A model generated the notes under the pieces. The model worked only from the letters and a program-made list of their open reading frames with translations, did no database searches and was not told the DNA's origin. The position numbers and the translations under genes are program-made. 64,000 nt of DNA from assembly GCA_007753675.1 (NCBI GenBank), contig CP036432.1, positions 4,810,394 through 4,874,393 of the forward strand. The letters are read 5' to 3'. The DNA comes from Stieleria magnilauensis. GTDB taxonomy: Bacteria > Planctomycetota > Planctomycetia > Pirellulales > Pirellulaceae. Positions 1 to 64,000 of this stretch are shown in pieces; the first letter of the stretch is position 1; each line of letters starts with the position of its first letter.

Positions 1-392
1 CGGGTGCGGGGCCGCGATTCGAGCGTTTCGAACAAATCCGACTCGTCGCCTCCCTCGCCGATGGCTCCCTCGGAGGACCGAGTCGCATCGTCAGATTCCC
101 CCATCGTGCCCGGCGAAGGAGTATCGATCGTTTCCTCGTGACTTCCCCGTTGCGTCTTGGAAGGGACCGCCGTGTCTTTGCCAACCGAAGTGGAATCGGC
201 GAGCAGGAGTCGATCGATTTCACGCTCGATGTCTGCTTGCTGCTCTGCCGTCAGAATCGACTGTTCACGCAACATCTCAATCAACCGCTGGCCGGAACTC
301 TCCTCCAGTTGTCGGGCCAATTCCTCGAGACGCTCGGTGTCGATTACCCCCATTCGCACGGCGAGGACAACGAACAAAAACTCACGTTTCAC
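1..392 (-). CDS. N-terminal part of a probable planctomycete Ser/Thr kinase-type protein (runs off the window)
   Basis: Reading the minus strand leftward gives an open frame to the window edge. It starts with a short hydrophobic run (REFLFVVLAVRMGVID) followed by an acidic helical stretch of about 45 residues (from TERLEELARQLEE) and then a low-complexity Ser/Thr/Asp/Glu-rich linker. N-termini of this kind, with a hydrophobic start and a helical pair, are seen at the front of planctomycete WD40 or Hanks-type kinases, before the kinase domain. The kinase domain itself would lie outside the window, so function is inferred. Start is uncertain: GTG codons at 407, 398 and 392 and ATG at 353 are all in frame. 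The plus-strand frame over the same bases is Arg/Ser-rich and looks like a shadow. Confidence 0.5.
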   Translation of the reverse strand, partial: MKREFLFVVLAVRMGVIDTERLEELARQLEESSGQRLIEMLREQSILTAEQQADIEREIDRLLLADSTSVGKDTAVPSKTQRGSHEETIDTPSPGTMGESDDATRSSEGAIGEGGDESDLFETLESRPRT

Positions 393-614
393 GTTCACGG
401 GAGGCACCAAACCGTACGAAAATCTCGACGAAACCGGGGCTGCGAGTATAACGGCCGTTCCCCCCCGCGGATATCCGCCGCCCGACGGCGTCCAATGGCA
501 CGTCCTGTGGTCCTGGACGTTAGGAAAACGGAGATCAATGGACCGCGTTTCGTCTGGGGTTACAACTGGATTAAGCAAATGAGAGATCGCCGTCCCCTAG
601 CATCTTAGTGATGC

Positions 615-830
615 ATGGACCGAGAAGAACGAAACGACCGGATGAGGCAGGGGCCGATTCGCATTACCCTGAACAGCGGTGACACCGCCGATATTCTGAG
701 TCGAGAAATGGTCACCGTCGGCTCCATGACGGCAGTCGTACTGGTGCGAGGCGAGGATGGCCAATACCGACACCATGTCTATCCCCTGGTCACCATGAGC
801 AAGATTGAGCAATTGGAGGCGGCGCAGTAG
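615..830 (+). CDS. small conserved hypothetical protein (71 aa)
   Basis: The ORF begins MDREERNDRMRQGPIRI and consists almost entirely of short beta-prone stretches: IRITLNSG, MTAVVLVRGEDG, and HHVYPLVTM near the end. Small proteins of this size with a charged start and a terminal YPLVTM-like segment recur in planctomycete genomes, but no function is known to me. It stands alone between the divergent kinase-like gene and the next plus-strand gene. The minus-strand frame over the same bases lacks a believable composition. Function unknown; the coding call rests on the protein-like composition. Confidence 0.6.
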   Translation: MDREERNDRMRQGPIRITLNSGDTADILSREMVTVGSMTAVVLVRGEDGQYRHHVYPLVTMSKIEQLEAAQ

Positions 831-878
831 CCACAGCGACAACGGCAGGGTTGAGGGAAAGCAGCTGCCCAGGTTTGC

Positions 879-920
879 TCCATTTTCCTGTCAACTATTT
901 TCCTGTCTCCCCTCTCCGAG
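879..920 (+). repeat. intergenic repeat, copy 1 (TTTTCCTGTC type)
   Basis: This 42-bp stretch recurs at 1615-1657 with only a few differences. Both contain CTCCATTTTC, a spacer, TTTCCTGTCTCCC and TCTCCGAG, and both lie between genes next to the comM locus. A related TTTTCCTACCCC motif occurs near 58.6 kb. It is a dispersed noncoding repeat, not a gene. Confidence 0.6.
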
Positions 921-1108
921 CCCCAATTTTCTGCCCGCTATTTCTCTGCCAATCGTTTAGCAGCTTCCGTTGGGCATCGGCCAGCACCAATCGAATGCCC
1001 CCCAAACATTTCTTGCATCTTCCGTACCCGCGCGGCGCTGCGATGGCAATGCGCCGCGGTTATCCTTCACTCATCTAAGTCCAGCCGAAGAGAAGAGGAG
1101 CCCTCCCG

Positions 1109-1558
1109 TTGAAATTCTTAAAACGTCTCGTGGCCAAGCAAGAACTGCCCTCCACCTTGACTGACCGACTGTGGGGGCAGGAAGTGTTCGACGTCAACGT
1201 GACAGCGTTATCGACCAAGAGTTTGGACGTGTATTGGAAGGCGACGTCGAACGAATGGCGTCGCAAGGAGGGCGAACGTCATCTCTACGAATATCGGACC
1301 GATGTGACGCTTGTGTCGGACACTGAGAATCGTGCTCCGCATGCGATGCGCGTCGAAATCGCCGGAAAGGTGATTGGGCATTTGGGGCATTCCGACGCCC
1401 TTCAAATCTACCGTCGGTTGAACGATTTGGGATACAGCCAAATCCACTCCATCTGCCAGGCCAAGTTGGTCGGACGCACCGGCCACTGGGACGTAAAACT
1501 TGATTTGGATCTTCAGTTGTCCGATATCAGGTCCGCACGGCCAAAGCCCAACAACTAG
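1109..1558 (+). CDS. HIRAN-like domain protein, hypothetical (149 aa)
   Basis: TTG start at 1109, chosen because an AGAGGAG Shine-Dalgarno sequence sits 8 bases upstream. The first half is not recognised. Residues about 75-140 read HAMRVEIAGKVIGHLGHSDA, then a helical YRRLNDLG segment, and a beta strand with GRTGHWDVKLDLDL. This is the pattern of HIRAN-like modules (a V-x-V-x-G-x-x-V/I-G-x-L core followed by a helix), which bind DNA ends in some helicase-associated proteins. Here the module stands without a helicase, so the biochemical role is open. The next gene on this strand is comM, 345 bases downstream; no operon is evident because repeats fill the gap. Confidence 0.55.
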   Translation: MKFLKRLVAKQELPSTLTDRLWGQEVFDVNVTALSTKSLDVYWKATSNEWRRKEGERHLYEYRTDVTLVSDTENRAPHAMRVEIAGKVIGHLGHSDALQIYRRLNDLGYSQIHSICQAKLVGRTGHWDVKLDLDLQLSDIRSARPKPNN

Positions 1559-1614
1559 CTGATGAGCGACAGAGCGGCACGGCGACAAGTGGTCATTTCC
1601 GTGTCCCTGGTTGG

Positions 1615-1657
1615 CTCCATTTTCTTGTCAACCAGTTTCCTGTCTCCCATCTCCGAG
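1615..1657 (+). repeat. intergenic repeat, copy 2 (TTTTCCTGTC type)
   Basis: Second copy of the 42-bp repeat at 879-920. It is followed by more of the same low-complexity style (TTTTTCCTGCCCTCC, ATTTTTCTGAC). The stretch 1559-1903 otherwise holds only this repeat and the CATTCTGCC-type repeat below. Confidence 0.55.
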
Positions 1658-1738
1658 CGTCTTTTTCCTGCCCTCCATTTTTCTGACACTCCTTCCGCAA
1701 CCCCCGCTGAGAATCGGCCAGAACCCATCGCCCGTCTC

Positions 1739-1772
1739 CATCATTTTGCCCCGCATCATTCTGCCCTCCTTC
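1739..1772 (+). repeat. CATTCTGCC-family dispersed repeat
   Basis: Reads ATCATTTTGCCCCGCATCATTCTGCCCTCC. It belongs with the tandem array at 14475-14576 and with reverse-oriented copies at 14408-14436, 41083-41107 and 58455-58482 (the last divergent). The shared unit is CATCATTCTGCC, usually doubled with a CCCGAAT or CCCGCAT bridge. Confidence 0.55.
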
Positions 1773-1903
1773 CGGCGACATCCATGGATGAGCCGCTGGA
1801 TTCCACGGGATCCGAGGGGCATTGCATCACCACCCGTTGCATGAACCCCTGTCAATCGTCGATACTTCCGCGATCATGACGAGCTAATCGGGGGGGGGAC
1901 GCA

Positions 1904-2115
1904 ATGCTGGCACGACTGAAGACGTTTACTTTGTTGGGCATCGAGGCGATGCCGGTCGACGTCGAAGTCGACATCTCCCCAGCCGCGATGCCGAAAACGA
2001 TTCTCGTCGGATTGCCCGACACGGCCGTCAAAGAATCCACCCACCGCGTCGAACGGGCAATCGTCAACAGCGGCTTCACCCGGCCACACGACCGCGTCGT
2101 GATCAATTTGGCCCC
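1904..2115 (+). pseudogene. comM: comM (yifB) 5' part, interrupted by the integrative element
   Basis: The first 71 codons of a Mg-chelatase-like AAA+ protein of the ComM/YifB family, which helps branch migration of incoming single-stranded DNA in natural transformation. Family marks are MLARLKTFTLLGIEAMPVD, VGLPDTAVKES, RVERAIVNSGF and VVINLAPA, the N-terminal Lon-protease-like fold. The family sequence stops at the NLAP motif; beyond it the ORF runs 46 codons into foreign DNA and ends at 2254. The remainder of comM resumes at 13052 with GDLPKQAASFDLP. Rejoined, the two parts give about 516 residues, the normal family length. The gene is therefore split by insertion, not degraded by mutation. 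Confidence 0.9.
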
Positions 2116-3941
2116 GGCGAACCTTCTAGTGCCAAACACAGTTTCTCGCCCGCAACCGGGAAGATTTCGACACAATCTAAGAATGATTTCTTGGCGGTGT
2201 ATCGAAAGTTCACGACGATGCTATCGACAACACCCCGCAACGCTTCCGCCCTAGCTGGCCCTTCGTCGTTTGCAATCGTCAGAGCGTGCCGCAAAGCCTT
2301 TTGACGTGCCGCAACTTCTCCCGCAACCTCGCGGTAGGGAATCGCTAGGTCTTCCGCTTCCGCTTTCAACGCTTCGATTTGCGTTTGCAATCCTTCCATC
2401 TTGGCGTTGGCCCGGTCTTGCAACGCGGGAGACAATCGAGCGAAGCCCGATAGCATCGCGTCTAGCTCTTGTTCCTTCGCGTCAATCTCAGCGTCAAGGT
2501 TTGGCGGTTCGTAGGCTTCGTGAATGTTGAGCCATGCTGTCCACGCGTCACCGCTAACGTGTTGGACCCAATCGTCCGGCACGTAGTCCGTCATCCGTGC
2601 CCATAGTTTCATTTGCTCCGCGTATGCCTTGTTGAATTCTTCGCCCGCGAATTTCCTAACCGTGTTCTCTGGCGGTTCGGCTAGTTCCACTAGCTGCGGG
2701 TCCACTTCCTCAAGATACTTTTCAACCAGTGCCTCTAACACTGAATGCTTGACGCGATGGCAACGACAACCGGTTGGATTCTCTTTGCCGAACGTGTTGT
2801 AGTTTCCGCAGATGTAGGAACCGTAGGTAGTCCGCCCTTGAGGGGCACACGCAACCATCGGTTTACCGCAACCACCACAAACCAAAAAACGCTTTAACCA
2901 AAGATTCGCCACTTGTGACGGTCGCTTTGCTTTCTGACTTGACGCGGATAGCTTCTCTTGGACCTTGTCCCACACGTCACCGGTTACGATCGGTTCGAAT
3001 TCAACGCTATCGGGTTGCACAAATTCGGACGGGTCACGCCGACGCGTTTTCTTGTCGGTCACGTCTTGTATCTGTCCGTTAACGTATTCCTTGAAGCGAG
3101 GGCGTCCGCGTTTGTTCCATGCAGGTAACCCGACATAGACCGGATTCGCCAAGAGCGACCGAACGCCTACCTTGTTCCAATTGTTGTTGTACGCGTTGAC
3201 GATTCCCGCATCGTTCAAACGCGTTGCGATTTTGTGCGGTGAGATATCTTCGGTGGCGTACCAACCGAATATCTGACGGATAACGCCAAGACGTTTTTCA
3301 CAACCCGGACGAAATCGTAGTTCGTCCGTCGGGTCTGACGCTGGCATGTTGCCGCGTCCGTTGAATTGCTCTTTCCGACCGTCGGGATAGATTCGCGTTC
3401 GCTCTGTTTGGCTATGCCATCGAACACGCCACTTTTCGGAACCGTTCGCGAAGCAAACAACGTCCAAGCCGTAGGGAGCGACACCGCCCGGATACAGTCC
3501 CGCTTTCGCGGTCTTGACCAAACCGCCGACGCTTCGCGTTGCCTTTTCCTTTTGTTCCCGGGTACTGGTCAACGCTCCGATAGTGTTGGTCAAAATCGTT
3601 GCGTCATCGTCGGCAGTCAAATTGCCCTGGGATACTGACCACAATTCACAGTTATTTTCTCTCAGCAAAGTTACGAATTGACCAAATTGGTAAACGTCTT
3701 TCGTACCGAACCGATCTTGTGAATCGACAATTATTTGTCGAATTAGTCCAGATTCGACCGCCTTCAATAGCTTCTGAAATTCCGGGCGTTTCGCTGCTTG
3801 GTCGCGTGGGTTCTTCCCTTCCGAGTCTTCGAACCAATGCCCAATGGTGCTATCGGTGCGGACTGCCCAATCCGTGATGGATTGGCGTTGACGTTGAACG
3901 TCCTGCTTGTCGGAGGAAACGCGAATGTAGGCGGCAATCAT
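2103..3941 (-). CDS. int: large serine recombinase (integrase) of the comM element
   Basis: Catalyses integration of the element into comM. Residues 1-145 are the resolvase-type catalytic domain; the YIRVSS motif places the nucleophile at Ser9, with DSQDRFG and an Arg-rich helix following. Residues about 165-310 are the recombinase domain (PYGLDVV, GVIRQIFGWY, IATRLNDAGI). Residues about 350-400 are the zinc ribbon, with CGGCGK and later Cys pairs (YICG, GCRCH). A coiled-coil region rich in Glu/Ala follows, as in phiC31/TP901-1 type integrases. The gene points at the left end and its last codons lie inside attL: the stop (2103-2105) comes from comM DNA. In the excised circle the frame would continue (see 12897-13050). 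No clear Shine-Dalgarno sequence at the ATG. Confidence 0.93.
   Translation of the reverse strand: MIAAYIRVSSDKQDVQRQRQSITDWAVRTDSTIGHWFEDSEGKNPRDQAAKRPEFQKLLKAVESGLIRQIIVDSQDRFGTKDVYQFGQFVTLLRENNCELWSVSQGNLTADDDATILTNTIGALTSTREQKEKATRSVGGLVKTAKAGLYPGGVAPYGLDVVCFANGSEKWRVRWHSQTERTRIYPDGRKEQFNGRGNMPASDPTDELRFRPGCEKRLGVIRQIFGWYATEDISPHKIATRLNDAGIVNAYNNNWNKVGVRSLLANPVYVGLPAWNKRGRPRFKEYVNGQIQDVTDKKTRRRDPSEFVQPDSVEFEPIVTGDVWDKVQEKLSASSQKAKRPSQVANLWLKRFLVCGGCGKPMVACAPQGRTTYGSYICGNYNTFGKENPTGCRCHRVKHSVLEALVEKYLEEVDPQLVELAEPPENTVRKFAGEEFNKAYAEQMKLWARMTDYVPDDWVQHVSGDAWTAWLNIHEAYEPPNLDAEIDAKEQELDAMLSGFARLSPALQDRANAKMEGLQTQIEALKAEAEDLAIPYREVAGEVAARQKALRHALTIANDEGPARAEALRGVVDSIVVNFRYTAKKSFLDCVEIFPVAGEKLCLALEGSPGPN
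2113..2141 (+). other. attL of the comM integrative element
   Basis: Core CCC at 2113-2115, where comM codons give way to element DNA. The element arm TTCTAGTGCCAAACACAG (2124-2141) is an inverted match, 16 of 18, to the arm CAGTGTTTGGCACTGGAA at 13026-13043. Two half-sites facing a short core are what a serine integrase attP looks like. Confidence 0.8.
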
Positions 3942-4316
3942 AATACGCGGTCGTGTTGGGTCTGGAATGGTCCACCTAAACCATAGTTCGCACCCGCAGA
4001 CCGGCGTCAGACGATAGCGACCGATTCGAGCGGTGCGGGACGGCCTGCCAAATTGCCCAGACCTCCCAGGGTGCCCGTATCGCCACCAAGGGGCCTAGCG
4101 TCGCCTGTGTGCTCGTTCGATCGGAAACGTGAACGGGGAGTCACCCTTACGCCGAAGGGCGCTAGAGAGCGTCTCAGGAGATCGCCAACCCGGTCCCGAT
4201 AGACGGCAAGGGTGAGGATGAAGGTGAAGGCACGCTTAAAACACCTGTTTTCCCGTGTTTCGCGGCGTATTTCTCGATTTGTGCCCGAAAATGAGTCACA
4301 ACTCTAACACTCAAAA

Positions 4317-4365
4317 AATACATATACCACTTTGATCTTTATAAGTTGTTAAAGGTATATGTATT
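4317..4365. repeat. 12-bp perfect inverted repeat in an AT-rich patch
   Basis: AATACATATACC at 4317-4328 and GGTATATGTATT at 4354-4365, separated by 25 AT-rich bases. It is the most AT-rich spot of the region. It could be an operator pair, an origin element or a transcription terminator; no U-tract follows, which argues against the last. Confidence 0.6.
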
Positions 4366-4459
4366 GGTTTTGGGGTTTGAGTAACGCGGGCGTTATTTTC
4401 AGGGTCCGTAAATGTGCCTTCATTTAGGTGGTTTTCACCGGAATCGCCAAATTCGGTCT

Positions 4460-4478
4460 TCGAGTGGGTACCCCACTC
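4460..4478. repeat. short hairpin CGAGTGGG-TAC-CCCACTCG
   Basis: Eight-base perfect stem with a three-base loop, 95 bases right of the AT-rich inverted repeat. No gene end is adjacent, so a terminator role is not obvious. Confidence 0.5.
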
Positions 4479-4700
4479 GCAACCGCTCGAAAGTCGAGAG
4501 GGTACCACTCGCAGCCAAAAACCAATCTCATCACTTGGGGTCTATCGGGACCGGGTGTAGCTCCATTGGGTGGTAGGCATTGCTGCCAAAATGGCAGCCC
4601 GCCCGCTACGGCCGCCCGCAAAATCCTCAACTCCCAGACATTCGGCCCAGACAATAGCACCGTTGCAACACGCACTATCGGTACAACCCGAACCCTAGCA

Positions 4701-4860
4701 GATTGTGACGGTCATCCGGCCCGAACCATCAGCACAATCGGCACTTGCCGTCACAATCGACCCAATCAGAACGCCGGACAATCGGAACGATCGGAGCGGG
4801 TGACGATCATTCTGATTGTGACGCCCGCAGATTCATCCCAATCGGAACCCGCCGTCACGA
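4701..4860. repeat. scattered GATTGTGACG / CGTCACAATC motifs
   Basis: GATTGTGACGG at 4701-4711, its reverse complement CCGTCACAATC at 4748-4758, GATTGTGACG at 4814-4823, and a diverged CCGTCACGACC at 4852-4862. Spacings are about 47, 66 and 38 bases. The surrounding DNA repeats CGATCGG and AATCGGAAC words. This looks like an iteron or operator cluster. Confidence 0.5.
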
Positions 4861-4938
4861 CCGGCCCGATCGGTGCGGGCAGAGAATTAAGCGTTGCCTG
4901 CACAACCTGGATTGGCACTCAGAAAGTTTCCGGGAATT

Positions 4939-5090
4939 CTCGGAATTTGCTTGACTCAGCCGCACATAATAATAGTGACCAAGTCTGGTTGGCGTTTGTC
5001 GGTTCGGAAATTCTGGTGCATTCTGCACTCTCCGAACCCTAATTCAGAGAAATTCAAAGATATCTCGGATTTTGCTTGACTCCGCCGCAC
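4939..5090 (+). repeat. 27-bp direct repeat upstream of the small-gene row
   Basis: CTCGGAATTTGCTTGACTCA... (4939-4965) and CTCGGATTTTGCTTGACTCC... (5064-5090) match at 25 of 27 positions, both ending GCCGCAC, and both are followed by an A/T-rich six to nine bases and GTGAC. They sit just ahead of the first small gene at 5164. They may be regulator sites or promoters; TTGACT is present but a -10 box at 16-18 bases is not. Confidence 0.55.
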
Positions 5091-5163
5091 CTATTAAGGG
5101 TGACGAGGGCTTGTTTCAGCCATCGACGAATTCTTGACCATTCAACCCAACAAGAGAAACACC

Positions 5164-5457
5164 ATGTCAAACGAAATCCCACAAGAGACAGAAAAACCGC
5201 AAGCCGACAGCCAACCAACGATTGAGGAACAAAACGCAATCCTTCGTGCTGAGAATCGCTTTCTTCAAGAGCAGTTGTCGGAACGTGGATTGAGCGAACC
5301 GGCGGAACAAGCCGTCCGCTTTGCTGTCCGTGAAGTTGTGGAACAATCCAAACCGCAGCTACCGGACCCCGTCAATTGTTCAGACGCGGAATACTTCCAA
5401 CACCGCGATGAACTGATCAAGAAACACAACTTGCGAAGAAAGAACTACGGCTATTGA
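5164..5457 (+). CDS. small coiled-coil protein, hypothetical (97 aa)
   Basis: Starts MSNEIPQETEKPQ; this ATG is preferred over the upstream in-frame ATG at 5134 because an AAGAGAAAC purine stretch precedes it at a fitting distance. Residues 20-45 form a heptad-patterned helix (EEQNAILRAENRFLQEQLSE), a coiled-coil likely to dimerise, followed by a second helix (AEQAVRFAVREVVEQS) and a basic tail (KKHNLRRKNYGY). No enzyme motif. It heads the row of small plus-strand genes and lies directly after the repeat region, so a replication or regulatory partner role, or the recombination directionality factor of the integrase, are possible. Both are guesses from position. Confidence 0.65.
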   Translation: MSNEIPQETEKPQADSQPTIEEQNAILRAENRFLQEQLSERGLSEPAEQAVRFAVREVVEQSKPQLPDPVNCSDAEYFQHRDELIKKHNLRRKNYGY

Positions 5458-5476
5458 TAACAACCAGAGAGGCAAC

Positions 5477-5794
5477 ATGAAGAATCGACAACGACCGTTC
5501 CCCATAACCGCTGAGACGCCCGACGGCGTGACCAAAACGCTTTTCTTGGCTGACTGGTCGCGTGTGTTGAACGTGCCTTACAACACGCTACACGAACGTA
5601 TGAAGCAAGGCTTATCGGATGACGAAATCTTGAACACGCGAGACCGAAGGAAAGCCAAGGCAATCACGGTAACCGTGGACGGTCGCGAGTTGACTTTGTC
5701 CGAATGGTCGAAGATTGCAGGCGTCCCACGTCAAACGATCGTCACGCGATTGCGACGCGGTAAGACCGGGAGGGCGGCAATCTATGGGGCCTGA
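5477..5794 (+). CDS. small protein with two W-x5-HTH modules (105 aa)
   Basis: Start ATG 5477 with a GAGAGGCAAC Shine-Dalgarno stretch upstream. Two similar modules: residues about 25-52 (LADWSRVLNVPYNTLHERMK followed by QGLSDDEIL) and about 73-102 (LSEWSKIAGVPRQTIVTRLR followed by RGKTGRAAI). Each has a Trp, a helix, a turn, T-[IL]-x2-R at the start of a probable recognition helix, then a Gly and a short helix ending in A/I-L/I. Each module follows a beta segment (KTLFLA, RELTLS). This is a compact DNA-binding HTH pattern known from small phage and homing-endonuclease-associated proteins. The next gene starts before this one ends (10-base overlap), so they are co-translated. Function unknown; DNA binding is inferred. 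Confidence 0.75.
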   Translation: MKNRQRPFPITAETPDGVTKTLFLADWSRVLNVPYNTLHERMKQGLSDDEILNTRDRRKAKAITVTVDGRELTLSEWSKIAGVPRQTIVTRLRRGKTGRAAIYGA

Positions 5795-6074
5795 AATCAC
5801 AATCGGCAATTGGACCAAATCACTTAGTTGGTGGTGCCGTCACTTCAAAATCAGACCGTCACACGTCCGAACACGATTACGGCAGGGACTCCCGCACCCT
5901 CAAGCCGTGTTTGGTGTGTCCCGCACCAATCGTGCCACAAGAGCAACTAGCGTCCGTATCGGTGCAATCGAAATGCCCGCTTCCAAGTGGGCAGCAAAGA
6001 CAGGACAGCGAACGACGGACGTTGCAACACGTCTTGCGTCCGGTATCGACCCGGTCGCAGCGATCTTTCATTGA
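5785..6074 (+). CDS. small protein with two W-x5-HTH modules, second paralogue (96 aa)
   Basis: ATG at 5785 overlaps the end of the previous gene by 10 bases. The modules are residues about 8-40 (SLSWWCRHFKIRPSHVRTRL then RQGLPHPQAV) and about 64-94 (MPASKWAAKTGQRTTDVATR then LASGIDPVAAI). They align with those of the preceding protein and of the 55-residue protein at 6266, giving five module copies in three neighbouring genes. The basic linker FGVSRTNRATRATS separates the two. The paralogues likely arose by local duplication and would bind related DNA sites. Function unknown. Confidence 0.7.
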
Positions 6075-6265
6075 CCGCGTGAACTGAGACTCGCGGTTGG
6101 AATCGCCCGTCGTGTCGGGCGATTCCCGAACATCACCACGCAACAGATTTTCGCACGTCTACGCGTATGGTGTGGTCCCGTGCCCTTGGAAACGAGGGTG
6201 CGGGCAATCTTCCAGAGGTTGGGTGGTGATGCGGCACGGACGCCGCAACGTCCAAGGGAGGCAAC

Positions 6266-6433
6266 ATGCAATTGACATTGAACAACGAAACGAAAAGCGT
6301 AATCGAGTGGGCAAAGCACCTTCACGTTAATCCCAATACGATACGCGGCCGCCTAAAACGGGGTTGGTCGATCGAACGGACATTGACCACACCAACGCTC
6401 TATTCACTTATCAAACAGCACACGACAGCGTAG
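6266..6433 (+). CDS. very small single-module HTH protein (55 aa)
   Basis: MQLTLNNETKSVIEWAKHLH followed by a VNPNTIRGRLKRGWSIERTL module, stop at 6431-6433. An AAGGGAGGCAAC Shine-Dalgarno region precedes the ATG, the best in this part. It carries one copy of the W-x5-HTH module seen twice in each of the two genes before it. The beta start (LTLNNETKS) matches the beta segment that precedes each module in the paralogues, so the whole protein is one complete repeat unit. Easily missed because of its length. Confidence 0.72.
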   Translation: MQLTLNNETKSVIEWAKHLHVNPNTIRGRLKRGWSIERTLTTPTLYSLIKQHTTA

Positions 6434-6535
6434 CTGTCGATCGAAATCCCGATTGATCCCGGGTAGCCGTCTGTCGAGTTGGCAGGTACTCGACAGGCGG
6501 TGTTTTACTTGTCAAACCTTGCGGAGATTCTGAAT

Positions 6536-7177
6536 ATGCGAATCGCAAAGATTCCTCTTTCATCAAGAAAATACCCCGGACTCTACACGTACGTTGACGC
6601 TGATCTTGCCGATACGATCGGTTCGGTCAAGTGGCATCCTCACGTCCAAAAACACACAACGTACGCAACTCGCAAAGTTGAGATAGACGGCAAGCGTACT
6701 ACTCGGTCACTGCACCGAGAAGTGATGCGGATTCGCGGGATTCAATGCCCTGAACAAGTTGACCATGCCGATGGTTGTGGATTGAACAACCTTTCATTCA
6801 ACTTGTCTGCGGTAAGTGCCCAAGAGAATAGCCGTGGAAAGCGTAAGCGAGGTGTATCGGATTTCATCGGCGTTTGCTGGGAAATGGGGCGAGGCAAGTG
6901 GAAAGCCGCTATTCGCGATTCCCGGGGCGTCAGCCGAAATCTCGGTAGGTTTTCTGACGAAGTCCAAGCCGCAAAGGCTTACGATGCGAAGGCACGCGAA
7001 TTGTACGGGCCGAAAGCGAAAGTCAATTTCCCCGATTGGCGTATCCAAATTGTCGACAGCAAAACCGACGAATCGAAAGCAATTGTCAGCTTTCATCCCC
7101 AAAGCAAATCAGCGATAGCCAACCACTCGGCATTCGTCGCAAACACGTTCCCCTTGGAGTGGTGTTGTGTTTGCTGA
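6536..7177 (+). CDS. HNH endonuclease with AP2 DNA-binding domain
   Basis: Start ATG 6536 (MRIAKIPLSSRKYPGLYTYV), after a CGGAG stretch, is preferred over the upstream in-frame ATG at 6479. The HNH core is around residues 58-100: LHREVM, then VDHADGCGLNNLSFNLSAVS and QENSRGK, matching the H...DH-x-N-x-x-x-x-N-L pattern with the metal-binding His77. Residues about 108-166 are an AP2 domain (SDFIGVCWEMGRGKWKAAIR, LGRFSDEVQAAKAYDAKARE). This architecture is typical of free-standing phage and plasmid homing endonucleases that nick or cut DNA. The C-terminal 45 residues are not recognised. The next gene overlaps its end by 11 bases. Confidence 0.88.
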   Translation: MRIAKIPLSSRKYPGLYTYVDADLADTIGSVKWHPHVQKHTTYATRKVEIDGKRTTRSLHREVMRIRGIQCPEQVDHADGCGLNNLSFNLSAVSAQENSRGKRKRGVSDFIGVCWEMGRGKWKAAIRDSRGVSRNLGRFSDEVQAAKAYDAKARELYGPKAKVNFPDWRIQIVDSKTDESKAIVSFHPQSKSAIANHSAFVANTFPLEWCCVC

Positions 7178-7766
7178 TCTTTCGAAACGTCAAAGACACG
7201 TCTTCAAAAAGTCACCGGATGCGGAATTGCTCGCGATTGTCGGCCACCAAGGCGAACTATCAACTTGCCAAGACTGCGGGGACCAATTCATACCGCGTCG
7301 ATCCGATCAAACGCGGTGCGTTCGCAATTGCAGGGGACGCGGTCGATATGGCATCAAGCGTTGCGTTGATTGCGGAGAGTGGTTCTCGCCCAACGATTGG
7401 CGGGTCAAGGCTTGCTTAACTTGCAACGCGTCAGCCAAGCCGATCGTAGGCAAGAATCGGCCCGAACAATGTCAGGCAATCATTGCCGACGATTGGGACG
7501 GGTTTTTGTCACACTATATGGCAATCGAGCCGGTCAAGCCCGTTGACTTGTTCAACGCGTGGTTTGAACCGATGCCGCTATTGGTCTGCCAATCCCGTTG
7601 GCGTTTGTTCATTCGGCAGCGGGCGAATAGCTGGAAACGGTTTGACAAATCGGGATACCATCCGGGCACCGTTCGAATGGTCGCAATGAATCTTGATCGA
7701 TTGTTCCGCTCTGACTTCAAGCCGACGCGGGACGGGGTTTTAACGGTATCGGTCGACGTCGATTGA
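7167..7766 (+). CDS. double zinc-finger protein, hypothetical (199 aa)
   Basis: GTG start at 7167, overlapping the HNH gene by 11 bases, with TTGGAG upstream. Two zinc ribbons occupy residues about 34-95: CQDCGDQF with C-x3-C (CVRNC), and CVDCGEWF with C-x2-C (CLTC). Between and after them are Arg-rich loops. The C-terminal half is helical and Trp-containing (FLSHYMAIEPVKPVDLFNAW, FIRQRANSWKRFDK). Zinc ribbons of this kind occur beside HNH proteins in phages and bind nucleic acid. Overlapping translation ties it to the HNH-AP2 endonuclease. No catalytic motif is seen. Confidence 0.7.
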   Translation: MFADLSKRQRHVFKKSPDAELLAIVGHQGELSTCQDCGDQFIPRRSDQTRCVRNCRGRGRYGIKRCVDCGEWFSPNDWRVKACLTCNASAKPIVGKNRPEQCQAIIADDWDGFLSHYMAIEPVKPVDLFNAWFEPMPLLVCQSRWRLFIRQRANSWKRFDKSGYHPGTVRMVAMNLDRLFRSDFKPTRDGVLTVSVDVD

Positions 7767-7792
7767 TGACCGCGAAACTTTGATGCGGGCCA

Positions 7793-8362
7793 TTAGATGA
7801 CGCCCAGATAACGCCGTACAGTCTGCGTTGAAACGCTCATTGCGTTTGCAATCTCTTTGTACGTCAACCCTTGTTCGCGTAGCCGTCTGGCCCGCGTGGG
7901 CTTCTCTTTCGTCGTTCCAGACTTCCGACCGGAATACTTGCCCTCTTTCTTGGCAACAGCGATACCGGCGGCCTGTCGCTCGCGTCGCGTCTCTTGCTCC
8001 ATTTCGGCAACAGCAAACAGAACCGATGCAATCAACTTTCCAGCGGCACCGCTGAAATCAAGTTGTTGAGTGATTGACACGACACGGACGCCACGTTGCA
8101 ACCAGTCCGTTAGCGTATTGATACCGTCAGCCAACGAACGGCTTAGACGGTCCAGCTTGTAGACGATGACGCACTTGATCTTGCCAGCGAAGATATCGGA
8201 CTGTAACCGCTTGAATCCGTCCCGCTGCAAGTTGTCTCCCGTTGACCGGTCGACGTAAACGGTTGCTTCCATCCCGTGCCCGTCGAGCCACTTTTGAATC
8301 TCGGAAAGTTGACCGGCTTCGTTCTGTCCGGTCGTCGATACTCGAATGTAAATTGCGTTCAT
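7793..8362 (-). CDS. small serine resolvase/invertase (189 aa)
   Basis: Catalytic resolvase domain: YIRVSTTGQN places Ser9 as nucleophile, followed by VIVYKLDRLSRSLADGI, the GVRVVSITQQLDFSGAAGKL segment and the long E-helix with EMEQETRRERQAAG. The C-terminus (EQGLTYKEIANAMSVSTQTVRRYLGVI) is the usual helix-turn-helix. Length is normal for TnpR/Hin/Pin-type enzymes. No transposase accompanies it, so the likely jobs are resolving multimers of a circular form or inverting a segment. Two copies of a 13-bp sequence lie just upstream (8395-8407, 8468-8480) and could be its binding sites. A TATACT -10-like box occurs between the start and those repeats on the minus strand. Confidence 0.88.
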   Translation of the reverse strand: MNAIYIRVSTTGQNEAGQLSEIQKWLDGHGMEATVYVDRSTGDNLQRDGFKRLQSDIFAGKIKCVIVYKLDRLSRSLADGINTLTDWLQRGVRVVSITQQLDFSGAAGKLIASVLFAVAEMEQETRRERQAAGIAVAKKEGKYSGRKSGTTKEKPTRARRLREQGLTYKEIANAMSVSTQTVRRYLGVI

Positions 8363-8394
8363 GTTGTTCCTCTTTAGTTGTACACAAAGAGTAT

Positions 8395-8480
8395 ACCCTA
8401 AACGTACGATAAATGTTGTCGCGTTTTTGCGGGAAATAGCCGTGATTTCCGGGGTGATTTCGCCGCAACCCTAAATGTAC
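8395..8480. repeat. ACCCTAAAYGTAC direct repeats upstream of the resolvase
   Basis: ACCCTAAACGTAC at 8395-8407 and ACCCTAAATGTAC at 8468-8480, 12 of 13 identical, 73 bases apart start to start. They lie in the promoter side of the resolvase gene, where res or operator sites of such enzymes usually sit. Confidence 0.5.
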
Positions 8481-8481
8481 A

Positions 8482-8612
8482 CTTCGGGTTTGGCTGTGCC
8501 GGTTGCAGCGGTTCTGCGGGCTGTGCCGACTGTGCCCGTTCCACTGGTTGCACGGGTGTTACTGGTTGCACCGCTGTTGCGGGTCGTGCTGGTTGTCCAG
8601 TTCTACTGATAG
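8482..8612. repeat. degenerate GGTTGCAC-type low-complexity tract
   Basis: The words GGTTGCAGCGG, CGGGCTGTGCC, CTGGTTGCACGGG, CTGGTTGCACCGC and CGGGTCGTGCTGGTTGTCC follow each other with about 9- or 18-base spacing. All three phases of one strand are open for a while, giving Cys/Gly-rich, hydrophobic or Cys/Trp-rich peptides, and the reverse strand gives a Pro/Gln/Ala-rich peptide that stays open from 8742 to 8422 without an ATG. I cannot decide whether any is translated. Confidence 0.4.
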
Positions 8613-8729
8613 TAGAGAAAGAGACGGCGGGACCGGTCGTAGGGGTGGGTGGGGGTGTGACACTTGCGAGGATGATACGGGTGGTGCGGGATATACTGGC
8701 GGCCCTATGCTGTCTCGCAAACTCGGAAA

Positions 8730-9104
8730 TTAGTGCCCGAGCGATCGCTTGATCATATCCTCAATGGACGATGCTGGTTCGAGATTTGATTCGTCGGCAA
8801 CCACCTCAAAGAGTCGTCGTAGCCACTCATTTGCGTGCATGGGCAAGACATGAAAGCAGCAAGTCGCGGGCCCGAAGGAACCCCTAGCACCGTCAGACAA
8901 GACTTCGGGATGGTCGTTGAGATACGATTGGTGTAGGGCAGACAAGTCCGATTTGACGTTAGTTCGAATGTTCCGCGAATTGACTAAGTCAACTTCGATC
9001 CGAATGCGACCCTTGTCCCGCTTCGCTGTGAACAGAATCGACCCATGATCAAAAGTAAGACGTGTCCCGCTAAGTGCGTCAGCGAGTTTCGGCGGATTTG
9101 CCAT
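8730..9104 (-). CDS. hypothetical protein (124 aa)
   Basis: The start is placed at the ATG 9104 (MANPPKLADALSGTRLTFDH) because an AGGAAC Shine-Dalgarno sequence precedes it; a longer frame to 9239 has no such signal. The protein has an N-terminal beta region (RLTFDHGSILFTAKRDKGRI, RIEVDLVNS) and a helical C-terminal part (ANEWLRRLFEVVADE, SSIEDMIKRSLGH). Two Cys are adjacent (TCCFHVLP). I do not recognise a family. It lies between the low-complexity tract and the divergent thermonuclease gene. Confidence 0.55.
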   Translation of the reverse strand: MANPPKLADALSGTRLTFDHGSILFTAKRDKGRIRIEVDLVNSRNIRTNVKSDLSALHQSYLNDHPEVLSDGARGSFGPATCCFHVLPMHANEWLRRLFEVVADESNLEPASSIEDMIKRSLGH

Positions 9105-9251
9105 TATCGTTCCTGAAATCGAATGAGTTGACTGATTAATCGCTATCTCTGAAAGCGTACCAATATGTGGAGCGGGGAGGGGGTAAGAAACGTTGCCCGC
9201 TCCACAAGTGCCGATGGAACCGAACCGAAACGCAATCAATCAAATTTCGCC

Positions 9252-9908
9252 GTGAGAAATTCAATCCTCTTTATCGCCTTGCTCGTTTGCGGTTGCCCAG
9301 CACCAACCACACCGCTACCGGGCAACGTCGGCACCGTCTCGCGTGTGATGGATGGGGACACGGTCAAGCTAACGCAAGCGGGCGGGACAGAATTAACCAT
9401 CCGTTTAGAGGGCATAGACGCCCCAGAGAAAGCCCAACGGTTCGGGAGCGAGTCAACGCAGTGGCTAGCGGACGCGACGGAAGGCGAAGCCGTCCGCGTT
9501 GTTGCATCGGGAAACGATCGGTACGGGCGAACGCTCGCCCATCTTTACGTTGGTGACCGTTGGCTAAACCGTGAATTGGTCGCGTCGGGTTTGGCTTGGC
9601 ATTACGTCAAGTACAACCAAGACACGCGACTAGCGACCGCCCAGAACGAAGCGAGGGCGAACCGTTTAGGAATCTGGCAAGACGCCCGCCGTGTCGCCCC
9701 GTGGGACTATCGGAACGGTCAACGGATCGAAACGGCGTTACCGGCTAACGTCGCGTCAACGCGGGAATCTGACGCTGTCGTCTACGTGACCGGTAGCGGG
9801 ACGAAGTATCACCGGGAGGGCTGCCGGTATCTTGGCGAAAACGGAAAACCGATTCCGGTTAGCCGTGTGACGTCCGCCTACGAACCGTGCAAGGTTTGCA
9901 AGCCGTAG
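9252..9908 (+). CDS. lipoprotein thermonuclease (staphylococcal nuclease-like) with C-terminal zinc site
   Basis: The GTG start at 9252 gives VRNSILFIALLVCGCPAP, a short signal peptide with a Cys-ending lipobox-like VCGC; an ATG 29 codons upstream is possible but puts a polar extension before it. Residues about 25-145 are the SNase domain: DGDTVKL, IRLEGIDAPE, DRYGRTLAHLYV, LNRELVASGLAWHYV and a closing RANRLGIWQ. The catalytic-type Arg and Asp of IRLEGIDAPE and the Arg of RYGR are present. The tail has KYHREGCRYL followed by PCKVCKP, a His/Cys site that often follows such nucleases. Likely cleaves DNA or RNA outside the cytoplasm or at the membrane. Unusual cargo beside a restriction system. 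Confidence 0.85.
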   Translation: MRNSILFIALLVCGCPAPTTPLPGNVGTVSRVMDGDTVKLTQAGGTELTIRLEGIDAPEKAQRFGSESTQWLADATEGEAVRVVASGNDRYGRTLAHLYVGDRWLNRELVASGLAWHYVKYNQDTRLATAQNEARANRLGIWQDARRVAPWDYRNGQRIETALPANVASTRESDAVVYVTGSGTKYHREGCRYLGENGKPIPVSRVTSAYEPCKVCKP

Positions 9909-9925
9909 GCTTTCTCTATTGCGAC

Positions 9926-9973
9926 GCAAACCCGTTTTGGGTTAATCCCAGAACAGGTTTATGGTTCGCTGTT
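9926..9973. promoter_or_regulatory. possible controller-protein operator ahead of the HTH-R gene pair
   Basis: AAACCC-GTTTT-GGGTTA (about 9928-9944) followed by TCCCAGAACAGGTTT lies in the 81 bases between the thermonuclease stop and the HTH gene start. C proteins of type II systems bind paired short dyads just upstream of their own gene, and this dyad is in the right place. It could equally be a weak terminator of the thermonuclease gene. Confidence 0.3.
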
Positions 9974-9989
9974 TCGGGGATTGCCACGG

Positions 9990-10241
9990 ATGACGAAATC
10001 AACGTTCACCGAACGTTACGACTACTTTCGAAAACTGCTTGTTGACGCTCGCCTATCCGCCAACTTAACGCAAGTTGAATTGGCTGATCGATTGCAGCGT
10101 CCGCAATCATTCGTTTCGAAGTATGAGCGTGCGGAACGTCGGATCGACGTTGTCGAATTCTTGGAGATCGCGGACGCGATCGGCATAGACCCTTTCGAGC
10201 TATTGAAGCAGTTAAAAGGGCACGCACGGAATGGACATTGA
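9990..10241 (+). CDS. Xre-family HTH protein, probable restriction controller (C) protein (83 aa)
   Basis: MTKSTFTERYDYFRKLLVDA leads into a single Xre/HTH_3 domain: LSANLTQVELADRLQRPQSF, VSKYERAERRID, and a closing FLEIADAIGIDPFELL. The ATG at 9990 has CGGGGA nine bases upstream; a TTG at 9981 is in frame but sits directly on that sequence. Size and gene order (HTH gene overlapping the start of a restriction endonuclease gene by 11 bases, methyltransferase separate) are those of C.R operons, where the C protein delays endonuclease synthesis after entry into a new host. The role is inferred from position; the protein is also like general phage/plasmid repressors. Confidence 0.75.
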   Translation: MTKSTFTERYDYFRKLLVDARLSANLTQVELADRLQRPQSFVSKYERAERRIDVVEFLEIADAIGIDPFELLKQLKGHARNGH

Positions 10242-10902
10242 ATGGACGGACTTTAACGGTGCGGGTGAGTTGTTGAGTGAGAAGTACGCCGATGAGTGGT
10301 TAGAACTTCACAGCGTGCTAACCGCGATGCCTCTACATTTGAAAGCGTCCGATCAGAAAGGCAAAGTAGGTACGCACATATTCAACCCCGTTGGAACCAA
10401 CCAGTACATAAAACATCATCTATCGAAGCAAGGTTGGAAAACGAACATCCCGGTTCCAGCCGAACTTCGGTTTCTTGGAATCGACGTCGATTTGACGCGT
10501 GATGGTGTGGTCTTGGAGGTTCAATTTTCCAATTACCCGTTCCTCTTGAACAATGTCATTCGTTCTGAGTTGTTCTTTCGCACCGGTGCCGCGTTCACGT
10601 CCGGCAAGCTAGAAATGCTGATTGTCGTAACAAAAGCCGGAAGATTTCCAGCATCGAATAGCACGCTCTATTATGAACAAGCGATTACGCAACTTGCTGG
10701 GCTTGATAACCATAAAATTTTCGACGTACCCGTCCGCGTGGTCGGGCTGTTTTCCGAAGTCAATAGCGTGGTTCCTTGCGTTTACGGCAAGTATTCAGCG
10801 AAACGCTACTCCCGAACGATTGAGACGGAAGAACAGAAACGGTGCCAAGTCTTGGATGGTCACACCACCAACGGCAAATGGCGTTTGAACGTCCTCGAAT
10901 GA
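10231..10902 (+). CDS. BglII/BstYI-type type II restriction endonuclease
   Basis: 223 residues. The active-site region around residues 83-112 reads LGIDVDLTRDGVVLEVQFSN with PFLLNN after it. In BglII the catalytic set is Asp84, Glu93 and Gln95, a PD-(D/E)xK variant with Gln replacing Lys; here D87, E96 and Q98 have exactly the same spacing. Downstream, ASNSTLYYEQAITQL and FDVPVRVVGLF match the SxYYE and P-x-x-x-x-G pattern of BstYI. Family members cut AGATCT, RGATCY and similar sites, so a GATC-centred target is expected but not shown. The gene overlaps the HTH controller gene and ends one base before the convergent methyltransferase ends, a complete type II unit. Confidence 0.85.
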   Translation: MDIEWTDFNGAGELLSEKYADEWLELHSVLTAMPLHLKASDQKGKVGTHIFNPVGTNQYIKHHLSKQGWKTNIPVPAELRFLGIDVDLTRDGVVLEVQFSNYPFLLNNVIRSELFFRTGAAFTSGKLEMLIVVTKAGRFPASNSTLYYEQAITQLAGLDNHKIFDVPVRVVGLFSEVNSVVPCVYGKYSAKRYSRTIETEEQKRCQVLDGHTTNGKWRLNVLE

Positions 10903-10903
10903 A

Positions 10904-11968
10904 TCAGAAAAGCGTTTTCACTTCGCTTTTCTTTCGCTTTTTGCCGTTCAAACCTTCATCAACGGGGCGTTCTTCGCCACGAAGATCAGCAGCAAACGAA
11001 GCTTCTTCATACGATAGTCGCGTTTCGAGTTCTTCTAGGTGGTGCTGCTCGGAATAGATTTTCGATTTCGTTCTGTCCGTCGCTTTCTTGCCGACTTGGA
11101 CATCGAAACGATACTTATCAGCGGGTTCCCCGGTTTGCTCTACGTAATCACGAAGCGTTTTCAGATTCGGAAAACAACCGTTCTTGTCTGGCTGACCGGA
11201 TAGCCTGCGTTTCGAGACTTCAATGTATCGATCGTCCAATTCCGCCCCGATGAAATTTCGTCCGTAGTCGCGAGCCACAACGGCAACCGTTCCGGTTCCC
11301 ATATATGGGTCAAGCACAACTTCGCCTTTACGCGTTGTTGAAAGAACGATTCGTGCAATTAGGTCTTCGGGGAATTGGCAAGGGTGGATAGTCTGTTCTT
11401 CGTGGTTGTGCTTCACGTTACGGAAGATCCAAATATCAGCCGGATTCTTTCCGTCGGGATTGCATGACAATTCACCCTTTCGATCATCGTCGCGATAGTG
11501 TTTCTTGTTCTGCCACTTCTGAGGGACGCGAATTGCGTCAAGATTGAATAGATAATCGTCTGACTTGGTGAACCAAAGAATGGTTTCGTGCCGGGCTGAG
11601 AATTTACGTTTACCGTGTAACCCATGTTGGCGAACCCAAATGATTCGGTTTCTAGGCTTCATTCCCAAGTCTTCAAGAACGGGAAAGAACCGAATGTCCA
11701 AAGGGATCAAGATCCCCTTGTCCGAGTAAGAGCCGACTTGCCAGAAAATCGACCCTGTATCTTTCAAGACTCGGACACACTCGGTCAATACCTCGCGTTG
11801 CCCGTCCATGTAAATCGAAAGAGCGGTTTTCGATTCGTACTCTTTCCCAATGTTGTACGGCGGGGATGAAACGACTAGATCGACGCTTGAATCTGGTAGC
11901 GTCCGCAGATATTCGAGAGTGTCCCCGTGATGGATTGAATCTAGCTTTAGTTTCTTCCGTTTTGCCAC
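10904..11968 (-). CDS. type II DNA methyltransferase (SPPY, beta class)
   Basis: GTG start at 11968 behind an AAGGAAAAGGG stretch. Motif IV is SSPPYNIGKEY (S35-Y38) in the N-terminal part, and motif I, LDPYMGTGTVAVVARDYGRN, is at about residue 219; this order defines the beta class shared by N4-cytosine and some N6-adenine enzymes. The SPPY form is commonest among N4-cytosine enzymes, as expected for a partner of a BglII-like endonuclease, but base specificity cannot be read directly. About 100 residues after the catalytic core (GQPDKNGCFPNLKTLRDYVE and a Lys/Arg-rich tail) would hold extra target contacts. It is convergent with the endonuclease, so protection and cutting are transcribed separately. 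Confidence 0.92.
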   Translation of the reverse strand: MAKRKKLKLDSIHHGDTLEYLRTLPDSSVDLVVSSPPYNIGKEYESKTALSIYMDGQREVLTECVRVLKDTGSIFWQVGSYSDKGILIPLDIRFFPVLEDLGMKPRNRIIWVRQHGLHGKRKFSARHETILWFTKSDDYLFNLDAIRVPQKWQNKKHYRDDDRKGELSCNPDGKNPADIWIFRNVKHNHEEQTIHPCQFPEDLIARIVLSTTRKGEVVLDPYMGTGTVAVVARDYGRNFIGAELDDRYIEVSKRRLSGQPDKNGCFPNLKTLRDYVEQTGEPADKYRFDVQVGKKATDRTKSKIYSEQHHLEELETRLSYEEASFAADLRGEERPVDEGLNGKKRKKSEVKTLF

Positions 11969-12051
11969 AACAACGCCCTTTTCCTTTGCGTGCGGTTATC
12001 CCAAGATGGGTTATCGTAGCGGTTTGTTCGCAACCGTCAACCGACTTGGTT

Positions 12052-12336
12052 CTATGCAAGTTGTTGACACGTGCGGTCAAACGATTCAAACCATTCCGAA
12101 ACACCGGAAACGACTGATTCGACGCCCGCGATGGTTTGCGGAATCACCGCAACACAAACCGCCCCGTTGTTGTCGATAAGCTTGATTCGGGTATCCGGGA
12201 AAGTTGACGGTTCGGCTTCATCCGGGCGGAGCGTGGGCTGAACGTCTCGCCGAAAATAAGAAAAGCGAGTCCGAGAAAATCGAGAGCGTTCAAGCTGCTG
12301 TGAATCTGATAATCGGGCCAGACAAGTGAGAACCAT
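12052..12336 (-). CDS. hypothetical small protein (up to 94 aa)
   Basis: Open frame between the methyltransferase start and the 12366-12827 gene, all on the minus strand. Only the second half looks protein-like (DTRIKLIDNNGAVCVAVIPQ, TIAGVESVVSGVSEWFESFD); the first 45 residues are Arg/Ser-rich and may not be translated, so the real start may be internal. No family recognised. If real, it forms a small operon with its neighbours ahead of the methyltransferase gene. Confidence 0.4.
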   Translation of the reverse strand: MVLTCLARLSDSQQLERSRFSRTRFSYFRRDVQPTLRPDEAEPSTFPDTRIKLIDNNGAVCVAVIPQTIAGVESVVSGVSEWFESFDRTCQQLA

Positions 12337-12365
12337 TCGCCGTGAAAGCTAGCCACTGCGATTGT

Positions 12366-12827
12366 TCAGTAAGCCCCAAAAAAATCGTCGGGCGGCTCTG
12401 GAACTTCGGAATTGGCGTTTATATCGCTGTCTTCCGGGTCTCTAATTCTCCAAACCAATGATCGAAAGTACCGACCTTCCCTTGCAACAGCGGGAGTCAA
12501 ATCTTTAACACCCTCGCGTCCAGTTCTGCGTACTCGGAAAATTATCGAACATTCGCCTCGCCTCGCAATAATTCGTTCCCGAATATTCTCACGGTCGGTT
12601 CGCCCAGGCATCAATTCGGCAGCAAAGGTGTAGATGCGACTGGACGTCACGTAGCCGTCTCGCTCGACACCATTCAAAGCCTGGCCGGTAGCGGCTACGA
12701 TGTCGTAGAGCGTAGAGTCATTGGTGATTCCAATGTCCTCCGTCCGAACCAAATGACGGCTATCCGTTGACTCGGCCCGGAGGTTCTCGGATAAAGCCCT
12801 AATCTCACTTGCTGCTGAATCACTCAT
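12366..12827 (-). CDS. hypothetical protein (153 aa)
   Basis: Start ATG 12827 (MSDSAASEIRALSENLRAES) is placed after a GCAGGCG stretch; an in-frame ATG lies five codons upstream. The protein is helical at first, then has VRTEDIGITNDSTLYDIVAA, an AAELMPGRTDRENIRERIIA segment and a basic patch (IFRVRRTGREGVKDLTPAVA). It ends with an acidic, Pro-rich tail (NSEVPEPPDDFFGAY), as in some single-stranded DNA binding or partner proteins, but no family is recognised. In the circular form of the element this gene would follow the integrase stop by about 70 bases in the same direction. Confidence 0.6.
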   Translation of the reverse strand: MSDSAASEIRALSENLRAESTDSRHLVRTEDIGITNDSTLYDIVAATGQALNGVERDGYVTSSRIYTFAAELMPGRTDRENIRERIIARRGECSIIFRVRRTGREGVKDLTPAVAREGRYFRSLVWRIRDPEDSDINANSEVPEPPDDFFGAY

Positions 12828-12896
12828 ATCGCCTGCCCGCACAATCCGCGTGTAGTAAGTATTGAGTTGCGAATCTAACGGCTTGTGGGGGGTATG

Positions 12897-13050
12897 TCAA
12901 CCTTCCCGCCGTTTCTTGGCGTTCGCCTTTCGTGTCGCTGCCGCCTTTCGCACCGATTCCGCCCACGGTTGCCCGTAAATCGGTGATATTTCCGCCCATT
13001 CAAACCGCCTATACAACGTCTTTCGCAGTGTTTGGCACTGGAAACTTGCT
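12897..13050 (-). other. int: integrase 3' extension, in frame only across the reconstructed attP
   Basis: In the integrated state this stretch is cut off from the integrase gene. Joining the right end to the left end at the CCC core gives ...GSPG then 50 more residues (starting ASFQCQTLRKTLYRRFEWAE) and a stop at 12897-12899. The added tail is helical and ends very basic (ATRKANAKKRREG). The reading depends on the core register: one extra C at the junction would give a 16-residue tail and an early stop instead. Confidence 0.55.
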
Positions 13051-13053
13051 CCC
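13026..13053 (+). other. attR of the comM integrative element
   Basis: Element arm CAGTGTTTGGCACTGGAA at 13026-13043, seven bases, then the CCC core at 13051-13053, where comM sequence resumes (GGTGATTTGCCC, Gly-Asp-Leu-Pro). Combined with attL it gives a 54-bp attP with the arms 7 and 8 bases from the core, centred on CC. Confidence 0.8.
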
Positions 13054-14389
13054 CGGTGATTTGCCCAAGCAGGCGGCGTCGTTCGACTTGCCGGTCGCCC
13101 TCGGAGTGCTGGCCGGCAGCGGGCAGTTGATCCCAGACCGGTTGGACCATTACGCGATCATCGGCGAGTTGGCTCTCGAAGGGCACACCCGTCCGGTCAA
13201 GGGAGGACTGTCGATCGCGATCGAAGCGGCCAAGAACGAGGGCCTGCGTGGGATCGTGTTGCCGGCCGAAAACGCGGGCGAAGCGGCGGTCGTGGAGGGG
13301 TTGGAAGTGATCCCGGTGGAGAGTCTTTCGCAAGCCGTCGCGTTTTTCGCCGGGGAGATCGACATCGCGCCGGCACCGAGTCGTCTGGAACAGCTGTTCG
13401 AAGAGTACAGTGCCTACGATGTCGACTTCGGCGACGTCCGCGGCCAAGAAGCAGCCAAACGCGCGGTCACACTCGCCGCCGCGGGGCGGCACAACCTGAT
13501 CATGATCGGCCCGCCCGGTTCGGGAAAGACGATGTTGGCCAAACGCGTGCCAACAGTTTTGCCACAACTGAGTGCCCCCGAATCGATCGAGACGACTCGG
13601 ATTTACAGTGCGCTCGGTCAGCTGCCGGCGGGTCAGCCGTTGCTCGCCCGGCGTCCGTTCCGTTCACCCCATCACACAATCAGCGATGCCGGACTGGTCG
13701 GCGGCGGAAGCCCTCCGTCGCCCGGCGAAATCAGCAAAGCCCACAACGGGATCTTGTTCCTGGACGAATTGCCCGAGTTCAACCGCAAGACACTCGAAGT
13801 GATGCGTCAACCGCTCGAAGACGGCATCGTCACGATCTCCCGCGCCCTCCGCAGCACCACGTTCCCGGCGGATTTCATGCTGATCGCGGCGGCCAACCCG
13901 TGTCCCTGCGGCTACCGCAGCGATCCCCGACGCAATTGCAATTGTACGCCGCCACAAGTCGAAAAATACATGAGTCGAATCTCGGGGCCGTTGATGGACC
14001 GAATCGACATACACATCGAAGTCCCTTCGGTACCGTTTGAAGAACTCTCGTCCTCGTCGGTCGCCGGGACATCCAGCCAAGCGATGCGTGCAGATGTTGA
14101 ACGGGCTCGGCGTGTTCAAGCCGAACGCTTTGCCGACGGACCGTCGGGCGTGCGTTACAACGCCCAAATGACCAGCCGCCAAGTCCGGGAGCACTGCAGA
14201 CTGGACAAGTCGTGTCAACAAATTTTGCGACACAGCGTCGAAGAGATGGGGCTTTCCGCCCGCGCCCACGACAAAATCTTACGCGTCTGCCGAACCATCG
14301 CCGACGTCGCCGGTGACGCCGATTTGAACGAGAACCATCTCGCCGAAGCGATCAATTATCGGAATCTCGATCGCGATTTGTGGGTTTAG
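13052..14389 (+). pseudogene. comM: comM (yifB) 3' part, interrupted by the integrative element
   Basis: Resumes at GDLPKQAASFDLPVALGVLA and runs to the natural stop. It carries the AAA+ core: Walker A IGPPGSGKTMLAKR, Walker B NGILFLDELPEF, the LVGGG and PFRSPHHTISDAG motifs, a zinc-binding-like NPCPCGYRSDPRRNCNC insert, and the C-terminal ISGPLMDRIDIHIEVP, LSARAHDKILRVCRTIAD and EAINYR motifs. Everything except the first 71 codons is intact and no internal stop is present, so precise excision would restore a functional gene. A GTG at 12932 inside the element opens a fused frame, but a product lacking the N-terminal domain is unlikely to replace ComM. Confidence 0.92.
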
Positions 14390-14407
14390 GTAGACGGAAG
14401 AGAAGGA

Positions 14408-14576
14408 TGGCAGAATGATTCGGGGCAGAATGATGTTGTGTGGACCGACGGGAAATCACCCGCGAGGGTACTCCCATCATTCTGCCACCATCATTCTGCC
14501 ACCATCATTCTGCCACCATCATTCTGCCACCATCATTCTGCCACCCCATCATTCTGCCACCCCATCATTCTGCCAA
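14408..14576. repeat. CATCATTCTGCC tandem array with an inverted leader copy
   Basis: Seven near-identical units of CATCATTCTGCCAC (the last ones with extra Cs) run from 14475 to 14576. An inverted pair (GGCAGAATGATTCGGGGCAG, continuing AATGATG, 14408-14436) precedes them and could pair with the array. It lies just downstream of comM. No spacers of the CRISPR kind are present. The rest of 14390-15163 holds this array and no clear gene. Confidence 0.75.
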
Positions 14577-15008
14577 ATCGATTCTGCTTCTTATTCAGAG
14601 TCGCCCCATCCTCGCAGCGTGAACTTGGAGACGAGCAGCGCGTGTTGGGTGTTGCCTCCGGATGACTTTCGCGGTACCAGATGGGGAGGTCTTGGGTTTA
14701 AAAATTTTGGTGGTCAAAACAGAAGAGCCTTGCTCGGGGACGAATTCACGCCCAGCTCATTTTTTGACCAACCCATTTTTTGACCAACTCTGTTCGCAGC
14801 ATGATCCCTCTCTGGCGTTTGCTTGCTGCGCAAACGCCGTCTCTCCCAGAGGGAGAGAATCTAAATGGGTTGCCAAACGCTGCCGTTATACAATCGCTGC
14901 TCCTTGCGGCGATTTTAATAATGTCTCGAGACCAAAGTTGTTCACCTGCGTAGGCGTCTAGGTAAGATGATGGCACCGACAGATTCGTGCTACCAGGAGA
15001 AATGCGCA

Positions 15009-15167
15009 ATGGTCACTGAAAAACATGGCTTACCGCGGGCGCGAACGCGGAGTTGGCTGCGTTTCGGCTTTAGGTCGACGATGGTGCTGATACTGCTGTT
15101 CGCCATCGGCCTAGTGATAAAGACTTCACCATTGAGCACCACCCTGTCGTTCGATCGAATTGGATGA
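15009..15167 (+). pseudogene. possible remnant of a membrane protein N-terminus (52 codons)
   Basis: MVTEKHGLPRARTRSWLRFG then FRSTMVLILLFAIGL, then a stop soon after. A basic R-x-W-L-x-F-x-x-R-[ST] stretch followed directly by a transmembrane helix is the standard opening of a widespread planctomycete membrane protein family. The rest of such a protein is missing, and the frame runs into the sigma-factor start with a four-base overlap. It may be a remnant or a tiny membrane peptide; low certainty. Confidence 0.35.
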
Positions 15168-15808
15168 TGGCAGCGGATCAGGAACACGAATCGTTGTTCG
15201 ATGCTGCGGCCGGCGGCGATCAGGAGGCCGTTGGTCAGCTGTTCGACGCTCACCGTGAGCGGCTGTTGGTGATGATCCGCCTGCGTTTGGACCGGCGTCT
15301 GCAGCGGAGGGTCGACCCGGTCGACGTGCTACAGGATACGTTTCTGACAATCCAAAAAAAGCTTCCGAAGTATTTGAAGCATCCGGAGTTGCCGTTCTTC
15401 CTCTGGTTACGCTTGGAAACGGGGCAGACGCTGGTCGATCTCCACCGCTTTCATTTGGGTGCCCAGGCCCGCGATGTGGGACGAGAGATTTCACTGCACC
15501 GGGGCAAGTTACCATCCGTGGAATCGATCACACTTGCCGAACGTCTGTTGGGACGGCTCACGACGGCCAGCCAGGCCGCGATGCGAGTCGAGTTGAGGCA
15601 GCGAGTGCAGGATGCGATTAACGAACTGGAACCCGGAGCCCGAGAGTTGTTGGTGATGCGTCATTTCGAAGAACTGACCAATGGCGAAGTGGCACAGATT
15701 CTGGGGATCAGCCCGACGGCGGCTTACGGCCGTTACCTGCGTGCGGTCCGCCGTCTGCGGAAATCGCTGGAGCAGTTTCCGGGCGGATTGGAGGTGTTTT
15801 CGAAATGA
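15164..15808 (+). CDS. ECF-type RNA polymerase sigma factor (planctomycete kinase-linked group)
   Basis: 214 residues. Region 2 covers residues about 15-90 (LFDAHRERLLVMIRLRLDRR, DPVDVLQDTFLTIQKKLP, FFLWLRLETGQTLVDLHRFH) and region 4 about 140-205 (LRQRVQDAINELEPGARELL, MRHFEELTNGEVAQILGISP, YLRAVRRLRKSL). It binds core RNA polymerase and selects promoters. The last codon overlaps the start of the kinase gene by four bases (ATGA), and such sigma-kinase pairs are frequent in planctomycetes, where the kinase probably controls the sigma factor in place of a classical anti-sigma factor. Two ATGs are adjacent at the start; either may be used. Confidence 0.92.
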   Translation: MMAADQEHESLFDAAAGGDQEAVGQLFDAHRERLLVMIRLRLDRRLQRRVDPVDVLQDTFLTIQKKLPKYLKHPELPFFLWLRLETGQTLVDLHRFHLGAQARDVGREISLHRGKLPSVESITLAERLLGRLTTASQAAMRVELRQRVQDAINELEPGARELLVMRHFEELTNGEVAQILGISPTAAYGRYLRAVRRLRKSLEQFPGGLEVFSK

Positions 15809-18800
15809 GCGAAGTTGACCAGCGGGATGAGTTGATCGGTCGAATCGCGGACGAGTTCCTCCGTGATTGTCGCGCCGGTTGCGCCCCCGGCATTGAAACG
15901 CTGGTCAGCAAGCACCCTGAGTTTGCCGATGAACTTCGCGACTTGCTTCCCACGCTGGCAGTGATGGAACAGGTCAAGCTCTCCGACGAGGAGGAAGATT
16001 CCGACCACCTTCCCGCAGCGGACGAATCGATGGTCGATCGGAGACTGGGCGACTACCAGATCATTCGTCAGATCGGTCGCGGGGGAATGGGTATCGTTTA
16101 CGAGGCCGAACAAATTTCACTCGGCCGTCGCGTCGCGATCAAGGTGATGCCGCGGCAATCGTCCTGGAGCGGGACTCAACGAACAAGATTTGAGCGTGAG
16201 GCCAAGGCGGCAGCACGTCTCCACCACACGAACATCGTTCCCGTTTTTGGTGTCGGTCAGGCTGAGGGGGTTCACTACTACGTGATGCAGTTGATCGTCG
16301 GCCAAGGGCTCGACGACGTGCTCGATCAGCTGAAGTCGATCGGACGGCGATCGGCCGACGAGATCGGCCACCGTTCGATATGGGAACACGTCGGTGGCGG
16401 CGAGGAGTCGGAGCAGACCGACCAGAATCCGAGCTCGCACTCGTCCGGGGCCGCGGTAGCGAGATCGGGATCACAGGGTGGAACCGGCTCAAGTACCGGT
16501 TCCTCGATTGATCCGTATTGGCGGAATGTCGCGCGGATCGGACTTCAGGTCAGTGATGCGCTCCATTACGCCCACACGCAGGGCGTCACCCACCGCGACA
16601 TCAAACCGAGCAACCTGCTCCTGGACCATCACAACGATGTTTGGATCACCGATTTTGGACTGGCCAAGGCTGATGACGACGATGGGAAATTGACTCGTTC
16701 GGGAGATATTCTGGGCACGATTCGGTACATGCCGCCGGAGGCGTTCAGTGGCCGGTCGGATGGCCGGAGTGATGTTTATTCGTTGGGCATCACACTCTAC
16801 GAAATGGCAACCTTGGTCCCGGCTTTCGATGCGGTGGATCGCCGAGAGCTGGTCAAGCAGGTGACGTCGGGACGACCGTTGCCCGTGTCCCGCGTCAACC
16901 GACAAGTCCCCAGAGATCTGGCAACCATCATCGAGAAGGCGATGGAATGCAGACCGGAAGACCGGTATGCCTCGGCCGGCAAGATGCGGGAAGATTTGCG
17001 TCGGTTTCTCAACGATGAGCCGATTCTTGCCCGTCGTGCGACGCTCGGCGAGCGTTGCGGCCGATGGGCAAGACAGAATCGTGGTCTCGCCGCGTCGCTC
17101 GCCGCGGTCGCCTCGCTGTTGCTGCTGATCGCTTTGGCCAGCAGCGGTGCGGCCATCTACTATTTTGATCAGGAGGAGCAACAGCGGCGGTTGTTCCAGC
17201 AGGCGCGGTCGGTCTCCAATGCGAACGAACAACTGTTGCACGAGCTTGAAGGTGCCCTCGATCAATCCCGGCAAGCGACCATCGACGCCGAGAACGCTCG
17301 CCAAACAGCGGAACGAGAATCGGAACGCACGAGCCGAAGTCTCTATTCGGCGAGCATGATCAATGCCGCCAATTCAATGGATCAGCACCGTGGATTTGCG
17401 CGTGCCCAGGAACTGCTTGACCAATGGCGGCCGACAGACCATCGCCCCGACCAACGGGGATGGGAATGGTTTTACATCCAAGCGTTTTGCAACCAGCATG
17501 ATTTCATCCTTGACGGACACGACAGCGAAGTCCATGCGCTGGCGCTCGGTCCGCAACAGCAGTTGGCGTCGGCGGGGCGTGACGCCCAATTACTGATCTG
17601 GGATTTGCAATCTCGTCAAGTGCTCAGGCAAATTGATTCTCCCGTAGGACCGTTGAATTGCGTCAGCTGGGACGGTCCCAGGAACCGCATCGCGGTCGGC
17701 GGCTCGACGGGGATCGCGGTCTACGAAACCACGACATGGAAACGGATCTATCTGTCTCCAAGCCCGCTGACGATTTACGCACTTCGGTGGAGCCCTGATG
17801 GACGCTGGCTGGCAAGAATCGGCAGGGCACCCGCTTCCGCCGCCCCCGTGCCCCATTACTGTCTGCTTGATGCCGACACGTTCGACGTTGCCCAGGAATT
17901 GCCCGGCGTCTTGAACAGGAGCGTCCAGTTCACTTTTCAAATCGACTGGTCCGAAGATAGTCGTCTGCTTGCATATCCGGCGAAGAAGCAGGCCAGGGTC
18001 TGGGATCGTGATGCGGAACAATTACGATTTGAAACCAGCAAATCATGGGGCGAACTGCGAGCAGTACAGTTCCATCCGACCAACTCCAACGAAATCATCG
18101 TTTGTGGTCGTGACGGGGCCGTGAGACTCTGGGATTGGAATCGTCAGCAGATCGTGACGACGATGACGGCGCACACCCACGCGGCCGCCGCGGCGGCCTG
18201 GCACCCGAGCGGGCAGCGTGTGGCGACGGCTTCCTGGGATGGAACGGTGCGAATCTGGCAGTCGGAAACCGGAACGCTGCTTCGCACTCTCCACGGACAC
18301 GAGCGTCACGTCTTCAACCTCCAGTGGGATTCCACTGGCGAGCATCTTTTTTCGACCGGCATGGACGGGGCGATTAAATGTTGGCGACCTGAAGCTGCGG
18401 TATGTCGTCGAGAGTTACCGGCGACAACGCACCCGGTGAGTTATTGCGGACTCAGTCCCGACGCGGACCGTGTCGCTTTGGCGTCGGATGTCGGAGAATT
18501 GATCCTACGTGACACGAACGATTGGCATGTGCTTGCCGAGGCGAAGCACGGTCGCTGCCGATTGAAAGCGATCGATTTCGCACCCGATGGCCGCCGGTTG
18601 GCCATCGTCGGCGGCGTTGGCACCGTTTACGATCCGGGACTGCTTCGGGTCTGGGATTCCAAGTTCGAATGGCCGACGCGTGAGATCCGACCTGACGCCA
18701 CACTCCGTGCCGTCGACTGGAGCCCGGATGGAGAATGGATCGCGGTCGGTGGCGATGACGGATCGGTATCGATTTTCGATCCGAATTTGCAGCCATGCAC

Positions 18801-19332
18801 CAGGACCATTGAACGGGAACCGGGCAGCATCTGGTCGCTCGCCTGGCGTCCCGATGCGAAAGAATTGGCAATCGGCGGAATCAGGTCGGGGCTGCGGGTG
18901 TGGGACTTTGAGACTCAGCAGACGCGTCGGTGGCATCAGCCGCAAGATTCGGTCATCGATGTCGCCTGGAGTCGCTCAGGAAAACAGCTGGCGGTTTCCA
19001 CCACTGACAACCTGATCAAAATCCTGGATGCGGCCGACCTACGCCAGATCGCTCAGTTGCCCAAGCAATTTGAGACGGTCTACGCGCTAAAGTGGGGGCC
19101 GGGTGATCGTCGCCTGATGACGATCGATGCCCGAGGGACACTTTTGCTCTGGGATCCTGTCAGTTTGCAACGGACGCTTAAGTTAACCGTGGGGTCCGGA
19201 GAAGTGCGGGCGGTCGACTGGAGCGAGGACGGCGAGAAGATCATCGCGCCGCGCGAGAACAAGATCGTGCTCTGGGACGCATCGCGAGGATACGCCGCCG
19301 AATCAAAGGGTGAACGTCCTGCGACGAAGTAG
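15805..19332 (+). CDS. Hanks-type Ser/Thr protein kinase with C-terminal WD40 repeats
   Basis: 1,175 residues. The kinase domain spans about 81-400: glycine loop GRGGMGIVYEAE, ATP lysine K113 (RRVAIKVMP), catalytic loop THRDIKPSNLLLD with D265, DFGLAKADD, and the GTIRYMPPEAFSGRSDGRSD activation/APE region. A Ser/Gly-rich insert separates the lobes at about 205-235. One transmembrane helix follows at about 430-454 (AASLAAVASLLLLIALASS), then a coiled coil, and from about 566 to the end a WD40 beta-propeller region with repeated WS-x-DG, RLWDW and GHERHVFNLQW words. The kinase domain is cytoplasmic and the propeller probably on the other side of the membrane. Translationally coupled to the sigma factor by an ATGA overlap. 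Confidence 0.95.
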   Translation: MSEVDQRDELIGRIADEFLRDCRAGCAPGIETLVSKHPEFADELRDLLPTLAVMEQVKLSDEEEDSDHLPAADESMVDRRLGDYQIIRQIGRGGMGIVYEAEQISLGRRVAIKVMPRQSSWSGTQRTRFEREAKAAARLHHTNIVPVFGVGQAEGVHYYVMQLIVGQGLDDVLDQLKSIGRRSADEIGHRSIWEHVGGGEESEQTDQNPSSHSSGAAVARSGSQGGTGSSTGSSIDPYWRNVARIGLQVSDALHYAHTQGVTHRDIKPSNLLLDHHNDVWITDFGLAKADDDDGKLTRSGDILGTIRYMPPEAFSGRSDGRSDVYSLGITLYEMATLVPAFDAVDRRELVKQVTSGRPLPVSRVNRQVPRDLATIIEKAMECRPEDRYASAGKMREDLRRFLNDEPILARRATLGERCGRWARQNRGLAASLAAVASLLLLIALASSGAAIYYFDQEEQQRRLFQQARSVSNANEQLLHELEGALDQSRQATIDAENARQTAERESERTSRSLYSASMINAANSMDQHRGFARAQELLDQWRPTDHRPDQRGWEWFYIQAFCNQHDFILDGHDSEVHALALGPQQQLASAGRDAQLLIWDLQSRQVLRQIDSPVGPLNCVSWDGPRNRIAVGGSTGIAVYETTTWKRIYLSPSPLTIYALRWSPDGRWLARIGRAPASAAPVPHYCLLDADTFDVAQELPGVLNRSVQFTFQIDWSEDSRLLAYPAKKQARVWDRDAEQLRFETSKSWGELRAVQFHPTNSNEIIVCGRDGAVRLWDWNRQQIVTTMTAHTHAAAAAAWHPSGQRVATASWDGTVRIWQSETGTLLRTLHGHERHVFNLQWDSTGEHLFSTGMDGAIKCWRPEAAVCRRELPATTHPVSYCGLSPDADRVALASDVGELILRDTNDWHVLAEAKHGRCRLKAIDFAPDGRRLAIVGGVGTVYDPGLLRVWDSKFEWPTREIRPDATLRAVDWSPDGEWIAVGGDDGSVSIFDPNLQPCTRTIEREPGSIWSLAWRPDAKELAIGGIRSGLRVWDFETQQTRRWHQPQDSVIDVAWSRSGKQLAVSTTDNLIKILDAADLRQIAQLPKQFETVYALKWGPGDRRLMTIDARGTLLLWDPVSLQRTLKLTVGSGEVRAVDWSEDGEKIIAPRENKIVLWDASRGYAAESKGERPATK

Positions 19333-19740
19333 GTTGAACCCGCGTTTTCCCGCATCCCCAAGTTTTCCAGACAAAGCGTCGGCGTCTCTGAATCGGAATT
19401 CGTTCCATCATTTCGTCTCTCATCGACACGGTACCAGCGCAGGGCCCGTAGGCTCGCGCCAAACGGCTGATTCAATCAACAGGCCGAGACAACACCGGCA
19501 GAAACAGTGGCGGGACGGCCACGATGCCGACCTCTCGCAAAAAAAAACACGCTCCCCGCCCGAAAAGGGGGATGAATCACGGCGGCGGTTCGCCGTGTAA
19601 GGGACTGGGGACCGGCGCGCTTCACCGCTGCGACGTTCACACGATCGGCGTCGATCGGTTCCCGATGCGACTCACCGACAATCCGGAAGATTTCGGAATC
19701 GGTGTGACCACTGGGCCCTTTTATCAACGAACCAACTCTC
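19333..19740. other. intergenic region, no feature recognised
   Basis: About 400 bases between the kinase stop and the giant gene. Short frames here are Arg/Ser-rich shadows. It presumably carries the promoter of the giant gene, but I see no convincing boxes. Confidence 0.5.
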
Positions 19741-22700
19741 ATGTCTACTTTCCAGTCAACCGCACACCGTCGTCGTCGCAAGCAAACCCGCCATCGCCGC
19801 AGCCGCGCCGAACAGCTTGAACGCCGCGATCTGCTTGCCGCATCGCTGAGTATCGGGGACGCGACCGTCGAGGAGGGCAACCCGGGCGGGGCACCGGCCG
19901 AGTTACAGTTTCCGATCACTCGAGGCGGGGACACCAGCGAGGAGTTGACGGTGACTTTCGAAATCTTCGCCGCCGGCGACGATTTGCCCACGGACGATGA
20001 GCGAGGCGCAGCTCAACGTGGGCTGGCGGCCGCCGGAGGCAACGATGCCGATTTCGTCGTTCCGGCCTTCCAGACGATCACGATCCCGGCCGGTTCGGCC
20101 AGCGAAACGTTAACCATCACGGTGAATCCCGATGTCGTCCCCGAAGGCGATGAACGACTGGAAGTGCGATTCAAGTCGGTTGTCGGTGAGGTGACGTTTG
20201 CGAGCGACGCGGACACACGGGCGACGGGAACGATCGTCAATGATGATCAGCCCAACGAACTTCTGGAACTACTCACGAGTCTCGACACGGAGGAGCGAGA
20301 TCGTCTGATCGGGCACGTCAAGGACGGATTTGATGACACCTTCGCGGAAATCGTTGCCGGCATCGAAACTGCCATTGACGAGATTTCCGGGGTCCCCATC
20401 GTCGGTGGCCAACTCGCTGATGCAGTCGAGCCTGTGCTGACCGAAATCGAGGCGATTCAGACCGATTTGACGGAGTTGGTCGAGACGGTCTTTACTTCAA
20501 CCAGCGAAAACTTGATCGCCGACTTCCAGAACGCGATGTTCGAGATCCTCGAACCGATCCTGATGGATAGCCCCGATGCGGGTACCGATATTTCGGCGAG
20601 CGACATTCTGCTCAGCTACGGCGCCGACGATCTTGATGGTCCAACCGGCGAGGGGGACGGGAATCCGGATCCAGGCACCAGCTGGGTCCAGTTCGACTTT
20701 CACCTCGGCCAACGCACCATCCAGGATCTGCCGTTTGAGTTCGATCTCGGTGCCGCCACCGCGTTGCCGGGTCTGGAAGCACTCGGATTGAGTGTCGATG
20801 CGTCGGACGGGTTACGATTCGACTTGCAGTGGAACCTGCGATACGGCTTTGGGCTCAGTCAGCGCTACGGAATCGATCCAAACTTTGACCTCGACTACTT
20901 CTACGTGAACTCCGGCGCGGTCGATGTCACTGGAACGCCGGTGGAAGAGTTCCGCGCCTCGATCGACATCAAGTCCGCGCCCGCCAAAGACGGCGATGGC
21001 TTTGATGTGCTCAGCACCGATGCTGGACTGAAAGCCGACGCGACGATCGGTTTGCTGGCGGCAAAAGTTGAAGATGGGATTCCCTTTGCCGTCGACATCA
21101 CCGCCGAGCAGGGGTTTGACTTTGGCGGCAGCGAGACGGAGGCCGAATTCACCTTGGTGATTGACGCGGGTGGAGAGGAGCCGGTGGAGGTCGACATCAC
21201 AGGTCTCGCGCTGCCGACCGGGGCCGACGATGATCTGGCTGGCGCGCTCGAGAACCTGGGTACCTTTCTGATCGATCTGCAAGCGGAATTGATTGCGCAG
21301 CTGGAAGGCAAGTTCAACGACGTCGAGACGACAATGGGCGAAGGCCAAACGGCGCTCGTCCCGGTCACCGTGTCGCTCGATTTTGGCAGCATCAACGGTT
21401 TTGCCAACCCGGACCTGCCGACCACGCCCTCGATTGTGCTCAGTGCGGAAATCCCGCAAATCTCATCGATGACGATCATTGGCGGTGGTGAACTTGGCTT
21501 TGCCGAAAGCAACCTCGGCAGTCTGCTCGATCCCGGTCCGTTCGGCCAATTCGATGACGGGCGGAGTGCCGCGTTAGGATTTGATGCCTCGCCGTTTGAT
21601 GAATCGGACTTCACGACCGCCAGCAGCGAAGTCGTGCCGGGCCGGTTCCGGTTGCGTGCCGGCGCCGCAGCCCCGGCGAGCGGGCTGTTGCGGCAGGACA
21701 CCGAATTCACGCTGGTGCTCAACAATGGCCAGGGCGCCGAATCCGAAGAGCGGATCCTGATCTCGATCGGCGAGGAACAGAATCGAGACATCAAGTCGCT
21801 GCGAGACCAGCTGAACACCAAGAGTCTGGAATCGGTCTTCCGCGACACGATCAATCAGGCGATCAGTCAACAGCAGAAGAACAATGCGTACGAGACGATT
21901 GACGTTCAGATCGATGACGAAGGATTCTTTGTTCTGACGTCGCGGGGCGATGCAGACAACCCGGGGCCGACACTGGACATCGACTATCCCTCGACCGACC
22001 AGTCCAAGATTTCGGTGGTGTTTACCGTCGACATCGACGACCCGAACTGGACGCTGTTCAACCAACGACAGAATCCTAATGACCAGGCGTTTCTCGATCG
22101 TGTGACCCGCGGCGACATCCAGGACGCGAAGAAGATCACCGATCGTTTTCAACCCGAAGCCGAAGCCTCGGTGGCATTAAAACTGCACACCACCGCCGAC
22201 TTGAACGCGTTGATTGACGAAGCCGGCGACTCGATCCCGAGTCTCCCCTTGGTCGACGGCGGGTTGTTGCTGCCCCAAATTGAATTCGACTTCGTGTTGG
22301 ACGCAACCGCATCAGCAAAGTTTAAAAACCCCACAAATCCCAGCGACGAGGCGGGTGAAAAACGCTACACCAACGAACTCGAAACGCTGAAATTCGAGAA
22401 TGTCACCATCGACATCGGAAGCTTGCTGGAAACGTTTGTCGAGCCGATTGCCAACGTCCTTGGCGCGGCATTGGGCCCCGTCTCCGAGATTGTCGGCGGC
22501 CTGGGCGGCGGCAGTTTCTTGAACGAGAACCTTCCTATTTTGAAGGACATTCCCGGCAATAACTTTAAGTCGCTTCTCGACTTTCTCGGCGATGCGAATC
22601 TTGATGATTTGAATGCTTTTCGACAAGCTTTGGGATCCCTGGTGGAGATTTCATCCGCGGTCGAAGGCCTGCTCGAAGACTTCGAAGATCGAGCGATCGC

Positions 22701-25700
22701 GCTCGGCTGTTTCGAGTATGCCAAGCTGAACGAGCAGGCTGAGAGTCGAACACTGATCCCCTGCGCCGCGGCCTCGGCCATCGATTCGGCGACCAGCGTG
22801 GAAGCCACGCAATTCATCAACGCCTACAACCAAGCGACCAACACCACGGGCGGCATCCGCCCCGATTTCATCTTTCCGACCAACTTCGTCAAACTTCTCA
22901 GTGGCGAAGACGCCGATTTGGTCAGTTTGAACCTGCCTGCGCTCGACATCACTGCGGAAAAGGACATCAACTTGGACGTGGGCGTTGCGGAGGCCGACAT
23001 CAAGTTTAAAGCCGAGGTCAGCACCAATCTTGCCCTCGTTTACGATTCGGTGGGATTGCGTCGCGTTGTCGATGCGATTCGAAAAGACGACGAACCGATT
23101 TGGGAGGACCTGCTCAAAGGTCTCTACATCCGCAGCCAAGACGGCAAAGAGATTGAGGTTACGATCAGCGGCGATGGGCAGGTCGGTGTGGATGTCGAAC
23201 TCGCCAGTGGCAATGTCGTCGCCGAGGCCGATGGGAGCGTCAGTCTGGATATTGTCGATCCAAACGAGGACGGCGCGCTGCGGCTCGACGAGATCGAAAG
23301 TTTGACCGGCGGTGATCTATCCAAAGTCTTCTGCCTGTTCGACGCTGCGGCCAGTTTCAACGGGAAAATTGATGTCAGACTGGAGTTTTTTGGCTTTGCG
23401 GGAAGCCTGGGTGATCTCGGGGGAGAAGACATCTCCGAAGTTAACGTGGACTGGAACCTCAGCGACATCCTGGGCAGTACATGCAGCACACCCGAGCCTG
23501 TCTTGGCGTCGTCAAGGAGCGGAGGCCGTGTGATTCAAATTCACACCGGGCCATTCGCACGGGATCGGCGGGCCGGTGATGTGAGTGATGAAGATGGCCC
23601 CGCCGAAATCAAAGTGGTCGAGGACGATAACAAAATCATCGTGACAGGCTTTGGCGGACGCACGGAGGTGCCATTTGACAGCAGTCTCAATCCCACCATC
23701 GCAATCGCAGGCGGTCCCTTCGGCGATACATTTGATCTCTCGGACGTTCGCACATTGTCGATTCAGATGGACGGCCGAGGGGGCAGCGATCTCCTGCTCG
23801 GTGGACGCGCAAACGATGTGATCGAAGGCGGTGATGGAAGCGACGAAATCGATCCCGGTTCGGGTGACGATTTGGTCTTCACCGGTACTGGAACCAACCT
23901 CGTCTTCTCCAGTAGTGGTGCCGACACGATCGACGCGAGCGAGAATTCAAGCAGCGACGGTTTCCAATACATCGGTGGTGGCAGCCATGCTAACGAAGGC
24001 GACACCGTCATCGGTTCTGCCGCCGACGATACGATCACGGCGACCAACGTCGAAGGCGGCGACGGTGATGACACCATCCGGGGATCGGGTACCGGTGGAA
24101 CACTTCATGGCGGCGCCGGTAACGACACCATCTATGGAGGAGACGGAAACCAAACCCTAATTGGCGGTCCCGGTGAGGACTCGCTCGATGGTGGCCCTGG
24201 TGAAGACAGTCTGCTCGGCGGTGAAGACGACGATCAATTGATCTCCGGATATGGCGATGTGCTGGTCGATGGTGGCAGTGGCACCGACGAAATGATGGTC
24301 GACTTAGCAGTCGAATTAACGGGCTTGAATGTCACCGGTATCGACGTCACGCTCGGCGCCGGCAGCTATTCGGCCAAGTCCATCGGCGGATCGTTTGATG
24401 AACTGACAACCATTTACTCTGGTGTCGAAGAAATGGACTTCTCTACAGGCAATGAAAGTGACTCAATCACGATCAACGGTGCCAATGTGCCTGCATCGAT
24501 TTCAGCGGGCGCCGGAGAAGACACCTTCCATTTGATTTCCAATGCTGCTGAAGTGGAACTCAACGCCGGAGCAGACAACGACGAGTTGGTGATCAACCGC
24601 AGCGGCCAGATCGACCCGATCGACGCGCTGTTACGACCGCGTCGGATCAGTGGCTTCGGGGCGGCCGACGTGACACTGTTCGGTAACAGCCTGGAGAAGA
24701 TCACGATGACCTTGGGTGATGGCGACGACCGAGTGCGTTTGGTCGTCCCTTCGGCAGAAACAAGGATCAACGGAGGTGGCGGAGACGCGGACACGGTTAT
24801 CGTCGACAGCCTTCAGGCCAGATCGAGGATCACCGCCGAGCAGGTGTTCTTGGAAATCGACAGCACCCCCAGCGGTATCCGAGACGAATTCGGAGAGGTC
24901 GGATTGCTGCTTGTCACCGCCGATCGCTTGTGGGTTGATAACCGAGACAACACCAATGCCCTGGACTTCTCGGTCAAGAACCGAGACGTTTTAGTGGCAG
25001 GGCTCGACGGTTCGCTGATCGAAAACATCTCCGGGGTCGGCCGAGTCGAATTCCTCGGCTCCACCGCGGCGGCAACCCAGGACACGCTGGAGGTGATCGA
25101 CACGGCCGAATCGACCAAGACGTTTCGCATCGAAAACGACGTGGTCGAGGTGTATCAGGGCAGCGATGTTCTGGTGTTCGAAGCCGAATCGTCGGGCATT
25201 AACCTGGAGTATCCCGTCACGCCGCAACTCGATGGCCCGTTTCATGTCTTGTTCTCAGAAGGGACGAACCCCAACAATCCCGGCAAACATGCGTACGTTA
25301 TCGACGGTTCGCGGATCAGTGTTTTCGACGTCGTTCGCAGCTCTAGTTACCGATTGCTCCCGTCGCGATCCACGCCCACGCCGTTCAGTATCAATGTGAA
25401 TACGGACGCGGTCTTCGACCCCAGTGGACGGTTCCTTTTCATCACCGGAAATTTTGTCGATCCAGATGGCAGCCAGTCTAGCATCAACAAGATTGCGATT
25501 TACGAACGAGACGTGGTGACCGGTGAGCTGACCTTGGTTGAGACAGTCGATGCCATTGAACCGGCACCAAAAGGTCGGATCGAAATCGCAGACATCCAAG
25601 TCGCCGACGACTATGTCTTCCTGGCCATTGAAGAACTAGATGACCCCAACGGTAGTGCGACACGCGTGTATCGCTTCGACCGTGAACGAAATTCCCAGAG

Positions 25701-28700
25701 CGAACTTACGGGTAAGTTGATCAAAGGGAGGGTGGTAGGAGCGCCAGTGTCAGGAGAACCCGTCGATTCTGTTTTGGATACAGACGACAGCGACGACCTG
25801 TTTGTCCTTACCCAAAACGGTATCAACTTGGTGGTCTACCGATATTCGGTCGACTCGGGAGACGATTCGGTGGTCAGGGGCCCCTTCGAGAGTTTTCGCA
25901 AACCAGTTGAAGGCACAGACGCTAAAATCGAGATCCAGCCGGTTCGCAATAACCAACCCCGAAAAGTTTATATTGTCGAAAACGACATCGTCACCGTCAC
26001 GCAGCGAGAGGGCGGCGGTGGCGACTTGAGACGGATCCAAGGGGTCAATTTACCCGCCAGCGAGCAAACCAGTGCACAACTAGACTCCACTGACGTGGAG
26101 TTCAACGACGACGGCTCGGAAATCTACATCAACAATGATGCGCAGATACAGACCTATCAACTGGCCGCAGGCGGAGACACCGATGGACAATTTGTCAACC
26201 CGGCTGGCAACCCCATAGGCGGTCCGGTACCGATCGCGACTTCAGATTTGCCCGTCTGGAACTTCATCGGCACCGACTCGCTAGCCCGAGATCCACGAAG
26301 TGGCAGATTCATCGCCCCCACGGCAAACGACGAGATCACGGTCTTTTCAAACTCGTTGGAAGCCATCCAGACGATCGTCGACGGTGCGCCACCGACCTTC
26401 GAGGCCGACTCACTGAAGAAGCTGGTGTTCACGAAGTTTCGGCCCGGGCGGGGCAGCGCCTACGGCATTGCTGAGGGTCCCGAAGGAGGCTATCTAGTCG
26501 AGTTTACACGGTCGAAGAAGACCGAAGGAGAATTTAACCCGAGGAGCATCTTGACTCCCGACGATTGGGAATTCGATCTTTTGCGAGACAAGAAACTCGA
26601 ATTCGCGGAGGACCTGGTGCTGGCCGACGACAAGCACCTGTACGTGGCGACCGCCGGGTCCAACGGGTCCAACGGAGGAATCCAACTTTTCCAGCGTGAC
26701 CGGGGCACCGGCGACATTGACTTTCAGACAACCTTCGAGGCCTTCGCTCCCTTCGACGACGCCAGGACCTTGAAGCTCAGCCCCGATGGCACAAAGCTCT
26801 GGGCCAGTTCATATGACACGATTCGATCTTGGACCCGAGACCCGGACACAGGTTTCCTGACAGAGCCGAAATCCGCACCCCTTTCGCAGCCGACGGAACT
26901 TTTCGTCGATCCGGATTCCGATTTGTTGTTCGTCGCCCTCGGTGGCACCGACGGCGGGATCGCCACACGATTGCAAAGCGATGTCAGCAACTCGGTCCAA
27001 TTCGAATCGCTAGCCAATGCGACCAGCGTCAAACGCATCGGCAATCAATTGTATGCCGGCACAAGCGACGGAATACTGAAGGTCTACAACGTTGACAAAG
27101 ATGGACAGCTAACACTGCTTCAAACTGCGTCCGGTGGTTCGGGTGGATCCGGCTCGCTTGCGGACATCGTCGATATCGTCTCTAGCAGACGCGATCGATT
27201 CGTTTTTGCCGGTTCCGTCGAAGGAACAATCCTCGCCTACGCGCGGGACCGTTCGACCGGTCGGCTGGCATTTGCGCAGCGGATTACGCAGGGCATCGGA
27301 AGTTTTAATGCTGCCGAAGGAATCGAGGGCATGACCTCAATGACCTTTGACTTGTCCGAGCAAGACTACTTTGCGGACTTGCTGTATGTCGCCAGTCCCA
27401 GCGGCTGGTCGGCAATTCAAGTCCTACCCAGCTTTGCAACGAGTGGTGCCAGCTACCGCGTCGGGTTTGACGGAAACTTCGGTTCCTTGGAAGTCGGTTC
27501 GAACGTTTCGACGCCCGGCGGCGACTTCACGGACATCGTCAGGTCTTCCGGGACCGGCAACATCCCGTTGACGATCCGAACCTTCGGTGGTGCTGATGAA
27601 ATCTCGATTGCCAGCCAGCCTAGTTCCTTGACGCTCGACACCGGTGACGGCAACGACTTTGTCAGTTTGCGTTCGGTGTCGGGGGGCGAAACCGATGTCG
27701 ACCTCGGTAACGGCGAAGATACGATCGAAGTGAATCTGCCGGGGATCCAGTCCCCTGCTCCGGTCGATGTCGATGGCGGACCGCATTCCAGCGGTGATCA
27801 GTTGATCTACATATCGGGAAGCCTGACGGTCGAGGAGCCGCCCTCGGAACTCACTACTCCGACAGGTCAGATCACGATTGGGACCGACAAGATCATTGAC
27901 TGGGTCGAGATCGAATCACTCTTGGCGCTGGACAACTTGACGGCCGACATCACCAGTGATGATCCGGAAATCGCCGAAGGTGATGAGTTAACGCTGACCG
28001 CAACGGCCAGTTCAATCGGCCGCACCATCCCCGATTCGAGTTTCTTATGGGACCTCGATAGTGACGGACTTTATGGCGATGCCATTGGCGGTTCGATCAC
28101 GCTCGGCTGGGATGAACTTCAGAATCTGGGAATCGACGATGACGGAAGTTACCCGATCTCCGTACAGGTCCAATTCGATGGGTTGCGAAGTGTTGATGTG
28201 ACCACCCTGACGGTCAACAATACCGTACCGAGTCCCGAAATCACCGTCAGCCCCACCACGGTTGAACAATTCAGCACGATCAGTTTGGTCCTCGCTTCTG
28301 ACGATCCCGGTAACGATACGATCGAGCGTTGGGAGATCGACTGGGAAAGTGATGGCACCATCGATGACATCTACTTCATTCGGGCCGGAACCGTCACGCA
28401 TGTCTATCGGACAGCAGGAACCAAGGACATCACGGCGACCGCTTACGACGAAGATGGCGGACCTTATGCAGCACCGACGGCAACGGTCCAGGTCAACGCG
28501 ATCCCACCCCGCGTGAGGGCGATCACCGGGGATCAGAGCCTGGACGAAGGCGACACGGGAACGTACACGTTGACGGCCAGCACGCTGGAAGCGGGCGGCG
28601 GCACGACGACGGCGGTTTCTTGGCTGGTCAATTTTGGTGACGGGACAATCGAAAGCGTCTCCGGCTCAACAGCCGGTCCAACCGTCACGCACACGTATGC

Positions 28701-31560
28701 CGACGACGGCATGTACACCATCAGTGCTCTCGTCGTTGAAAGCGACGGGACGATCGTGCCCGCTACGACCACCCTGACGGTCAGCGTCGCGAACGTCGCC
28801 AACCCGATGATCTCGGTTCCGGCCGATTTTCAATCGAACACCGGACTGGACTTCCTGGGTGCCGAAGGCCGACCGTTTGAGTTGATTCTGACCAATGACG
28901 ACCCGGGCGACGACACCACCACCGAGTGGCGAATCGATTGGGACGGCGACGGTCCGCTGCCGCCGCAATCCTATACCGACGCCCCGCAAAACCTCACCAC
29001 CGTCGAGTTCATCTACACGTCCGAGTTCCCGCCCCCGCTGGAAATCAGAGCCGTGATGATTGACGAAGACGGTGAACATCCGACCAATGTGCTGTTTGGC
29101 GAAATCGCCAATACGCCCCCGACTCCGCTGATCATTGGAGAAACAAACAACGCGGTTGAAGCTTCACCCTTCGTCGTGACGCTTGATCCGGGAACCGAGT
29201 GGATCAACACCCAGATCGTTCGCTGGCGAATCGAACGCAGTGACGGAGCGGAAGTGGAAATCGTCCAGCTTGATCAGCCCTCGACGACCGTCACCACCAC
29301 GCTCGAATTCCCCGACGGAGATGGGAGCGCGATCACGATCAATGCCTTCGCGATCGATGACGAAGACCAGGAATTCCTGGCGACGCTCAGCGTCCCAGTG
29401 CTCAATGTGCCTCCGACCATTCAACTGTCCGGTCCTCCGGAGATCGAAGAAAATAACCTGTTCACGCTCACGTTTGGAGAAATCGTTGATCCGGCGGTCA
29501 TTGACACCGTTGAGTTCTACACTGTCCATTGGGGCGATGGGACCTCTACGACCTACACCGCTGCCGAAGTTGCCAGCGCGAACGGCGTCGTCGAACACCT
29601 GTACGTTGATGACCCGCCGGGCATCCCGGACTTTAGGACAACCCTCAGCGTGGATCTGGAAGACGAAGACGGACTCGCCCCCGAAGCAGGCACCTTCTCC
29701 TTCTTCATTGAGAACATCGATCCGGTTGCGGACCCCGGAGGACCGTATCAGATCTTGATTCCCGAGACACAGATCGAGTTGCTCGGAAGTGCGACGGATC
29801 AGAGTCCGGAAGACACGTTCACGTTCGAATGGGATTTTGACAATGATGGTGAGTTCGACGATGCGGCCGGACCGACACCAATCTTTGATGCAGTCGCTGC
29901 GGGAGCCAGTCCGGGACAGATCTTTTACGTCGCTCTTCGCGTCACCGATGACGACGGAGGAGTCAGCGAACCCGTCACGACCACCGTTCAGTATTTGTCG
30001 ATTCCTGAAATCACTGATCTCGTGCTGCCGACCGATCCGATCCTGGAAAATCAGCCGTTCACACTGACTGTCCTGTTCGAAGACACCGATCCCAAGCAAA
30101 CCCATACCGTCACAGTGCTCTGGGGCGACGAAACGTCCAGCGAAGTTCTCTTGTTGGGCGGTGAAAGAGAAGTAGAGATTCCCCATACCTATCTCGATGA
30201 TGATCCGACCGGAACTCCGGTCGATCCCTACGACATCACGGTGACCGTCGCCAATTCCGCGGCAGATGATGAAGCTTCGACGGCCGTCGATGTCAACAAT
30301 GTGAATCCCGAAATCGCTTCCTTTACCAGCGACGCCAACTCGCTTAGAACGAAAAGCGTCGACAACCTGGTCTTGGTCTCTGGTGATGTCTCCGATGTCG
30401 GCAGCGAAGACACGCACGTCGCGGTGATCGACTGGGGAGATGGGAGCGAATTGGATACGCTCGACGTTGATCAATTGACACGGGGCTTTGCCGCACAGCA
30501 TGACTATCCCGGGCCCGGGATTTACGAAATCACCGCCACGGTGATCGACGATGACGGTGGTGTCTCGGAGATCGCCACAACGGCTGCGGTGATCCAGGGC
30601 GTCGGTCTGGTCGATGGCACGCTATTCATTATCGGCACCGACGGCCGTGATCACGTCACGTTGCACTACAAGGAGAAAAAGGACGAACTCGATCTCAATG
30701 TGAAATTCAACCAGGGCGCCGGTCAAAATCATGTCAAAACGACGTTCCAGGCATCGTCAATTCAGCGAATCGTCGCATTCTTGTGTGGTGGCGATGATCA
30801 CTACCAAGGAAAAATCGATGGCAACAAGGGATCATCGATCTCGATTCGTCAAATCGTCTTCGGTGGTGATGGACGGGACCACTTGCAGGGCGGCGATACC
30901 GAAGATGCGCTACTGGGCGGATCTGGGAAAGACGACATCAAGGGCCGCGGCGGTAACGACCTGCTGATCGGCGGTTACGGCGAAGACAAGATCTACGGCG
31001 ATTACGGGGATGACCTGTTGATCGGTGATGCAATCGGTGCCGACGAAAGTGCGGTGACAACGGTCGGGCGTCTGGATGCGGCACTCCAGTCTTGGGCCGA
31101 CGCCGCGGATCCAGGCGGTGCCGTGAGTGCGCTTTCTGGCATCATCGACGACGGGGACGACGATCGGCTGCACGATCGCAAAGGAGCCAACGAGTTCATC
31201 GAGGGATCGAGTGATCAGCCTTGGATCTGGTGGCTCGATGTTGACGGCAACGGTAAATCAACGGCGCTCGACGCATTGTTGATCATCAACCGTCTATCGC
31301 GGACCGACCGTGCCGCAGGCGAAGCGGAAGGGTACGTGCCCGAGACGGATCTCTACGACATCAACCAGGATGGACGCGTGACTTCGCTCGATGCCCTCCA
31401 GGTCATCAACGCATTGACGCGTTCGGCAACTCAGTCTGCGGGTGCAGCCCCGAGGTACACACCGCCGGTTGCATCTTGGCAGGACGAGGTCGACACGCTG
31501 ATGAGTGATCGGGACCGACTGGAACGCTTGTATCCTTCGCTTGACCCACCCATTTTTTGA
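19741..31560 (+). CDS. giant surface protein: Calx-beta, RTX, beta-propeller-like, PKD and dockerin regions (3,939 aa)
   Basis: The start carries the planctomycete LEPR-x-LL type leader (RAEQLERRDLLAAS, residues 22-35) after a basic stretch. Residues about 35-165 are a Calx-beta domain (SIGDATVEEGN, VPEGDERLEVRF, ATGTIVNDDQP). A long unassigned part follows. RTX calcium-binding repeats are at about 1345-1510 (GGRANDVIEGGDGSDEIDPG) and again at about 3710-3763. Residues about 1834-2560 look like a seven-bladed-propeller or lactonase-like region with repeats of the style YVATAGSNG and LSPDGTKLWAS. Residues about 2737-3620 hold a series of PKD domains (VTHTYADDGMYTI, VIDWGDGSE). A dockerin-like EF-hand pair closes it (DVDGNGKSTALDALLIINRL, DINQDGRVTSLDALQVINAL, about 3830-3900). 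Probably exported and calcium-binding, mediating adhesion or complex assembly; function not established. Confidence 0.93.
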   Translation: MSTFQSTAHRRRRKQTRHRRSRAEQLERRDLLAASLSIGDATVEEGNPGGAPAELQFPITRGGDTSEELTVTFEIFAAGDDLPTDDERGAAQRGLAAAGGNDADFVVPAFQTITIPAGSASETLTITVNPDVVPEGDERLEVRFKSVVGEVTFASDADTRATGTIVNDDQPNELLELLTSLDTEERDRLIGHVKDGFDDTFAEIVAGIETAIDEISGVPIVGGQLADAVEPVLTEIEAIQTDLTELVETVFTSTSENLIADFQNAMFEILEPILMDSPDAGTDISASDILLSYGADDLDGPTGEGDGNPDPGTSWVQFDFHLGQRTIQDLPFEFDLGAATALPGLEALGLSVDASDGLRFDLQWNLRYGFGLSQRYGIDPNFDLDYFYVNSGAVDVTGTPVEEFRASIDIKSAPAKDGDGFDVLSTDAGLKADATIGLLAAKVEDGIPFAVDITAEQGFDFGGSETEAEFTLVIDAGGEEPVEVDITGLALPTGADDDLAGALENLGTFLIDLQAELIAQLEGKFNDVETTMGEGQTALVPVTVSLDFGSINGFANPDLPTTPSIVLSAEIPQISSMTIIGGGELGFAESNLGSLLDPGPFGQFDDGRSAALGFDASPFDESDFTTASSEVVPGRFRLRAGAAAPASGLLRQDTEFTLVLNNGQGAESEERILISIGEEQNRDIKSLRDQLNTKSLESVFRDTINQAISQQQKNNAYETIDVQIDDEGFFVLTSRGDADNPGPTLDIDYPSTDQSKISVVFTVDIDDPNWTLFNQRQNPNDQAFLDRVTRGDIQDAKKITDRFQPEAEASVALKLHTTADLNALIDEAGDSIPSLPLVDGGLLLPQIEFDFVLDATASAKFKNPTNPSDEAGEKRYTNELETLKFENVTIDIGSLLETFVEPIANVLGAALGPVSEIVGGLGGGSFLNENLPILKDIPGNNFKSLLDFLGDANLDDLNAFRQALGSLVEISSAVEGLLEDFEDRAIALGCFEYAKLNEQAESRTLIPCAAASAIDSATSVEATQFINAYNQATNTTGGIRPDFIFPTNFVKLLSGEDADLVSLNLPALDITAEKDINLDVGVAEADIKFKAEVSTNLALVYDSVGLRRVVDAIRKDDEPIWEDLLKGLYIRSQDGKEIEVTISGDGQVGVDVELASGNVVAEADGSVSLDIVDPNEDGALRLDEIESLTGGDLSKVFCLFDAAASFNGKIDVRLEFFGFAGSLGDLGGEDISEVNVDWNLSDILGSTCSTPEPVLASSRSGGRVIQIHTGPFARDRRAGDVSDEDGPAEIKVVEDDNKIIVTGFGGRTEVPFDSSLNPTIAIAGGPFGDTFDLSDVRTLSIQMDGRGGSDLLLGGRANDVIEGGDGSDEIDPGSGDDLVFTGTGTNLVFSSSGADTIDASENSSSDGFQYIGGGSHANEGDTVIGSAADDTITATNVEGGDGDDTIRGSGTGGTLHGGAGNDTIYGGDGNQTLIGGPGEDSLDGGPGEDSLLGGEDDDQLISGYGDVLVDGGSGTDEMMVDLAVELTGLNVTGIDVTLGAGSYSAKSIGGSFDELTTIYSGVEEMDFSTGNESDSITINGANVPASISAGAGEDTFHLISNAAEVELNAGADNDELVINRSGQIDPIDALLRPRRISGFGAADVTLFGNSLEKITMTLGDGDDRVRLVVPSAETRINGGGGDADTVIVDSLQARSRITAEQVFLEIDSTPSGIRDEFGEVGLLLVTADRLWVDNRDNTNALDFSVKNRDVLVAGLDGSLIENISGVGRVEFLGSTAAATQDTLEVIDTAESTKTFRIENDVVEVYQGSDVLVFEAESSGINLEYPVTPQLDGPFHVLFSEGTNPNNPGKHAYVIDGSRISVFDVVRSSSYRLLPSRSTPTPFSINVNTDAVFDPSGRFLFITGNFVDPDGSQSSINKIAIYERDVVTGELTLVETVDAIEPAPKGRIEIADIQVADDYVFLAIEELDDPNGSATRVYRFDRERNSQSELTGKLIKGRVVGAPVSGEPVDSVLDTDDSDDLFVLTQNGINLVVYRYSVDSGDDSVVRGPFESFRKPVEGTDAKIEIQPVRNNQPRKVYIVENDIVTVTQREGGGGDLRRIQGVNLPASEQTSAQLDSTDVEFNDDGSEIYINNDAQIQTYQLAAGGDTDGQFVNPAGNPIGGPVPIATSDLPVWNFIGTDSLARDPRSGRFIAPTANDEITVFSNSLEAIQTIVDGAPPTFEADSLKKLVFTKFRPGRGSAYGIAEGPEGGYLVEFTRSKKTEGEFNPRSILTPDDWEFDLLRDKKLEFAEDLVLADDKHLYVATAGSNGSNGGIQLFQRDRGTGDIDFQTTFEAFAPFDDARTLKLSPDGTKLWASSYDTIRSWTRDPDTGFLTEPKSAPLSQPTELFVDPDSDLLFVALGGTDGGIATRLQSDVSNSVQFESLANATSVKRIGNQLYAGTSDGILKVYNVDKDGQLTLLQTASGGSGGSGSLADIVDIVSSRRDRFVFAGSVEGTILAYARDRSTGRLAFAQRITQGIGSFNAAEGIEGMTSMTFDLSEQDYFADLLYVASPSGWSAIQVLPSFATSGASYRVGFDGNFGSLEVGSNVSTPGGDFTDIVRSSGTGNIPLTIRTFGGADEISIASQPSSLTLDTGDGNDFVSLRSVSGGETDVDLGNGEDTIEVNLPGIQSPAPVDVDGGPHSSGDQLIYISGSLTVEEPPSELTTPTGQITIGTDKIIDWVEIESLLALDNLTADITSDDPEIAEGDELTLTATASSIGRTIPDSSFLWDLDSDGLYGDAIGGSITLGWDELQNLGIDDDGSYPISVQVQFDGLRSVDVTTLTVNNTVPSPEITVSPTTVEQFSTISLVLASDDPGNDTIERWEIDWESDGTIDDIYFIRAGTVTHVYRTAGTKDITATAYDEDGGPYAAPTATVQVNAIPPRVRAITGDQSLDEGDTGTYTLTASTLEAGGGTTTAVSWLVNFGDGTIESVSGSTAGPTVTHTYADDGMYTISALVVESDGTIVPATTTLTVSVANVANPMISVPADFQSNTGLDFLGAEGRPFELILTNDDPGDDTTTEWRIDWDGDGPLPPQSYTDAPQNLTTVEFIYTSEFPPPLEIRAVMIDEDGEHPTNVLFGEIANTPPTPLIIGETNNAVEASPFVVTLDPGTEWINTQIVRWRIERSDGAEVEIVQLDQPSTTVTTTLEFPDGDGSAITINAFAIDDEDQEFLATLSVPVLNVPPTIQLSGPPEIEENNLFTLTFGEIVDPAVIDTVEFYTVHWGDGTSTTYTAAEVASANGVVEHLYVDDPPGIPDFRTTLSVDLEDEDGLAPEAGTFSFFIENIDPVADPGGPYQILIPETQIELLGSATDQSPEDTFTFEWDFDNDGEFDDAAGPTPIFDAVAAGASPGQIFYVALRVTDDDGGVSEPVTTTVQYLSIPEITDLVLPTDPILENQPFTLTVLFEDTDPKQTHTVTVLWGDETSSEVLLLGGEREVEIPHTYLDDDPTGTPVDPYDITVTVANSAADDEASTAVDVNNVNPEIASFTSDANSLRTKSVDNLVLVSGDVSDVGSEDTHVAVIDWGDGSELDTLDVDQLTRGFAAQHDYPGPGIYEITATVIDDDGGVSEIATTAAVIQGVGLVDGTLFIIGTDGRDHVTLHYKEKKDELDLNVKFNQGAGQNHVKTTFQASSIQRIVAFLCGGDDHYQGKIDGNKGSSISIRQIVFGGDGRDHLQGGDTEDALLGGSGKDDIKGRGGNDLLIGGYGEDKIYGDYGDDLLIGDAIGADESAVTTVGRLDAALQSWADAADPGGAVSALSGIIDDGDDDRLHDRKGANEFIEGSSDQPWIWWLDVDGNGKSTALDALLIINRLSRTDRAAGEAEGYVPETDLYDINQDGRVTSLDALQVINALTRSATQSAGAAPRYTPPVASWQDEVDTLMSDRDRLERLYPSLDPPIF

Positions 31561-31561
31561 C

Positions 31562-31730
31562 CCACCGGATCAAAGGGGTCAGGACTCTTTTGTTGAGCGC
31601 CACCGGATCAAAGGGGTCAGGCCTCTTTTGTTGAGCGAAATGCATCAAAGAGGCCTGACCCCTTTTCACTCGGCCGGACTCTTTTGTTGAGCGAAACGCA
31701 TCAAAGAGGCCTGACCCCTTTTCACTCGGC
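31562..31730. repeat. GGGGTCAGGCCTC direct and inverted repeats (strong hairpin) after the giant gene
   Basis: Two 38-bp direct copies (31562-31599, 31600-31637; CCACCGGATCAAAGGGGTCA then GGACTC or GGCCTC then TTTTGTTGAGCG) run into two copies of an inverted form (CAAAGAGGCCTGACCCC). Arms 31610-31630 and 31646-31666 can form a stem of about 20 bp. It directly follows the stop of the giant gene and can end its transcript. The GGGGTCAGGCCTC word is reminiscent of REP-type sequences tied to Y1 transposases; none is present here. Confidence 0.75.
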
Positions 31731-32570
31731 TAGCGGTAGGGCGCGAGCCCTCCGGTGCTTCGGGAACGATGAGGGACCGGAGGGCTTGCGCCCTGCCGCT
31801 AACACCTCGTCAAACGCAGGGACTAAATGCTTCACAGCGTTGCCCGGACGGGGTCGCAGCGAATCCCAGCAAACCCGGGCAAGAATCAACGACCGAGCGA
31901 CGTGACCGCACACGAGGTCGCGCAAGCCCAGCGGGCTGACAGAGTGCTTGCCGGGCCCGTCAGGGCCCGGACTCAGATGCACCTTCGGCGCAGGCCTGGA
32001 AGGCCGACACAGTACGCGGCGGGTCGAGGCCGCAGCATGGACTCTGTCGCCCGTCCAGGGCTGTTTCAACAGAGAATGTCTTCAATCCGGCGGCTCGCAC
32101 CGCCGGCAGACACTGTGTCTGCCCGCCGGGCATCACCCGGGCACTACGCTTGCTCTAATCGTTGCCACTTTCTCCACATCGTCCACTTCTCGAATCAACT
32201 GGCCGCCGTTCATCAGCGTTGTGCGGGCAACAGCGCCTCGATCTCATGGGTGCACTTCCAATATCCAAAGCCGCTCGACTCCCAAGGATCGCCGCGTCGT
32301 GTGGTCGCTCGGTTTGGTCTTTCAATCAAAGAAAAACACCGCAGACCACACGACGCGAGTCACGGCGGAGTCATGCGCCTACGGATCACACGATGGGCCA
32401 GGAGAGATCAAGACGGCGAGCGTATCAAAACGCCGACGACCTGCGGCCAATAGATTCAATAAGCTGGCGTCAGCCTTACGGCCTGACGTCCCACGCAACG
32501 CCGACCTACGTGACCGCACATCAACGGTCTAAGCGGTATGCAAGTCGATGAAGTTCAACGTCCACCGCAA
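31731..32570. repeat. about 0.85-kb noncoding repeat block, copy A
   Basis: Begins with the hairpin AGCGGTAGGGCGCGAGCCCT / AGGGCTTGCGCCCTGCCGCT and continues without a gene to about 32570. Aligns over its length with copy B at 37722-38680, sharing TTCACAGCGTTGCC, CAAGCCCAGCGGGCTGACAG, CTTCGGCGCA, GCGGGTCGAGGCCGCAGC, GCAGACACTGTGTCTGCCCG, AGAAAAACACCG and GAGATCAAGACG in the same order. It contains several smaller hairpins. Frames over it are Arg-rich shadows. Confidence 0.75.
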
Positions 32571-32736
32571 CCGGGCGACGACGTTACGCGTCGATTTCAG
32601 TTTTCGCCGAAGTCGCCGCTTCCGTTCACGCAATGGTCCGCCAACGCATTGCCACTAATTTCCGTGCCGGAGTCGAACCGCACCGGGAAACTCGTAGCCT
32701 TCACTACCGAGTCTGGCTGAAATTGAGTCGCAAGTG

Positions 32737-33252
32737 TTACCATGATTGCGATCGACGAGAAATCCACGCCTCCAATTCGACTCCTCCGACAACACACAAT
32801 GTTAGCAGACAGTAATAGATCGACGACGTGACCCACGTTGATGGTCCGTTGGCATACAGCCCCAATTGATGAAGTTGCATCAGTGAAAAGTATGCGATCA
32901 CAACCATTGCGAACCCGCCTGCGAAGCTCGCGGTGCGGGAAGGTGCAATCGGCCCAGCGAACAACCTTCGGGGCAATCGCCAGCAAGTCGTTAACAGTAA
33001 GCAAACAAGTCCAAAGAGGAAAGGGAAGCTAGGTTGACCGGCAAGCTTCGTCACGGTTGATTCGACCCCGGTCTGAGCCAATGAACCGACAGCCCATCCA
33101 GCGGCAGCGCCAGGTACGCCCCACGCGTGCGCAGCAATGCTTCGCGAATGTGGCGAATCCATTGCTTTTGGTGTCTCATACGGATTAACAGTCACTGACT
33201 TGATCTCATTCGGCGCACGGCGCTCATCAGCGGGCGGCAACGAGCAATTCAA
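32737..33252 (-). CDS. small membrane protein with NPYET motif, hypothetical
   Basis: The start may be ATG 33252 or GTG 33195 (SVTVNPYETPKAMD). The NPYE-x-P motif just after the start is a common tag of small planctomycete membrane proteins. Four hydrophobic segments follow: AWGVPGAAAGWAVGSLA, PFLFGLVCLLLTTCW, ASFAGGFAMVVIAYFSLM and SSIYYCLLTLCVVGGVELEA. Likely inner-membrane; no enzymatic motif. The repeat block copy A ends about 170 bases past its stop. Confidence 0.65.
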   Translation of the reverse strand: MNCSLPPADERRAPNEIKSVTVNPYETPKAMDSPHSRSIAAHAWGVPGAAAGWAVGSLAQTGVESTVTKLAGQPSFPFLFGLVCLLLTTCWRLPRRLFAGPIAPSRTASFAGGFAMVVIAYFSLMQLHQLGLYANGPSTWVTSSIYYCLLTLCVVGGVELEAWISRRSQSW

Positions 33253-33313
33253 CCACTCACAAAACGCCTATTTCGCCGCTCCGTTGTATGGTCTTGCTGT
33301 TCTAAGGCCTCGG

Positions 33314-33745
33314 TTATGGAAGGATGGCAAGTGCGTTGTCCAGTATCCATAATTCTTGCCCCTCTCTGATCTCCGATTCTATCGCGTCAAGCAAACTAGT
33401 GCCATCCGCGCGGTCAAAGTCGGAAACCATCTTGTCGGCGTCACCGTTGTCGTCGAAAAACTGAACAGCTCGCAATTCATCATGAGCACGCGAAAAACCA
33501 TCAGCTAGTGAAGTCGCATGCATCCGCTGCAAGCAATTGATCAGATACACAAGCTCGCGTTCGGTAAGCAATTGGTCAAAGACGGAGTTAAAACCGCCCA
33601 TGTCCATTTCGCAGCGAGTCGAGACAATGTAGTAGATCGTTCGATCATTTTCGGCCAAACCGTCAGGGCGGCCAAGTCCTTTCGCCGCCATATCAGCAAC
33701 GATGCGGTCGAAGCGTTCAACAACAATGGTTGATGGGTCGTGCAT
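33314..33745 (-). CDS. DUF4375-like hypothetical protein
   Basis: Start ATG 33745 (MHDPSTIVVERFDRIVADMA) is favoured over the in-frame ATG nine codons upstream. The segment NDRTIYYIVSTRCEMDMGGF followed by a Phe-containing loop, and RELVYLINCLQRMHATSLAD, fit the DUF4375 pattern (helix, E-x-x-x-GGF, then helices). The family's role is unknown, though members are frequent near toxin-immunity and other accessory genes. The end (LLDAIESEIREGQELWILDN) is helical. It lies 300 bases left of the IS21 element and is not broken by it. Confidence 0.5.
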   Translation of the reverse strand: MHDPSTIVVERFDRIVADMAAKGLGRPDGLAENDRTIYYIVSTRCEMDMGGFNSVFDQLLTERELVYLINCLQRMHATSLADGFSRAHDELRAVQFFDDNGDADKMVSDFDRADGTSLLDAIESEIREGQELWILDNALAILP

Positions 33746-34072
33746 CTTCAATCGAAGAACGTCGATGGTCACCGCGTCGGCGCGATGGACCGGACCTCAA
33801 ATACAAACTCGACTCTCCGACTCCGTTGCACCACAGGGTTCACACGGATCGGCCACGACGACAGTTTGAGCCACCATCGCTGGTTGCCAATGTACTCGAT
33901 CGAATTCGCCATGGGAAATCGAGTTTCGCAATCAGCAGTCAGCGCGTCAGGCGTCGGCTTTCAGTGTTACATTGTACAGGCGTCAGTTTGTCTTCTTCGG
34001 CCGAGTCGACCGTGCAGTAGGAGAGACCGCAATCAGGCTTAGTCGCTGTTCGGCGACAATTGGTTCTCCGCT

Positions 34073-36481
34073 TTAGCGACAACTAGAATTCCCGATCACG
34101 AAGTCGATTTTTGTTTCGAACCCTTTCGTGATTGTCCAGCTGATTTGGTTTGCCTGGCGGTCTCCACGCGATAGCTCGGCACGTTCAACTCGATGATCAC
34201 GCTGTGGTGAACCAATCGGTCGATCGCCGCGGCCGTCGTCATCGCATCTTTGAAAATTTGGTCCCACTTGCTGAACGCCAGGTTGCTCGTCAACAACACG
34301 CTGCCCCGTTCGTAGCGTTCCGCCAACAGCGTGAACAGCACCTCCATCTCCTCTCGATCCTGTTGCACGTAACCCAAGTCGTCGATCAGTAGACCTTCGT
34401 AGCGTGACAGCTTCTTGATGAACTTCTGCAACCGAAGATCCCGTTTGGCGATCAGCAACTGTTGCACCAGCAGGCTGCAAGTCGTCAGCAACATGCTTCG
34501 GCCTTGCTGCACGAGTTGATTCGCAAGTGCACAAAGCGCATGACTTTTCCCGGCACCGGGCCGCCCAAAAATCAGGACGTTCTCCCGACGGTCCAAGAAC
34601 GATCCTTCCCGAAGACTTTCCAGTTGCCGCGTCACCGACAACGGCAAACGATCGAACTTGAATGTCTCCCAGGTCTTGCCCAACGGAAGTCGGGAATTCG
34701 TCATTAGACGCTTGATCCGACTCTCGTGGCGGGCCTGGCATTCCAGGTCCGTCAGTTCCGCCAGGTACTCGACATGGCTCAGGTCCTCCGCTGCCGCGCG
34801 GTCGGCCGACGATTGAAACTGGTCGCGAAACATCGGCAGTCGCAAGCTGCGGAACTGCTCGGTCAGGCGTTCCTCCATCGGGCCGCTGTCGACTTGCGCC
34901 GTCTCTGGCGGGGTCGTCTTGCAGGTCCGCTTTGATGGGGATTGGGTCGCCTTTGTTTGACGCTTGCTGGTGGTAGTAGGGCGGTTCATCGTTTGGACTC
35001 TCCTTGTCGAACGTGTGAAGTAATACATCAAAGTCGTTCAAGTCGGGCGGATCGACGTCGATGTCGGTCGCCGGCTTGATTTCGATCGCTTCGCGCACCA
35101 TCTGCCGAATAAGCTCGACATCAATGGATTGCCCCGATTGGATTTGGTGACGCAGCGCATCCTGCACTGCGTCTTGGCTCTCGCGAGCCGCGATTTGCAG
35201 GAGCTGCAGGTAGTTTCGCACCGCAACCTTCCCGCTGTGAGCATCACACAACATGTCATACGCGATCCGAAAGTGACTCGTCGGGAACATGTCTTGCCGA
35301 TACTTGTAGTTCTCAAATGCCCCCGGTTTGCGGACCAGTGAATCGATCACGTGGCGATAATTAATCGCCGAACCGCCGACACCGATCAGTCGAGGCATCC
35401 GCTGCACTTCAATGCCGTGGTGCGTTACATCGATCCATTCGGCACTGATCCTCACGTCGACCTTGTGCTTGATCAGACGACTGGGGACGGAGTAGACATT
35501 CTTCTTCACCTTGATCGTACTGCTACTGTCAACGGTGAGCCCCCGCTGGATGTCATCGGTATCGAGCCTGTGATCGGGAAGTCGGCTCAAATGCGACTGT
35601 TCGATTTCGAAACGGTCCTTGCGAGCGAGGTTGCTTCGCGTGATCAGAGCTCGCACGAAGTCCATGTAGGCTTTGCGGCTGGCGAAGTCGCGGCTGCCGC
35701 GTAGCAGCAGTGCTTGGTCGATTCGGTTCTTGAGATGACCGTGAGACGATTCGACATCACCGTTCTCGTTGGCGCAACGAACGTTGATCCGCTCCGGTTC
35801 GACTCTGTAATGATCCATCAATGCCGCATACCGCGCCGTGAGTTCCTTGCGTGATGAATGGTTGTTGACCGCGGCGCTGAGGCTGTCGGTGCGATGACGC
35901 TCGGGGACGCCACCGAATTCCCAGAACGCATTCTGGATGCCTTCGCTGAGTGCCTCGAATGATTCGGAGAAGCAGAGCGTGACGGACTCGACGTTGGAGT
36001 AGGTCAACACGCAGTGGTACAGCATGTGCTCAAAAGACACTCCCGCAATCGTGACATGAAGTTCGTTCATGACGGTGAAGTCACTCGCGGCAAGGCGAGC
36101 AGGGTGATGCTCTTGTGGAAACATGACCGGTTTTCCGGGGCCATGCATGCTGCGCCACTTCCTCACACGCCGTTCGAAAGTTCTGCGAGTCGAGTCCGGA
36201 TAGAGGCCGGGATAGCAATCTTGCAGCCACTGGAAAAGGGTCTTCGCTTGGAGTCGAGGTTCGGCCTCGAGTTTGCGTTGCACCTCGTCCCAGACTCCGG
36301 CGAACGGGTCGATTCGAGTTCGGTACGTCCGCGGCTTCTTGCACTCCGAAGGGAGCCGGTCGTCGTCTCGATAATGCCTTGCTGTTTTCTCATCCATTTC
36401 AGTCATCCTTGACGAGGCGGCCAGCGACTTGCCTGATGCTAGCAACCGCCGCAGTTCTTTAACTTGTCCGTCCGTGACCAT
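34073..36481 (-). CDS. istA: IstA transposase of the IS21-family element (frame stays open through istB)
   Basis: The recognisable part is about 500 residues: an N-terminal HTH (VKELRRLLASGKSLAASSRM), a DDE core with ASDFTVMNELHV, the second Asp in HRTDSLSAAVNN and the Glu in ANENGDVESSHGHLKNRIDQ, then the beta-barrel region (NVYSVPSRLIKHKVDV) and a Glu-rich tail. IstA cuts and joins the element ends. Normal IstA length is about 500, yet this frame has no stop until 34073, 802 codons in, beyond istB. Residues from about 515 are an antisense-looking Arg/Gly/Pro-rich shadow of istB. Either translation really reads through, or a stop was lost. An ATG at residue 26 may be the true start. Confidence 0.88.
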   Translation of the reverse strand: MVTDGQVKELRRLLASGKSLAASSRMTEMDEKTARHYRDDDRLPSECKKPRTYRTRIDPFAGVWDEVQRKLEAEPRLQAKTLFQWLQDCYPGLYPDSTRRTFERRVRKWRSMHGPGKPVMFPQEHHPARLAASDFTVMNELHVTIAGVSFEHMLYHCVLTYSNVESVTLCFSESFEALSEGIQNAFWEFGGVPERHRTDSLSAAVNNHSSRKELTARYAALMDHYRVEPERINVRCANENGDVESSHGHLKNRIDQALLLRGSRDFASRKAYMDFVRALITRSNLARKDRFEIEQSHLSRLPDHRLDTDDIQRGLTVDSSSTIKVKKNVYSVPSRLIKHKVDVRISAEWIDVTHHGIEVQRMPRLIGVGGSAINYRHVIDSLVRKPGAFENYKYRQDMFPTSHFRIAYDMLCDAHSGKVAVRNYLQLLQIAARESQDAVQDALRHQIQSGQSIDVELIRQMVREAIEIKPATDIDVDPPDLNDFDVLLHTFDKESPNDEPPYYHQQASNKGDPIPIKADLQDDPARDGASRQRPDGGTPDRAVPQLATADVSRPVSIVGRPRGSGGPEPCRVPGGTDGPGMPGPPRESDQASNDEFPTSVGQDLGDIQVRSFAVVGDAATGKSSGRIVLGPSGERPDFWAARCREKSCALCTCESTRAARPKHVADDLQPAGATVADRQTGSSVAEVHQEAVTLRRSTDRRLGLRATGSRGDGGAVHAVGGTLRTGQRVVDEQPGVQQVGPNFQRCDDDGRGDRPIGSPQRDHRVERAELSRGDRQANQISWTITKGFETKIDFVIGNSSCR
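34096..34989 (-). CDS. istB: IstB AAA+ helper ATPase of the IS21-family element
   Basis: The ATG at 34989 (MNRPTTTSKRQTKATQ) has AAGGAG ten bases upstream, better than the earlier in-frame ATG at 35031. Walker A is NVLIFGRPGAGKSHALCALA and Walker B LLIDDLGYVQQDREEMEVLF, followed by a sensor segment SVLLTSNLAFSKWDQIFKDA and the arginine-containing AIDRLVHHSVIIELN. IstB assembles on target DNA and directs IstA. Length about 297 is somewhat longer than the usual 250-265 because of a basic N-terminal extension and a Lys/Ser-rich tail. Lies fully within the open frame of istA. Confidence 0.92.
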   Translation of the reverse strand: MNRPTTTSKRQTKATQSPSKRTCKTTPPETAQVDSGPMEERLTEQFRSLRLPMFRDQFQSSADRAAAEDLSHVEYLAELTDLECQARHESRIKRLMTNSRLPLGKTWETFKFDRLPLSVTRQLESLREGSFLDRRENVLIFGRPGAGKSHALCALANQLVQQGRSMLLTTCSLLVQQLLIAKRDLRLQKFIKKLSRYEGLLIDDLGYVQQDREEMEVLFTLLAERYERGSVLLTSNLAFSKWDQIFKDAMTTAAAIDRLVHHSVIIELNVPSYRVETARQTKSAGQSRKGSKQKSTS

Positions 36482-36641
36482 CGCAATCTCCGTGGAAACA
36501 AGGAGTTACGATGATGACCCGAATCCCAAAATCCGGGAATTCTAATTGTCGCTGGCCGAAAACAAGCCAACATGAGATCGCCTCAACCCGGGAAAGCTAA
36601 TTGTCGGTAACCGGGAAAACCAATTGTCGCTAGACAGTCGC

Positions 36642-36957
36642 CAAGCCGCAAAGGAGCGGTTTTAAATCTTTGCGACGATGCGTGAGGCCCTTCCAGGAAG
36701 AACATCAGCGACCTCTCGAACTTCGCGGAGCGACTGGACGTACTGGTTGGTCAGCGGAATGATGCAACCGGATCACGATCAGTGAACGACCGTGCCAATC
36801 AAAGCAAAACCCAATCCGGTCTTACGAAGACTCCAGCCTTCTTCGACAGAGAATTTGAATACCGGCCCGTCCGCCGGAGTTAATGCTCCCCTTCAGTTAC
36901 GAACAGGCAAAGTGAGAGACACCGTTCGTCATTCACGCGATGTCAAATTCTTATTGG
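36642..36957. other. intergenic, nothing recognised
   Basis: About 315 bases right of the insertion sequence. No frame has convincing composition, and no RNA gene is visible. Before the insertion it was continuous with 33773-34046, which is also gene-free. Confidence 0.5.
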
Positions 36958-37341
36958 TTATCCGCTGGTTTGCGCTTCATGAAAGTAGTAGCACAACCCA
37001 TCGGGAGCGACCACAAAGAACACGGTGTACAGTTCACCGTCACGGTCGTCGGTACGGACTTCCCCGGTTTTTGCACCTCTGGATTCCAATTCCTTTTTGA
37101 TCTCAAGAATATCGGAAACAAGAATCGCAGCGCCGTCCTGTGAAGCATCGCCGCCGTTCTCCGCGAATCCGATCTCAGTTCCATCGCGTTGGAGAATAAC
37201 GCTTGGTATCGGCTCCAATGTACGCTGCGTCTCCTCCATGCCGAAGTGCTTGCAGTACCACGTTGAGGCGTCGGAGATATCCGCGACCGGCAGCTTGAGA
37301 ACGTCATGCTGATACGGGAAAGCAGCTTTGAACTTAGGCAT
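36958..37341 (-). CDS. VOC (glyoxalase/bleomycin resistance) superfamily protein
   Basis: Start ATG 37341 (MPKFKAAFPYQHDVLKLPVA) is preferred to an in-frame ATG 13 codons upstream that adds a basic stretch. The single VOC domain follows the beta-alpha-beta-beta-beta pattern: VLKLPVADISDASTWYCKHF, SVILQRDGTEIGFAENGG, ILVSDILEIKKELESRGAKT, and VFFVVAPDGLCYYFHEA. Metal ligands would be a His or Glu at the start of strand 1 and near the end; the terminal FHEA carries candidates. The substrate cannot be told. About 127 residues, normal for one-domain members. Confidence 0.8.
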   Translation of the reverse strand: MPKFKAAFPYQHDVLKLPVADISDASTWYCKHFGMEETQRTLEPIPSVILQRDGTEIGFAENGGDASQDGAAILVSDILEIKKELESRGAKTGEVRTDDRDGELYTVFFVVAPDGLCYYFHEAQTSG

Positions 37342-37721
37342 TTGTCTAAACGAGTGGTGACGTCGCTCTGAGTTGAGCAATGCTAGTGCGGATAGCGAAT
37401 TGCGATCTATCTGTGTTCAGGAGACACGGAAATAGATCGGGCGCCGAACTTTGTCGGCCTTCACGTTGGCCGGTGATGAGACTCGATTAGAACGGATCCT
37501 GGAGAAGGTTGCCAGCGTTTGCGTCTCAGGTGAACTCGAGTTGACCGGACGAGCGACATTGCTTGTGCGTACAACGTCGGTCCACGGCGCATTACGCCAG
37601 CGGCGTACCACATCAAAGCTTGGGGTCGCGTGAGCGCCCCCCAAGATCTGGGAACCACCTCGTCGCCAACCCCAACGGGCAACGCTGTGAAGAATTTTTT
37701 CCCTGCGTTTGACAAGGTGTT

Positions 37722-38680
37722 AGCGGCAGGGCGCAAGCCCTCCGGTCCCTCATCGTTCCCCAAACACCGGAGGGCTCGCGCCCTACCGCTAACAAATGCT
37801 TCACAGCGTTGCCGGGCGGGGTCGCAGTGACTTCCAGCAAACTCTGGCAAGAGTCCGCGACCGAAGCGAATTGACCACCCGCGGGGATGCGCAAGCCCAG
37901 CGGGCTGACAGAGTGCCTGCCGGGCCCGTCAGGGCCCAGACTCCGATGCACCTTCGGCGCAAGCCTGGAAGGCCGACACAGTGCGCGGCGGGTCGAGGCC
38001 GCAGCGTGGACTCTGTCGCCCTTCCAGAACTGTTGCAGCAAAGGAAGCCTCTAATCCGGCGGCTCACCGGGTTGTTGATTTAATCGCGACCGAAACAATG
38101 GTGAGCCGATGGCGCTAGCTACGGGCCTCCAACGGCAACGTCGTCACCACTAGGCCCGCGGCTAGCGCCGTCGGCTCACTATCTGACAGGCCGTCACACC
38201 GGCGGGCAGACACTGTGTCTGCCCGCCGGGCATCACCCAGGCACGACGCTTGCTGTGATCGCTGCTCGTTTCCCAAACCGTCCGCCTCTGAACGCTCTTG
38301 CACGCAGTTCATCGGCGTCGTGCTGGCAACAGCATCTTGATCTCATTGGTGCACGTCCAATATCCGCGGGCGCTCGACTCCCCAGGATCGGCGCGTCGTG
38401 CGTTCGCTCGGCTTCGTCGCTCAATAAAAGAAAAACACCGTGGACCACACGAGGCAAGTGGCGGGGGAGTCATGCGTCTGCGGATCACACAACGGGCCAC
38501 AAGAGATCAAGACGCCTGCTGCACCAAAACGCTGATCACCTGCGGCAAAGGATTCAAGAAACTGGCGTCAGCCTGACCGGATGGAGTCACGCGTTTGCCC
38601 GCCCCATCGACACCGCACGTCAACCGTCGAAGCGGAGAGCCATTCGATTGAGTTCATCGGTGGAAATCACCGAGGACGCG
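37722..38680. repeat. about 0.85-kb noncoding repeat block, copy B (with an inserted hairpin element)
   Basis: Matches copy A (31731-32570) from the AGCGG...CCGCT hairpin to the CGATT/CGATG-(A)AGTTCA end. The opening hairpin is inverted relative to copy A and bordered on its left by an inverted AACGCTGTGAAG...GGTGTTAGCGG stretch. A 128-bp segment at about 38067-38194 is absent from copy A. The palindrome CGGGCAGACAC/TGTGTCTGCCCG is at about 38201-38226. Confidence 0.72.
38067..38194. repeat. hairpin element inserted in repeat block B
   Basis: Arms GTGAGCCGATGGCGCTAGCT (38101 onward, extending to 38130) and, inverted, 38150-38179 (...GCTAGCGCCGTCGGCTCAC) match at about 25 of 30 positions around a 19-base loop. 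Copy A has the sequence on either side joined without it, so it acts like an insertion. No coding capacity. Confidence 0.6.
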
Positions 38681-38760
38681 CGAACGACTCAGTGCAAACC
38701 GATCGACCTGACTCGCGGCCTTCGTGTGTTTCCCATTGTTCTGTCTGTTCGTCGCAGTCG

Positions 38761-39282
38761 TCAATCACCGGAAACGCCAACAAACGCGAGTTGGGCCGGA
38801 TTACCATCTTCATAGATCGTGAAATACACTGCGGTCCAGCGTTGCAGTTTTGCAGCAGGAGCGAGCCATCCTGCCGACTCCCAATCTTGAAGTGTTGGTT
38901 TATCAGTACCAAATAATTCTCGCCTTCGCGCAAACGAGAGAGGAAACGCTACACCAAAATCCGGTGTTTGCGAGCAACGATCAATGTCGAGAATCGAGTG
39001 AGTTCCGGATTCACGAGCAAGATCAACCGCCTCTTCGATTGAACGAGGCCCGCGACCACCACGAGCAACCCATTGGATCACTTCCTGCGCGGCAACAAAG
39101 AGAGAGGAAACACCGACAACCAATTTGATCAACAATGGCATGACCCAGAAGGAATGCCGCAAGTTAGACCAATGGTGATCACCGTAGTCACCGGACTCGA
39201 ACACACGACGGCGCAACACGCGTAACGCCACATTCGCGTCGTCGTCGTAGTCAGTGGTGTAGTACCAACCAGATGCGGCCAT
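38761..39282 (-). CDS. hypothetical membrane-associated protein (173 aa)
   Basis: Begins MAASGWYYTTDYDDDANVAL, has one hydrophobic segment (SFWVMPLLIKLVVGVSSLFV), a Gly/Arg turn and a C-terminal soluble half with SILDIDRCSQTPDFGVAFPL and LFGTDKPTLQDWESAGWLAP. The Trp/Tyr-rich start is shared with no family I can name. Like the gene at 32737-33252, its 3' end lies next to one of the two noncoding repeat blocks. Function unknown. Confidence 0.6.
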   Translation of the reverse strand: MAASGWYYTTDYDDDANVALRVLRRRVFESGDYGDHHWSNLRHSFWVMPLLIKLVVGVSSLFVAAQEVIQWVARGGRGPRSIEEAVDLARESGTHSILDIDRCSQTPDFGVAFPLSFARRRELFGTDKPTLQDWESAGWLAPAAKLQRWTAVYFTIYEDGNPAQLAFVGVSGD

Positions 39283-40183
39283 ACAAAACGGTGATTCAAA
39301 TGAATGAGAGAACGGTGGCTAACGCGCGGTCGCCGCGAGTAATCTTCCAACTCAAAAACCACGACTCGGCGACTCGTCGTGCATCCATTCTTTACCCGAT
39401 TCTAACTACTAAGCAATCAAAATCGGTCAGGAGTGAATTTTCAATTCCAGCCCCCCATTCGCAAACGTTGTATTTGCCCTGCCATCCCTTCGATTGGATC
39501 ACCCAATGTTGTTCGGAAAGCCTTGCATCACCGCGAGCATCAAATCCAACAAACCCAGTTTCCGGCATAAATGCAGGGAACAAGCGCCCACCCGGCGACT
39601 CACCCCGCCGGCAGACACTGTGTCGGCCCGCCGGGCCTTGAGCGTTGCATGGAATCCATCCCCGGTGGCTGACACCACCGGCAGACACTCTACCGGCCCT
39701 CCGGGCCTAAGACACATTGCCCAACCAACCAAGTACGATCCAACGCTTCCGTTGGATTCGGCAAACACTTAGCGGTCGCCATTTCAGCCATCGGTTCTTT
39801 TCGTTCGGCCCAGTCGACCGCGTACCTGTCGAACCGTGACGTCAGGAGCGAATTCCAGGAAACGGAGGTCTGATGAAATCCGTTGGGTGCACTTCGAGCG
39901 CACCAATCGCAGCCGGGATGTCAGGCGTTGGACGATGCTGAGAACATCGCAGATGAGGGAACCACGAAACACGCCAAACACACGAAAGAGAGATCGGCAC
40001 TGTCGTCAGGCGTCGGTTAGCAGCGTGAACGGTTGCGATGTGCGGGCGGCGACGGGAGACATTTCACTTCGAACGCCGCTGCCGCCGCTCCGTCACCCTC
40101 GCATGGTTCGCCGCCTGGTTAAGTTACGGTTGGCCCAACTACTTGCGGTAGCGTACATTAGGATCGTACCACAAGGAGCAGTC
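39283..40183. other. gene-poor stretch with hairpin repeats
   Basis: About 900 bases without a supported gene. At 39598-39712 two more copies of the GCAGACACTGTGTC...CCGCCGGGC motif occur (CGCCGGCAGACACTGTGTCG and ACCGGCAGACACTCTACCGG). The plus-strand frame from 39836 includes the real 40184 gene only in its last third. Confidence 0.55.
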
Positions 40184-40504
40184 ATGGTTCGCGAAACTCA
40201 ACAGAATGTAGCAGCTGCAGCCAAGAAGCTGTATGACGAGAAACTCCGAAAATCTTTGGAGCAAGAGCACCGTGACGAATTTGTAGCAATTGAACCGGTG
40301 TCGGGCGAGTATTTCCTTGCGAAAACGTTGAGCGAGGCCATCGGCGCAGTGCGATTGAAGTATCCCGACCGGTTGGCCCACGCATTGCGTGTCGGACACA
40401 AGTCGACCCTGCATTTTGCATGCAAGTTCGATGAAAGGAATTGTCGACAACGGAGGTCGAGCTCTTTTGACCCTGCAAGTCTGGTCACGTGTCGGATCAG
40501 ATAA
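40184..40504 (+). CDS. small protein paired with a clan AA aspartyl protease (106 aa, altered C-terminus)
   Basis: The ATG at 40184 follows a strong AAGGAG. MVRETQQNVAAAAKKLYDEK, EFVAIEPVSGEYFLAKTLSE and RLAHALRVGHKSTLHF give a compact two-part protein commonly found directly ahead of a retropepsin-like protease gene, which supports a functional pair. Relatives end just after the RVGHK segment; here the frame runs on about 30 residues (CKFDERNCRQRRSSSFDPAS...) over the start of the next gene, an overlap of 74 bases, suggesting the natural stop was lost. Because the partner gene is frameshifted, both are probably decaying. Confidence 0.65.
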   Translation: MVRETQQNVAAAAKKLYDEKLRKSLEQEHRDEFVAIEPVSGEYFLAKTLSEAIGAVRLKYPDRLAHALRVGHKSTLHFACKFDERNCRQRRSSSFDPASLVTCRIR

Positions 40505-40828
40505 CAGTGAAGTCGCGGTTTGGATTGACACTGGGTTCACGGGTGACCTTGTCATTCCAAAAGCGTCGATCGAGATACTGGGATTGCAACAGTCGGGAAG
40601 CGTTGATGCGGTGCTTGCAGATGGTTCACAGATAGAGTTGCGAACGTACTGTTGCGAACATACAGTTGCGTCATCGAGTGGTTTGGGGACAAACGCAACC
40701 TTGAAGTCATCGCAAACGACGGAGAGTGTCCATTGCTCGGTGTCGGGCTGCTTCTCGGTTTGGAACTGCGAGTCGACTATCGCAACCTCAAGTTGACGCT
40801 TGAGCCAGCAGCGAAGGAAACGACATAG
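40431..40828 (+). pseudogene. clan AA (retropepsin-like) aspartyl protease, frameshifted by a 14-bp tandem duplication
   Basis: The first frame reads MKGIVDNGGRALLTLQVWSR, then AVWIDTGFTGDLVIPKASIE with the DTG catalytic motif, and LADGSQIELRTY. The second frame continues SCVIEWFGDKRNLEVIANDG, ECPLLGVGLLLG and VDYRNLKLTLEPA to a stop at 40826-40828. The break coincides with CGAACGTACTGTTG (40641-40654) followed directly by CGAACATACAGTTG (40655-40668), a tandem copy of 14 bp. Removing one copy gives ...ELRTYSCVIEWFGDK... and restores the frame. Without the repair the protein ends at 40796 with an unrelated Ser-rich tail. Confidence 0.8.
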
Positions 40829-41172
40829 TTCGGCGAACTTGTTTATCGCCTGGTCGGCCAGGAAGGGGCACTTGTTTGCCGCCTTATCCTCGGCTGGATC
40901 AGTCTTTGACGGCCTTATCGTCGGGTCGGCGATACGCTGTCCCCGAATGATCCAGTTTTTCACCAGAGCCGTAACCTATATGGCTGGGCACGCACCCCCT
41001 GGCGAGCCAGCCGCCAGGGGGAGTCGCGGATCCATCGCGAGACGCCGTGGCGGTGCGACACGACGGGCGGAGTGGGAAAAGGCAGAATGATTCGGGGCAG
41101 AATGCTGGGGGGACGCGGGGATTTTTTTTCGATTCTTGTTAACCTGCCGGCCGCGGGCGGCATTTCTTTATC
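40829..41172. other. intergenic region with a CATTCTGCC-family repeat
   Basis: No gene recognised. GGCAGAATGATTCGGGGCAG followed by AATGCTG (41083-41107) is an inverse copy of the repeat found beside comM. A CCCCCTGGCGAG/CCGCCAGGGGG hairpin lies at about 40997-41023. Confidence 0.55.
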
Positions 41173-41727
41173 ATGGAGCCCGTGAACCAACCCCGCACCG
41201 ACGATTCTGCTGATTCCGCCTTCGTGGGACTGCTGACCGAATGCCAGCTGCCGCTGCGGTTGTACGTCCGCGCCTTGCTGCCGGGCGACCCCGCCGCCGG
41301 CGATGTCATCCAGCAAGCCAACGCGAAAATTTGGGAAAAACGCGGTGATTTCGAGCCCGGCACCCACTTCAAGGCCTGGGCGATGGCGATCGCCCGGTTC
41401 GAAGTCTTGAACCACCGAAAACGCCAAGCCCGTGACGCCCGGCTCCATTTCTCCGACGAATTGGAAGAAACCGTCGCCACCGAGTTGGCTCAGGTCACCG
41501 ACGACTTGGCCGAGCGGCAAGCGGCGCTCCGCGAGTGCATGCAGGCGCTAAAACCGGCCAGCCGCGAACTGCTGATGCGGCGCTACGCCACGCAGCAGCC
41601 GTTGGCAGAATTTGCCAGCCAGCTCGGACGCTCCGTCGGTGGAGTCAAAGTCACGCTGCATCGGCTGCGGACCGCACTGGCCGAGTGTATCGAACGACGC
41701 CTCCTTGCCACGGGAGAAACGGAATGA
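41173..41727 (+). CDS. ECF-type sigma factor (Rhodopirellula/Verrucomicrobium family)
   Basis: 184 residues. Region 2: ADSAFVGLLTECQLPLRLYV, AAGDVIQQANAKIWEKRGDF, THFKAWAMAIARFEVLNHRK. Region 4: MQALKPASRELLMRRYATQQ, EFASQLGRSVGGVKVTLHRL. This family, frequent in planctomycetes and verrucomicrobia, is followed by a FecR-type membrane protein, as here with an ATGA overlap. It probably controls the downstream DUF1549/1553-DUF1501-sulfatase genes for breakdown of complex polysaccharides, judged by synteny alone. Confidence 0.92.
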   Translation: MEPVNQPRTDDSADSAFVGLLTECQLPLRLYVRALLPGDPAAGDVIQQANAKIWEKRGDFEPGTHFKAWAMAIARFEVLNHRKRQARDARLHFSDELEETVATELAQVTDDLAERQAALRECMQALKPASRELLMRRYATQQPLAEFASQLGRSVGGVKVTLHRLRTALAECIERRLLATGETE

Positions 41728-43382
41728 CCCCTGACGAACAAACCACACTGTTCGATGCGCTGCTGGACGGCGACATCAACGAAGCCGACTTCCTGAGACT
41801 GGAGGCGGAACTGAGCGTCGATGCCGAAGTCCGAAAGGCTTACTATCGACGGCTAGAGATGGATCTGTTGCTCGAAGAACTGGCGGCGGAGGAAGTTCAC
41901 CGTTTGCCTCCCCTTGCCGAACCGTTGTTGCAGCGTACGTCGAAGCGTGGTCTGTGGTGGGCCGGCCTGTTGGCCGCGATCGCCGCCGGATTGGTCTTGT
42001 TCGTGACGATGTTTGCCGGCCCCGCCGATCAACTCGCCGATCAAAACGATCGACCCCAGGTGGCACAAACCATCCAGAAAAACGAACCCTCGGCGACCGG
42101 TTTCGGCGTCTTGAGCGGACAGTCCGATGCGGTTTGGGAAGGCGAGGCGATCGAAAACGGCGGATTGTTGCCGCAGGGCGAGTTGCACCTTGTGTCCGGT
42201 TTGGTCCACGTCGAGCTGTTTAGCGGCGTGCAGATGGTGATTCGCGGCGAGGCGATGTTTTCGATCGATTCGCCGATGCAAGTCAGCATGCGGAAAGGCA
42301 GCGCGAGGGCTCACGTGCCCGAACCCGCCCACGGGTTCCGTCTGAAAACCGGAGCCGGGGAAGTCATCGATTTGGGCACCGAGTTCACCGTCGATGTGGA
42401 CGAGACGCGTTCGAGCGTGAAAGTGGTCGACGGCGAAGTGGAATTGCGAACGCGAGAAGCCGAGACGCGGCGACTGCGCGACGGCGAAGGGGTCGAATTG
42501 GCTGCCGACGGAACGTTGGCGAAGGAGTCGGCCGAAGACATCGCATTGATCGGACCGGCCGCCTTTCAAGATGTATTGGCCGAGCGACAGTCGGATCAGT
42601 TTCGTCGCTGGCAACTCGCCACACAATTACTCCGCAACGACCCGCGGCTGATGGCACACTATTTGGTCGACCCGACGCAAGGCTGGTCGCGAACACTGGT
42701 CAATCGGGCGTCGGCGGCAAGCCGGGTCAACGGCACAGCGATCGCTGGCGACGGGGCGGTCGTCGCCGCGACACGGACCCAAGACCGTTGGGGACGTGAC
42801 GGCGGAGCGTTGGATTTCAGCCGCATGGGCAGCCGTGTCCGAGTTGTGGTTCCCGGAGAGCATCGCGGGTTGACGCTGATGTGCTGGGTGAAAATCAACA
42901 GCCTGGATCGATGGTACAATTCACTGTTCCTGACCGACGGCCACGAAGATCGCGAGCCGCATTGGCAACTCATGAATGACGGCCGAATGTTCTTCTCCGT
43001 CAAACCACCCGACATCGATCACCTGTCGCCAGCCGAACGGGAGCGCCAAGTGTTTTACTCCCCGCCGTTTTGGGAAACCTCGATGAGTGGTCAGTGGATC
43101 ATGCTGGCCACGGTTTACGATGTCGACCAGAAACTGGTGACCCACTATGTCAACGGCGCACCGATCAGTCGTGAATCGATTCCGGAGACGTTTTTGGTCG
43201 AATCGATCAAGATCGGTGCCGCATCGATTTGCAATTGGAGCGAGCCGATGTACCGCAGCGATGCAACGTTTGTGGTTCGAAATTTGAATGGTTGTGTGGA
43301 CGAGTTCGCGCTTTTCTCCGGCGCACTCCTGCACGAAGAAATCTCTAATCTCTATCACGCTGGAAACCCGAATGAGCGATAG
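41724..43382 (+). CDS. FecR-like membrane protein with C-terminal LamG-type domain
   Basis: 552 residues from the ATG at 41724, which overlaps the sigma gene stop. The cytoplasmic N-terminus (LFDALLDGDINEADFLRLEA) resembles anti-sigma segments. A transmembrane helix is at about residues 78-97 (LWWAGLLAAIAAGLVLFVTM). The FecR domain is at about 135-250 (VHVELFSGVQMVIRGEAMFS, FRLKTGAGEVIDLGTEFTVD, VKVVDGEVELRT). The C-terminal 200 residues are a LamG/concanavalin-like sheet (GALDFSRMGSRVRVVVPGEH, LTLMCWVKINSLDRW, MLATVYDVDQKLVTHYVNGA, VDEFALFSGALLHEEI) that may bind sugars outside the cytoplasm and pass the signal to the sigma factor. The role is inferred from domains. Confidence 0.9.
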   Translation: MTPDEQTTLFDALLDGDINEADFLRLEAELSVDAEVRKAYYRRLEMDLLLEELAAEEVHRLPPLAEPLLQRTSKRGLWWAGLLAAIAAGLVLFVTMFAGPADQLADQNDRPQVAQTIQKNEPSATGFGVLSGQSDAVWEGEAIENGGLLPQGELHLVSGLVHVELFSGVQMVIRGEAMFSIDSPMQVSMRKGSARAHVPEPAHGFRLKTGAGEVIDLGTEFTVDVDETRSSVKVVDGEVELRTREAETRRLRDGEGVELAADGTLAKESAEDIALIGPAAFQDVLAERQSDQFRRWQLATQLLRNDPRLMAHYLVDPTQGWSRTLVNRASAASRVNGTAIAGDGAVVAATRTQDRWGRDGGALDFSRMGSRVRVVVPGEHRGLTLMCWVKINSLDRWYNSLFLTDGHEDREPHWQLMNDGRMFFSVKPPDIDHLSPAERERQVFYSPPFWETSMSGQWIMLATVYDVDQKLVTHYVNGAPISRESIPETFLVESIKIGAASICNWSEPMYRSDATFVVRNLNGCVDEFALFSGALLHEEISNLYHAGNPNER

Positions 43383-43457
43383 ACCCACCGGAATGCAATC
43401 AAGTTACTCCCGACGACGATCGAGCGCATCCCAGACGTGTTCACGCGTGGATGACAG

Positions 43458-43488
43458 GCCAGCACGTGGCGCTAGCCAGTGGCGCGTG
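43458..43488 (+). repeat. CAGCACGTGGCG...CCAGTGGCGCGTG repeat, copy 1
   Basis: CCAGCACGTGGCGCTAGCCAGTGGCGCGTG. Similar copies are at 46452-46483 and, inverted, at 48207-48233. All lie between genes of the DUF1549/DUF1501/sulfatase cluster, which argues that the sequence before 43534 is noncoding. Confidence 0.6.
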
Positions 43489-43506
43489 ACCGATTTCGTT
43501 TCCGGC

Positions 43507-43566
43507 GCCGCTCGCTCACGCTTCCCGCTGGTGATGGCCGCTCGCTTACGCTTCCCGCTGGCGGTG
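43507..43566 (+). repeat. 30-bp tandem duplication at the start of the cytochrome gene
   Basis: GCCGCTCGCTCACGCTTCCC...GTGATG (43507-43536) is followed by GCCGCTCGCTTACGCTTCCC...GCGGTG (43537-43566); they differ at three positions. The second copy codes the first ten or so residues of the signal peptide and the first ends with the chosen ATG, so the duplication may have moved the start site. Confidence 0.65.
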
Positions 43567-46443
43567 GTGGCGGTGGTGTTGCTGGCCGGGATGGTGCGGG
43601 CGGACGAATCGGCCGAGGGCGATTGGCAGGCGGATTCGGCGCAGGCGGCGGAACGCGATTTCACGCTCAAAGTCTTGCCACTGTTGAAGGACAAGTGCCT
43701 GGGATGCCACGGCGGCGACGAAGAGGACATCAAGGGTGAATTCAGCGTGGTCAGCCGCGACCACTTGTTGCGCGGCGGCGAATCGGAAGAGCCGTCGATC
43801 GTCCCAGGCCATCCCGATGAGGGCACCTTGATCGAGGCGATCGCTTGGGAAGGCTTGGAGATGCCGCCCAAGGAGAACGATCGATTGAGCGACGAGCAGG
43901 TTGAACTGTTCCGCCGCTGGATCAAGAGCGGTGCCCCCTGGCCCGATGAAGAAACCCAGCAACGATACCGTGACGAAGAACGAACCAAGAAATCGACCAA
44001 AGATGGCGTGCTGTTCACGACCAGCGGCGGCACCAGCGAGCAGTGGACCGACCGCCGCTACCAGCCCGAGGATCTGTGGGCTTGGGAAAAGCTAAAATCG
44101 AAGTCGGAGTTGTTACCAGAAGGCACTCCGACAGAGCGAGCGATCGATTACTTCGTCGACCGCAAGTTACAACAAGCGGACCTGCAAGCCTCCCCGCAAG
44201 CCGAACCACGCGACCTATTGCGTCGGGCGACACATGATTTGACCGGATTGCCGCCGACGCCCGAAGAAGTCGACGCGTTTATCCAGGCGTGGGACAAAGA
44301 TCCGGATGCAGCCTGGTCGAGCACGATCGATCGCTTGCTGGCCAGTCCACGCTATGGGGAGCGATGGGGACGTCACTGGCTGGACGTGACACGCTACGCC
44401 GACACCGGCGGCATGTCGAACGATTACGAGCGTTCCAACATGTGGCGTTACCGTGATTACGTGATTCGATCGTTCAACGAAGACAAACCGTACGACGAGT
44501 TCATCGTCGAACAACTCGCCGGCGACGAATTGGCAGACGAGTCGGTGCGAACCCGCAGCGGTGGCGATGAAAACGTCGTCGAAGAAACCCGGCTCAACGG
44601 CAACTACACGCCCGAAGAATCCGAGTGGCTGGTCGCGACCGGGTTCCTGCGACTCGGCCCGTGGGACAACGCGATGATCGAAGCCGACGAAGCACGACAA
44701 ATCTACTTGGACGACTTGGTCAACATCACCGGCCAGACGTTCCTGTCGACCACCATGCGATGCTGCAAGTGCCACGATCACAAGTTCGACCCGATCCCCA
44801 CGCGAGATTACTACCGCATGTACGCGGCGTTTTCGACGACGCACATGGCCGAACGCGCGGTGCCACTGCTGCCCGAAGAATCGACCGACGGGTTTGAAAG
44901 CGGTCGGGCACACGTTCAGAGAATGTTGGACTTTGCGGTTTCGGAAAAGAACAAGCTGGTCGAAAAACGTGAAGCGGCGGCAAGGAAATGGTTCGAAGAA
45001 CACGGGCTGCCCTACAAGAATGAAAACCAGCGAAAGGACTTGCCCGATGAAGAAAAGCCGGAACGGCATGTCGGGCTGGACTACGTCGAACAGGGACAAT
45101 TAAAGGTCCGCGAGCAAGACGAGTGGATCTGGAAACGACGCTTGGAACGCTACGAGCCGATGGCGCAAAGCGTCTACAACGCGGCATACGCCGAGATGGC
45201 GTGGAACGGAGCTCGCAAGCTGCGGATCGGAAAGCCGAAGAAAGAATCGCCTTCGGTTGTCAATCATATCCTGGTCGGCGGAGCATTGACGGCGCTCGGT
45301 GATCAGGTCCTGCCGGGTGTCTTGAGTGCGGTGGCGTTGCCGGCCAGTCCGTCGCTGGATCCGGGAGCAAACGAAGATCCCTTCCTGCTGACGCCTGAAA
45401 TCGACGGACGACGATTGGGACTGGCCAAATGGATCGCTCATCCGGACAACGCACTGGCGCTGCGTTCGATCGTCAACCGAATTTGGCAGTACCATTTCGG
45501 AGTCGGCTTGGCGGCCAACGCCAATAACTTTGGCGCCAAGGGCGACAAACCCTCGCACCCGGAATTGCTCGATTACCTGGCCAGCGACTTTGTCGAAAAT
45601 GGTTGGACGATCAAACGGATGCATCGCATGATCATGCTGTCAGATGCCTATCGACGGTCCACGGTTCCGACCGACAGCGAAACGCTCGCCGAAGTGGATC
45701 CGAACAATCGGTTGCTTTCGCATTTCCCACGCCGTCGATTGAGTGCCGAGGAGCTGCGTGATTCGGTGCTGGCAATCACCGGAGAACTGCGTCACTGCGA
45801 CGGCGGTGTGCCGATCAAACCGGAGATCAACATGGAAGTGGCGTTGCAACCGAGAATGATTCAATTTTCGCTCGCCCCGTCTTACCAACCGTCGCCTAAG
45901 GCCGATCAGCGCAATCGTCGAACGATCTACGCGTATCACGTCCGCGGGATGGCCGATCCGTTCACGGAGTTGTTCAACCAACCGAACCCGAACGAGTCGT
46001 GTGAACTGCGCGAATCCGCCTCGGTGACACCTCAAGTGTTCACGCTGCTTAACAGCGCCATGATGACCGACCGATCGATCGCGTTCGCGCTGCGGCTGGA
46101 AAAGGAACGTGACGCGTTGCCGGCACAAATCGATCGGGCGTTTCGTTTGACGTTCGGCCGCGATGCTTCGGACGACGAGCGCCAGCAGTTGACACGTTAT
46201 GTTAAAGAGATGCGCAGCTATCACGAATCGGTCGACCCCGCGCCGGTCGAGTATCCGACCACCATCACGCGTTCGCTGGTGGAGGAGTTCTCGGGCAAGG
46301 TGTTCGAGTACGAAGAGATTTTGCCGGTCTTTGAAGACTACGAGTACGATCGCAAGGCCAGTGACGTGTCACCGCAGACACGGGCGTTGGCGGACATGTG
46401 TTTGCTGTTATGGAACACCAATGAGTTCATGTACGTGGAATGA
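43534..46443 (+). CDS. planctomycete-type cytochrome c with DUF1549 and DUF1553 (PSD1 family)
   Basis: The ATG at 43534 starts a clean signal peptide (MAARLRFPLAVVAVVLLAGM then VRADE). An in-frame ATG at 43372 would prepend 54 residues, including the intergenic repeat and one half of a 30-bp duplication, so it is not chosen. The cytochrome part has one haem motif CLGCH (KVLPLLKDKCLGCHGGDEED), with MPPKEN as the candidate axial Met region. DUF1549 follows (DYFVDRKLQQADLQASPQAE, ATHDLTGLPPTPEEVDAFI, SPRYGERWGRHWLDVTRYAD, CCKCHDHKFDPI holding a second Cys/His cluster). DUF1553 is the last third (LAKWIAHPDNALALRSIVNR, IKRMHRMIMLSDAYRRS, RRLSAEELRDSVLAITGELR). Exported. The family always precedes a DUF1501 gene; its chemistry is unknown. 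Confidence 0.93.
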   Translation: MAARLRFPLAVVAVVLLAGMVRADESAEGDWQADSAQAAERDFTLKVLPLLKDKCLGCHGGDEEDIKGEFSVVSRDHLLRGGESEEPSIVPGHPDEGTLIEAIAWEGLEMPPKENDRLSDEQVELFRRWIKSGAPWPDEETQQRYRDEERTKKSTKDGVLFTTSGGTSEQWTDRRYQPEDLWAWEKLKSKSELLPEGTPTERAIDYFVDRKLQQADLQASPQAEPRDLLRRATHDLTGLPPTPEEVDAFIQAWDKDPDAAWSSTIDRLLASPRYGERWGRHWLDVTRYADTGGMSNDYERSNMWRYRDYVIRSFNEDKPYDEFIVEQLAGDELADESVRTRSGGDENVVEETRLNGNYTPEESEWLVATGFLRLGPWDNAMIEADEARQIYLDDLVNITGQTFLSTTMRCCKCHDHKFDPIPTRDYYRMYAAFSTTHMAERAVPLLPEESTDGFESGRAHVQRMLDFAVSEKNKLVEKREAAARKWFEEHGLPYKNENQRKDLPDEEKPERHVGLDYVEQGQLKVREQDEWIWKRRLERYEPMAQSVYNAAYAEMAWNGARKLRIGKPKKESPSVVNHILVGGALTALGDQVLPGVLSAVALPASPSLDPGANEDPFLLTPEIDGRRLGLAKWIAHPDNALALRSIVNRIWQYHFGVGLAANANNFGAKGDKPSHPELLDYLASDFVENGWTIKRMHRMIMLSDAYRRSTVPTDSETLAEVDPNNRLLSHFPRRRLSAEELRDSVLAITGELRHCDGGVPIKPEINMEVALQPRMIQFSLAPSYQPSPKADQRNRRTIYAYHVRGMADPFTELFNQPNPNESCELRESASVTPQVFTLLNSAMMTDRSIAFALRLEKERDALPAQIDRAFRLTFGRDASDDERQQLTRYVKEMRSYHESVDPAPVEYPTTITRSLVEEFSGKVFEYEEILPVFEDYEYDRKASDVSPQTRALADMCLLLWNTNEFMYVE

Positions 46444-46451
46444 CGGTGCAG

Positions 46452-46483
46452 AGACCAGCACGTGGCGTCAGCCAGTGGCGCGT
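46452..46483 (+). repeat. CAGCACGTGGCG...CCAGTGGCGCGTG repeat, copy 2
   Basis: ACCAGCACGTGGCGTCAGCC, then AGTGGCGCGTGCC, in the 97-base gap between the cytochrome and DUF1501 genes. Best match to the copy at 43458. Confidence 0.6.
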
Positions 46484-46539
46484 GCCGAACACACCTTCAA
46501 CACAAACAACAAAACTTCATCGCACAGGAAATTAGTCAA

Positions 46540-47946
46540 ATGAATCCATCACTCAATCGTCGCGACGCGTTATTCGGACTCGGTGCTTCCTTAGGTTCGG
46601 TTGCCTTTTCGGCGCTGCTTCAAGGCGAAGAGGCGGTGCAACCGGCCGCGGGTGGTTCGCCGCTGTCGCCCAAGCCTCCGATGATGCCGGCCAAGGCGAA
46701 GAACGTCATCATGTTGTTCATGGAAGGCGGACCGGGCCAAATGGACACGTTTGACCCCAAGCCTGAATTGACACGTCTGCACAAGACCGAGTCCAAGCTG
46801 AAGGCGGGCCAAGAGCAAGGCTTCAAGTTCTTCGTCGGCAGCCCGTTCGGGTTCAACAAGGTCGGTGACACCGGCATCGAAATGTGCGACCAATGGAAAT
46901 ACCTATCGGATCCCTACGTCGCCAACGAACTGTGTAACTATCGCGGTTGCCAAGCCGAATCGCTCAATCACCCCGAAGCGTTGTTCCACATGAATACGGG
47001 CAGTCGCTTGGGAGGAGATCCCGCGGTCGGCGCCTGGGCGACGTACGGCTTGGGGACGGAAAATCAGAATCTGCCGGGCTACGTCGTGATGACGGAACTG
47101 GCATTGCCACAGGGCGGTCCGACGAACTGGAGCAACGGTTTTCTGCCGCCGTATTACCAGGGCACGCGTCTGCGTCCGGAAGGTTCGCCGATCTTGGATC
47201 TGACGCCACAGGATTTCAAGTCGCGTGAACACCAACGGCGTGCGCTCGACGAATTGGCGCGGCTGAACAAGGCGCACCTGGATTCATTGGGCGCCGCGGA
47301 TCAAAAACTGAGCGCCCGGATGCAGAGCTACGAGCTTGCGTTCCGCATGCAGACCGAAGTGCCGGGCGTGATCGATTTGGCCAAAGAGTCCCAGGACACG
47401 ATCTCGATGTACGGCATGGACGATCCGGAGACCGAAACCTTTGGACGACAATGTTTGATGGCGCGGCGGTTGGTCGAAAGCGGTGTTCGATTCGTCCAGA
47501 TCTTCAGCGGCGGATGGGACAGTCACGATTATCTGGAACGCGGTCACTCCTCGCGAATCAAGAGCGTCGACAAGCCGATGGCGGCCCTGATTCGCGACCT
47601 GAAACAACGCGGCATGTTGGAAGACACGCTGGTGATTTGGACGGGCGAGTTTGGTCGCACGCCGGACAACAACAAACGCGGCGGCGTCTATTCACTCGGC
47701 CGGGGCCACAACAACATGGCGATGACGATGCTGATGGCCGGTGGCGGCGTGAAACCCGGCGTGGTCGGTGCCACGGACGAACTCGGTTCGTCGGCAGTCG
47801 AGTGTGTGCACCCGATTCGCGATTTCCACGTGACGCTGTTGAAACTGCTGGGACTGGACGACAACAAGCTGACGTATTTCCACGGCGGCCGTTTCAAACA
47901 GCTCAGCCAATTCGGCGGCGAAGTGATCAATGAACTGATCGCCTGA
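46540..47946 (+). CDS. DUF1501 protein (sulfatase-like fold), Tat-exported
   Basis: ATG 46540 gives MNPSLNRRDALFGLGASLGS, a twin-arginine leader with RRDAL. The body has the DUF1501 marks: NVIMLFMEGGPGQMDTFDPK, NGFLPPYYQGT, SMYGMDDPETETFGRQCLMA, FVQIFSGGWDSHDYLERGHS, VIWTGEFGRTPDNNKRGG and GVVGATDELG. The fold is that of alkaline phosphatase/sulfatases, but the catalytic Cys is absent. Always paired with a DUF1549/DUF1553 protein; the two are probably subunits of one exported complex. A small remnant frame and a sulfatase gene follow. Confidence 0.93.
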   Translation: MNPSLNRRDALFGLGASLGSVAFSALLQGEEAVQPAAGGSPLSPKPPMMPAKAKNVIMLFMEGGPGQMDTFDPKPELTRLHKTESKLKAGQEQGFKFFVGSPFGFNKVGDTGIEMCDQWKYLSDPYVANELCNYRGCQAESLNHPEALFHMNTGSRLGGDPAVGAWATYGLGTENQNLPGYVVMTELALPQGGPTNWSNGFLPPYYQGTRLRPEGSPILDLTPQDFKSREHQRRALDELARLNKAHLDSLGAADQKLSARMQSYELAFRMQTEVPGVIDLAKESQDTISMYGMDDPETETFGRQCLMARRLVESGVRFVQIFSGGWDSHDYLERGHSSRIKSVDKPMAALIRDLKQRGMLEDTLVIWTGEFGRTPDNNKRGGVYSLGRGHNNMAMTMLMAGGGVKPGVVGATDELGSSAVECVHPIRDFHVTLLKLLGLDDNKLTYFHGGRFKQLSQFGGEVINELIA

Positions 47947-48119
47947 CGAGAGGCGATCGAGCAATACGTCTTGAGAGAAGGCGTGAGAGGCTATCACCTG
48001 GCTCAAAAGTTGGCGGGCGGATCGATCGAGTCGAGGGTGGTCGAAGGATTCCAGATCCCAATCGCCGCGGTGTTCGATGACCATGCCAATGCGGAGGCGT
48101 TGGCAGCGTTCTGCGAATA
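47947..48119 (+). pseudogene. C-terminal remnant of a Uma2-like (DUF820) nuclease
   Basis: Directly after the DUF1501 stop an open frame reads AIEQYVLREGVRGYHLAQKL, then GGSIESRVVEGFQIPIAAVF and DDHANAEALAAFCE, stop at 48117-48119. This is the closing part of a Uma2-type protein (a Y-x-L element, S-x-V-x-x-G-F, then a strand and helix). The catalytic N-terminal two thirds are absent. No start codon of its own. Probably a leftover. Confidence 0.5.
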
Positions 48120-48206
48120 GCTCTTGGGAGCGGGCTTCCAGCTTGTCGAAATGGTTGGTGTGGTGCTACGTGCCGTCGCGAGAAGAAACGGTGTGTCTTC
48201 ACGCGC

Positions 48207-48233
48207 CACTGGCTGACGCCTCGTGCTGGAAGC
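48207..48233 (-). repeat. CAGCACG...GGCGCGTG repeat, inverted copy 3
   Basis: ACGCGCCACTGGCTGACGCC then TCGTGCTGG, the reverse complement of the copies at 43458 and 46452 apart from a few bases. It lies in the 200 bases before the sulfatase gene. Confidence 0.6.
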
Positions 48234-48318
48234 CACACTCCAACGGGCACGCAGGAGTGAATGTGGGTTAAACTATCGCGTCCATCCTTCCCGCGACCGT
48301 TCCCACCGGACACGCTCC

Positions 48319-49677
48319 ATGCGACAGACTGTTTTTTTGCTGCTGACGATTGCGCTAACGATTGCGCTGACTCTTGCCATCGGAGACGTGGCGGACGCAA
48401 AGCGTCCCAACGTCCTGATCATCTATGGTGACGATCAAGGTTCGATCGACATGGGTTGTTTTGGCGCCAAGGATTTAAAGACGCCGAACATGGACCGCTT
48501 GGCGAGCCAGGGCTTGAAGCTGACCCAAATGTATTCCGCCGCACCGGTGTGTTCGGCCAGTCGCGTCGGTTTGCTGACTGGGCGTTACCCGGCGCGAGCA
48601 GGACAACCGGGAAACGGTGACCTGAAGACCGAAGAGGTTACGATCGCAGAAGCGTTTCGCCAGTCGGGTTACGCCACCGGTCACGTGGGCAAGTGGCACT
48701 TAGGACGTACCGAGACGATCAATCCCGCCGGCCAAGGGTTCGATCGCTGGTTCGGTCACCTGGAAGGCTGCATCGACAATTTTTCGCACTTCTTTTATTG
48801 GTCGGGACCGAACCGTCACGACTTGTGGGACAACGGGACCGAAGTGCATCGCCCCGGTGAGTACTTTCCGCAGTTGATGGTCGATCGATGCAAACAATTC
48901 ATCGACCGACAATCCGGCGACGGTCCGGACGAAAAGCCGTGGATGCTGTATTGGGCCTTCAACGCGCCGCACTATCCCTATCAGGGAACGCCGGAGTGGC
49001 TGGAGCACTACAGCGATTTGCCGACACCCCGTCGTGAGTATTGCGCCTTTGTGTCGACGATGGACCAGTACATCGGAAAGGTGCTGGACTATTTGGACGA
49101 GCGTGGTTTGTCGGACAATACGATCGTGATCTATCAGCCCGATCACGGGCACAGTACGGAAACACGCGCGTTCGGCGGGGGCGGCGACGCGGGTCCGTAT
49201 CGTGGCGCGAAATTCTCCCTGTTCGAAGGCGGGATTCGGGTGCCCAGTGTCGTCCGCTTTCCCGGGCGGCTGCCGGCCGGGGAAACCCGTGACCAGTTCA
49301 TCACCTCGTGCGATTGGTTTCCCACCGTCGCCCAGTGGTGTGATGTCGCGTTGCCGAAGACCAAGCTGGACGGCGTTTCGATGGTTGAGGTGTTGGCCAA
49401 GAACGCCCCCGCACCGCGTGAACAATTTTATTGGCAAATGGGCGCCGGGCGTTCGCCCCAGTGGGCCGTTCGCCGTGGCCACTGGAAGCTGATCGGCAAT
49501 CCTCGCGACACCACACCGCCGCAGACCCAACAGGTCAGTGGCGGTCAATTGAAAGAAAAACTCTTTCTGGCGGACTTGTCGCGTGACCCGGGCGAGCAAC
49601 GGAATCTGGCCGGCGAGCACAGCGACATGGTGATCGAATTGATGAAGCTGCGTGAACAGATGATTTCGGATTTCTAG
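48319..49677 (+). CDS. arylsulfatase-type sulfatase (formylglycine)
   Basis: The start ATG 48319 opens a signal peptide MRQTVFLLLTIALTIALTLA. Metal-binding Asp pair: NVLIIYGDDQG. The formylglycine motif is C78 in PVCSASRVGLLTGR (C-x-A-S-R), and the second signature is GYATGHVGKWHLGRTETINP. Further on, FNAPHYPYQG, VIYQPDHGHSTETRAFGGGG and GAKFSLFEGGIRVPSVVRFP are standard sulfatase elements. 453 residues, normal. Hydrolyses sulfate esters in the periplasm, probably on algal sulfated sugars as usual in this group. An earlier in-frame ATG at 48223 is less likely because it precedes the signal peptide with a basic stretch. Confidence 0.94.
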   Translation: MRQTVFLLLTIALTIALTLAIGDVADAKRPNVLIIYGDDQGSIDMGCFGAKDLKTPNMDRLASQGLKLTQMYSAAPVCSASRVGLLTGRYPARAGQPGNGDLKTEEVTIAEAFRQSGYATGHVGKWHLGRTETINPAGQGFDRWFGHLEGCIDNFSHFFYWSGPNRHDLWDNGTEVHRPGEYFPQLMVDRCKQFIDRQSGDGPDEKPWMLYWAFNAPHYPYQGTPEWLEHYSDLPTPRREYCAFVSTMDQYIGKVLDYLDERGLSDNTIVIYQPDHGHSTETRAFGGGGDAGPYRGAKFSLFEGGIRVPSVVRFPGRLPAGETRDQFITSCDWFPTVAQWCDVALPKTKLDGVSMVEVLAKNAPAPREQFYWQMGAGRSPQWAVRRGHWKLIGNPRDTTPPQTQQVSGGQLKEKLFLADLSRDPGEQRNLAGEHSDMVIELMKLREQMISDF

Positions 49678-49909
49678 CGACTCTGCGCCGCTGAGGTTTT
49701 TTGTCACCGCGGCGGGCATCGTGAGGGGCTCGCGATGCATGCGGGTGGGCCGTGAAGCACAGTCTGATTGACACTGCGGAGGGACCCAATGGCTCGTCTC
49801 GATGATTGCGTTGGGCTTGGCGTTGAGCCGGTCGCCGGGTTGGCAATCGGGCCGGAACAGTGCAGGATGATTCGACTGAACCAACCTTCACGCGAACTTT
49901 CATCCTGCC

Positions 49910-50755
49910 ATGTCAATCTGTCGCATCCCCGGTCCCGACGGTCGTCCCGAGTACGCTTTCTATCGCGACGGCAAGGTTTGTCCGTTACGTCTGGTGATGG
50001 ACAGCGCCCCGGTTGAATTGGAATTGTTCGGACTGTCACCGAGTGAGCTTCCGGATCCGACGGGACTCGCCGAGGAGCACTGGTCGCCCGCGCCGGACGT
50101 TTTGTTACCGCCGGTGCCGACGCCCGATAAAGTCATCTGCATCGGACTGAACTATCGAGACCATGCGATCGAGACCAATTCGCCGATCCCGTCCGAACCG
50201 GTCGTGTTCAGCAAATTCAGCACAGCGGTGATCGGTCATGGGCAAGCGATCGAATTGCCGGAGATTGCCCACAAGGTCGATTATGAAGCCGAGTTGGTGG
50301 TGGTGATCGGGCGTGAAGGCCGCAATGTTTCCGTCGACGACGCCATGCAGCATGTTTATGGTTACACCTGCGGACACGACGTCTCGGCACGCGATTGGCA
50401 AAAGGGTCGTCCGGGCGGTCAATGGTTGCTCGGCAAGACCTTTGACACGTTTGCCCCGTTGGGACCGTGCATGGTGACGACCGAAGCATTGCCCGACCCG
50501 TCAGACGTTCGCGTGCGGATGGAGCTCAATGGCGAAATCGTCCAGGAGAGCACGACGGCTCAATTGATCTTCGACATTCCGACGACGATCGCGCACCTGT
50601 CCAAGTTCGTCACGCTGAAGCCCGGCGACGTGATTTTTACCGGAACGCCGCCCGGCGTCGGCGACGCCAAAGATCCGCCGGTCTACCTGAAACCGGGAGA
50701 TCGCTGCAGTGTGATCGTCGACGGCATCGGAACACTGACCAACGTTTGCAAGTGA
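49910..50755 (+). CDS. fumarylacetoacetate hydrolase family protein
   Basis: 281 residues. Marks of the FAH family: [40 protein letters not shown], a metal site around [56 protein letters not shown], and a closing [20 protein letters not shown]. Members hydrolyse or decarboxylate acylpyruvates and similar 2-oxo acids (such as oxaloacetate or 2-oxo-3-deoxy sugar acids), so a specific substrate is not assigned. The N-terminal 70 residues form the small FAH cap. Followed 34 bases later by a DUF1569 gene that may share the transcript. Confidence 0.92.
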
Positions 50756-50789
50756 GTACTCTGTTCACAACCCGAAAAGGAACCGTCTA

Positions 50790-51251
50790 ATGGCAACTGA
50801 GCATCGCACCCTGCGTTTCGAATCGATCGACGCGGCCATGGCGGAAGCCGAGCGATTAGCCGCTGCAGAGACCCGGACGACGGGTCAGTTTTCACTCGGG
50901 CAGATTTTTGAGCACTTGGCGCGAACCTTCGAGGTGGTGTTGGGTGAGCGGACGATGCCGCCTTCACCGCTGCCGATGCGAATCTTGTCGCGGTTGATCC
51001 GACCGCTGGTATTGCGCAAGGCGCAGACGGGTTTTAAATTACCGTCCAAGGCCCAGAATGTCTTATGGCCCAGTGAAGCGGTGTCGGTCGAGGACGGGCT
51101 GCAGCATCTGCGCGAAGCGTGCGAGAAATTCAAGACCACCGATCCACTGCCCCGGCACGTCTTCTTCGGCAACATGACCCGCGCGCAACACGACGCATTG
51201 CAATGCCGACACTTCGAAGGACACCTGGGGTTTGTTCACCCGGTTGCCTAG
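50790..51251 (+). CDS. DUF1569 (DinB-like) protein
   Basis: 153 residues, MATEHRTLRFESIDAAMAEA onward. Pattern LGQIFEHLARTFEVVLGE, ILSRLIRPLVLRKAQTGFKL, HLREACEKFKTTDPLPRHVF, FGNMTRAQHDALQCRHFEGH, LGFVHP. The QIFEHL and CRHFEGHLGF histidines could form a DinB-type metal site; family function is unknown. Lies close behind the FAH gene, same strand. Confidence 0.85.
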   Translation: MATEHRTLRFESIDAAMAEAERLAAAETRTTGQFSLGQIFEHLARTFEVVLGERTMPPSPLPMRILSRLIRPLVLRKAQTGFKLPSKAQNVLWPSEAVSVEDGLQHLREACEKFKTTDPLPRHVFFGNMTRAQHDALQCRHFEGHLGFVHPVA

Positions 51252-52103
51252 CGAAGTCCGAAACACCGTTTTCCATCGTGCCGAACGAAGCTCCGGTGTC
51301 TGCCAGCGGATCTTGTCCTTTTTAACGCAGCGGTGAATCTGACCGCCCCGACTTCCGGCCGACTCAAAACCGCCTCGGTCCATGCAACCTCAGCACGACG
51401 AAAACGCTCTCACGACATCCAAGCCATAACGATGACGAACAGTAGCGCAGCGATGCCGAACATGATCATTAGCCCTCCACAGCCAATGGAGTTGTTGGAT
51501 CCACCTACATCGCCGAAAAGATCAAAGTCGTCTAGCAAGGTACTGACTCATTGGTGATTGAGTGAAAGGCCGATCGCAGTTGGGACTGTTTTTATCGTAA
51601 CCCGAAACAGCTGGCGCGGTCGCTGCCGACGAGGAGATGCCCTCTGACGAGCTGTCTTTTCTCTCTGCTTCGATCAGTCGGACCTGTCTGATCAGGCCGA
51701 TCCGGCTGATCTTCCCACGCTGAAGTTGGACAAGTCGAGAGTTCGTGGAAGACTGGCAAATTGCCCTCGGTCCCGAACACCGGCGCTGCACCGGTGGCCG
51801 ACGCCGGAACATCGAAAACCGGACAGGGCGATTTCGATTAAGGGCGTCACTGAACATGCGAACAGGGCGATCGTCAAGTCAAACGAGCCAACTTGGGGTT
51901 CACTGAGGTGAACTTCATTCGTGCAGGCGGTGAATCTGACCGCCGCGCCGAAGCGAAATGGCTTCGAGCTGGCGGTCGATGCATCCGCAGCGCCGAAATG
52001 CAACCGACCGCAACGCCGCTAAAGGCTAACATCGTGCCGTTCCGCATCACCGAACAGCGGGGGTTTTACCGGTTGACCACCGCCTCTCCGGATGATGCGA
52101 CGA
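51252..52103. other. intergenic region with GTGAATCTGACCGCC repeats, no gene seen
   Basis: About 850 bases. Frames on both strands are Arg/Ser/Pro-rich and unconvincing. Contains a short form of the repeat at about 51327-51349 and a full copy at 51924-51985. Confidence 0.5.
51924..51985 (+). repeat. GTGAATCTGACCGCCGCGC...GCGGTCGATGCA repeat, copy 1
   Basis: GCGGTGAATCTGACCGCCGC then GCCGAAGCG, a variable middle, and TGGCGGTCGATGCATCC. Two other full copies lie at 53068-53132 and 58318-58380; about 60 bp each. GGTGAATCTGACC is a small internal dyad. Confidence 0.65.
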
Positions 52104-52745
52104 TTATGTGGCTGCCTGACGTTGCACTCCGTTTTGGTCGAACTGCCACTGTTTTCCAGAGTGTACATCAAATGCCGTCAACCAGCCGCCGCCGTAGCAG
52201 TACGTATCGATGCATTTGAGGTACCCTCGATCTAGGGTGTCACCATCCTGTTGTTCAGTGTGCCCCACAATCGCGGTCTTGCGCGTGAAATGGCGTTTCG
52301 GCATCTTTGAGTCGAGCGAAAGCCATAGCAGCGTGTACGGATCTTGTTGTGCAAGTGGCTTCTTATGGTCGTAGTTGGCATGCACGAAGAAATGGGTCTC
52401 GATCTCGAAGTACAGTTCACACGTCTGCAAAAATGAAAAGTGTTCGTCGCGAAACAGCTCCAGCCCATTGTCTGGGTCGATCGGCGGGTGCCCAGGAATC
52501 TCCGTGCGTGACGATTGATTACGTAACAGCAGCTGGTCGTGATTGCCAAGCAAGGGAATCAGCGCACACTGGTCGCGAAGTGCAATGAGTTGTTCAATGA
52601 CGCCGCGGCCGTCTGGCCCACGGTTTACGTAGTCCCCTAGTGTCACGATGGTGTCGGATCGATTGGGCTGTATGGAATTGATCAAACTGCGTAGAGCGGT
52701 CGAACAGCCGTGGACGTCACCAATTGCGATTACGCGCGATGCCAT
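52104..52745 (-). CDS. PPP-family metallophosphoesterase (serine/threonine phosphatase-like)
   Basis: Start ATG 52745 (MASRVIAIGDVHGCSTALRS) is preferred over one nine codons upstream. The metal-binding motifs are in order: GDVHG, TLGDYVNRGPDGRGVIEQLI (GDxxxRG) and IPLLGNHDQ (GNHD). Later metal ligands are in FFVHANYD and TAIVGHTEQQ. 213 residues, the size of bacterial PPP phosphatases related to PrpA/PrpB and diadenosine tetraphosphatase. It removes phosphate from proteins or small nucleotides; the target is open. Confidence 0.92.
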   Translation of the reverse strand: MASRVIAIGDVHGCSTALRSLINSIQPNRSDTIVTLGDYVNRGPDGRGVIEQLIALRDQCALIPLLGNHDQLLLRNQSSRTEIPGHPPIDPDNGLELFRDEHFSFLQTCELYFEIETHFFVHANYDHKKPLAQQDPYTLLWLSLDSKMPKRHFTRKTAIVGHTEQQDGDTLDRGYLKCIDTYCYGGGWLTAFDVHSGKQWQFDQNGVQRQAAT

Positions 52746-53067
52746 AGAAGTAAAAGATTGTAGAGGCCACATAACGACCGGGATCTGGAGGCCCGTGAGT
52801 CGAGAATCCTTTTAGCAAACAAACCACTGGACCTTATGGTCACTGCCGCATCCATATTAGTGACTTGATGAGATTCGGAGCCAGCCAACTCAAGGCCGAA
52901 GTCGAACGGCTATCACTCTTTAGTCCCGACACCGCTGCCGATCTGCCGATTTGGGCATTCGCTGGAGACTCCTCTCATTTTGGTCCCAGATCTCGAGAAA
53001 AGTGCGCCCAGACGATTTCGCAACGCCGCGCTGGTCGATGCACCCGACAGCACGTAGGAAATGCCGT

Positions 53068-53132
53068 TCGTGCAGTCGGTGAATCTGACCGCCGCGCTGA
53101 AGCCGGATCCGTTCGCTGCGGCGGTCGATGCA
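53068..53132 (+). repeat. GTGAATCTGACCGCCGCGC...GCGGTCGATGCA repeat, copy 2
   Basis: CGGTGAATCTGACCGCCGCG then CTGAAGCCGG, a middle part and GCGGCGGTCGATGCAACC. Inside the 52746-53252 gap, which holds no other feature. Confidence 0.65.
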
Positions 53133-53252
53133 ACCGCGTGGAGTTGAAAGTGCGATGCCGTGAACGCCAAGGGCGAGCTCCAGACCCTTGAGCAGCCGAC
53201 GGATTGGCCATTCTGGTGTCAGTAGAACGCGCTTTTGCTTTCTCGCTCCGGC

Positions 53253-54029
53253 TCAGGTTACTAATGCAGGAAGAACATGGAGTACGAGGTCCACCGCGAA
53301 GTGAGCCAACATTGCCGCGATAAGACTACGCCGCCAATACAGGAACCCGAACAAGACTCCTACGAGTGTGTTTCCCATCATCGTAGCCGCGATGCCGACG
53401 CCATTGGCTGCCCCATAGGAGGCAAGCTGGGGTAAGTGCATGGCCGCGAAAGCCAATGCAGACACAACAATGGCAGACCATCCGACGACCGGAGAAACTC
53501 TGTGATGTCCGGGCAAAAGCAAAAAGATCCAGACAAGAATGGTCATAACTCCGAGGCGCAGCCAGACCTCTTCTCCCACCGCAGCACTGACTGAAACCAA
53601 CAGTCCGCCCAATACGCCTCGATGTCCAAGGTCCGGTAGCTCAGGTGGCAGATACGGCCGAGCTGCGAACCGAAGCAGGAGCAGCAGGATGCCAAGACCT
53701 AGCCCCAGGGAGACGGAAAGCCATGCATCAGAGGATAGTTTCCTACCGGATCCTGGAGCGCGATTGAGTAGGTCCGTCACCAAAGGCGCGCCCAGGCCGA
53801 TCTTTTGTCCGAGGATTAACCCTGACGCCGCCAGTGGAATTGTGACCGCACACAACACAAGGGCGCTTGGCGCTAGTGCGGATAGGAAGCTCCCGTCAAT
53901 GGTATAGGCCAAACTACCGAGTTGCGTTATCAGAGTAAGGCACACCAGTACAATGAGCGGAAGAAGAGTTTTGCTTGGCGACGAAACTTGCGGCTGAGGT
54001 GTTAGCTCTGTGTCTCCCAGGAAATTCAC
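53253..54029 (-). CDS. CPBP-family intramembrane metalloprotease
   Basis: 258 residues, mostly transmembrane (for example LPLIVLVCLTLITQLGSLA, ALVLCAVTIPLAASGLILG, WLSVSLGLGLGILLLLLRF). The CPBP motifs are VGEEVWLRLGVM (motif 1, EE-x3-R), FAAMHLPQLASYG (motif 2, H) and LVGVLFGFLYWRRSLIAAML with AHFAVD (motifs 3-4). Relatives cut membrane proteins or prenylated peptides, and some confer bacteriocin immunity. Single gene; no neighbour suggests its substrate. Confidence 0.92.
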   Translation of the reverse strand: MNFLGDTELTPQPQVSSPSKTLLPLIVLVCLTLITQLGSLAYTIDGSFLSALAPSALVLCAVTIPLAASGLILGQKIGLGAPLVTDLLNRAPGSGRKLSSDAWLSVSLGLGLGILLLLLRFAARPYLPPELPDLGHRGVLGGLLVSVSAAVGEEVWLRLGVMTILVWIFLLLPGHHRVSPVVGWSAIVVSALAFAAMHLPQLASYGAANGVGIAATMMGNTLVGVLFGFLYWRRSLIAAMLAHFAVDLVLHVLPALVT

Positions 54030-54376
54030 GCTGTCAACTTTGCCAGAGGATGGGGATGGTCAGGCGAGCGCTCCGTCTCGAATGCTGATCTTGTGAACAT
54101 TTCAATGGATGCCAAATGAGGAATCCGAACTCGCGGATATTCGCAACTTGCGTATGAATCTTTGCCGCTACCTGCGGGTTTTCTACCGATGCTCGCGATA
54201 TTCAGGCCGTAGCTTCACCAGATTCTTCGATTCGCCGCAATCTTGCCCAGATTCATGTACGTTCTTGACGAAGTGTGCGTCGAAGGAAAATCGCTAACGC
54301 TTAGGATCTTAAAGGTCTTGGTGTCGAACCGACCAGCGTGGCCTCGCATGCTGAGGGTCTACCCAACTCTGTACGC
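54030..54376. other. intergenic, nothing recognised
   Basis: About 350 bases between the CPBP gene start and the end of the next minus-strand gene. The small plus-strand frame here (62 codons) has poor composition. Confidence 0.45.
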
Positions 54377-55114
54377 TCAAGATTCCTGGTTGTAGATCAC
54401 CGGCATCTGACCTTTCCATTTCTCCCAGGCGTCATGGTTCGTGATCAGGTCAGCCGTAAAATGTGCGACATTGATGCGACTCGTTCGCCCTGGATTGAAA
54501 ATCGCGTTCCTGGTCGGCGACGGATGTAACTCGTAGGCGCTCACGCTGTCTTCGTCGAACAGGCTGTCTGGACGAACGGCCGCCCACTGAATCTCAGTAT
54601 CATTCTTACCAACCTCCGTTCGCAGGTAGTCCGCGGCTTTCTCGTTATCTCGATGAGGCGGCACCAGCCATCGAAGCAGCCCGATCACGCAGCTCTGAGC
54701 GAGTGAAATCGGCTCGTTTAGATCGCGATTGCTGTTTCCGGCCGTGTTCATCAGAACGAACTTATTTGGCTTGTCAGTGCCGTTGGCCCTCATGGCCTGG
54801 CAACATCGTTCAGCAGCATCAGTCACGAGTCGGCGCGGCTGGCCGAAGATGCCCTTGAAGGTCAGATTGTGCCCCAAGCAAGATGCCACCGCCTTACATC
54901 CGGCTACGTGCTCCGCCATTTCGGTATCGCTGAGATCCAATACGCTCGCACGGATAAGCGATAGACTCTCGTGCTGCCGAAGGGAATCGGGAATCCTGTC
55001 GGGTGAACGCACGATCGCTTTGACCTTCAGACCGCGGTCAAGCAGTTGCCGCACCAGCAGCCGCCCCGTCGCTCCAGTGGCACCAAGCACGAGGACTGTC
55101 ATCGTAACATTCAT
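54377..55114 (-). CDS. NAD(P)-binding NmrA/SDR-like protein
   Basis: 245 residues. The Rossmann glycine motif TVLVLGATGATGRLLVRQLL follows the start, then KVKAIVRSPDRIPD as the NADP phosphate-recognising strand, and VLDLSDTEMAEHVAGCKAVA. Downstream, FVLMNTAGNSNRDLNEP and a typical QWAAVRPDSLFDEDSVSAYE with a closing INVAHFTADLITNHDAWEKW. This is the atypical SDR group used for redox sensing or small-molecule reduction. First ATG (55114) and the one three codons later are both possible. Probably one operon with the next genes upstream (DUF1772, peroxiredoxin-like), all on the minus strand. Confidence 0.87.
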   Translation of the reverse strand: MNVTMTVLVLGATGATGRLLVRQLLDRGLKVKAIVRSPDRIPDSLRQHESLSLIRASVLDLSDTEMAEHVAGCKAVASCLGHNLTFKGIFGQPRRLVTDAAERCCQAMRANGTDKPNKFVLMNTAGNSNRDLNEPISLAQSCVIGLLRWLVPPHRDNEKAADYLRTEVGKNDTEIQWAAVRPDSLFDEDSVSAYELHPSPTRNAIFNPGRTSRINVAHFTADLITNHDAWEKWKGQMPVIYNQES

Positions 55115-55153
55115 TTCGTTTCGTCCGATTTCAGAATTGTCGTTCGCGCGGCG

Positions 55154-55627
55154 CTACGTAAGCCCAATCGCAAGGAGCACGCACGCCAAAATGCATGCTG
55201 CCGTGCGAAAATGATTCCATCGCGTCCAGAGCCTCAGGTAGCGGTTCCATTCATGGTTGCTCTCCGGTGCGTCGAGAGGCAATTTGTCGAGAGCGTTGTT
55301 CAGTGGGACATTGAATACTGCAGTCACCATGAAACCGCCAAACAAATACGCGCAGGCTCCCGCGACGGCCAAACCGTACTCGGGTGGCCGCTGCCATGCG
55401 GAGATGATCGTAACGAGCATACAGGCCAGGGCCGTTCCAAAGAAAACGCTCAGGAATACGGGATTCAGGATCGTCCGGTTGATCAGCTGCATGGCCTTCA
55501 TTCCCTCCGACGTCGGCATTTGCGCCAAGGCATCCATCACCGAAAAGGAAAAGACAAAGAACAGCCCAGCCATCAGCCCGCTGCCCGCCACCGCAATCAC
55601 CATAATCGTTGTTAAGATTGTTGCCAT
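55154..55627 (-). CDS. DUF1772 (anthrone oxygenase-like) membrane protein
   Basis: Start ATG 55627 (MATILTTIMVIAVAGSGLMA). Four transmembrane helices: the first, then FLSVFFGTALACMLVTIISA, YGLAVAGACAYLFGGFMVTA and FRTAACILACVLLAIGLT. The conserved parts are GLFFVFSFSVMDAL, QLINRTILNPVF, FNVPLNNAL and W-x-x-WNHFR, as in DUF1772. Often found near oxidoreductase genes, as here. Role in this host unknown. Confidence 0.87.
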   Translation of the reverse strand: MATILTTIMVIAVAGSGLMAGLFFVFSFSVMDALAQMPTSEGMKAMQLINRTILNPVFLSVFFGTALACMLVTIISAWQRPPEYGLAVAGACAYLFGGFMVTAVFNVPLNNALDKLPLDAPESNHEWNRYLRLWTRWNHFRTAACILACVLLAIGLT

Positions 55628-55905
55628 CACTGAACGTTGGCTCTCCGGATTCAAGTTTCAGCGTGTTGGATTCGTCGGAACAACGTAACACAAGTGGTTC
55701 CGTTTCCTTCGCGGCTTACCGTTGCCGACAGCGTTGATTCTTGTCAAGCAGAGCTCGCGACATTGCGGATCCAACGCTGTTAACAGCTCTCTTCCCTTCT
55801 CCTGGGCGATGTCCGATTATACCCGTTCAAGCCAATCTTTGCGTTTTGTTGTAAACCGGATCGGTCGCCCGTGGGGCCCGATCGCGAAACTCCGCGATTG
55901 CAGAC

Positions 55906-56565
55906 TCAAGCGTTTTGTATGACGAGCGATCGAAGCACCTCCAAAACATCCGACGGCTCTGCGCGCACGGTGTAGTCCGCAATTCCAAAGGCACTAGCGA
56001 TCGATCCATCGACGTCGACAATGAAAGTCGCGGCAAGCGGCAGGTCGAATTGTCCGTCTCCGTTGTGTGCTTCAACATTGATCCCAAATGCCTCATAGAT
56101 GGGACGTAGCCTCGCCGGCAGCGTAAAGACGAGCCCGATTTCTCGTGAGTAGTCTGAGTTGGCGTCGGTGAGTACTTCAAACTCCAACTCGTTCTTCTCG
56201 GAGGTCGACAGAGATGCGTCAGGGAGTTCGGGCGTGATGGCGACCAAAGTCGCTCCCGCAGCCTTGATTTCAGGAAGAACTGCCTGGTAGGCCCGCAATT
56301 CCAGGTTGCAGTACGGACACCATCCACCCCGGTAAAACGTCACGACGACAGGCCCACGTTCTCTCAGGGCAGCGAGGCTTCTCTTTTTGCCGAGATGGTT
56401 GGGCAGCGTGAAGTCTTCGAAAATGTCTCCAGGCTTCGGGGCCAACGCGACGATACCGGATGCGGTCAATTTCTCCGTCTCGTCCACCATGACGGCGGCG
56501 AGTTCCTCGGGGAGATTGGCGATGGTTTGTGCTTTAAGTGTAGATAGCTGTTCTTGAAGCGACAT
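55906..56565 (-). CDS. peroxiredoxin-like (AhpC/TSA) thiol oxidoreductase
   Basis: ATG 56565 (MSLQEQLSTLKAQTIANLPE) is chosen because it matches the family start and an AGAGAA stretch precedes it; a longer frame to 56748 adds an unusual 61 residues. The thioredoxin-fold domain has KPGDIFEDFTLPNHLGKKRS, then VVVTFYRGGWCPYCNLELRA with the CPYC pair, LVAITPELPDASLSTSEKNE, FEVLTDANSDYSREIGLVFT and AATFIVDVDGSIASAFGIAD. It reduces peroxides or disulfides, likely in the cytoplasm. The neighbouring old yellow enzyme and NmrA genes suggest a shared electrophile or oxidative stress response. Confidence 0.9.
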   Translation of the reverse strand: MSLQEQLSTLKAQTIANLPEELAAVMVDETEKLTASGIVALAPKPGDIFEDFTLPNHLGKKRSLAALRERGPVVVTFYRGGWCPYCNLELRAYQAVLPEIKAAGATLVAITPELPDASLSTSEKNELEFEVLTDANSDYSREIGLVFTLPARLRPIYEAFGINVEAHNGDGQFDLPLAATFIVDVDGSIASAFGIADYTVRAEPSDVLEVLRSLVIQNA

Positions 56566-56793
56566 TGGATTCTCTTTGTAGCGGGTAGGAATTAGTTTTC
56601 GTAAAGTCGAAGCCGGCAATTCGGCTTTGACTGAGTTCATCGGATCGGCCAGATCTTCGCCTCTCGTCGATAGCCACGAGCCGGACATTTCAAACGAGAG
56701 CTTCGCCAATTTGGTTTCCATCGATGTGGCTTTGTCATTTGCTCTCATGCGAAGAAAAATGGGAGATCCACAAACTGCTGCTTATTTGACGAG

Positions 56794-57966
56794 TTAGCCA
56801 GGCACGCCATGTACGAGTTTCCGAGCGAACCACGCGTCGGTGTTTTGGATCGATGCACTTGGCGAAATCATCTCATTCTCGAATGCGACGACCCGTTCAC
56901 CATTGGCAATCCTTCGAGGCCAATCTGGCGTCGCCAGTGCGGCGCGTCCGAGCGCAATCAAGTCAGCATGTTCGTCGAGGATCACGTCATCAGCGAGATC
57001 CGGATCATACAGCCCACCGTTGGCGATCACTGGCAATCCGGTAATCCCGCGAGCCACAGTAGAAAGCGGCTCTCGCTTGTCTGAACTCGACTCGCGGAAA
57101 CCGCGGCCTTCGCCGGCCACATGGATGTAGCTCGCTCCGGCCTCAGCGAGTGCTACGAAAATCGTCTCGGCTTCGGACTTTCCACCCCAGCGGTAGTTAA
57201 AGTCGTTGACTTTAGCCTCCGAAACGCGGACTCCAACCACAAAGTCATCGGGGGATGTATCGCGCACCGCGGCAACGATCTCTGCCGGATACCGAATTCG
57301 CGCCGACACCGACCCGCCGTACTCGTCATCCCGGCGATTCGTGTATTCGGTAATGAACTGATCAAGCAGATAACCGTTCGCAGCGTGGATTTCGACGCCG
57401 TGGAATCCGGCGTCTCGTGCGCGTCTTGCCGCTGTGACAAACCCCTTGCGAACCTGAGCGAGGTCCGTCTTCGTCATGGCCGAAGGCAAGCGATAGGGAC
57501 CGCTGCCTCCGTATGCTGGCATCATTTCGCCGAGCGGCGGAACAGCGGACGGTGCGATGATGCGAGCTGCTTCTTGCCTTTGCGACAATGCGCCAGCGTG
57601 CATCAGTTGCATGATGGCCAAGCTCCCGTGATCGGAGATCGCGGTGGCGATCGGCGCCCAGGAGTTGGCTTGCCGCCGATTCGCAATACCAGGCTGACGG
57701 TCGTAGCCCTGGCTGGCATCCTCGTCCGTGTAGACCCCCTCCGTGATGACGATCGCAAAACCACCGCGAGCATACTCGCGGTAGTAATCTTTCATGCGAT
57801 CCGTCGCGAACCCATCGCCGCTGGCACTTACGCGTGTCATCGGAGCGACTGCCAACCGGTTGCGTATCCTGTGCCCGAACATTTCGACAGGGGAAAGAAC
57901 TGGCCTTGATAGACTCAACATGTTGCCCGTTGCTTGTTTGAGATCGATGGTTGGGATTCTGGACAT
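56794..57966 (-). CDS. NADH:flavin oxidoreductase (old yellow enzyme family)
   Basis: 390 residues. FMN-binding TIM barrel: LSPVEMFGHRIRNRLAVAPM, then TRVSASGDG; AIMQLMHAGALSQRQEAARI; the QVRKGFVTAARRARDAGFHG helix; VEIHAANGYLLDQFITEYTN, then RRDDEYGGS; VGVRVSEAKVNDF; and GLPVIANGGLYDP with LIALGRAALATPDWP. The H-A-A-N active site (HAANGYLLDQF) replaces the HN/HH pair as in many bacterial members. It reduces activated C=C bonds of enones or nitro compounds using NAD(P)H. Heads the minus-strand run of redox genes. Confidence 0.93.
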   Translation of the reverse strand: MSRIPTIDLKQATGNMLSLSRPVLSPVEMFGHRIRNRLAVAPMTRVSASGDGFATDRMKDYYREYARGGFAIVITEGVYTDEDASQGYDRQPGIANRRQANSWAPIATAISDHGSLAIMQLMHAGALSQRQEAARIIAPSAVPPLGEMMPAYGGSGPYRLPSAMTKTDLAQVRKGFVTAARRARDAGFHGVEIHAANGYLLDQFITEYTNRRDDEYGGSVSARIRYPAEIVAAVRDTSPDDFVVGVRVSEAKVNDFNYRWGGKSEAETIFVALAEAGASYIHVAGEGRGFRESSSDKREPLSTVARGITGLPVIANGGLYDPDLADDVILDEHADLIALGRAALATPDWPRRIANGERVVAFENEMISPSASIQNTDAWFARKLVHGVPG

Positions 57967-58849
57967 CGTTCAACTCGACTTCTGAAAGTGGTTCGGTTGG
58001 TCAGCGACGTTCGCCGATCGTTGACATTCCAAAAGGCACGTTCAATGCCAATTGAGGCAGTCTTTCTTAAGGGACTTGTGCAAAAGGAGTTACGGCCATT
58101 TCCACGGTCGCGGCCGACGGCACGATATTTCGGAAATCACGAAAATCCGTTGCGCAAGAAACGAAATGTCGTCATTCTTGCCACGCGCCCGATCAGTAAA
58201 TCCCGCTCACCTCTGTTGGTTTACGGAGGCCAGGTGCTTGGCGTGTTGGGCACCGGTGAAAGCGGCACTGAAAGGGAACTTCTGGCGCGAGGGATCCATT
58301 TTCAGTCGTTCGTTTCGCCGCGGCGGTGAATCTGACCGCCGCGCTGAGGGCTGATTTGTAGGGCGCAGCGGTCGATGCAACCTCTACGCCGGCGTGCTGA
58401 TTCTGAATTCGGGCATCGATTTGTCCGATGGAGTGAAAATCGAGAACGAGCAGGGGGCAAAACGATGCGGGGCAAGACGATTACTATCTGGAATTGTTTT
58501 GCCACTCATCCCGAATCGGCCGCTGGAAAAAGGCAAGAAGATTTCGGAGGTAAGAAAATGAATTACGGCTGCAATCCATGGTTGTCGACAATTTCCTTAC
58601 CTCCAAAATTTTCCTACCCCCGCTTGTTCGTCGTCCGAAGCAACGAAACAACTATCTCAAACTCGCAGAGGTTGGACCAACCGCCTGCGCGAAGCGATTG
58701 TCTTTCGTGCGGGCGGTGGCGGACACCGACGGATGTTTTGGAGGTGGTGTCTCTACTGCCTCAGTGGCCGACGCCGGGGCGTGTGTTACACACGGACGTT
58801 AGGGCCGATCGGCGGGAAGGGTGACCGCTTGCGACTTTCGCCGAACGCC
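57967..58849. other. intergenic, repeats only
   Basis: About 880 bases; no convincing gene. It holds a full GTGAATCTGACCGCC repeat (58318-58380), a diverged CATTCTGCC-family pair (GGCAAAACGATGCGGGGCAA, continuing GACGATT, 58457-58483) and TTTCCTTACCTCC / AATTTTCCTACCCC words (about 58592-58620) related to the repeats at 879 and 1615. Confidence 0.55.
58318..58380 (+). repeat. GTGAATCTGACCGCCGCGC...GCGGTCGATGCA repeat, copy 3
   Basis: CGCGGCGGTGAATCTGACCG then CCGCGCTGAGGG, a middle part and GCAGCGGTCGATGCAACC. Aligns with 51924-51985 and 53068-53132. Confidence 0.65.
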
Positions 58850-59656
58850 TTAAGTCGCGTCCATCCAGCGTCGCAGCAGGGTACGCGAGGTCCCGTGGAC
58901 CAGTCCGAAGAGAAACAGTCCCAACAGCGTCGAGGTGAACACGGCGGCGATCAGGGCGTCGGTTTTGACGAAGCCTTGCCAGTGCGTCATCAGCGTCCCC
59001 AAGCCGTCGTAATCGGTGCCATTGCCGACAAAAAACTCCGCCACGATCGCGCCGATCACCGCCAACCCGCTGCTCGTCTTCGCCCCCAACACCAGGTAGG
59101 GCACGGCGGCGGGGATCTGTAATCGCGCCAACTTTTTTGCCCGCCCAGCCCCGTACAGCGAAAACAGATCCGACCATTGACGATCGATCGCCATCAGTCC
59201 TGCCGTCACGCTATTGACGATCGGGAACAGACACACGATGACCGTCACAATGACCACGGTGCGAAACTGGTATCCGCTCCAGATGATCAACAGCGGGGCG
59301 ATCGCGACAATCGGCACGGTTTGCAGGAAGATCACGTAGGGAAAGAACGCCAGTCGGACACGCCGCGACTGCGAAAACGCAACGCTGATCAGCGATCCCA
59401 GCCCGATGGCCGCCAACAAGCCGGCTGCCGCCGCCAATCCGGTCGCATACAAGGCCTTCAACAATTCCATTCGGTTCTCCGCCGCCGCCCTCCAAACCTC
59501 CGCCGGCTTGGGCAACAGCGCCGACGGCATGTCGAATCCCCAAGCGACCAGCTGCCAAATCGCGACGGCGATCACGGCGACCCATAGCGCGGGTCCCCAA
59601 TGGCGTGCCGCATCGGAGACTTGGGTTGTCAGAGAACGTTTTGCGGCACCGCTCAT
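58850..59656 (-). CDS. ABC transporter permease (NitT/TauT/SsuC type)
   Basis: The ATG at 59656 (MSGAAKRSLTTQVSDAARHW) overlaps the ATPase stop by four bases and is the natural start; the longer frame to 59899 only runs through the ATPase gene. Six transmembrane segments, among them PALWVAVIAVAIWQLVAWGF, ATGLAAAAGLLAAIGLGSLI, VVIVTVIVCLFPIVNSVTAG and VFTSTLLGLFLFGLVHGTSR. The EAA loop reads YGAGRAKKLARLQIPAAVPY. Imports an anion or small organic solute; no periplasmic binding protein gene is present in the window. Confidence 0.92.
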   Translation of the reverse strand: MSGAAKRSLTTQVSDAARHWGPALWVAVIAVAIWQLVAWGFDMPSALLPKPAEVWRAAAENRMELLKALYATGLAAAAGLLAAIGLGSLISVAFSQSRRVRLAFFPYVIFLQTVPIVAIAPLLIIWSGYQFRTVVIVTVIVCLFPIVNSVTAGLMAIDRQWSDLFSLYGAGRAKKLARLQIPAAVPYLVLGAKTSSGLAVIGAIVAEFFVGNGTDYDGLGTLMTHWQGFVKTDALIAAVFTSTLLGLFLFGLVHGTSRTLLRRWMDAT

Positions 59657-60462
59657 GACGTGTCCTCCTGCGCTCCAACGGTCGCGGACGAGGGGCCGCG
59701 TAGCAAATCGCTGACGACGCCGAAGAACTGAGCGAACTCGGGCGTTCGCATCTGTGACGGGCTGCGCGGCCAGGCGATCGGATTGTCGATCACCGATTCC
59801 AAGACGCCGTCGCGCATGATGGCGATTCGATGCGAAAGCAAAATCGACTCGCTGATGTTGTGGGTGACCATCACGGCGGTGAATTGTTGCTGCTGCCAAA
59901 GCGACAGCAGCAACCGGCCCAGCTCGTTACGGAGCATGTCGTCCAGGGCGGCAAAGGGTTCGTCCAACAGCAAGATGCTGGGGCCGGTCACCAGGGCGCG
60001 CGCGATCGACGCCCGCATCTGCATGCCGCCGGAAAGTTCGTGCGGTCGCTTGTCCCGGGCGTCGGCCAGTTTCACCGACTCCAGCGCATGTTCGGCGGCC
60101 TCACGTCGCAGTCGGCTGGTGCCCCGGCCGATCAGTTCCAGCGGCAACAGGACGTTTTGCAGCGTGCTCGCCCACGGCAGCAGTGCGGGTTGTTGAAAGA
60201 CGAAGCCGATCTGTCCTTCGCTGGCGATGGCGACCGGATCGAGTTCGACTCGGCCTTGGTTCATCGGTTGCAGTCCTGCGATCGCGCGAAGCAGCGTCGT
60301 CTTGCCGCAACCGCTGGGGCCGATCAGTGAAACAATTTCCCCGCTCTGGACCGTCAACTCCACACGATCGACCGCGACCGAGGACGGAGCGAATTGGACC
60401 GTGACGTCACGGCAATGGATCGATGAGGCGGCCGGCCGATCGTTGGGCATCATTGCGTTCAC
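59653..60462 (-). CDS. ABC transporter ATP-binding protein (SsuB/TauB/ThiZ type)
   Basis: 269 residues. Walker A SLIGPSGCGKTTLLRAIAGL, Q-loop FVFQQPALLPWASTLQNVLL, signature HELSGGMQMRASIARALVTG, Walker B SILLLDEPFAALDDMLRNEL, switch His in VMVTHNISESILLSHRIAIM. It energises the permease encoded next, translationally coupled by an ATGA overlap. The SsuB/TauB/NrtD subfamily is indicated by the D-loop and the absence of long C-terminal domains. The oxidase gene lies three bases upstream on the same strand, so all three may form an operon. Confidence 0.93.
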   Translation of the reverse strand: MNAMMPNDRPAASSIHCRDVTVQFAPSSVAVDRVELTVQSGEIVSLIGPSGCGKTTLLRAIAGLQPMNQGRVELDPVAIASEGQIGFVFQQPALLPWASTLQNVLLPLELIGRGTSRLRREAAEHALESVKLADARDKRPHELSGGMQMRASIARALVTGPSILLLDEPFAALDDMLRNELGRLLLSLWQQQQFTAVMVTHNISESILLSHRIAIMRDGVLESVIDNPIAWPRSPSQMRTPEFAQFFGVVSDLLRGPSSATVGAQEDTS

Positions 60463-60465
60463 GCT

Positions 60466-61671
60466 TCAGCGCTCGACCTGGTCAACGATGGTTTGGGCGA
60501 TCGCCAACGATGCCGTCGCCGCGGGCGACGGTGCGTTCAAGACATGCACGGCCGCGTCACTTCGCTGAAACAGAAAATCGTCCACCAATTCCCCGTCACG
60601 CGAGACCGCCTGGGCACGCACACCGGCGCGGCCCCGGACTAGATCGGACGCGGTCAAACAGGGCATCAACTTTTGCAGCGCGGTGACAAAGGCCGCTTTG
60701 CTGAGCGAACGGTGCATTTCTCCCAGCCCGGTTTTCCAATGTCGCAGCGCCAGTTTTCGAAACCCGCCGAATCGAAGGGTTTGCGCCAGGTCCGTCAGCC
60801 GAATGGTTTTCCAATCATAACCCGCGCGCGAGAACGCCAGCACGGCATTGGGGCCACACTCCACACCCCCGTCGATCATCCGCGTGAAGTGCACGCCCAA
60901 GAAAGGGAACGATGGATCGGGGACGGGATAGATCAGGTTTCGAACCAGTGTTTCGCGGCCAGGCGCCAATTCATAGTATTCGCCGCGGAACGGGACGATT
61001 CGAATTTCCGGCGAAACGCCGGACAAGGTTGCAATTCGATCACACTGCAATCCGCCGCAGTTGATCATCATCGCGGCGTGGAAGACCTGGCCGCACGCGG
61101 CGGTCAGACGAATCGATTGGGCCCGGGCATCGACCGCCACGATTTCGGATCCGAACACGATCCGCCCGCCGGCGTCTTGGATACAGCGGGCCAGTCTCTT
61201 GCACACCGTCGCGTAGTTCACGATCCCGGTTTCGGGCACGTGCAGGGCCGCGATACCGGCCGCATTGGGTTCCAGCTCGCGCAATTGATCGCTATCAAGA
61301 CGTTCGTAAACGATGCCATTCTCGGTACCGCGGGCGGCGATTTTTTCCATCGACTCCAATTCGTCGGAATCGGTGGCCACGATGACTTTGCCACAGCGAT
61401 CCCAAGGAATCTGGTGTTCCTCGCAAAATGCTTCCATCGCCGCTTTGCCGGTGCGACAGGTCGTCGCCCGAATGGAACCCGGTTTGTAGTAGATCCCGGA
61501 ATGCAAGACACCCGAATTGTGGCCGCTTTGGTGAGCGGCGACGTCGGATTCCGATTCGACGACGACGACCGAACAGTCGGGGAAACGCTGCACCAGACGC
61601 CAGGCGGTCGCAAGCCCCACAATGCCGGCGCCGATCACAATGAAGTCGTTTTGATCGGCGCTAGAGGGCAT
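60466..61671 (-). CDS. lhgO: L-2-hydroxyglutarate oxidase-like FAD enzyme
   Basis: Start ATG 61671 (MPSSADQNDFIVIGAGIVGL) gives the FAD glycine motif directly; an upstream in-frame ATG adds 12 residues. Dinucleotide fold DFIVIGAGIVGLATAWRLVQ, then VVVVESESDVAAHQSGHNSG, then VLHSGIYYKPGS, the LhgO/YgaF marker. VPETGIVNYATVCKRLARCI, MINCGGLQCDRIATLSG, and a closing RGRAGVRAQAVSRDGELVDD with NAPSPAATASLAIAQTI all match the family. Oxidises L-2-hydroxyglutarate to 2-oxoglutarate with electrons to the membrane quinone pool. 401 residues, normal. Symbol based on motif match only. The divergent DUF58 gene starts 90 bases away. Confidence 0.88.
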   Translation of the reverse strand: MPSSADQNDFIVIGAGIVGLATAWRLVQRFPDCSVVVVESESDVAAHQSGHNSGVLHSGIYYKPGSIRATTCRTGKAAMEAFCEEHQIPWDRCGKVIVATDSDELESMEKIAARGTENGIVYERLDSDQLRELEPNAAGIAALHVPETGIVNYATVCKRLARCIQDAGGRIVFGSEIVAVDARAQSIRLTAACGQVFHAAMMINCGGLQCDRIATLSGVSPEIRIVPFRGEYYELAPGRETLVRNLIYPVPDPSFPFLGVHFTRMIDGGVECGPNAVLAFSRAGYDWKTIRLTDLAQTLRFGGFRKLALRHWKTGLGEMHRSLSKAAFVTALQKLMPCLTASDLVRGRAGVRAQAVSRDGELVDDFLFQRSDAAVHVLNAPSPAATASLAIAQTIVDQVER

Positions 61672-61761
61672 CAGGACGAGCGGTACAATGGAAGGGAGCG
61701 AACGCAAATCGGCCGGTCGTGATACTATAGCCTTAGAAAAACCTCTCCTCCAACGGTACTG

Positions 61762-63093
61762 ATGGCGTCAAGTCGATCCAAACCGCTGTTCCGCTACCGC
61801 ATCACGCGTCTGGGATTCCATTTTTTGTTCGTCGCCTTGTTCGCGATGATCGGCGGGTCGCTGCGCGGATTCAATTTGTTGCTGGTGCTGGCGGGATTGC
61901 TGATCAGCATCGTTCTGTTGCAATGGCGGCAGGGACGCCATGCGATTCGGCAGGTGCGTTTTCATCGGCATGAGGTGAGCGGCGTGTTTGCCGAGACACC
62001 GATGGCGGTCCGCTATGAGATCCACAATGCGGGACGGTTGCTGCCGCTTTGGTGTTTGCGCATCGAAGACCGTGTGACCGCACAGCCAGACGTCGATGCC
62101 GACCGTTCCGGCGAATCCAGTGACGATCCATTGCCAAGACCACAGGAATCAGAACTCCGGCAACCGGTCCCCTTGATCGGCAGTGTGGGCCATGTCCCGG
62201 CCGGTCAGACGCGTGGCATGTCGGTGATGTGTCGCTTCCATCGTCGCGGCCGATACCAGTTGGGGCCGGTTGTCGTCTCCACGACGTTTCCGTTCTGTCT
62301 GATGAGTTGCGAACGGCTTTCTCGTGAGACGGTCGAACCGCTCTACGTCTACCCGCGGCTGATCACGTTGCGTCGCGGGTGGAAGTCGCTGTTGCCGCCA
62401 CGGCGGGGCGGGGACGGTCATCGGTCGACCGGTGGAAGCAATGAAGACGGTGAGTTCTTCGGGTTGCGTCCCTGGCAATCGGGCGATCACATCAAACACA
62501 TCCACTGGCGGACGACGGCGCGGATCGGCGAACCGGCCGTGCGACAATTCGAACAGCGGAACCGACATCAAATCTGTCTCGTCGTCGATGCGGTCAACCG
62601 CCCAGGGGCACCCGGCGTCGTCGAGCAGGTGTTGGAAGTCGCCGCGACACTGATCAATGAACTGGCGTCACCGACCAGTTCGGTGGCGTTGCTGGTCGCT
62701 GACGCCTTTGTCGCCGACGCATCGCCGCGTTCGAACGTCCATGCATCGATCGGCGCGGATGCCACGGCGTTGCTGGAGCGTCTGGCCATTGCCAACCCCG
62801 TTCATCTTCAGGCGTCGCAAGACGATCCGTTGGTGCGTGCGGTCGTCGATCGATCGTCCCAGCTTCAGGCTTACGATCTGGTGGTGGTCAGCCCACGAGG
62901 ATTCAAAGACGCGTGTCAATCGTCGGATCAGTCCGGCCAACAGGCGTTGTCGGTGTGGCGGTACTTTGATCAACGGTCACGGCTGGCTTGGATCGACGTC
63001 AGCTCGCCGCCGGTGGGACGGCTGTTAGCCATCGACGCGGACCGTATGGTAAGCGCTGGCAAGACGGAGGAGGCCGGGTATGTCCATGACTGA
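61762..63093 (+). CDS. DUF58 domain membrane protein
   Basis: 443 residues. Two N-terminal hydrophobic helices: LGFHFLFVALFAMIGGSLRG and NLLLVLAGLLISIVLLQW. Then a beta-rich Ig-like part (MAVRYEIHNAGRLLPLWCLR, RYQLGPVVVSTTFPFCLMSC) and the DUF58 signature: EFFGLRPWQSGDHIKHIHWR, TTARIGEPAVRQFEQRNRHQ, followed by a vWA-like ICLVVDAVNRPG. DUF58 proteins pair with MoxR ATPases and transglutaminase-like proteins; the next gene is exactly such a partner and starts inside this gene's end (overlap 14 bases). No MoxR gene is visible inside the window. Confidence 0.92.
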   Translation: MASSRSKPLFRYRITRLGFHFLFVALFAMIGGSLRGFNLLLVLAGLLISIVLLQWRQGRHAIRQVRFHRHEVSGVFAETPMAVRYEIHNAGRLLPLWCLRIEDRVTAQPDVDADRSGESSDDPLPRPQESELRQPVPLIGSVGHVPAGQTRGMSVMCRFHRRGRYQLGPVVVSTTFPFCLMSCERLSRETVEPLYVYPRLITLRRGWKSLLPPRRGGDGHRSTGGSNEDGEFFGLRPWQSGDHIKHIHWRTTARIGEPAVRQFEQRNRHQICLVVDAVNRPGAPGVVEQVLEVAATLINELASPTSSVALLVADAFVADASPRSNVHASIGADATALLERLAIANPVHLQASQDDPLVRAVVDRSSQLQAYDLVVVSPRGFKDACQSSDQSGQQALSVWRYFDQRSRLAWIDVSSPPVGRLLAIDADRMVSAGKTEEAGYVHD

Positions 63094-64000
63094 GCGGGAC
63101 ACCGCGGATCTTCCCGATTCGTTGCGTGGCGAGTTGCTGGCCGTGCCGTCGGTACGGACGCGATTGGAATTTCAGTTTGCGTTGTTATCCGCGGCCGGCG
63201 GGTTGGTGTTGGCGGGCGGTCAAGGCACCGAGAGCATCGCCCTGTTGGCTGTTTTTTCTGCGGTCGTCGGATTCGTGTTCGTCGATTGGTTGCGTTTGAT
63301 CGAATTGCCGCCGATCGGGGCGTACTTGGCGATGGCCGGCGCCGCGGTGTACTGCGTGCAAGATTTCTGGGGGCTGCAACAGCGGGGCGAACCGCAAATG
63401 GTCTCCGTGGCGTTGTTGTTGGTCTTGGTCCAAGGCGTGTTGATGCTGCAGCGCAAATCGCGGCGCATTTTGGAACAGTTGGCGGTGTTCTGTTTGCTGG
63501 AGTGGGTTGTCGCGGCGATCTTCAGTGATGCAATCGGCTTCGGCGTGTGGATGATTCCGATCGCGATTGTCGGCGCCAGTGCGCTCAGCCTATTGGGGCT
63601 GGTCACGATGATGGAGAGCATCGATGTGACCTTGGACCGACCGGTCCCCGAGCCTCCCAAAACCAGACTCGGACGTTTCGTGCGGTTCATCATTGGAGGC
63701 CGTGACGACGTGCCGCCGCGCAACGCGATTGTGGCCACATCATCGCCGGAATCGGTGATTTCGATTTATTGGGCGGCCGGGCCTTGGTCACGCTACGCCC
63801 TGCTGGTGCTTTCGCCGGCGGTGATCGTGATCGCGGCGGCATTTTTCTACGTCTTGCCGCGTCGTGTCCAGCCATCACGATCGACCGCGCGTGGTCCCGC
63901 CATGGTCGGATTTGATGATGAAGTGCGAATGGAACAATTGGGCCCGGTGATGCAAAACGCTGACCCGGCGTTGCGGGTCAAGTTGACCGACAAGGACAGC
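63080..64000 (+). CDS. TgpA-like transglutaminase family membrane protein (partial)
   Basis: Starts MSMTERDTADLPDSLRGELL and runs off the window. Hydrophobic helices in the first 220 residues (FQFALLSAAGGLVLAGGQG, IALLAVFSAVVGFVFVDWL, AYLAMAGAAVYCVQDFWG, VAAIFSDAIGFGVWMIPIAI, YALLVLSPAVIVIAAAFFYV). The DUF3488 pattern of TgpA N-termini, with the helices followed by a soluble part starting VGFDDEVRMEQLGPVMQN, is what is seen here; the Cys-His-Asp transglutaminase core would lie downstream of the window. Membership is inferred from topology and from the adjacent DUF58 gene. Confidence 0.85.
   Translation, partial: MSMTERDTADLPDSLRGELLAVPSVRTRLEFQFALLSAAGGLVLAGGQGTESIALLAVFSAVVGFVFVDWLRLIELPPIGAYLAMAGAAVYCVQDFWGLQQRGEPQMVSVALLLVLVQGVLMLQRKSRRILEQLAVFCLLEWVVAAIFSDAIGFGVWMIPIAIVGASALSLLGLVTMMESIDVTLDRPVPEPPKTRLGRFVRFIIGGRDDVPPRNAIVATSSPESVISIYWAAGPWSRYALLVLSPAVIVIAAAFFYVLPRRVQPSRSTARGPAMVGFDDEVRMEQLGPVMQNADPALRVKLTDKDS

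Follow-up and report, generated by a model that had tools for sequence, protein, structure and literature searches.

Islands of the AbaR type in Acinetobacter resemble the island described here in being located in comM; they differ in being inserted by transposition with the use of other enzymes. In the integration-dependent immunity of mycobacteriophages, the att site is situated inside a gene and integration alters the C-terminus of the encoded protein; there the repressor gene is cut, whereas the comM island cuts the gene of its integrase.

Genes of magnesium chelatase/ATP-dependent protease are named in passages of Durrant et al. (2022, PMC10083194) as attB sites used repeatedly by diverse site-specific large serine integrases (LSRs). 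For Wolbachia phage WO, passages on the sr1WO group state that most recombinases integrate into a magnesium chelatase gene (PMC9203015). Judging from the gene names, the published magnesium chelatase targets probably belong to the ComM/YifB family. As far as these passages go, the two reports contradict the original prediction that a serine integrase choosing comM was undescribed, and they rule out a comM-type gene as a new LSR target. Self-disrupting recombinases are confined to archaeal tyrosine recombinases according to passages of a review (PMC8371274); phrase matching in titles and abstract beginnings of the open-access literature found no attP inside a serine integrase gene.

The window (the whole analysed stretch of 64,000 nt from Stieleria magnilauensis) contains a comM gene of the YifB family interrupted at NLAP|GDLPK by an island of 10,938 bp, the size being the distance between crossovers:

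1904..2115, + strand: comM 5′ part, codons 1–70 plus CC of the Pro71 codon, with start ATG at 1904
13052..14389, + strand: comM 3′ part, beginning at Pro71 and continuing GDLPKQ..., with TIGR00368 match

Fusing the two parts in frame produced a 515-aa ComM containing NLAPGDLPK, in agreement with the earlier claim that the halves of the split gene merge to an in-frame gene of normal length; its NCBIfam match is TIGR00368 (‘YifB family Mg chelatase-like AAA ATPase’). The conserved comM site interrupted here is intact in relatives. In the sister genome (G006), comM is uninterrupted and the corresponding locus (L003) reads ATCAATCTGGCCCCCGGTGATTTGCC versus the predicted empty site ATCAATTTGGCCCCCGGTGATTTGCC, a single silent difference; genome G001 (locus L005) has a near match to the predicted site. 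The check originally proposed, reading the empty attB in an uninterrupted relative, was thus passed bar one silent difference in the former genome and nearly so in the latter.

The attachment sites were reconstructed from both junctions:

2113..2115, no strand: attL shared core CCC, with the crossover narrowed to CC at 2114–2115 by comparison with eight other elements
2116..2141, no strand: attL element side (half of attP), carrying inverted arm TTCTAGTGCCAAACACAG
13026..13050, no strand: attR element side (other half of attP), carrying inverted arm CAGTGTTTGGCACTGGAA
13051..13053, no strand: attR shared core CCC, from comparison of elements

Each junction has four Cs; attB therefore has five and attP three, the sole registration that preserves the comM frame (registers across elements were placed by hand, following this frame). 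The reconstructed attP is 54 bp long, close to the ∼50 bp with inverted arms expected for an LSR. Its arms form an inverted match at 16 of 18 positions, a score that shuffling both 40-base flanks 1000 times reached once, which rules out att repeats arising by chance. The CCC core, attB, attP and arms of the original prediction were recovered at both junctions. Across nine elements inserted in the same orientation, the exact common part of the shared stretches is CC, as expected for the 2-bp, non-palindromic crossover of an LSR.

At the left end of the island lies the recombinase gene:

2103..3941, − strand: large serine integrase (LSR), integrated form, 612 aa; Pfam Resolvase, Recombinase and Zn_ribbon_recom

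Matches to PF00239, PF07508 and PF13408 were all above cut-off in this one long protein, which combines the Resolvase catalytic domain, the Recombinase domain, a zinc ribbon and a coiled coil. In the structural model of the 612-aa form, helices span residues 482–502 and 505–558 and the last strand is at 601–604; since this strand is in place and the best PDB matches are LSR complexes, the modelled LSR core looks complete as it stands. The domains and the att anatomy agree with the claim that a serine integrase inserted the island into comM. Tn7-like transposition was rejected, as no such gene was present among the scanned island ORFs and the integrase and att sites fit an LSR. A scan of viral contigs detected 12 loci with 20–30% identity; a scan of genome contigs with the single integrase as query and a sequence search of solved structures gave nothing useful.

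The remainder of the island includes the following predicted genes:

6479..7177, + strand: homing-endonuclease-like protein (weak; PADLOC HEase 1.4e-5, no Pfam/NCBIfam match)
7793..8362, − strand: small serine recombinase of the resolvase/invertase type (Pfam Resolvase + HTH_7)
9165..9908, + strand: thermonuclease-like protein (Pfam SNase)
9981..10241, + strand: HTH protein, candidate restriction-modification control protein (Pfam HTH_3; PADLOC Control_protein 1.5e-6)
10231..10902, + strand: type II restriction endonuclease, BglII-like (PF09195, 27.5 bits with cut-off 26; PADLOC REase_II 5e-66)
10904..11968, − strand: type II DNA methyltransferase (Pfam N6_N4_Mtase; PADLOC MTase_II 3.7e-120)

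The endonuclease and methyltransferase genes adjoin, as in a type II restriction-modification system (predicted). No gene for a directionality factor was recognised.

In the reconstructed circle, the integrase is 660 aa long; in the integrated state it has 612 aa because comM antisense gives a TGA within four codons, and its final two residues (PN) and this stop derive from comM antisense. The remaining part of the frame is found at the opposite end of the island:

12897..13050, − strand: C-terminal tail cut from the integrase and in frame with it, 50 codons, stop at 12897–12899

The integrase frame runs on for 30–80 codons into the opposite element end in nine of nine comM elements, counting those that share orientation and comM codon and have both ends resolved (two elements, in G631 and G584, had other ends that could not be placed, and one, in G666, sits in a decayed comM). 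One LSR found at three other, unrelated loci (G028, G226 and G232) is also cut at att, with a 69-codon tail in frame. In all nine comM elements and in this LSR, attP is located in the integrase gene of the reconstructed circle and the gene is cut on integration; this anatomy of the split frame is well supported.

Several side observations concern the same region. The location of attP within the integrase reading frame was absent from the original prediction. The G631 and G584 LSRs are close (79% DNA identity) and have different stops directly after the same codon. A distant LSR at another comM site (G011), by reading, enters comM and continues for 22 codons.

Most tails belong to two homologous groups, with a GQPW motif or a helix-turn-helix. 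The similarity in nine of 36 tail pairs was matched by <2% of 2000 shuffles, and in four of these nine by none. Pfam HTH_38 and HTH_7 matched the G116 tail with scores exceeding the gathering threshold; for the G539 and G680 tails, matches to HTH models stayed below it. The G045 tail is without a clear homologue, and the 30-codon tail in G513 has a weak one only. Between the tail in the window and a tail in G155, differences by codon position were 8/2/18 (pS 0.60, pN 0.13) over 38 codons picked because they were alignable. In the G028/G226/G232 tails, pN/pS is 0.34–0.39 in the integrase frame and >1 in the other two frames, based on 5–8 changes of each kind; this constraint is weaker than that of the core (pN/pS about 0.1). 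By these substitution patterns, the tails tested show constraint as protein in the integrase frame.

The locus might also be an ordinary LSR island in a known hot spot, with the frame across attP open by chance in GC-rich DNA. The hot spot was indeed known already, and another frame is open over 40 codons in four of the nine elements; three elements (those of the window, G370 and G045) have an alternative frame that stays open for slightly longer. Chance, however, does not account for distant elements having tails that are homologous and share one frame, nor for the 8/2/18 pattern, and this already disfavoured explanation is highly improbable.

We consider it probable that a C-terminal module of this serine integrase exists only in the circular state, with the tail favouring integration and its loss resetting the recombinase. 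A circular 10.9-kb island with a type II restriction-modification system would integrate into comM by means of its own LSR, at the CC of a Pro codon in the conserved NLAP stretch. With attP embedded in the 3′-terminal part of the integrase reading frame, the circle would encode a longer integrase (660 aa here), made of a complete LSR core and a C-terminal tail that is basic or helix-turn-helix in most elements. Integration would cut the tail off and leave it at the other island end without the integrase start, while the core would gain a new two-residue ending and a stop from comM antisense. The tail could act as an extra DNA-contact module favouring integration from the circle; its loss would leave the inserted-state integrase weaker or with a changed direction, and insertion would thereby reset the island's own recombinase. 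That a circle forms, that the long form is translated and that the tail affects activity at all is what we infer here. A stronger version, possible though rather unlikely, is that integration itself acts as the directionality switch: the long form, made from the circle only, integrates, and the truncated form cannot reintegrate or leans to excision, partly replacing a separate directionality factor.

Against the tail-loss reading, searches of plasmids and of phages at E 1e-20 turned up neither a circle nor an unintegrated copy, and an integrase still joined to its tail was absent from the genomes searched. In its favour, a tail search of 240 family genomes returned eight places in seven genomes; none is in an open frame >177 aa, so no tail is joined to an LSR core there. 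An LSR inserted at the same comM codon in the opposite orientation (G537) is a counterexample, its integrase stopping before the att site, and another at a different comM site (G007) ends about 0.3 kb from the junction. The G537 case would suit an overlap of attP with the integrase 3′ end that reflects compactness only, the tail being a dispensable appendix lost without effect. The short G513 tail and the lower constraint on tails than on the core point the same way, as does phiC31 integrase, whose last 21 residues are described as non-essential in passages of PMC5737554. A useless appendix should decay, though, and the tails are conserved as protein, one as a clear HTH domain; we regard dispensability as unlikely.

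The tail could instead be a separate small gene at the right end of the island (e.g. for a directionality factor), with an alternative start in the integrated state. Its protein constraint persists though it is detached from the integrase start, and tails in G155 and G190 have no related LSR, either in the LSR search or within some 34 kb on the side where one would be expected, except for one weak N-terminal LSR match (30%) around the G155 tail; these two tails may be remnants or stand-alone. At a conserved YRRF the G155 tail has an ATG, but G370 and G060 (by reading) have CTC at the equivalent codon, so there is no conserved tail start. A separate gene also leaves the agreement of the tail with the integrase frame across attP, in nine of nine elements, unexplained, and is distinctly unlikely.

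The direction choice of serine integrases ranks among the central questions of their study, and the tail-loss reading offers natural paired forms of one enzyme, with and without a tail that the recombination itself takes off. For such families, LSR surveys of integrated genomes would clone the truncated enzyme, not the pre-integration one. If the switch is true, these bacterial serine recombinases would form a family that edits its own protein through integration.

The LSR islands of Durrant et al. use the same kind of attB gene; their passages, unlike the comM island, make no mention of an attP within the LSR coding sequence (PMC10083194). The Wolbachia sr1WO elements share a serine recombinase, the same kind of target and gene parts on both sides; they are prophages, and recombinase truncation goes unmentioned in the passages concerned (PMC9203015). 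In engineered integrase–RDF fusions, according to passages of PMC5737554, a C-terminal addition likewise alters LSR directionality; those fusions are artificial, whereas the comM-island tail occurs naturally and integration takes it away. The archaeal SSV-type ‘suicidal’ tyrosine integrases, as outlined in passages of PMC8371274, also have attP in the integrase gene and are split by integration. In that type, a tyrosine recombinase (PF16795) has its catalytic domain parted from the N-terminal part, whereas the comM-island enzyme is a bacterial serine recombinase that loses a C-terminal tail only, its catalytic, recombinase and zinc domains staying together. The finding calls into question the claim that self-disrupting recombinases are restricted to archaea.

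The comM gene of the window is interrupted by an island measuring 10,938 bp between crossovers, in agreement with the original prediction of a serine-integrase element of ~10.9 kb. Joining the flanks in frame restores a ComM protein of 515 aa with the conserved NLAPGDLPK (assigned to YifB/ComM by a match to NCBIfam TIGR00368).

Features of the split gene and the island ends
1904 (start) to 2115 (frame left), plus strand: 5′ part of comM, a reading frame
2103-3941, minus strand: large serine integrase (LSR), with three LSR Pfam domains
2113-2115 (attL) and 13051-13053 (attR): shared core CCC, at both ends of the island
13052 (frame resumes), plus strand: 3′ part of comM, a reading frame

CCCCGG is found at both junctions; since only the CCC registration keeps comM in frame, CCC was taken as the shared core, which gives five C in attB (the empty comM site) and three C in attP (the site on the circle). 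The predicted core and inverted arms were both recovered, the arms matching at 16 of 18 positions, a score reached in 1 of 1000 shuffles. The uninterrupted comM of the sister genome G006 reads as the predicted attB except for one silent change, and comM of G001 is almost as near to it. The cargo includes genes for type II restriction-modification (a BglII-like endonuclease and a methyltransferase) and for a control-protein-like HTH; a nuclease, a small serine recombinase and unassigned ORFs are also present. Directly downstream of comM (14415-14700) lie repeated CATCATTCTGCC-like words, and similar words occur near comM in three relatives (L003, L005 and L006).

The effect of losing comM may be softened by a paralogue in this genome that is ~46% identical. 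Two loci of the window's genome, L045 and L046 (C1:638440 and C1:5405743), hold a ComM paralogue that is intact and another copy, truncated and 98% identical to the paralogue's last 318 residues; two nearby ORFs of equal length with identical beginnings look transposase-like. In two relatives (L035, G009:C242; L043, G026:C24) an extra comM 3′ part lies beside comM, as if left over from elements or from repeated insertions.

Related integrases were searched for in overlapping draws of 241 genomes from the family, 396 from the order, 397 from the class and 392 from the phylum, with few candidates scored in each genome, at E thresholds of 1e-30 for the family draw and 1e-40 for the others; matches were found in 10, 12, 19 and 2 genomes, respectively, the window's genome counted. 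A comM junction near residue 71 is present in the window and in ten genomes (G092, G060, G116, G045, G370, G513, G539, G680, G666 and G537). Nine elements, the window's and eight others, share a common orientation and have both ends located (those of G513 are on separate contigs, paired by comM register only); G666, with a decayed comM, and G537 are outside this set. When registers are placed manually according to the comM frame, the elements share the stretches CCC, GCTCCG, CCGGC, GCCCCGGC, CC, CCGGC, CTGGCCCCGGC, CC and CCCGCG, and the part common to all nine is the CC of a Pro codon. Identity to the window integrase ranges from 57 to 27% (the eight other comM elements and G028), and comM users are spread over several supported groups of the integrase tree. 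Within the window's genus, comM is also split near the Walker A motif (~residue 220, ~11.5 kb; L034, G007:C53) and at SRISG|PLMDRI (~residue 383, ~16 kb; L036, G011:C2); at the latter site the gene of a distantly related serine integrase likewise extends into comM.

In the integrated state, the integrase of all nine elements stops 1-3 residues past the divergence of the integrated and circle forms, at what is, by our reading of the junctions, a TGA from the comM antisense strand. In the reconstructed circles, whose sequence is the same wherever the crossover sits within the shared core, the frame continues through a C-terminal tail of 50, 64, 30, 55, 46, 52, 68, 72 and 80 codons encoded at the opposite end of the element. 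Openness by itself is weak evidence, since other frames are open too: right ends are open for 29-79 codons in the integrase frame versus 1-68 in the others, one of which is slightly longer in three of the nine elements. Continuation across the att site is not universal, as shown by G537 (L101, L123), where a ~38-kb element occupies the same comM codon in the opposite orientation and the integrase reads toward the comM 3′ part and stops before the att site. No circular form was observed among the genomes compared, each represented by a single assembly and many of them metagenome bins.

Tail homology is stronger evidence than the open frame. Nine of the 36 tail pairs were matched by <2% of 2000 shuffles, and four (window-G370, window-G092, G092-G060 and G116-G539) by none. 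The G116 tail is an HTH (Pfam HTH_38 and HTH_7, above gathering score), while the G539 and G680 tails resemble an HTH at scores under that cut-off; the remaining six have no Pfam match. Among the nine, the G045 tail has no homologue by the shuffle test and the G513 tail a weak one only. A tail search of 240 family genomes gave eight places in seven genomes, three of them adjoining comM (window, G092, G060); none of the eight is in an open frame >177 aa or has an integrase match upstream. Over an aligned stretch of 38 codons, the tail in G155 (L166, C1) shares 76% identity with that of the window and shows 8/2/18 differences by codon position (pS 0.60, pN 0.13), and pairs with the G190 tail (L165, C10) give pS 0.66 and 0.78 and pN 0.28. 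The substitution patterns argue that the tail, cut off from the start of the integrase gene, is under protein-level constraint in the integrase frame. Such constraint would be expected if the circular state, which fuses tail and integrase, kept recurring. Against this, no related LSR was found near the G155 and G190 tails (~34 kb searched on the expected side); these two could be remnants, or tails might be capable of existing on their own.

A single LSR is also present at three different non-comM loci (G028, G226, G232), where sequences diverge within the integrase codons for NYGT and each host supplies its own stop; the G232 copy has two internal stops. At the opposite ends lies a basic 69-codon tail in frame, with a nonsynonymous/synonymous ratio of 0.34-0.39 in the integrase frame and >1 in the other two, estimates based on 5 to 8.5 changes per kind. 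Constraint is thus weaker in the tail than in the core, whose last 900 bases yield a ratio of about 0.1.

Judging by Pfam domains and a structure model (mean pLDDT 78, pTM 0.41; ten sequences), the LSR core seems to be complete even when the tail is absent, so the truncated enzyme is expected to fold. The top PDB matches of the model are LSR complexes, at low TM-scores (0.2-0.3) and high rmsd; flexibility between the domains of such a protein may account for these values. Tails have a net charge of 0 to +18, and their HTH or mostly basic character suggests DNA contact.

Full-text searches of an open-access collection turned up no report of attP inside a serine integrase gene, judged by titles and abstract starts. 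The choice of comM by a serine integrase, originally thought undescribed, is already known, magnesium-chelatase/comM-type genes being an LSR hot spot (Durrant 2022, PMC10083194; Wolbachia phage WO, PMC9203015). The tail would favour integration, and its loss on insertion would alter the inserted state; in PMC5737554, a partner added to the C-terminus is reported to alter LSR direction.
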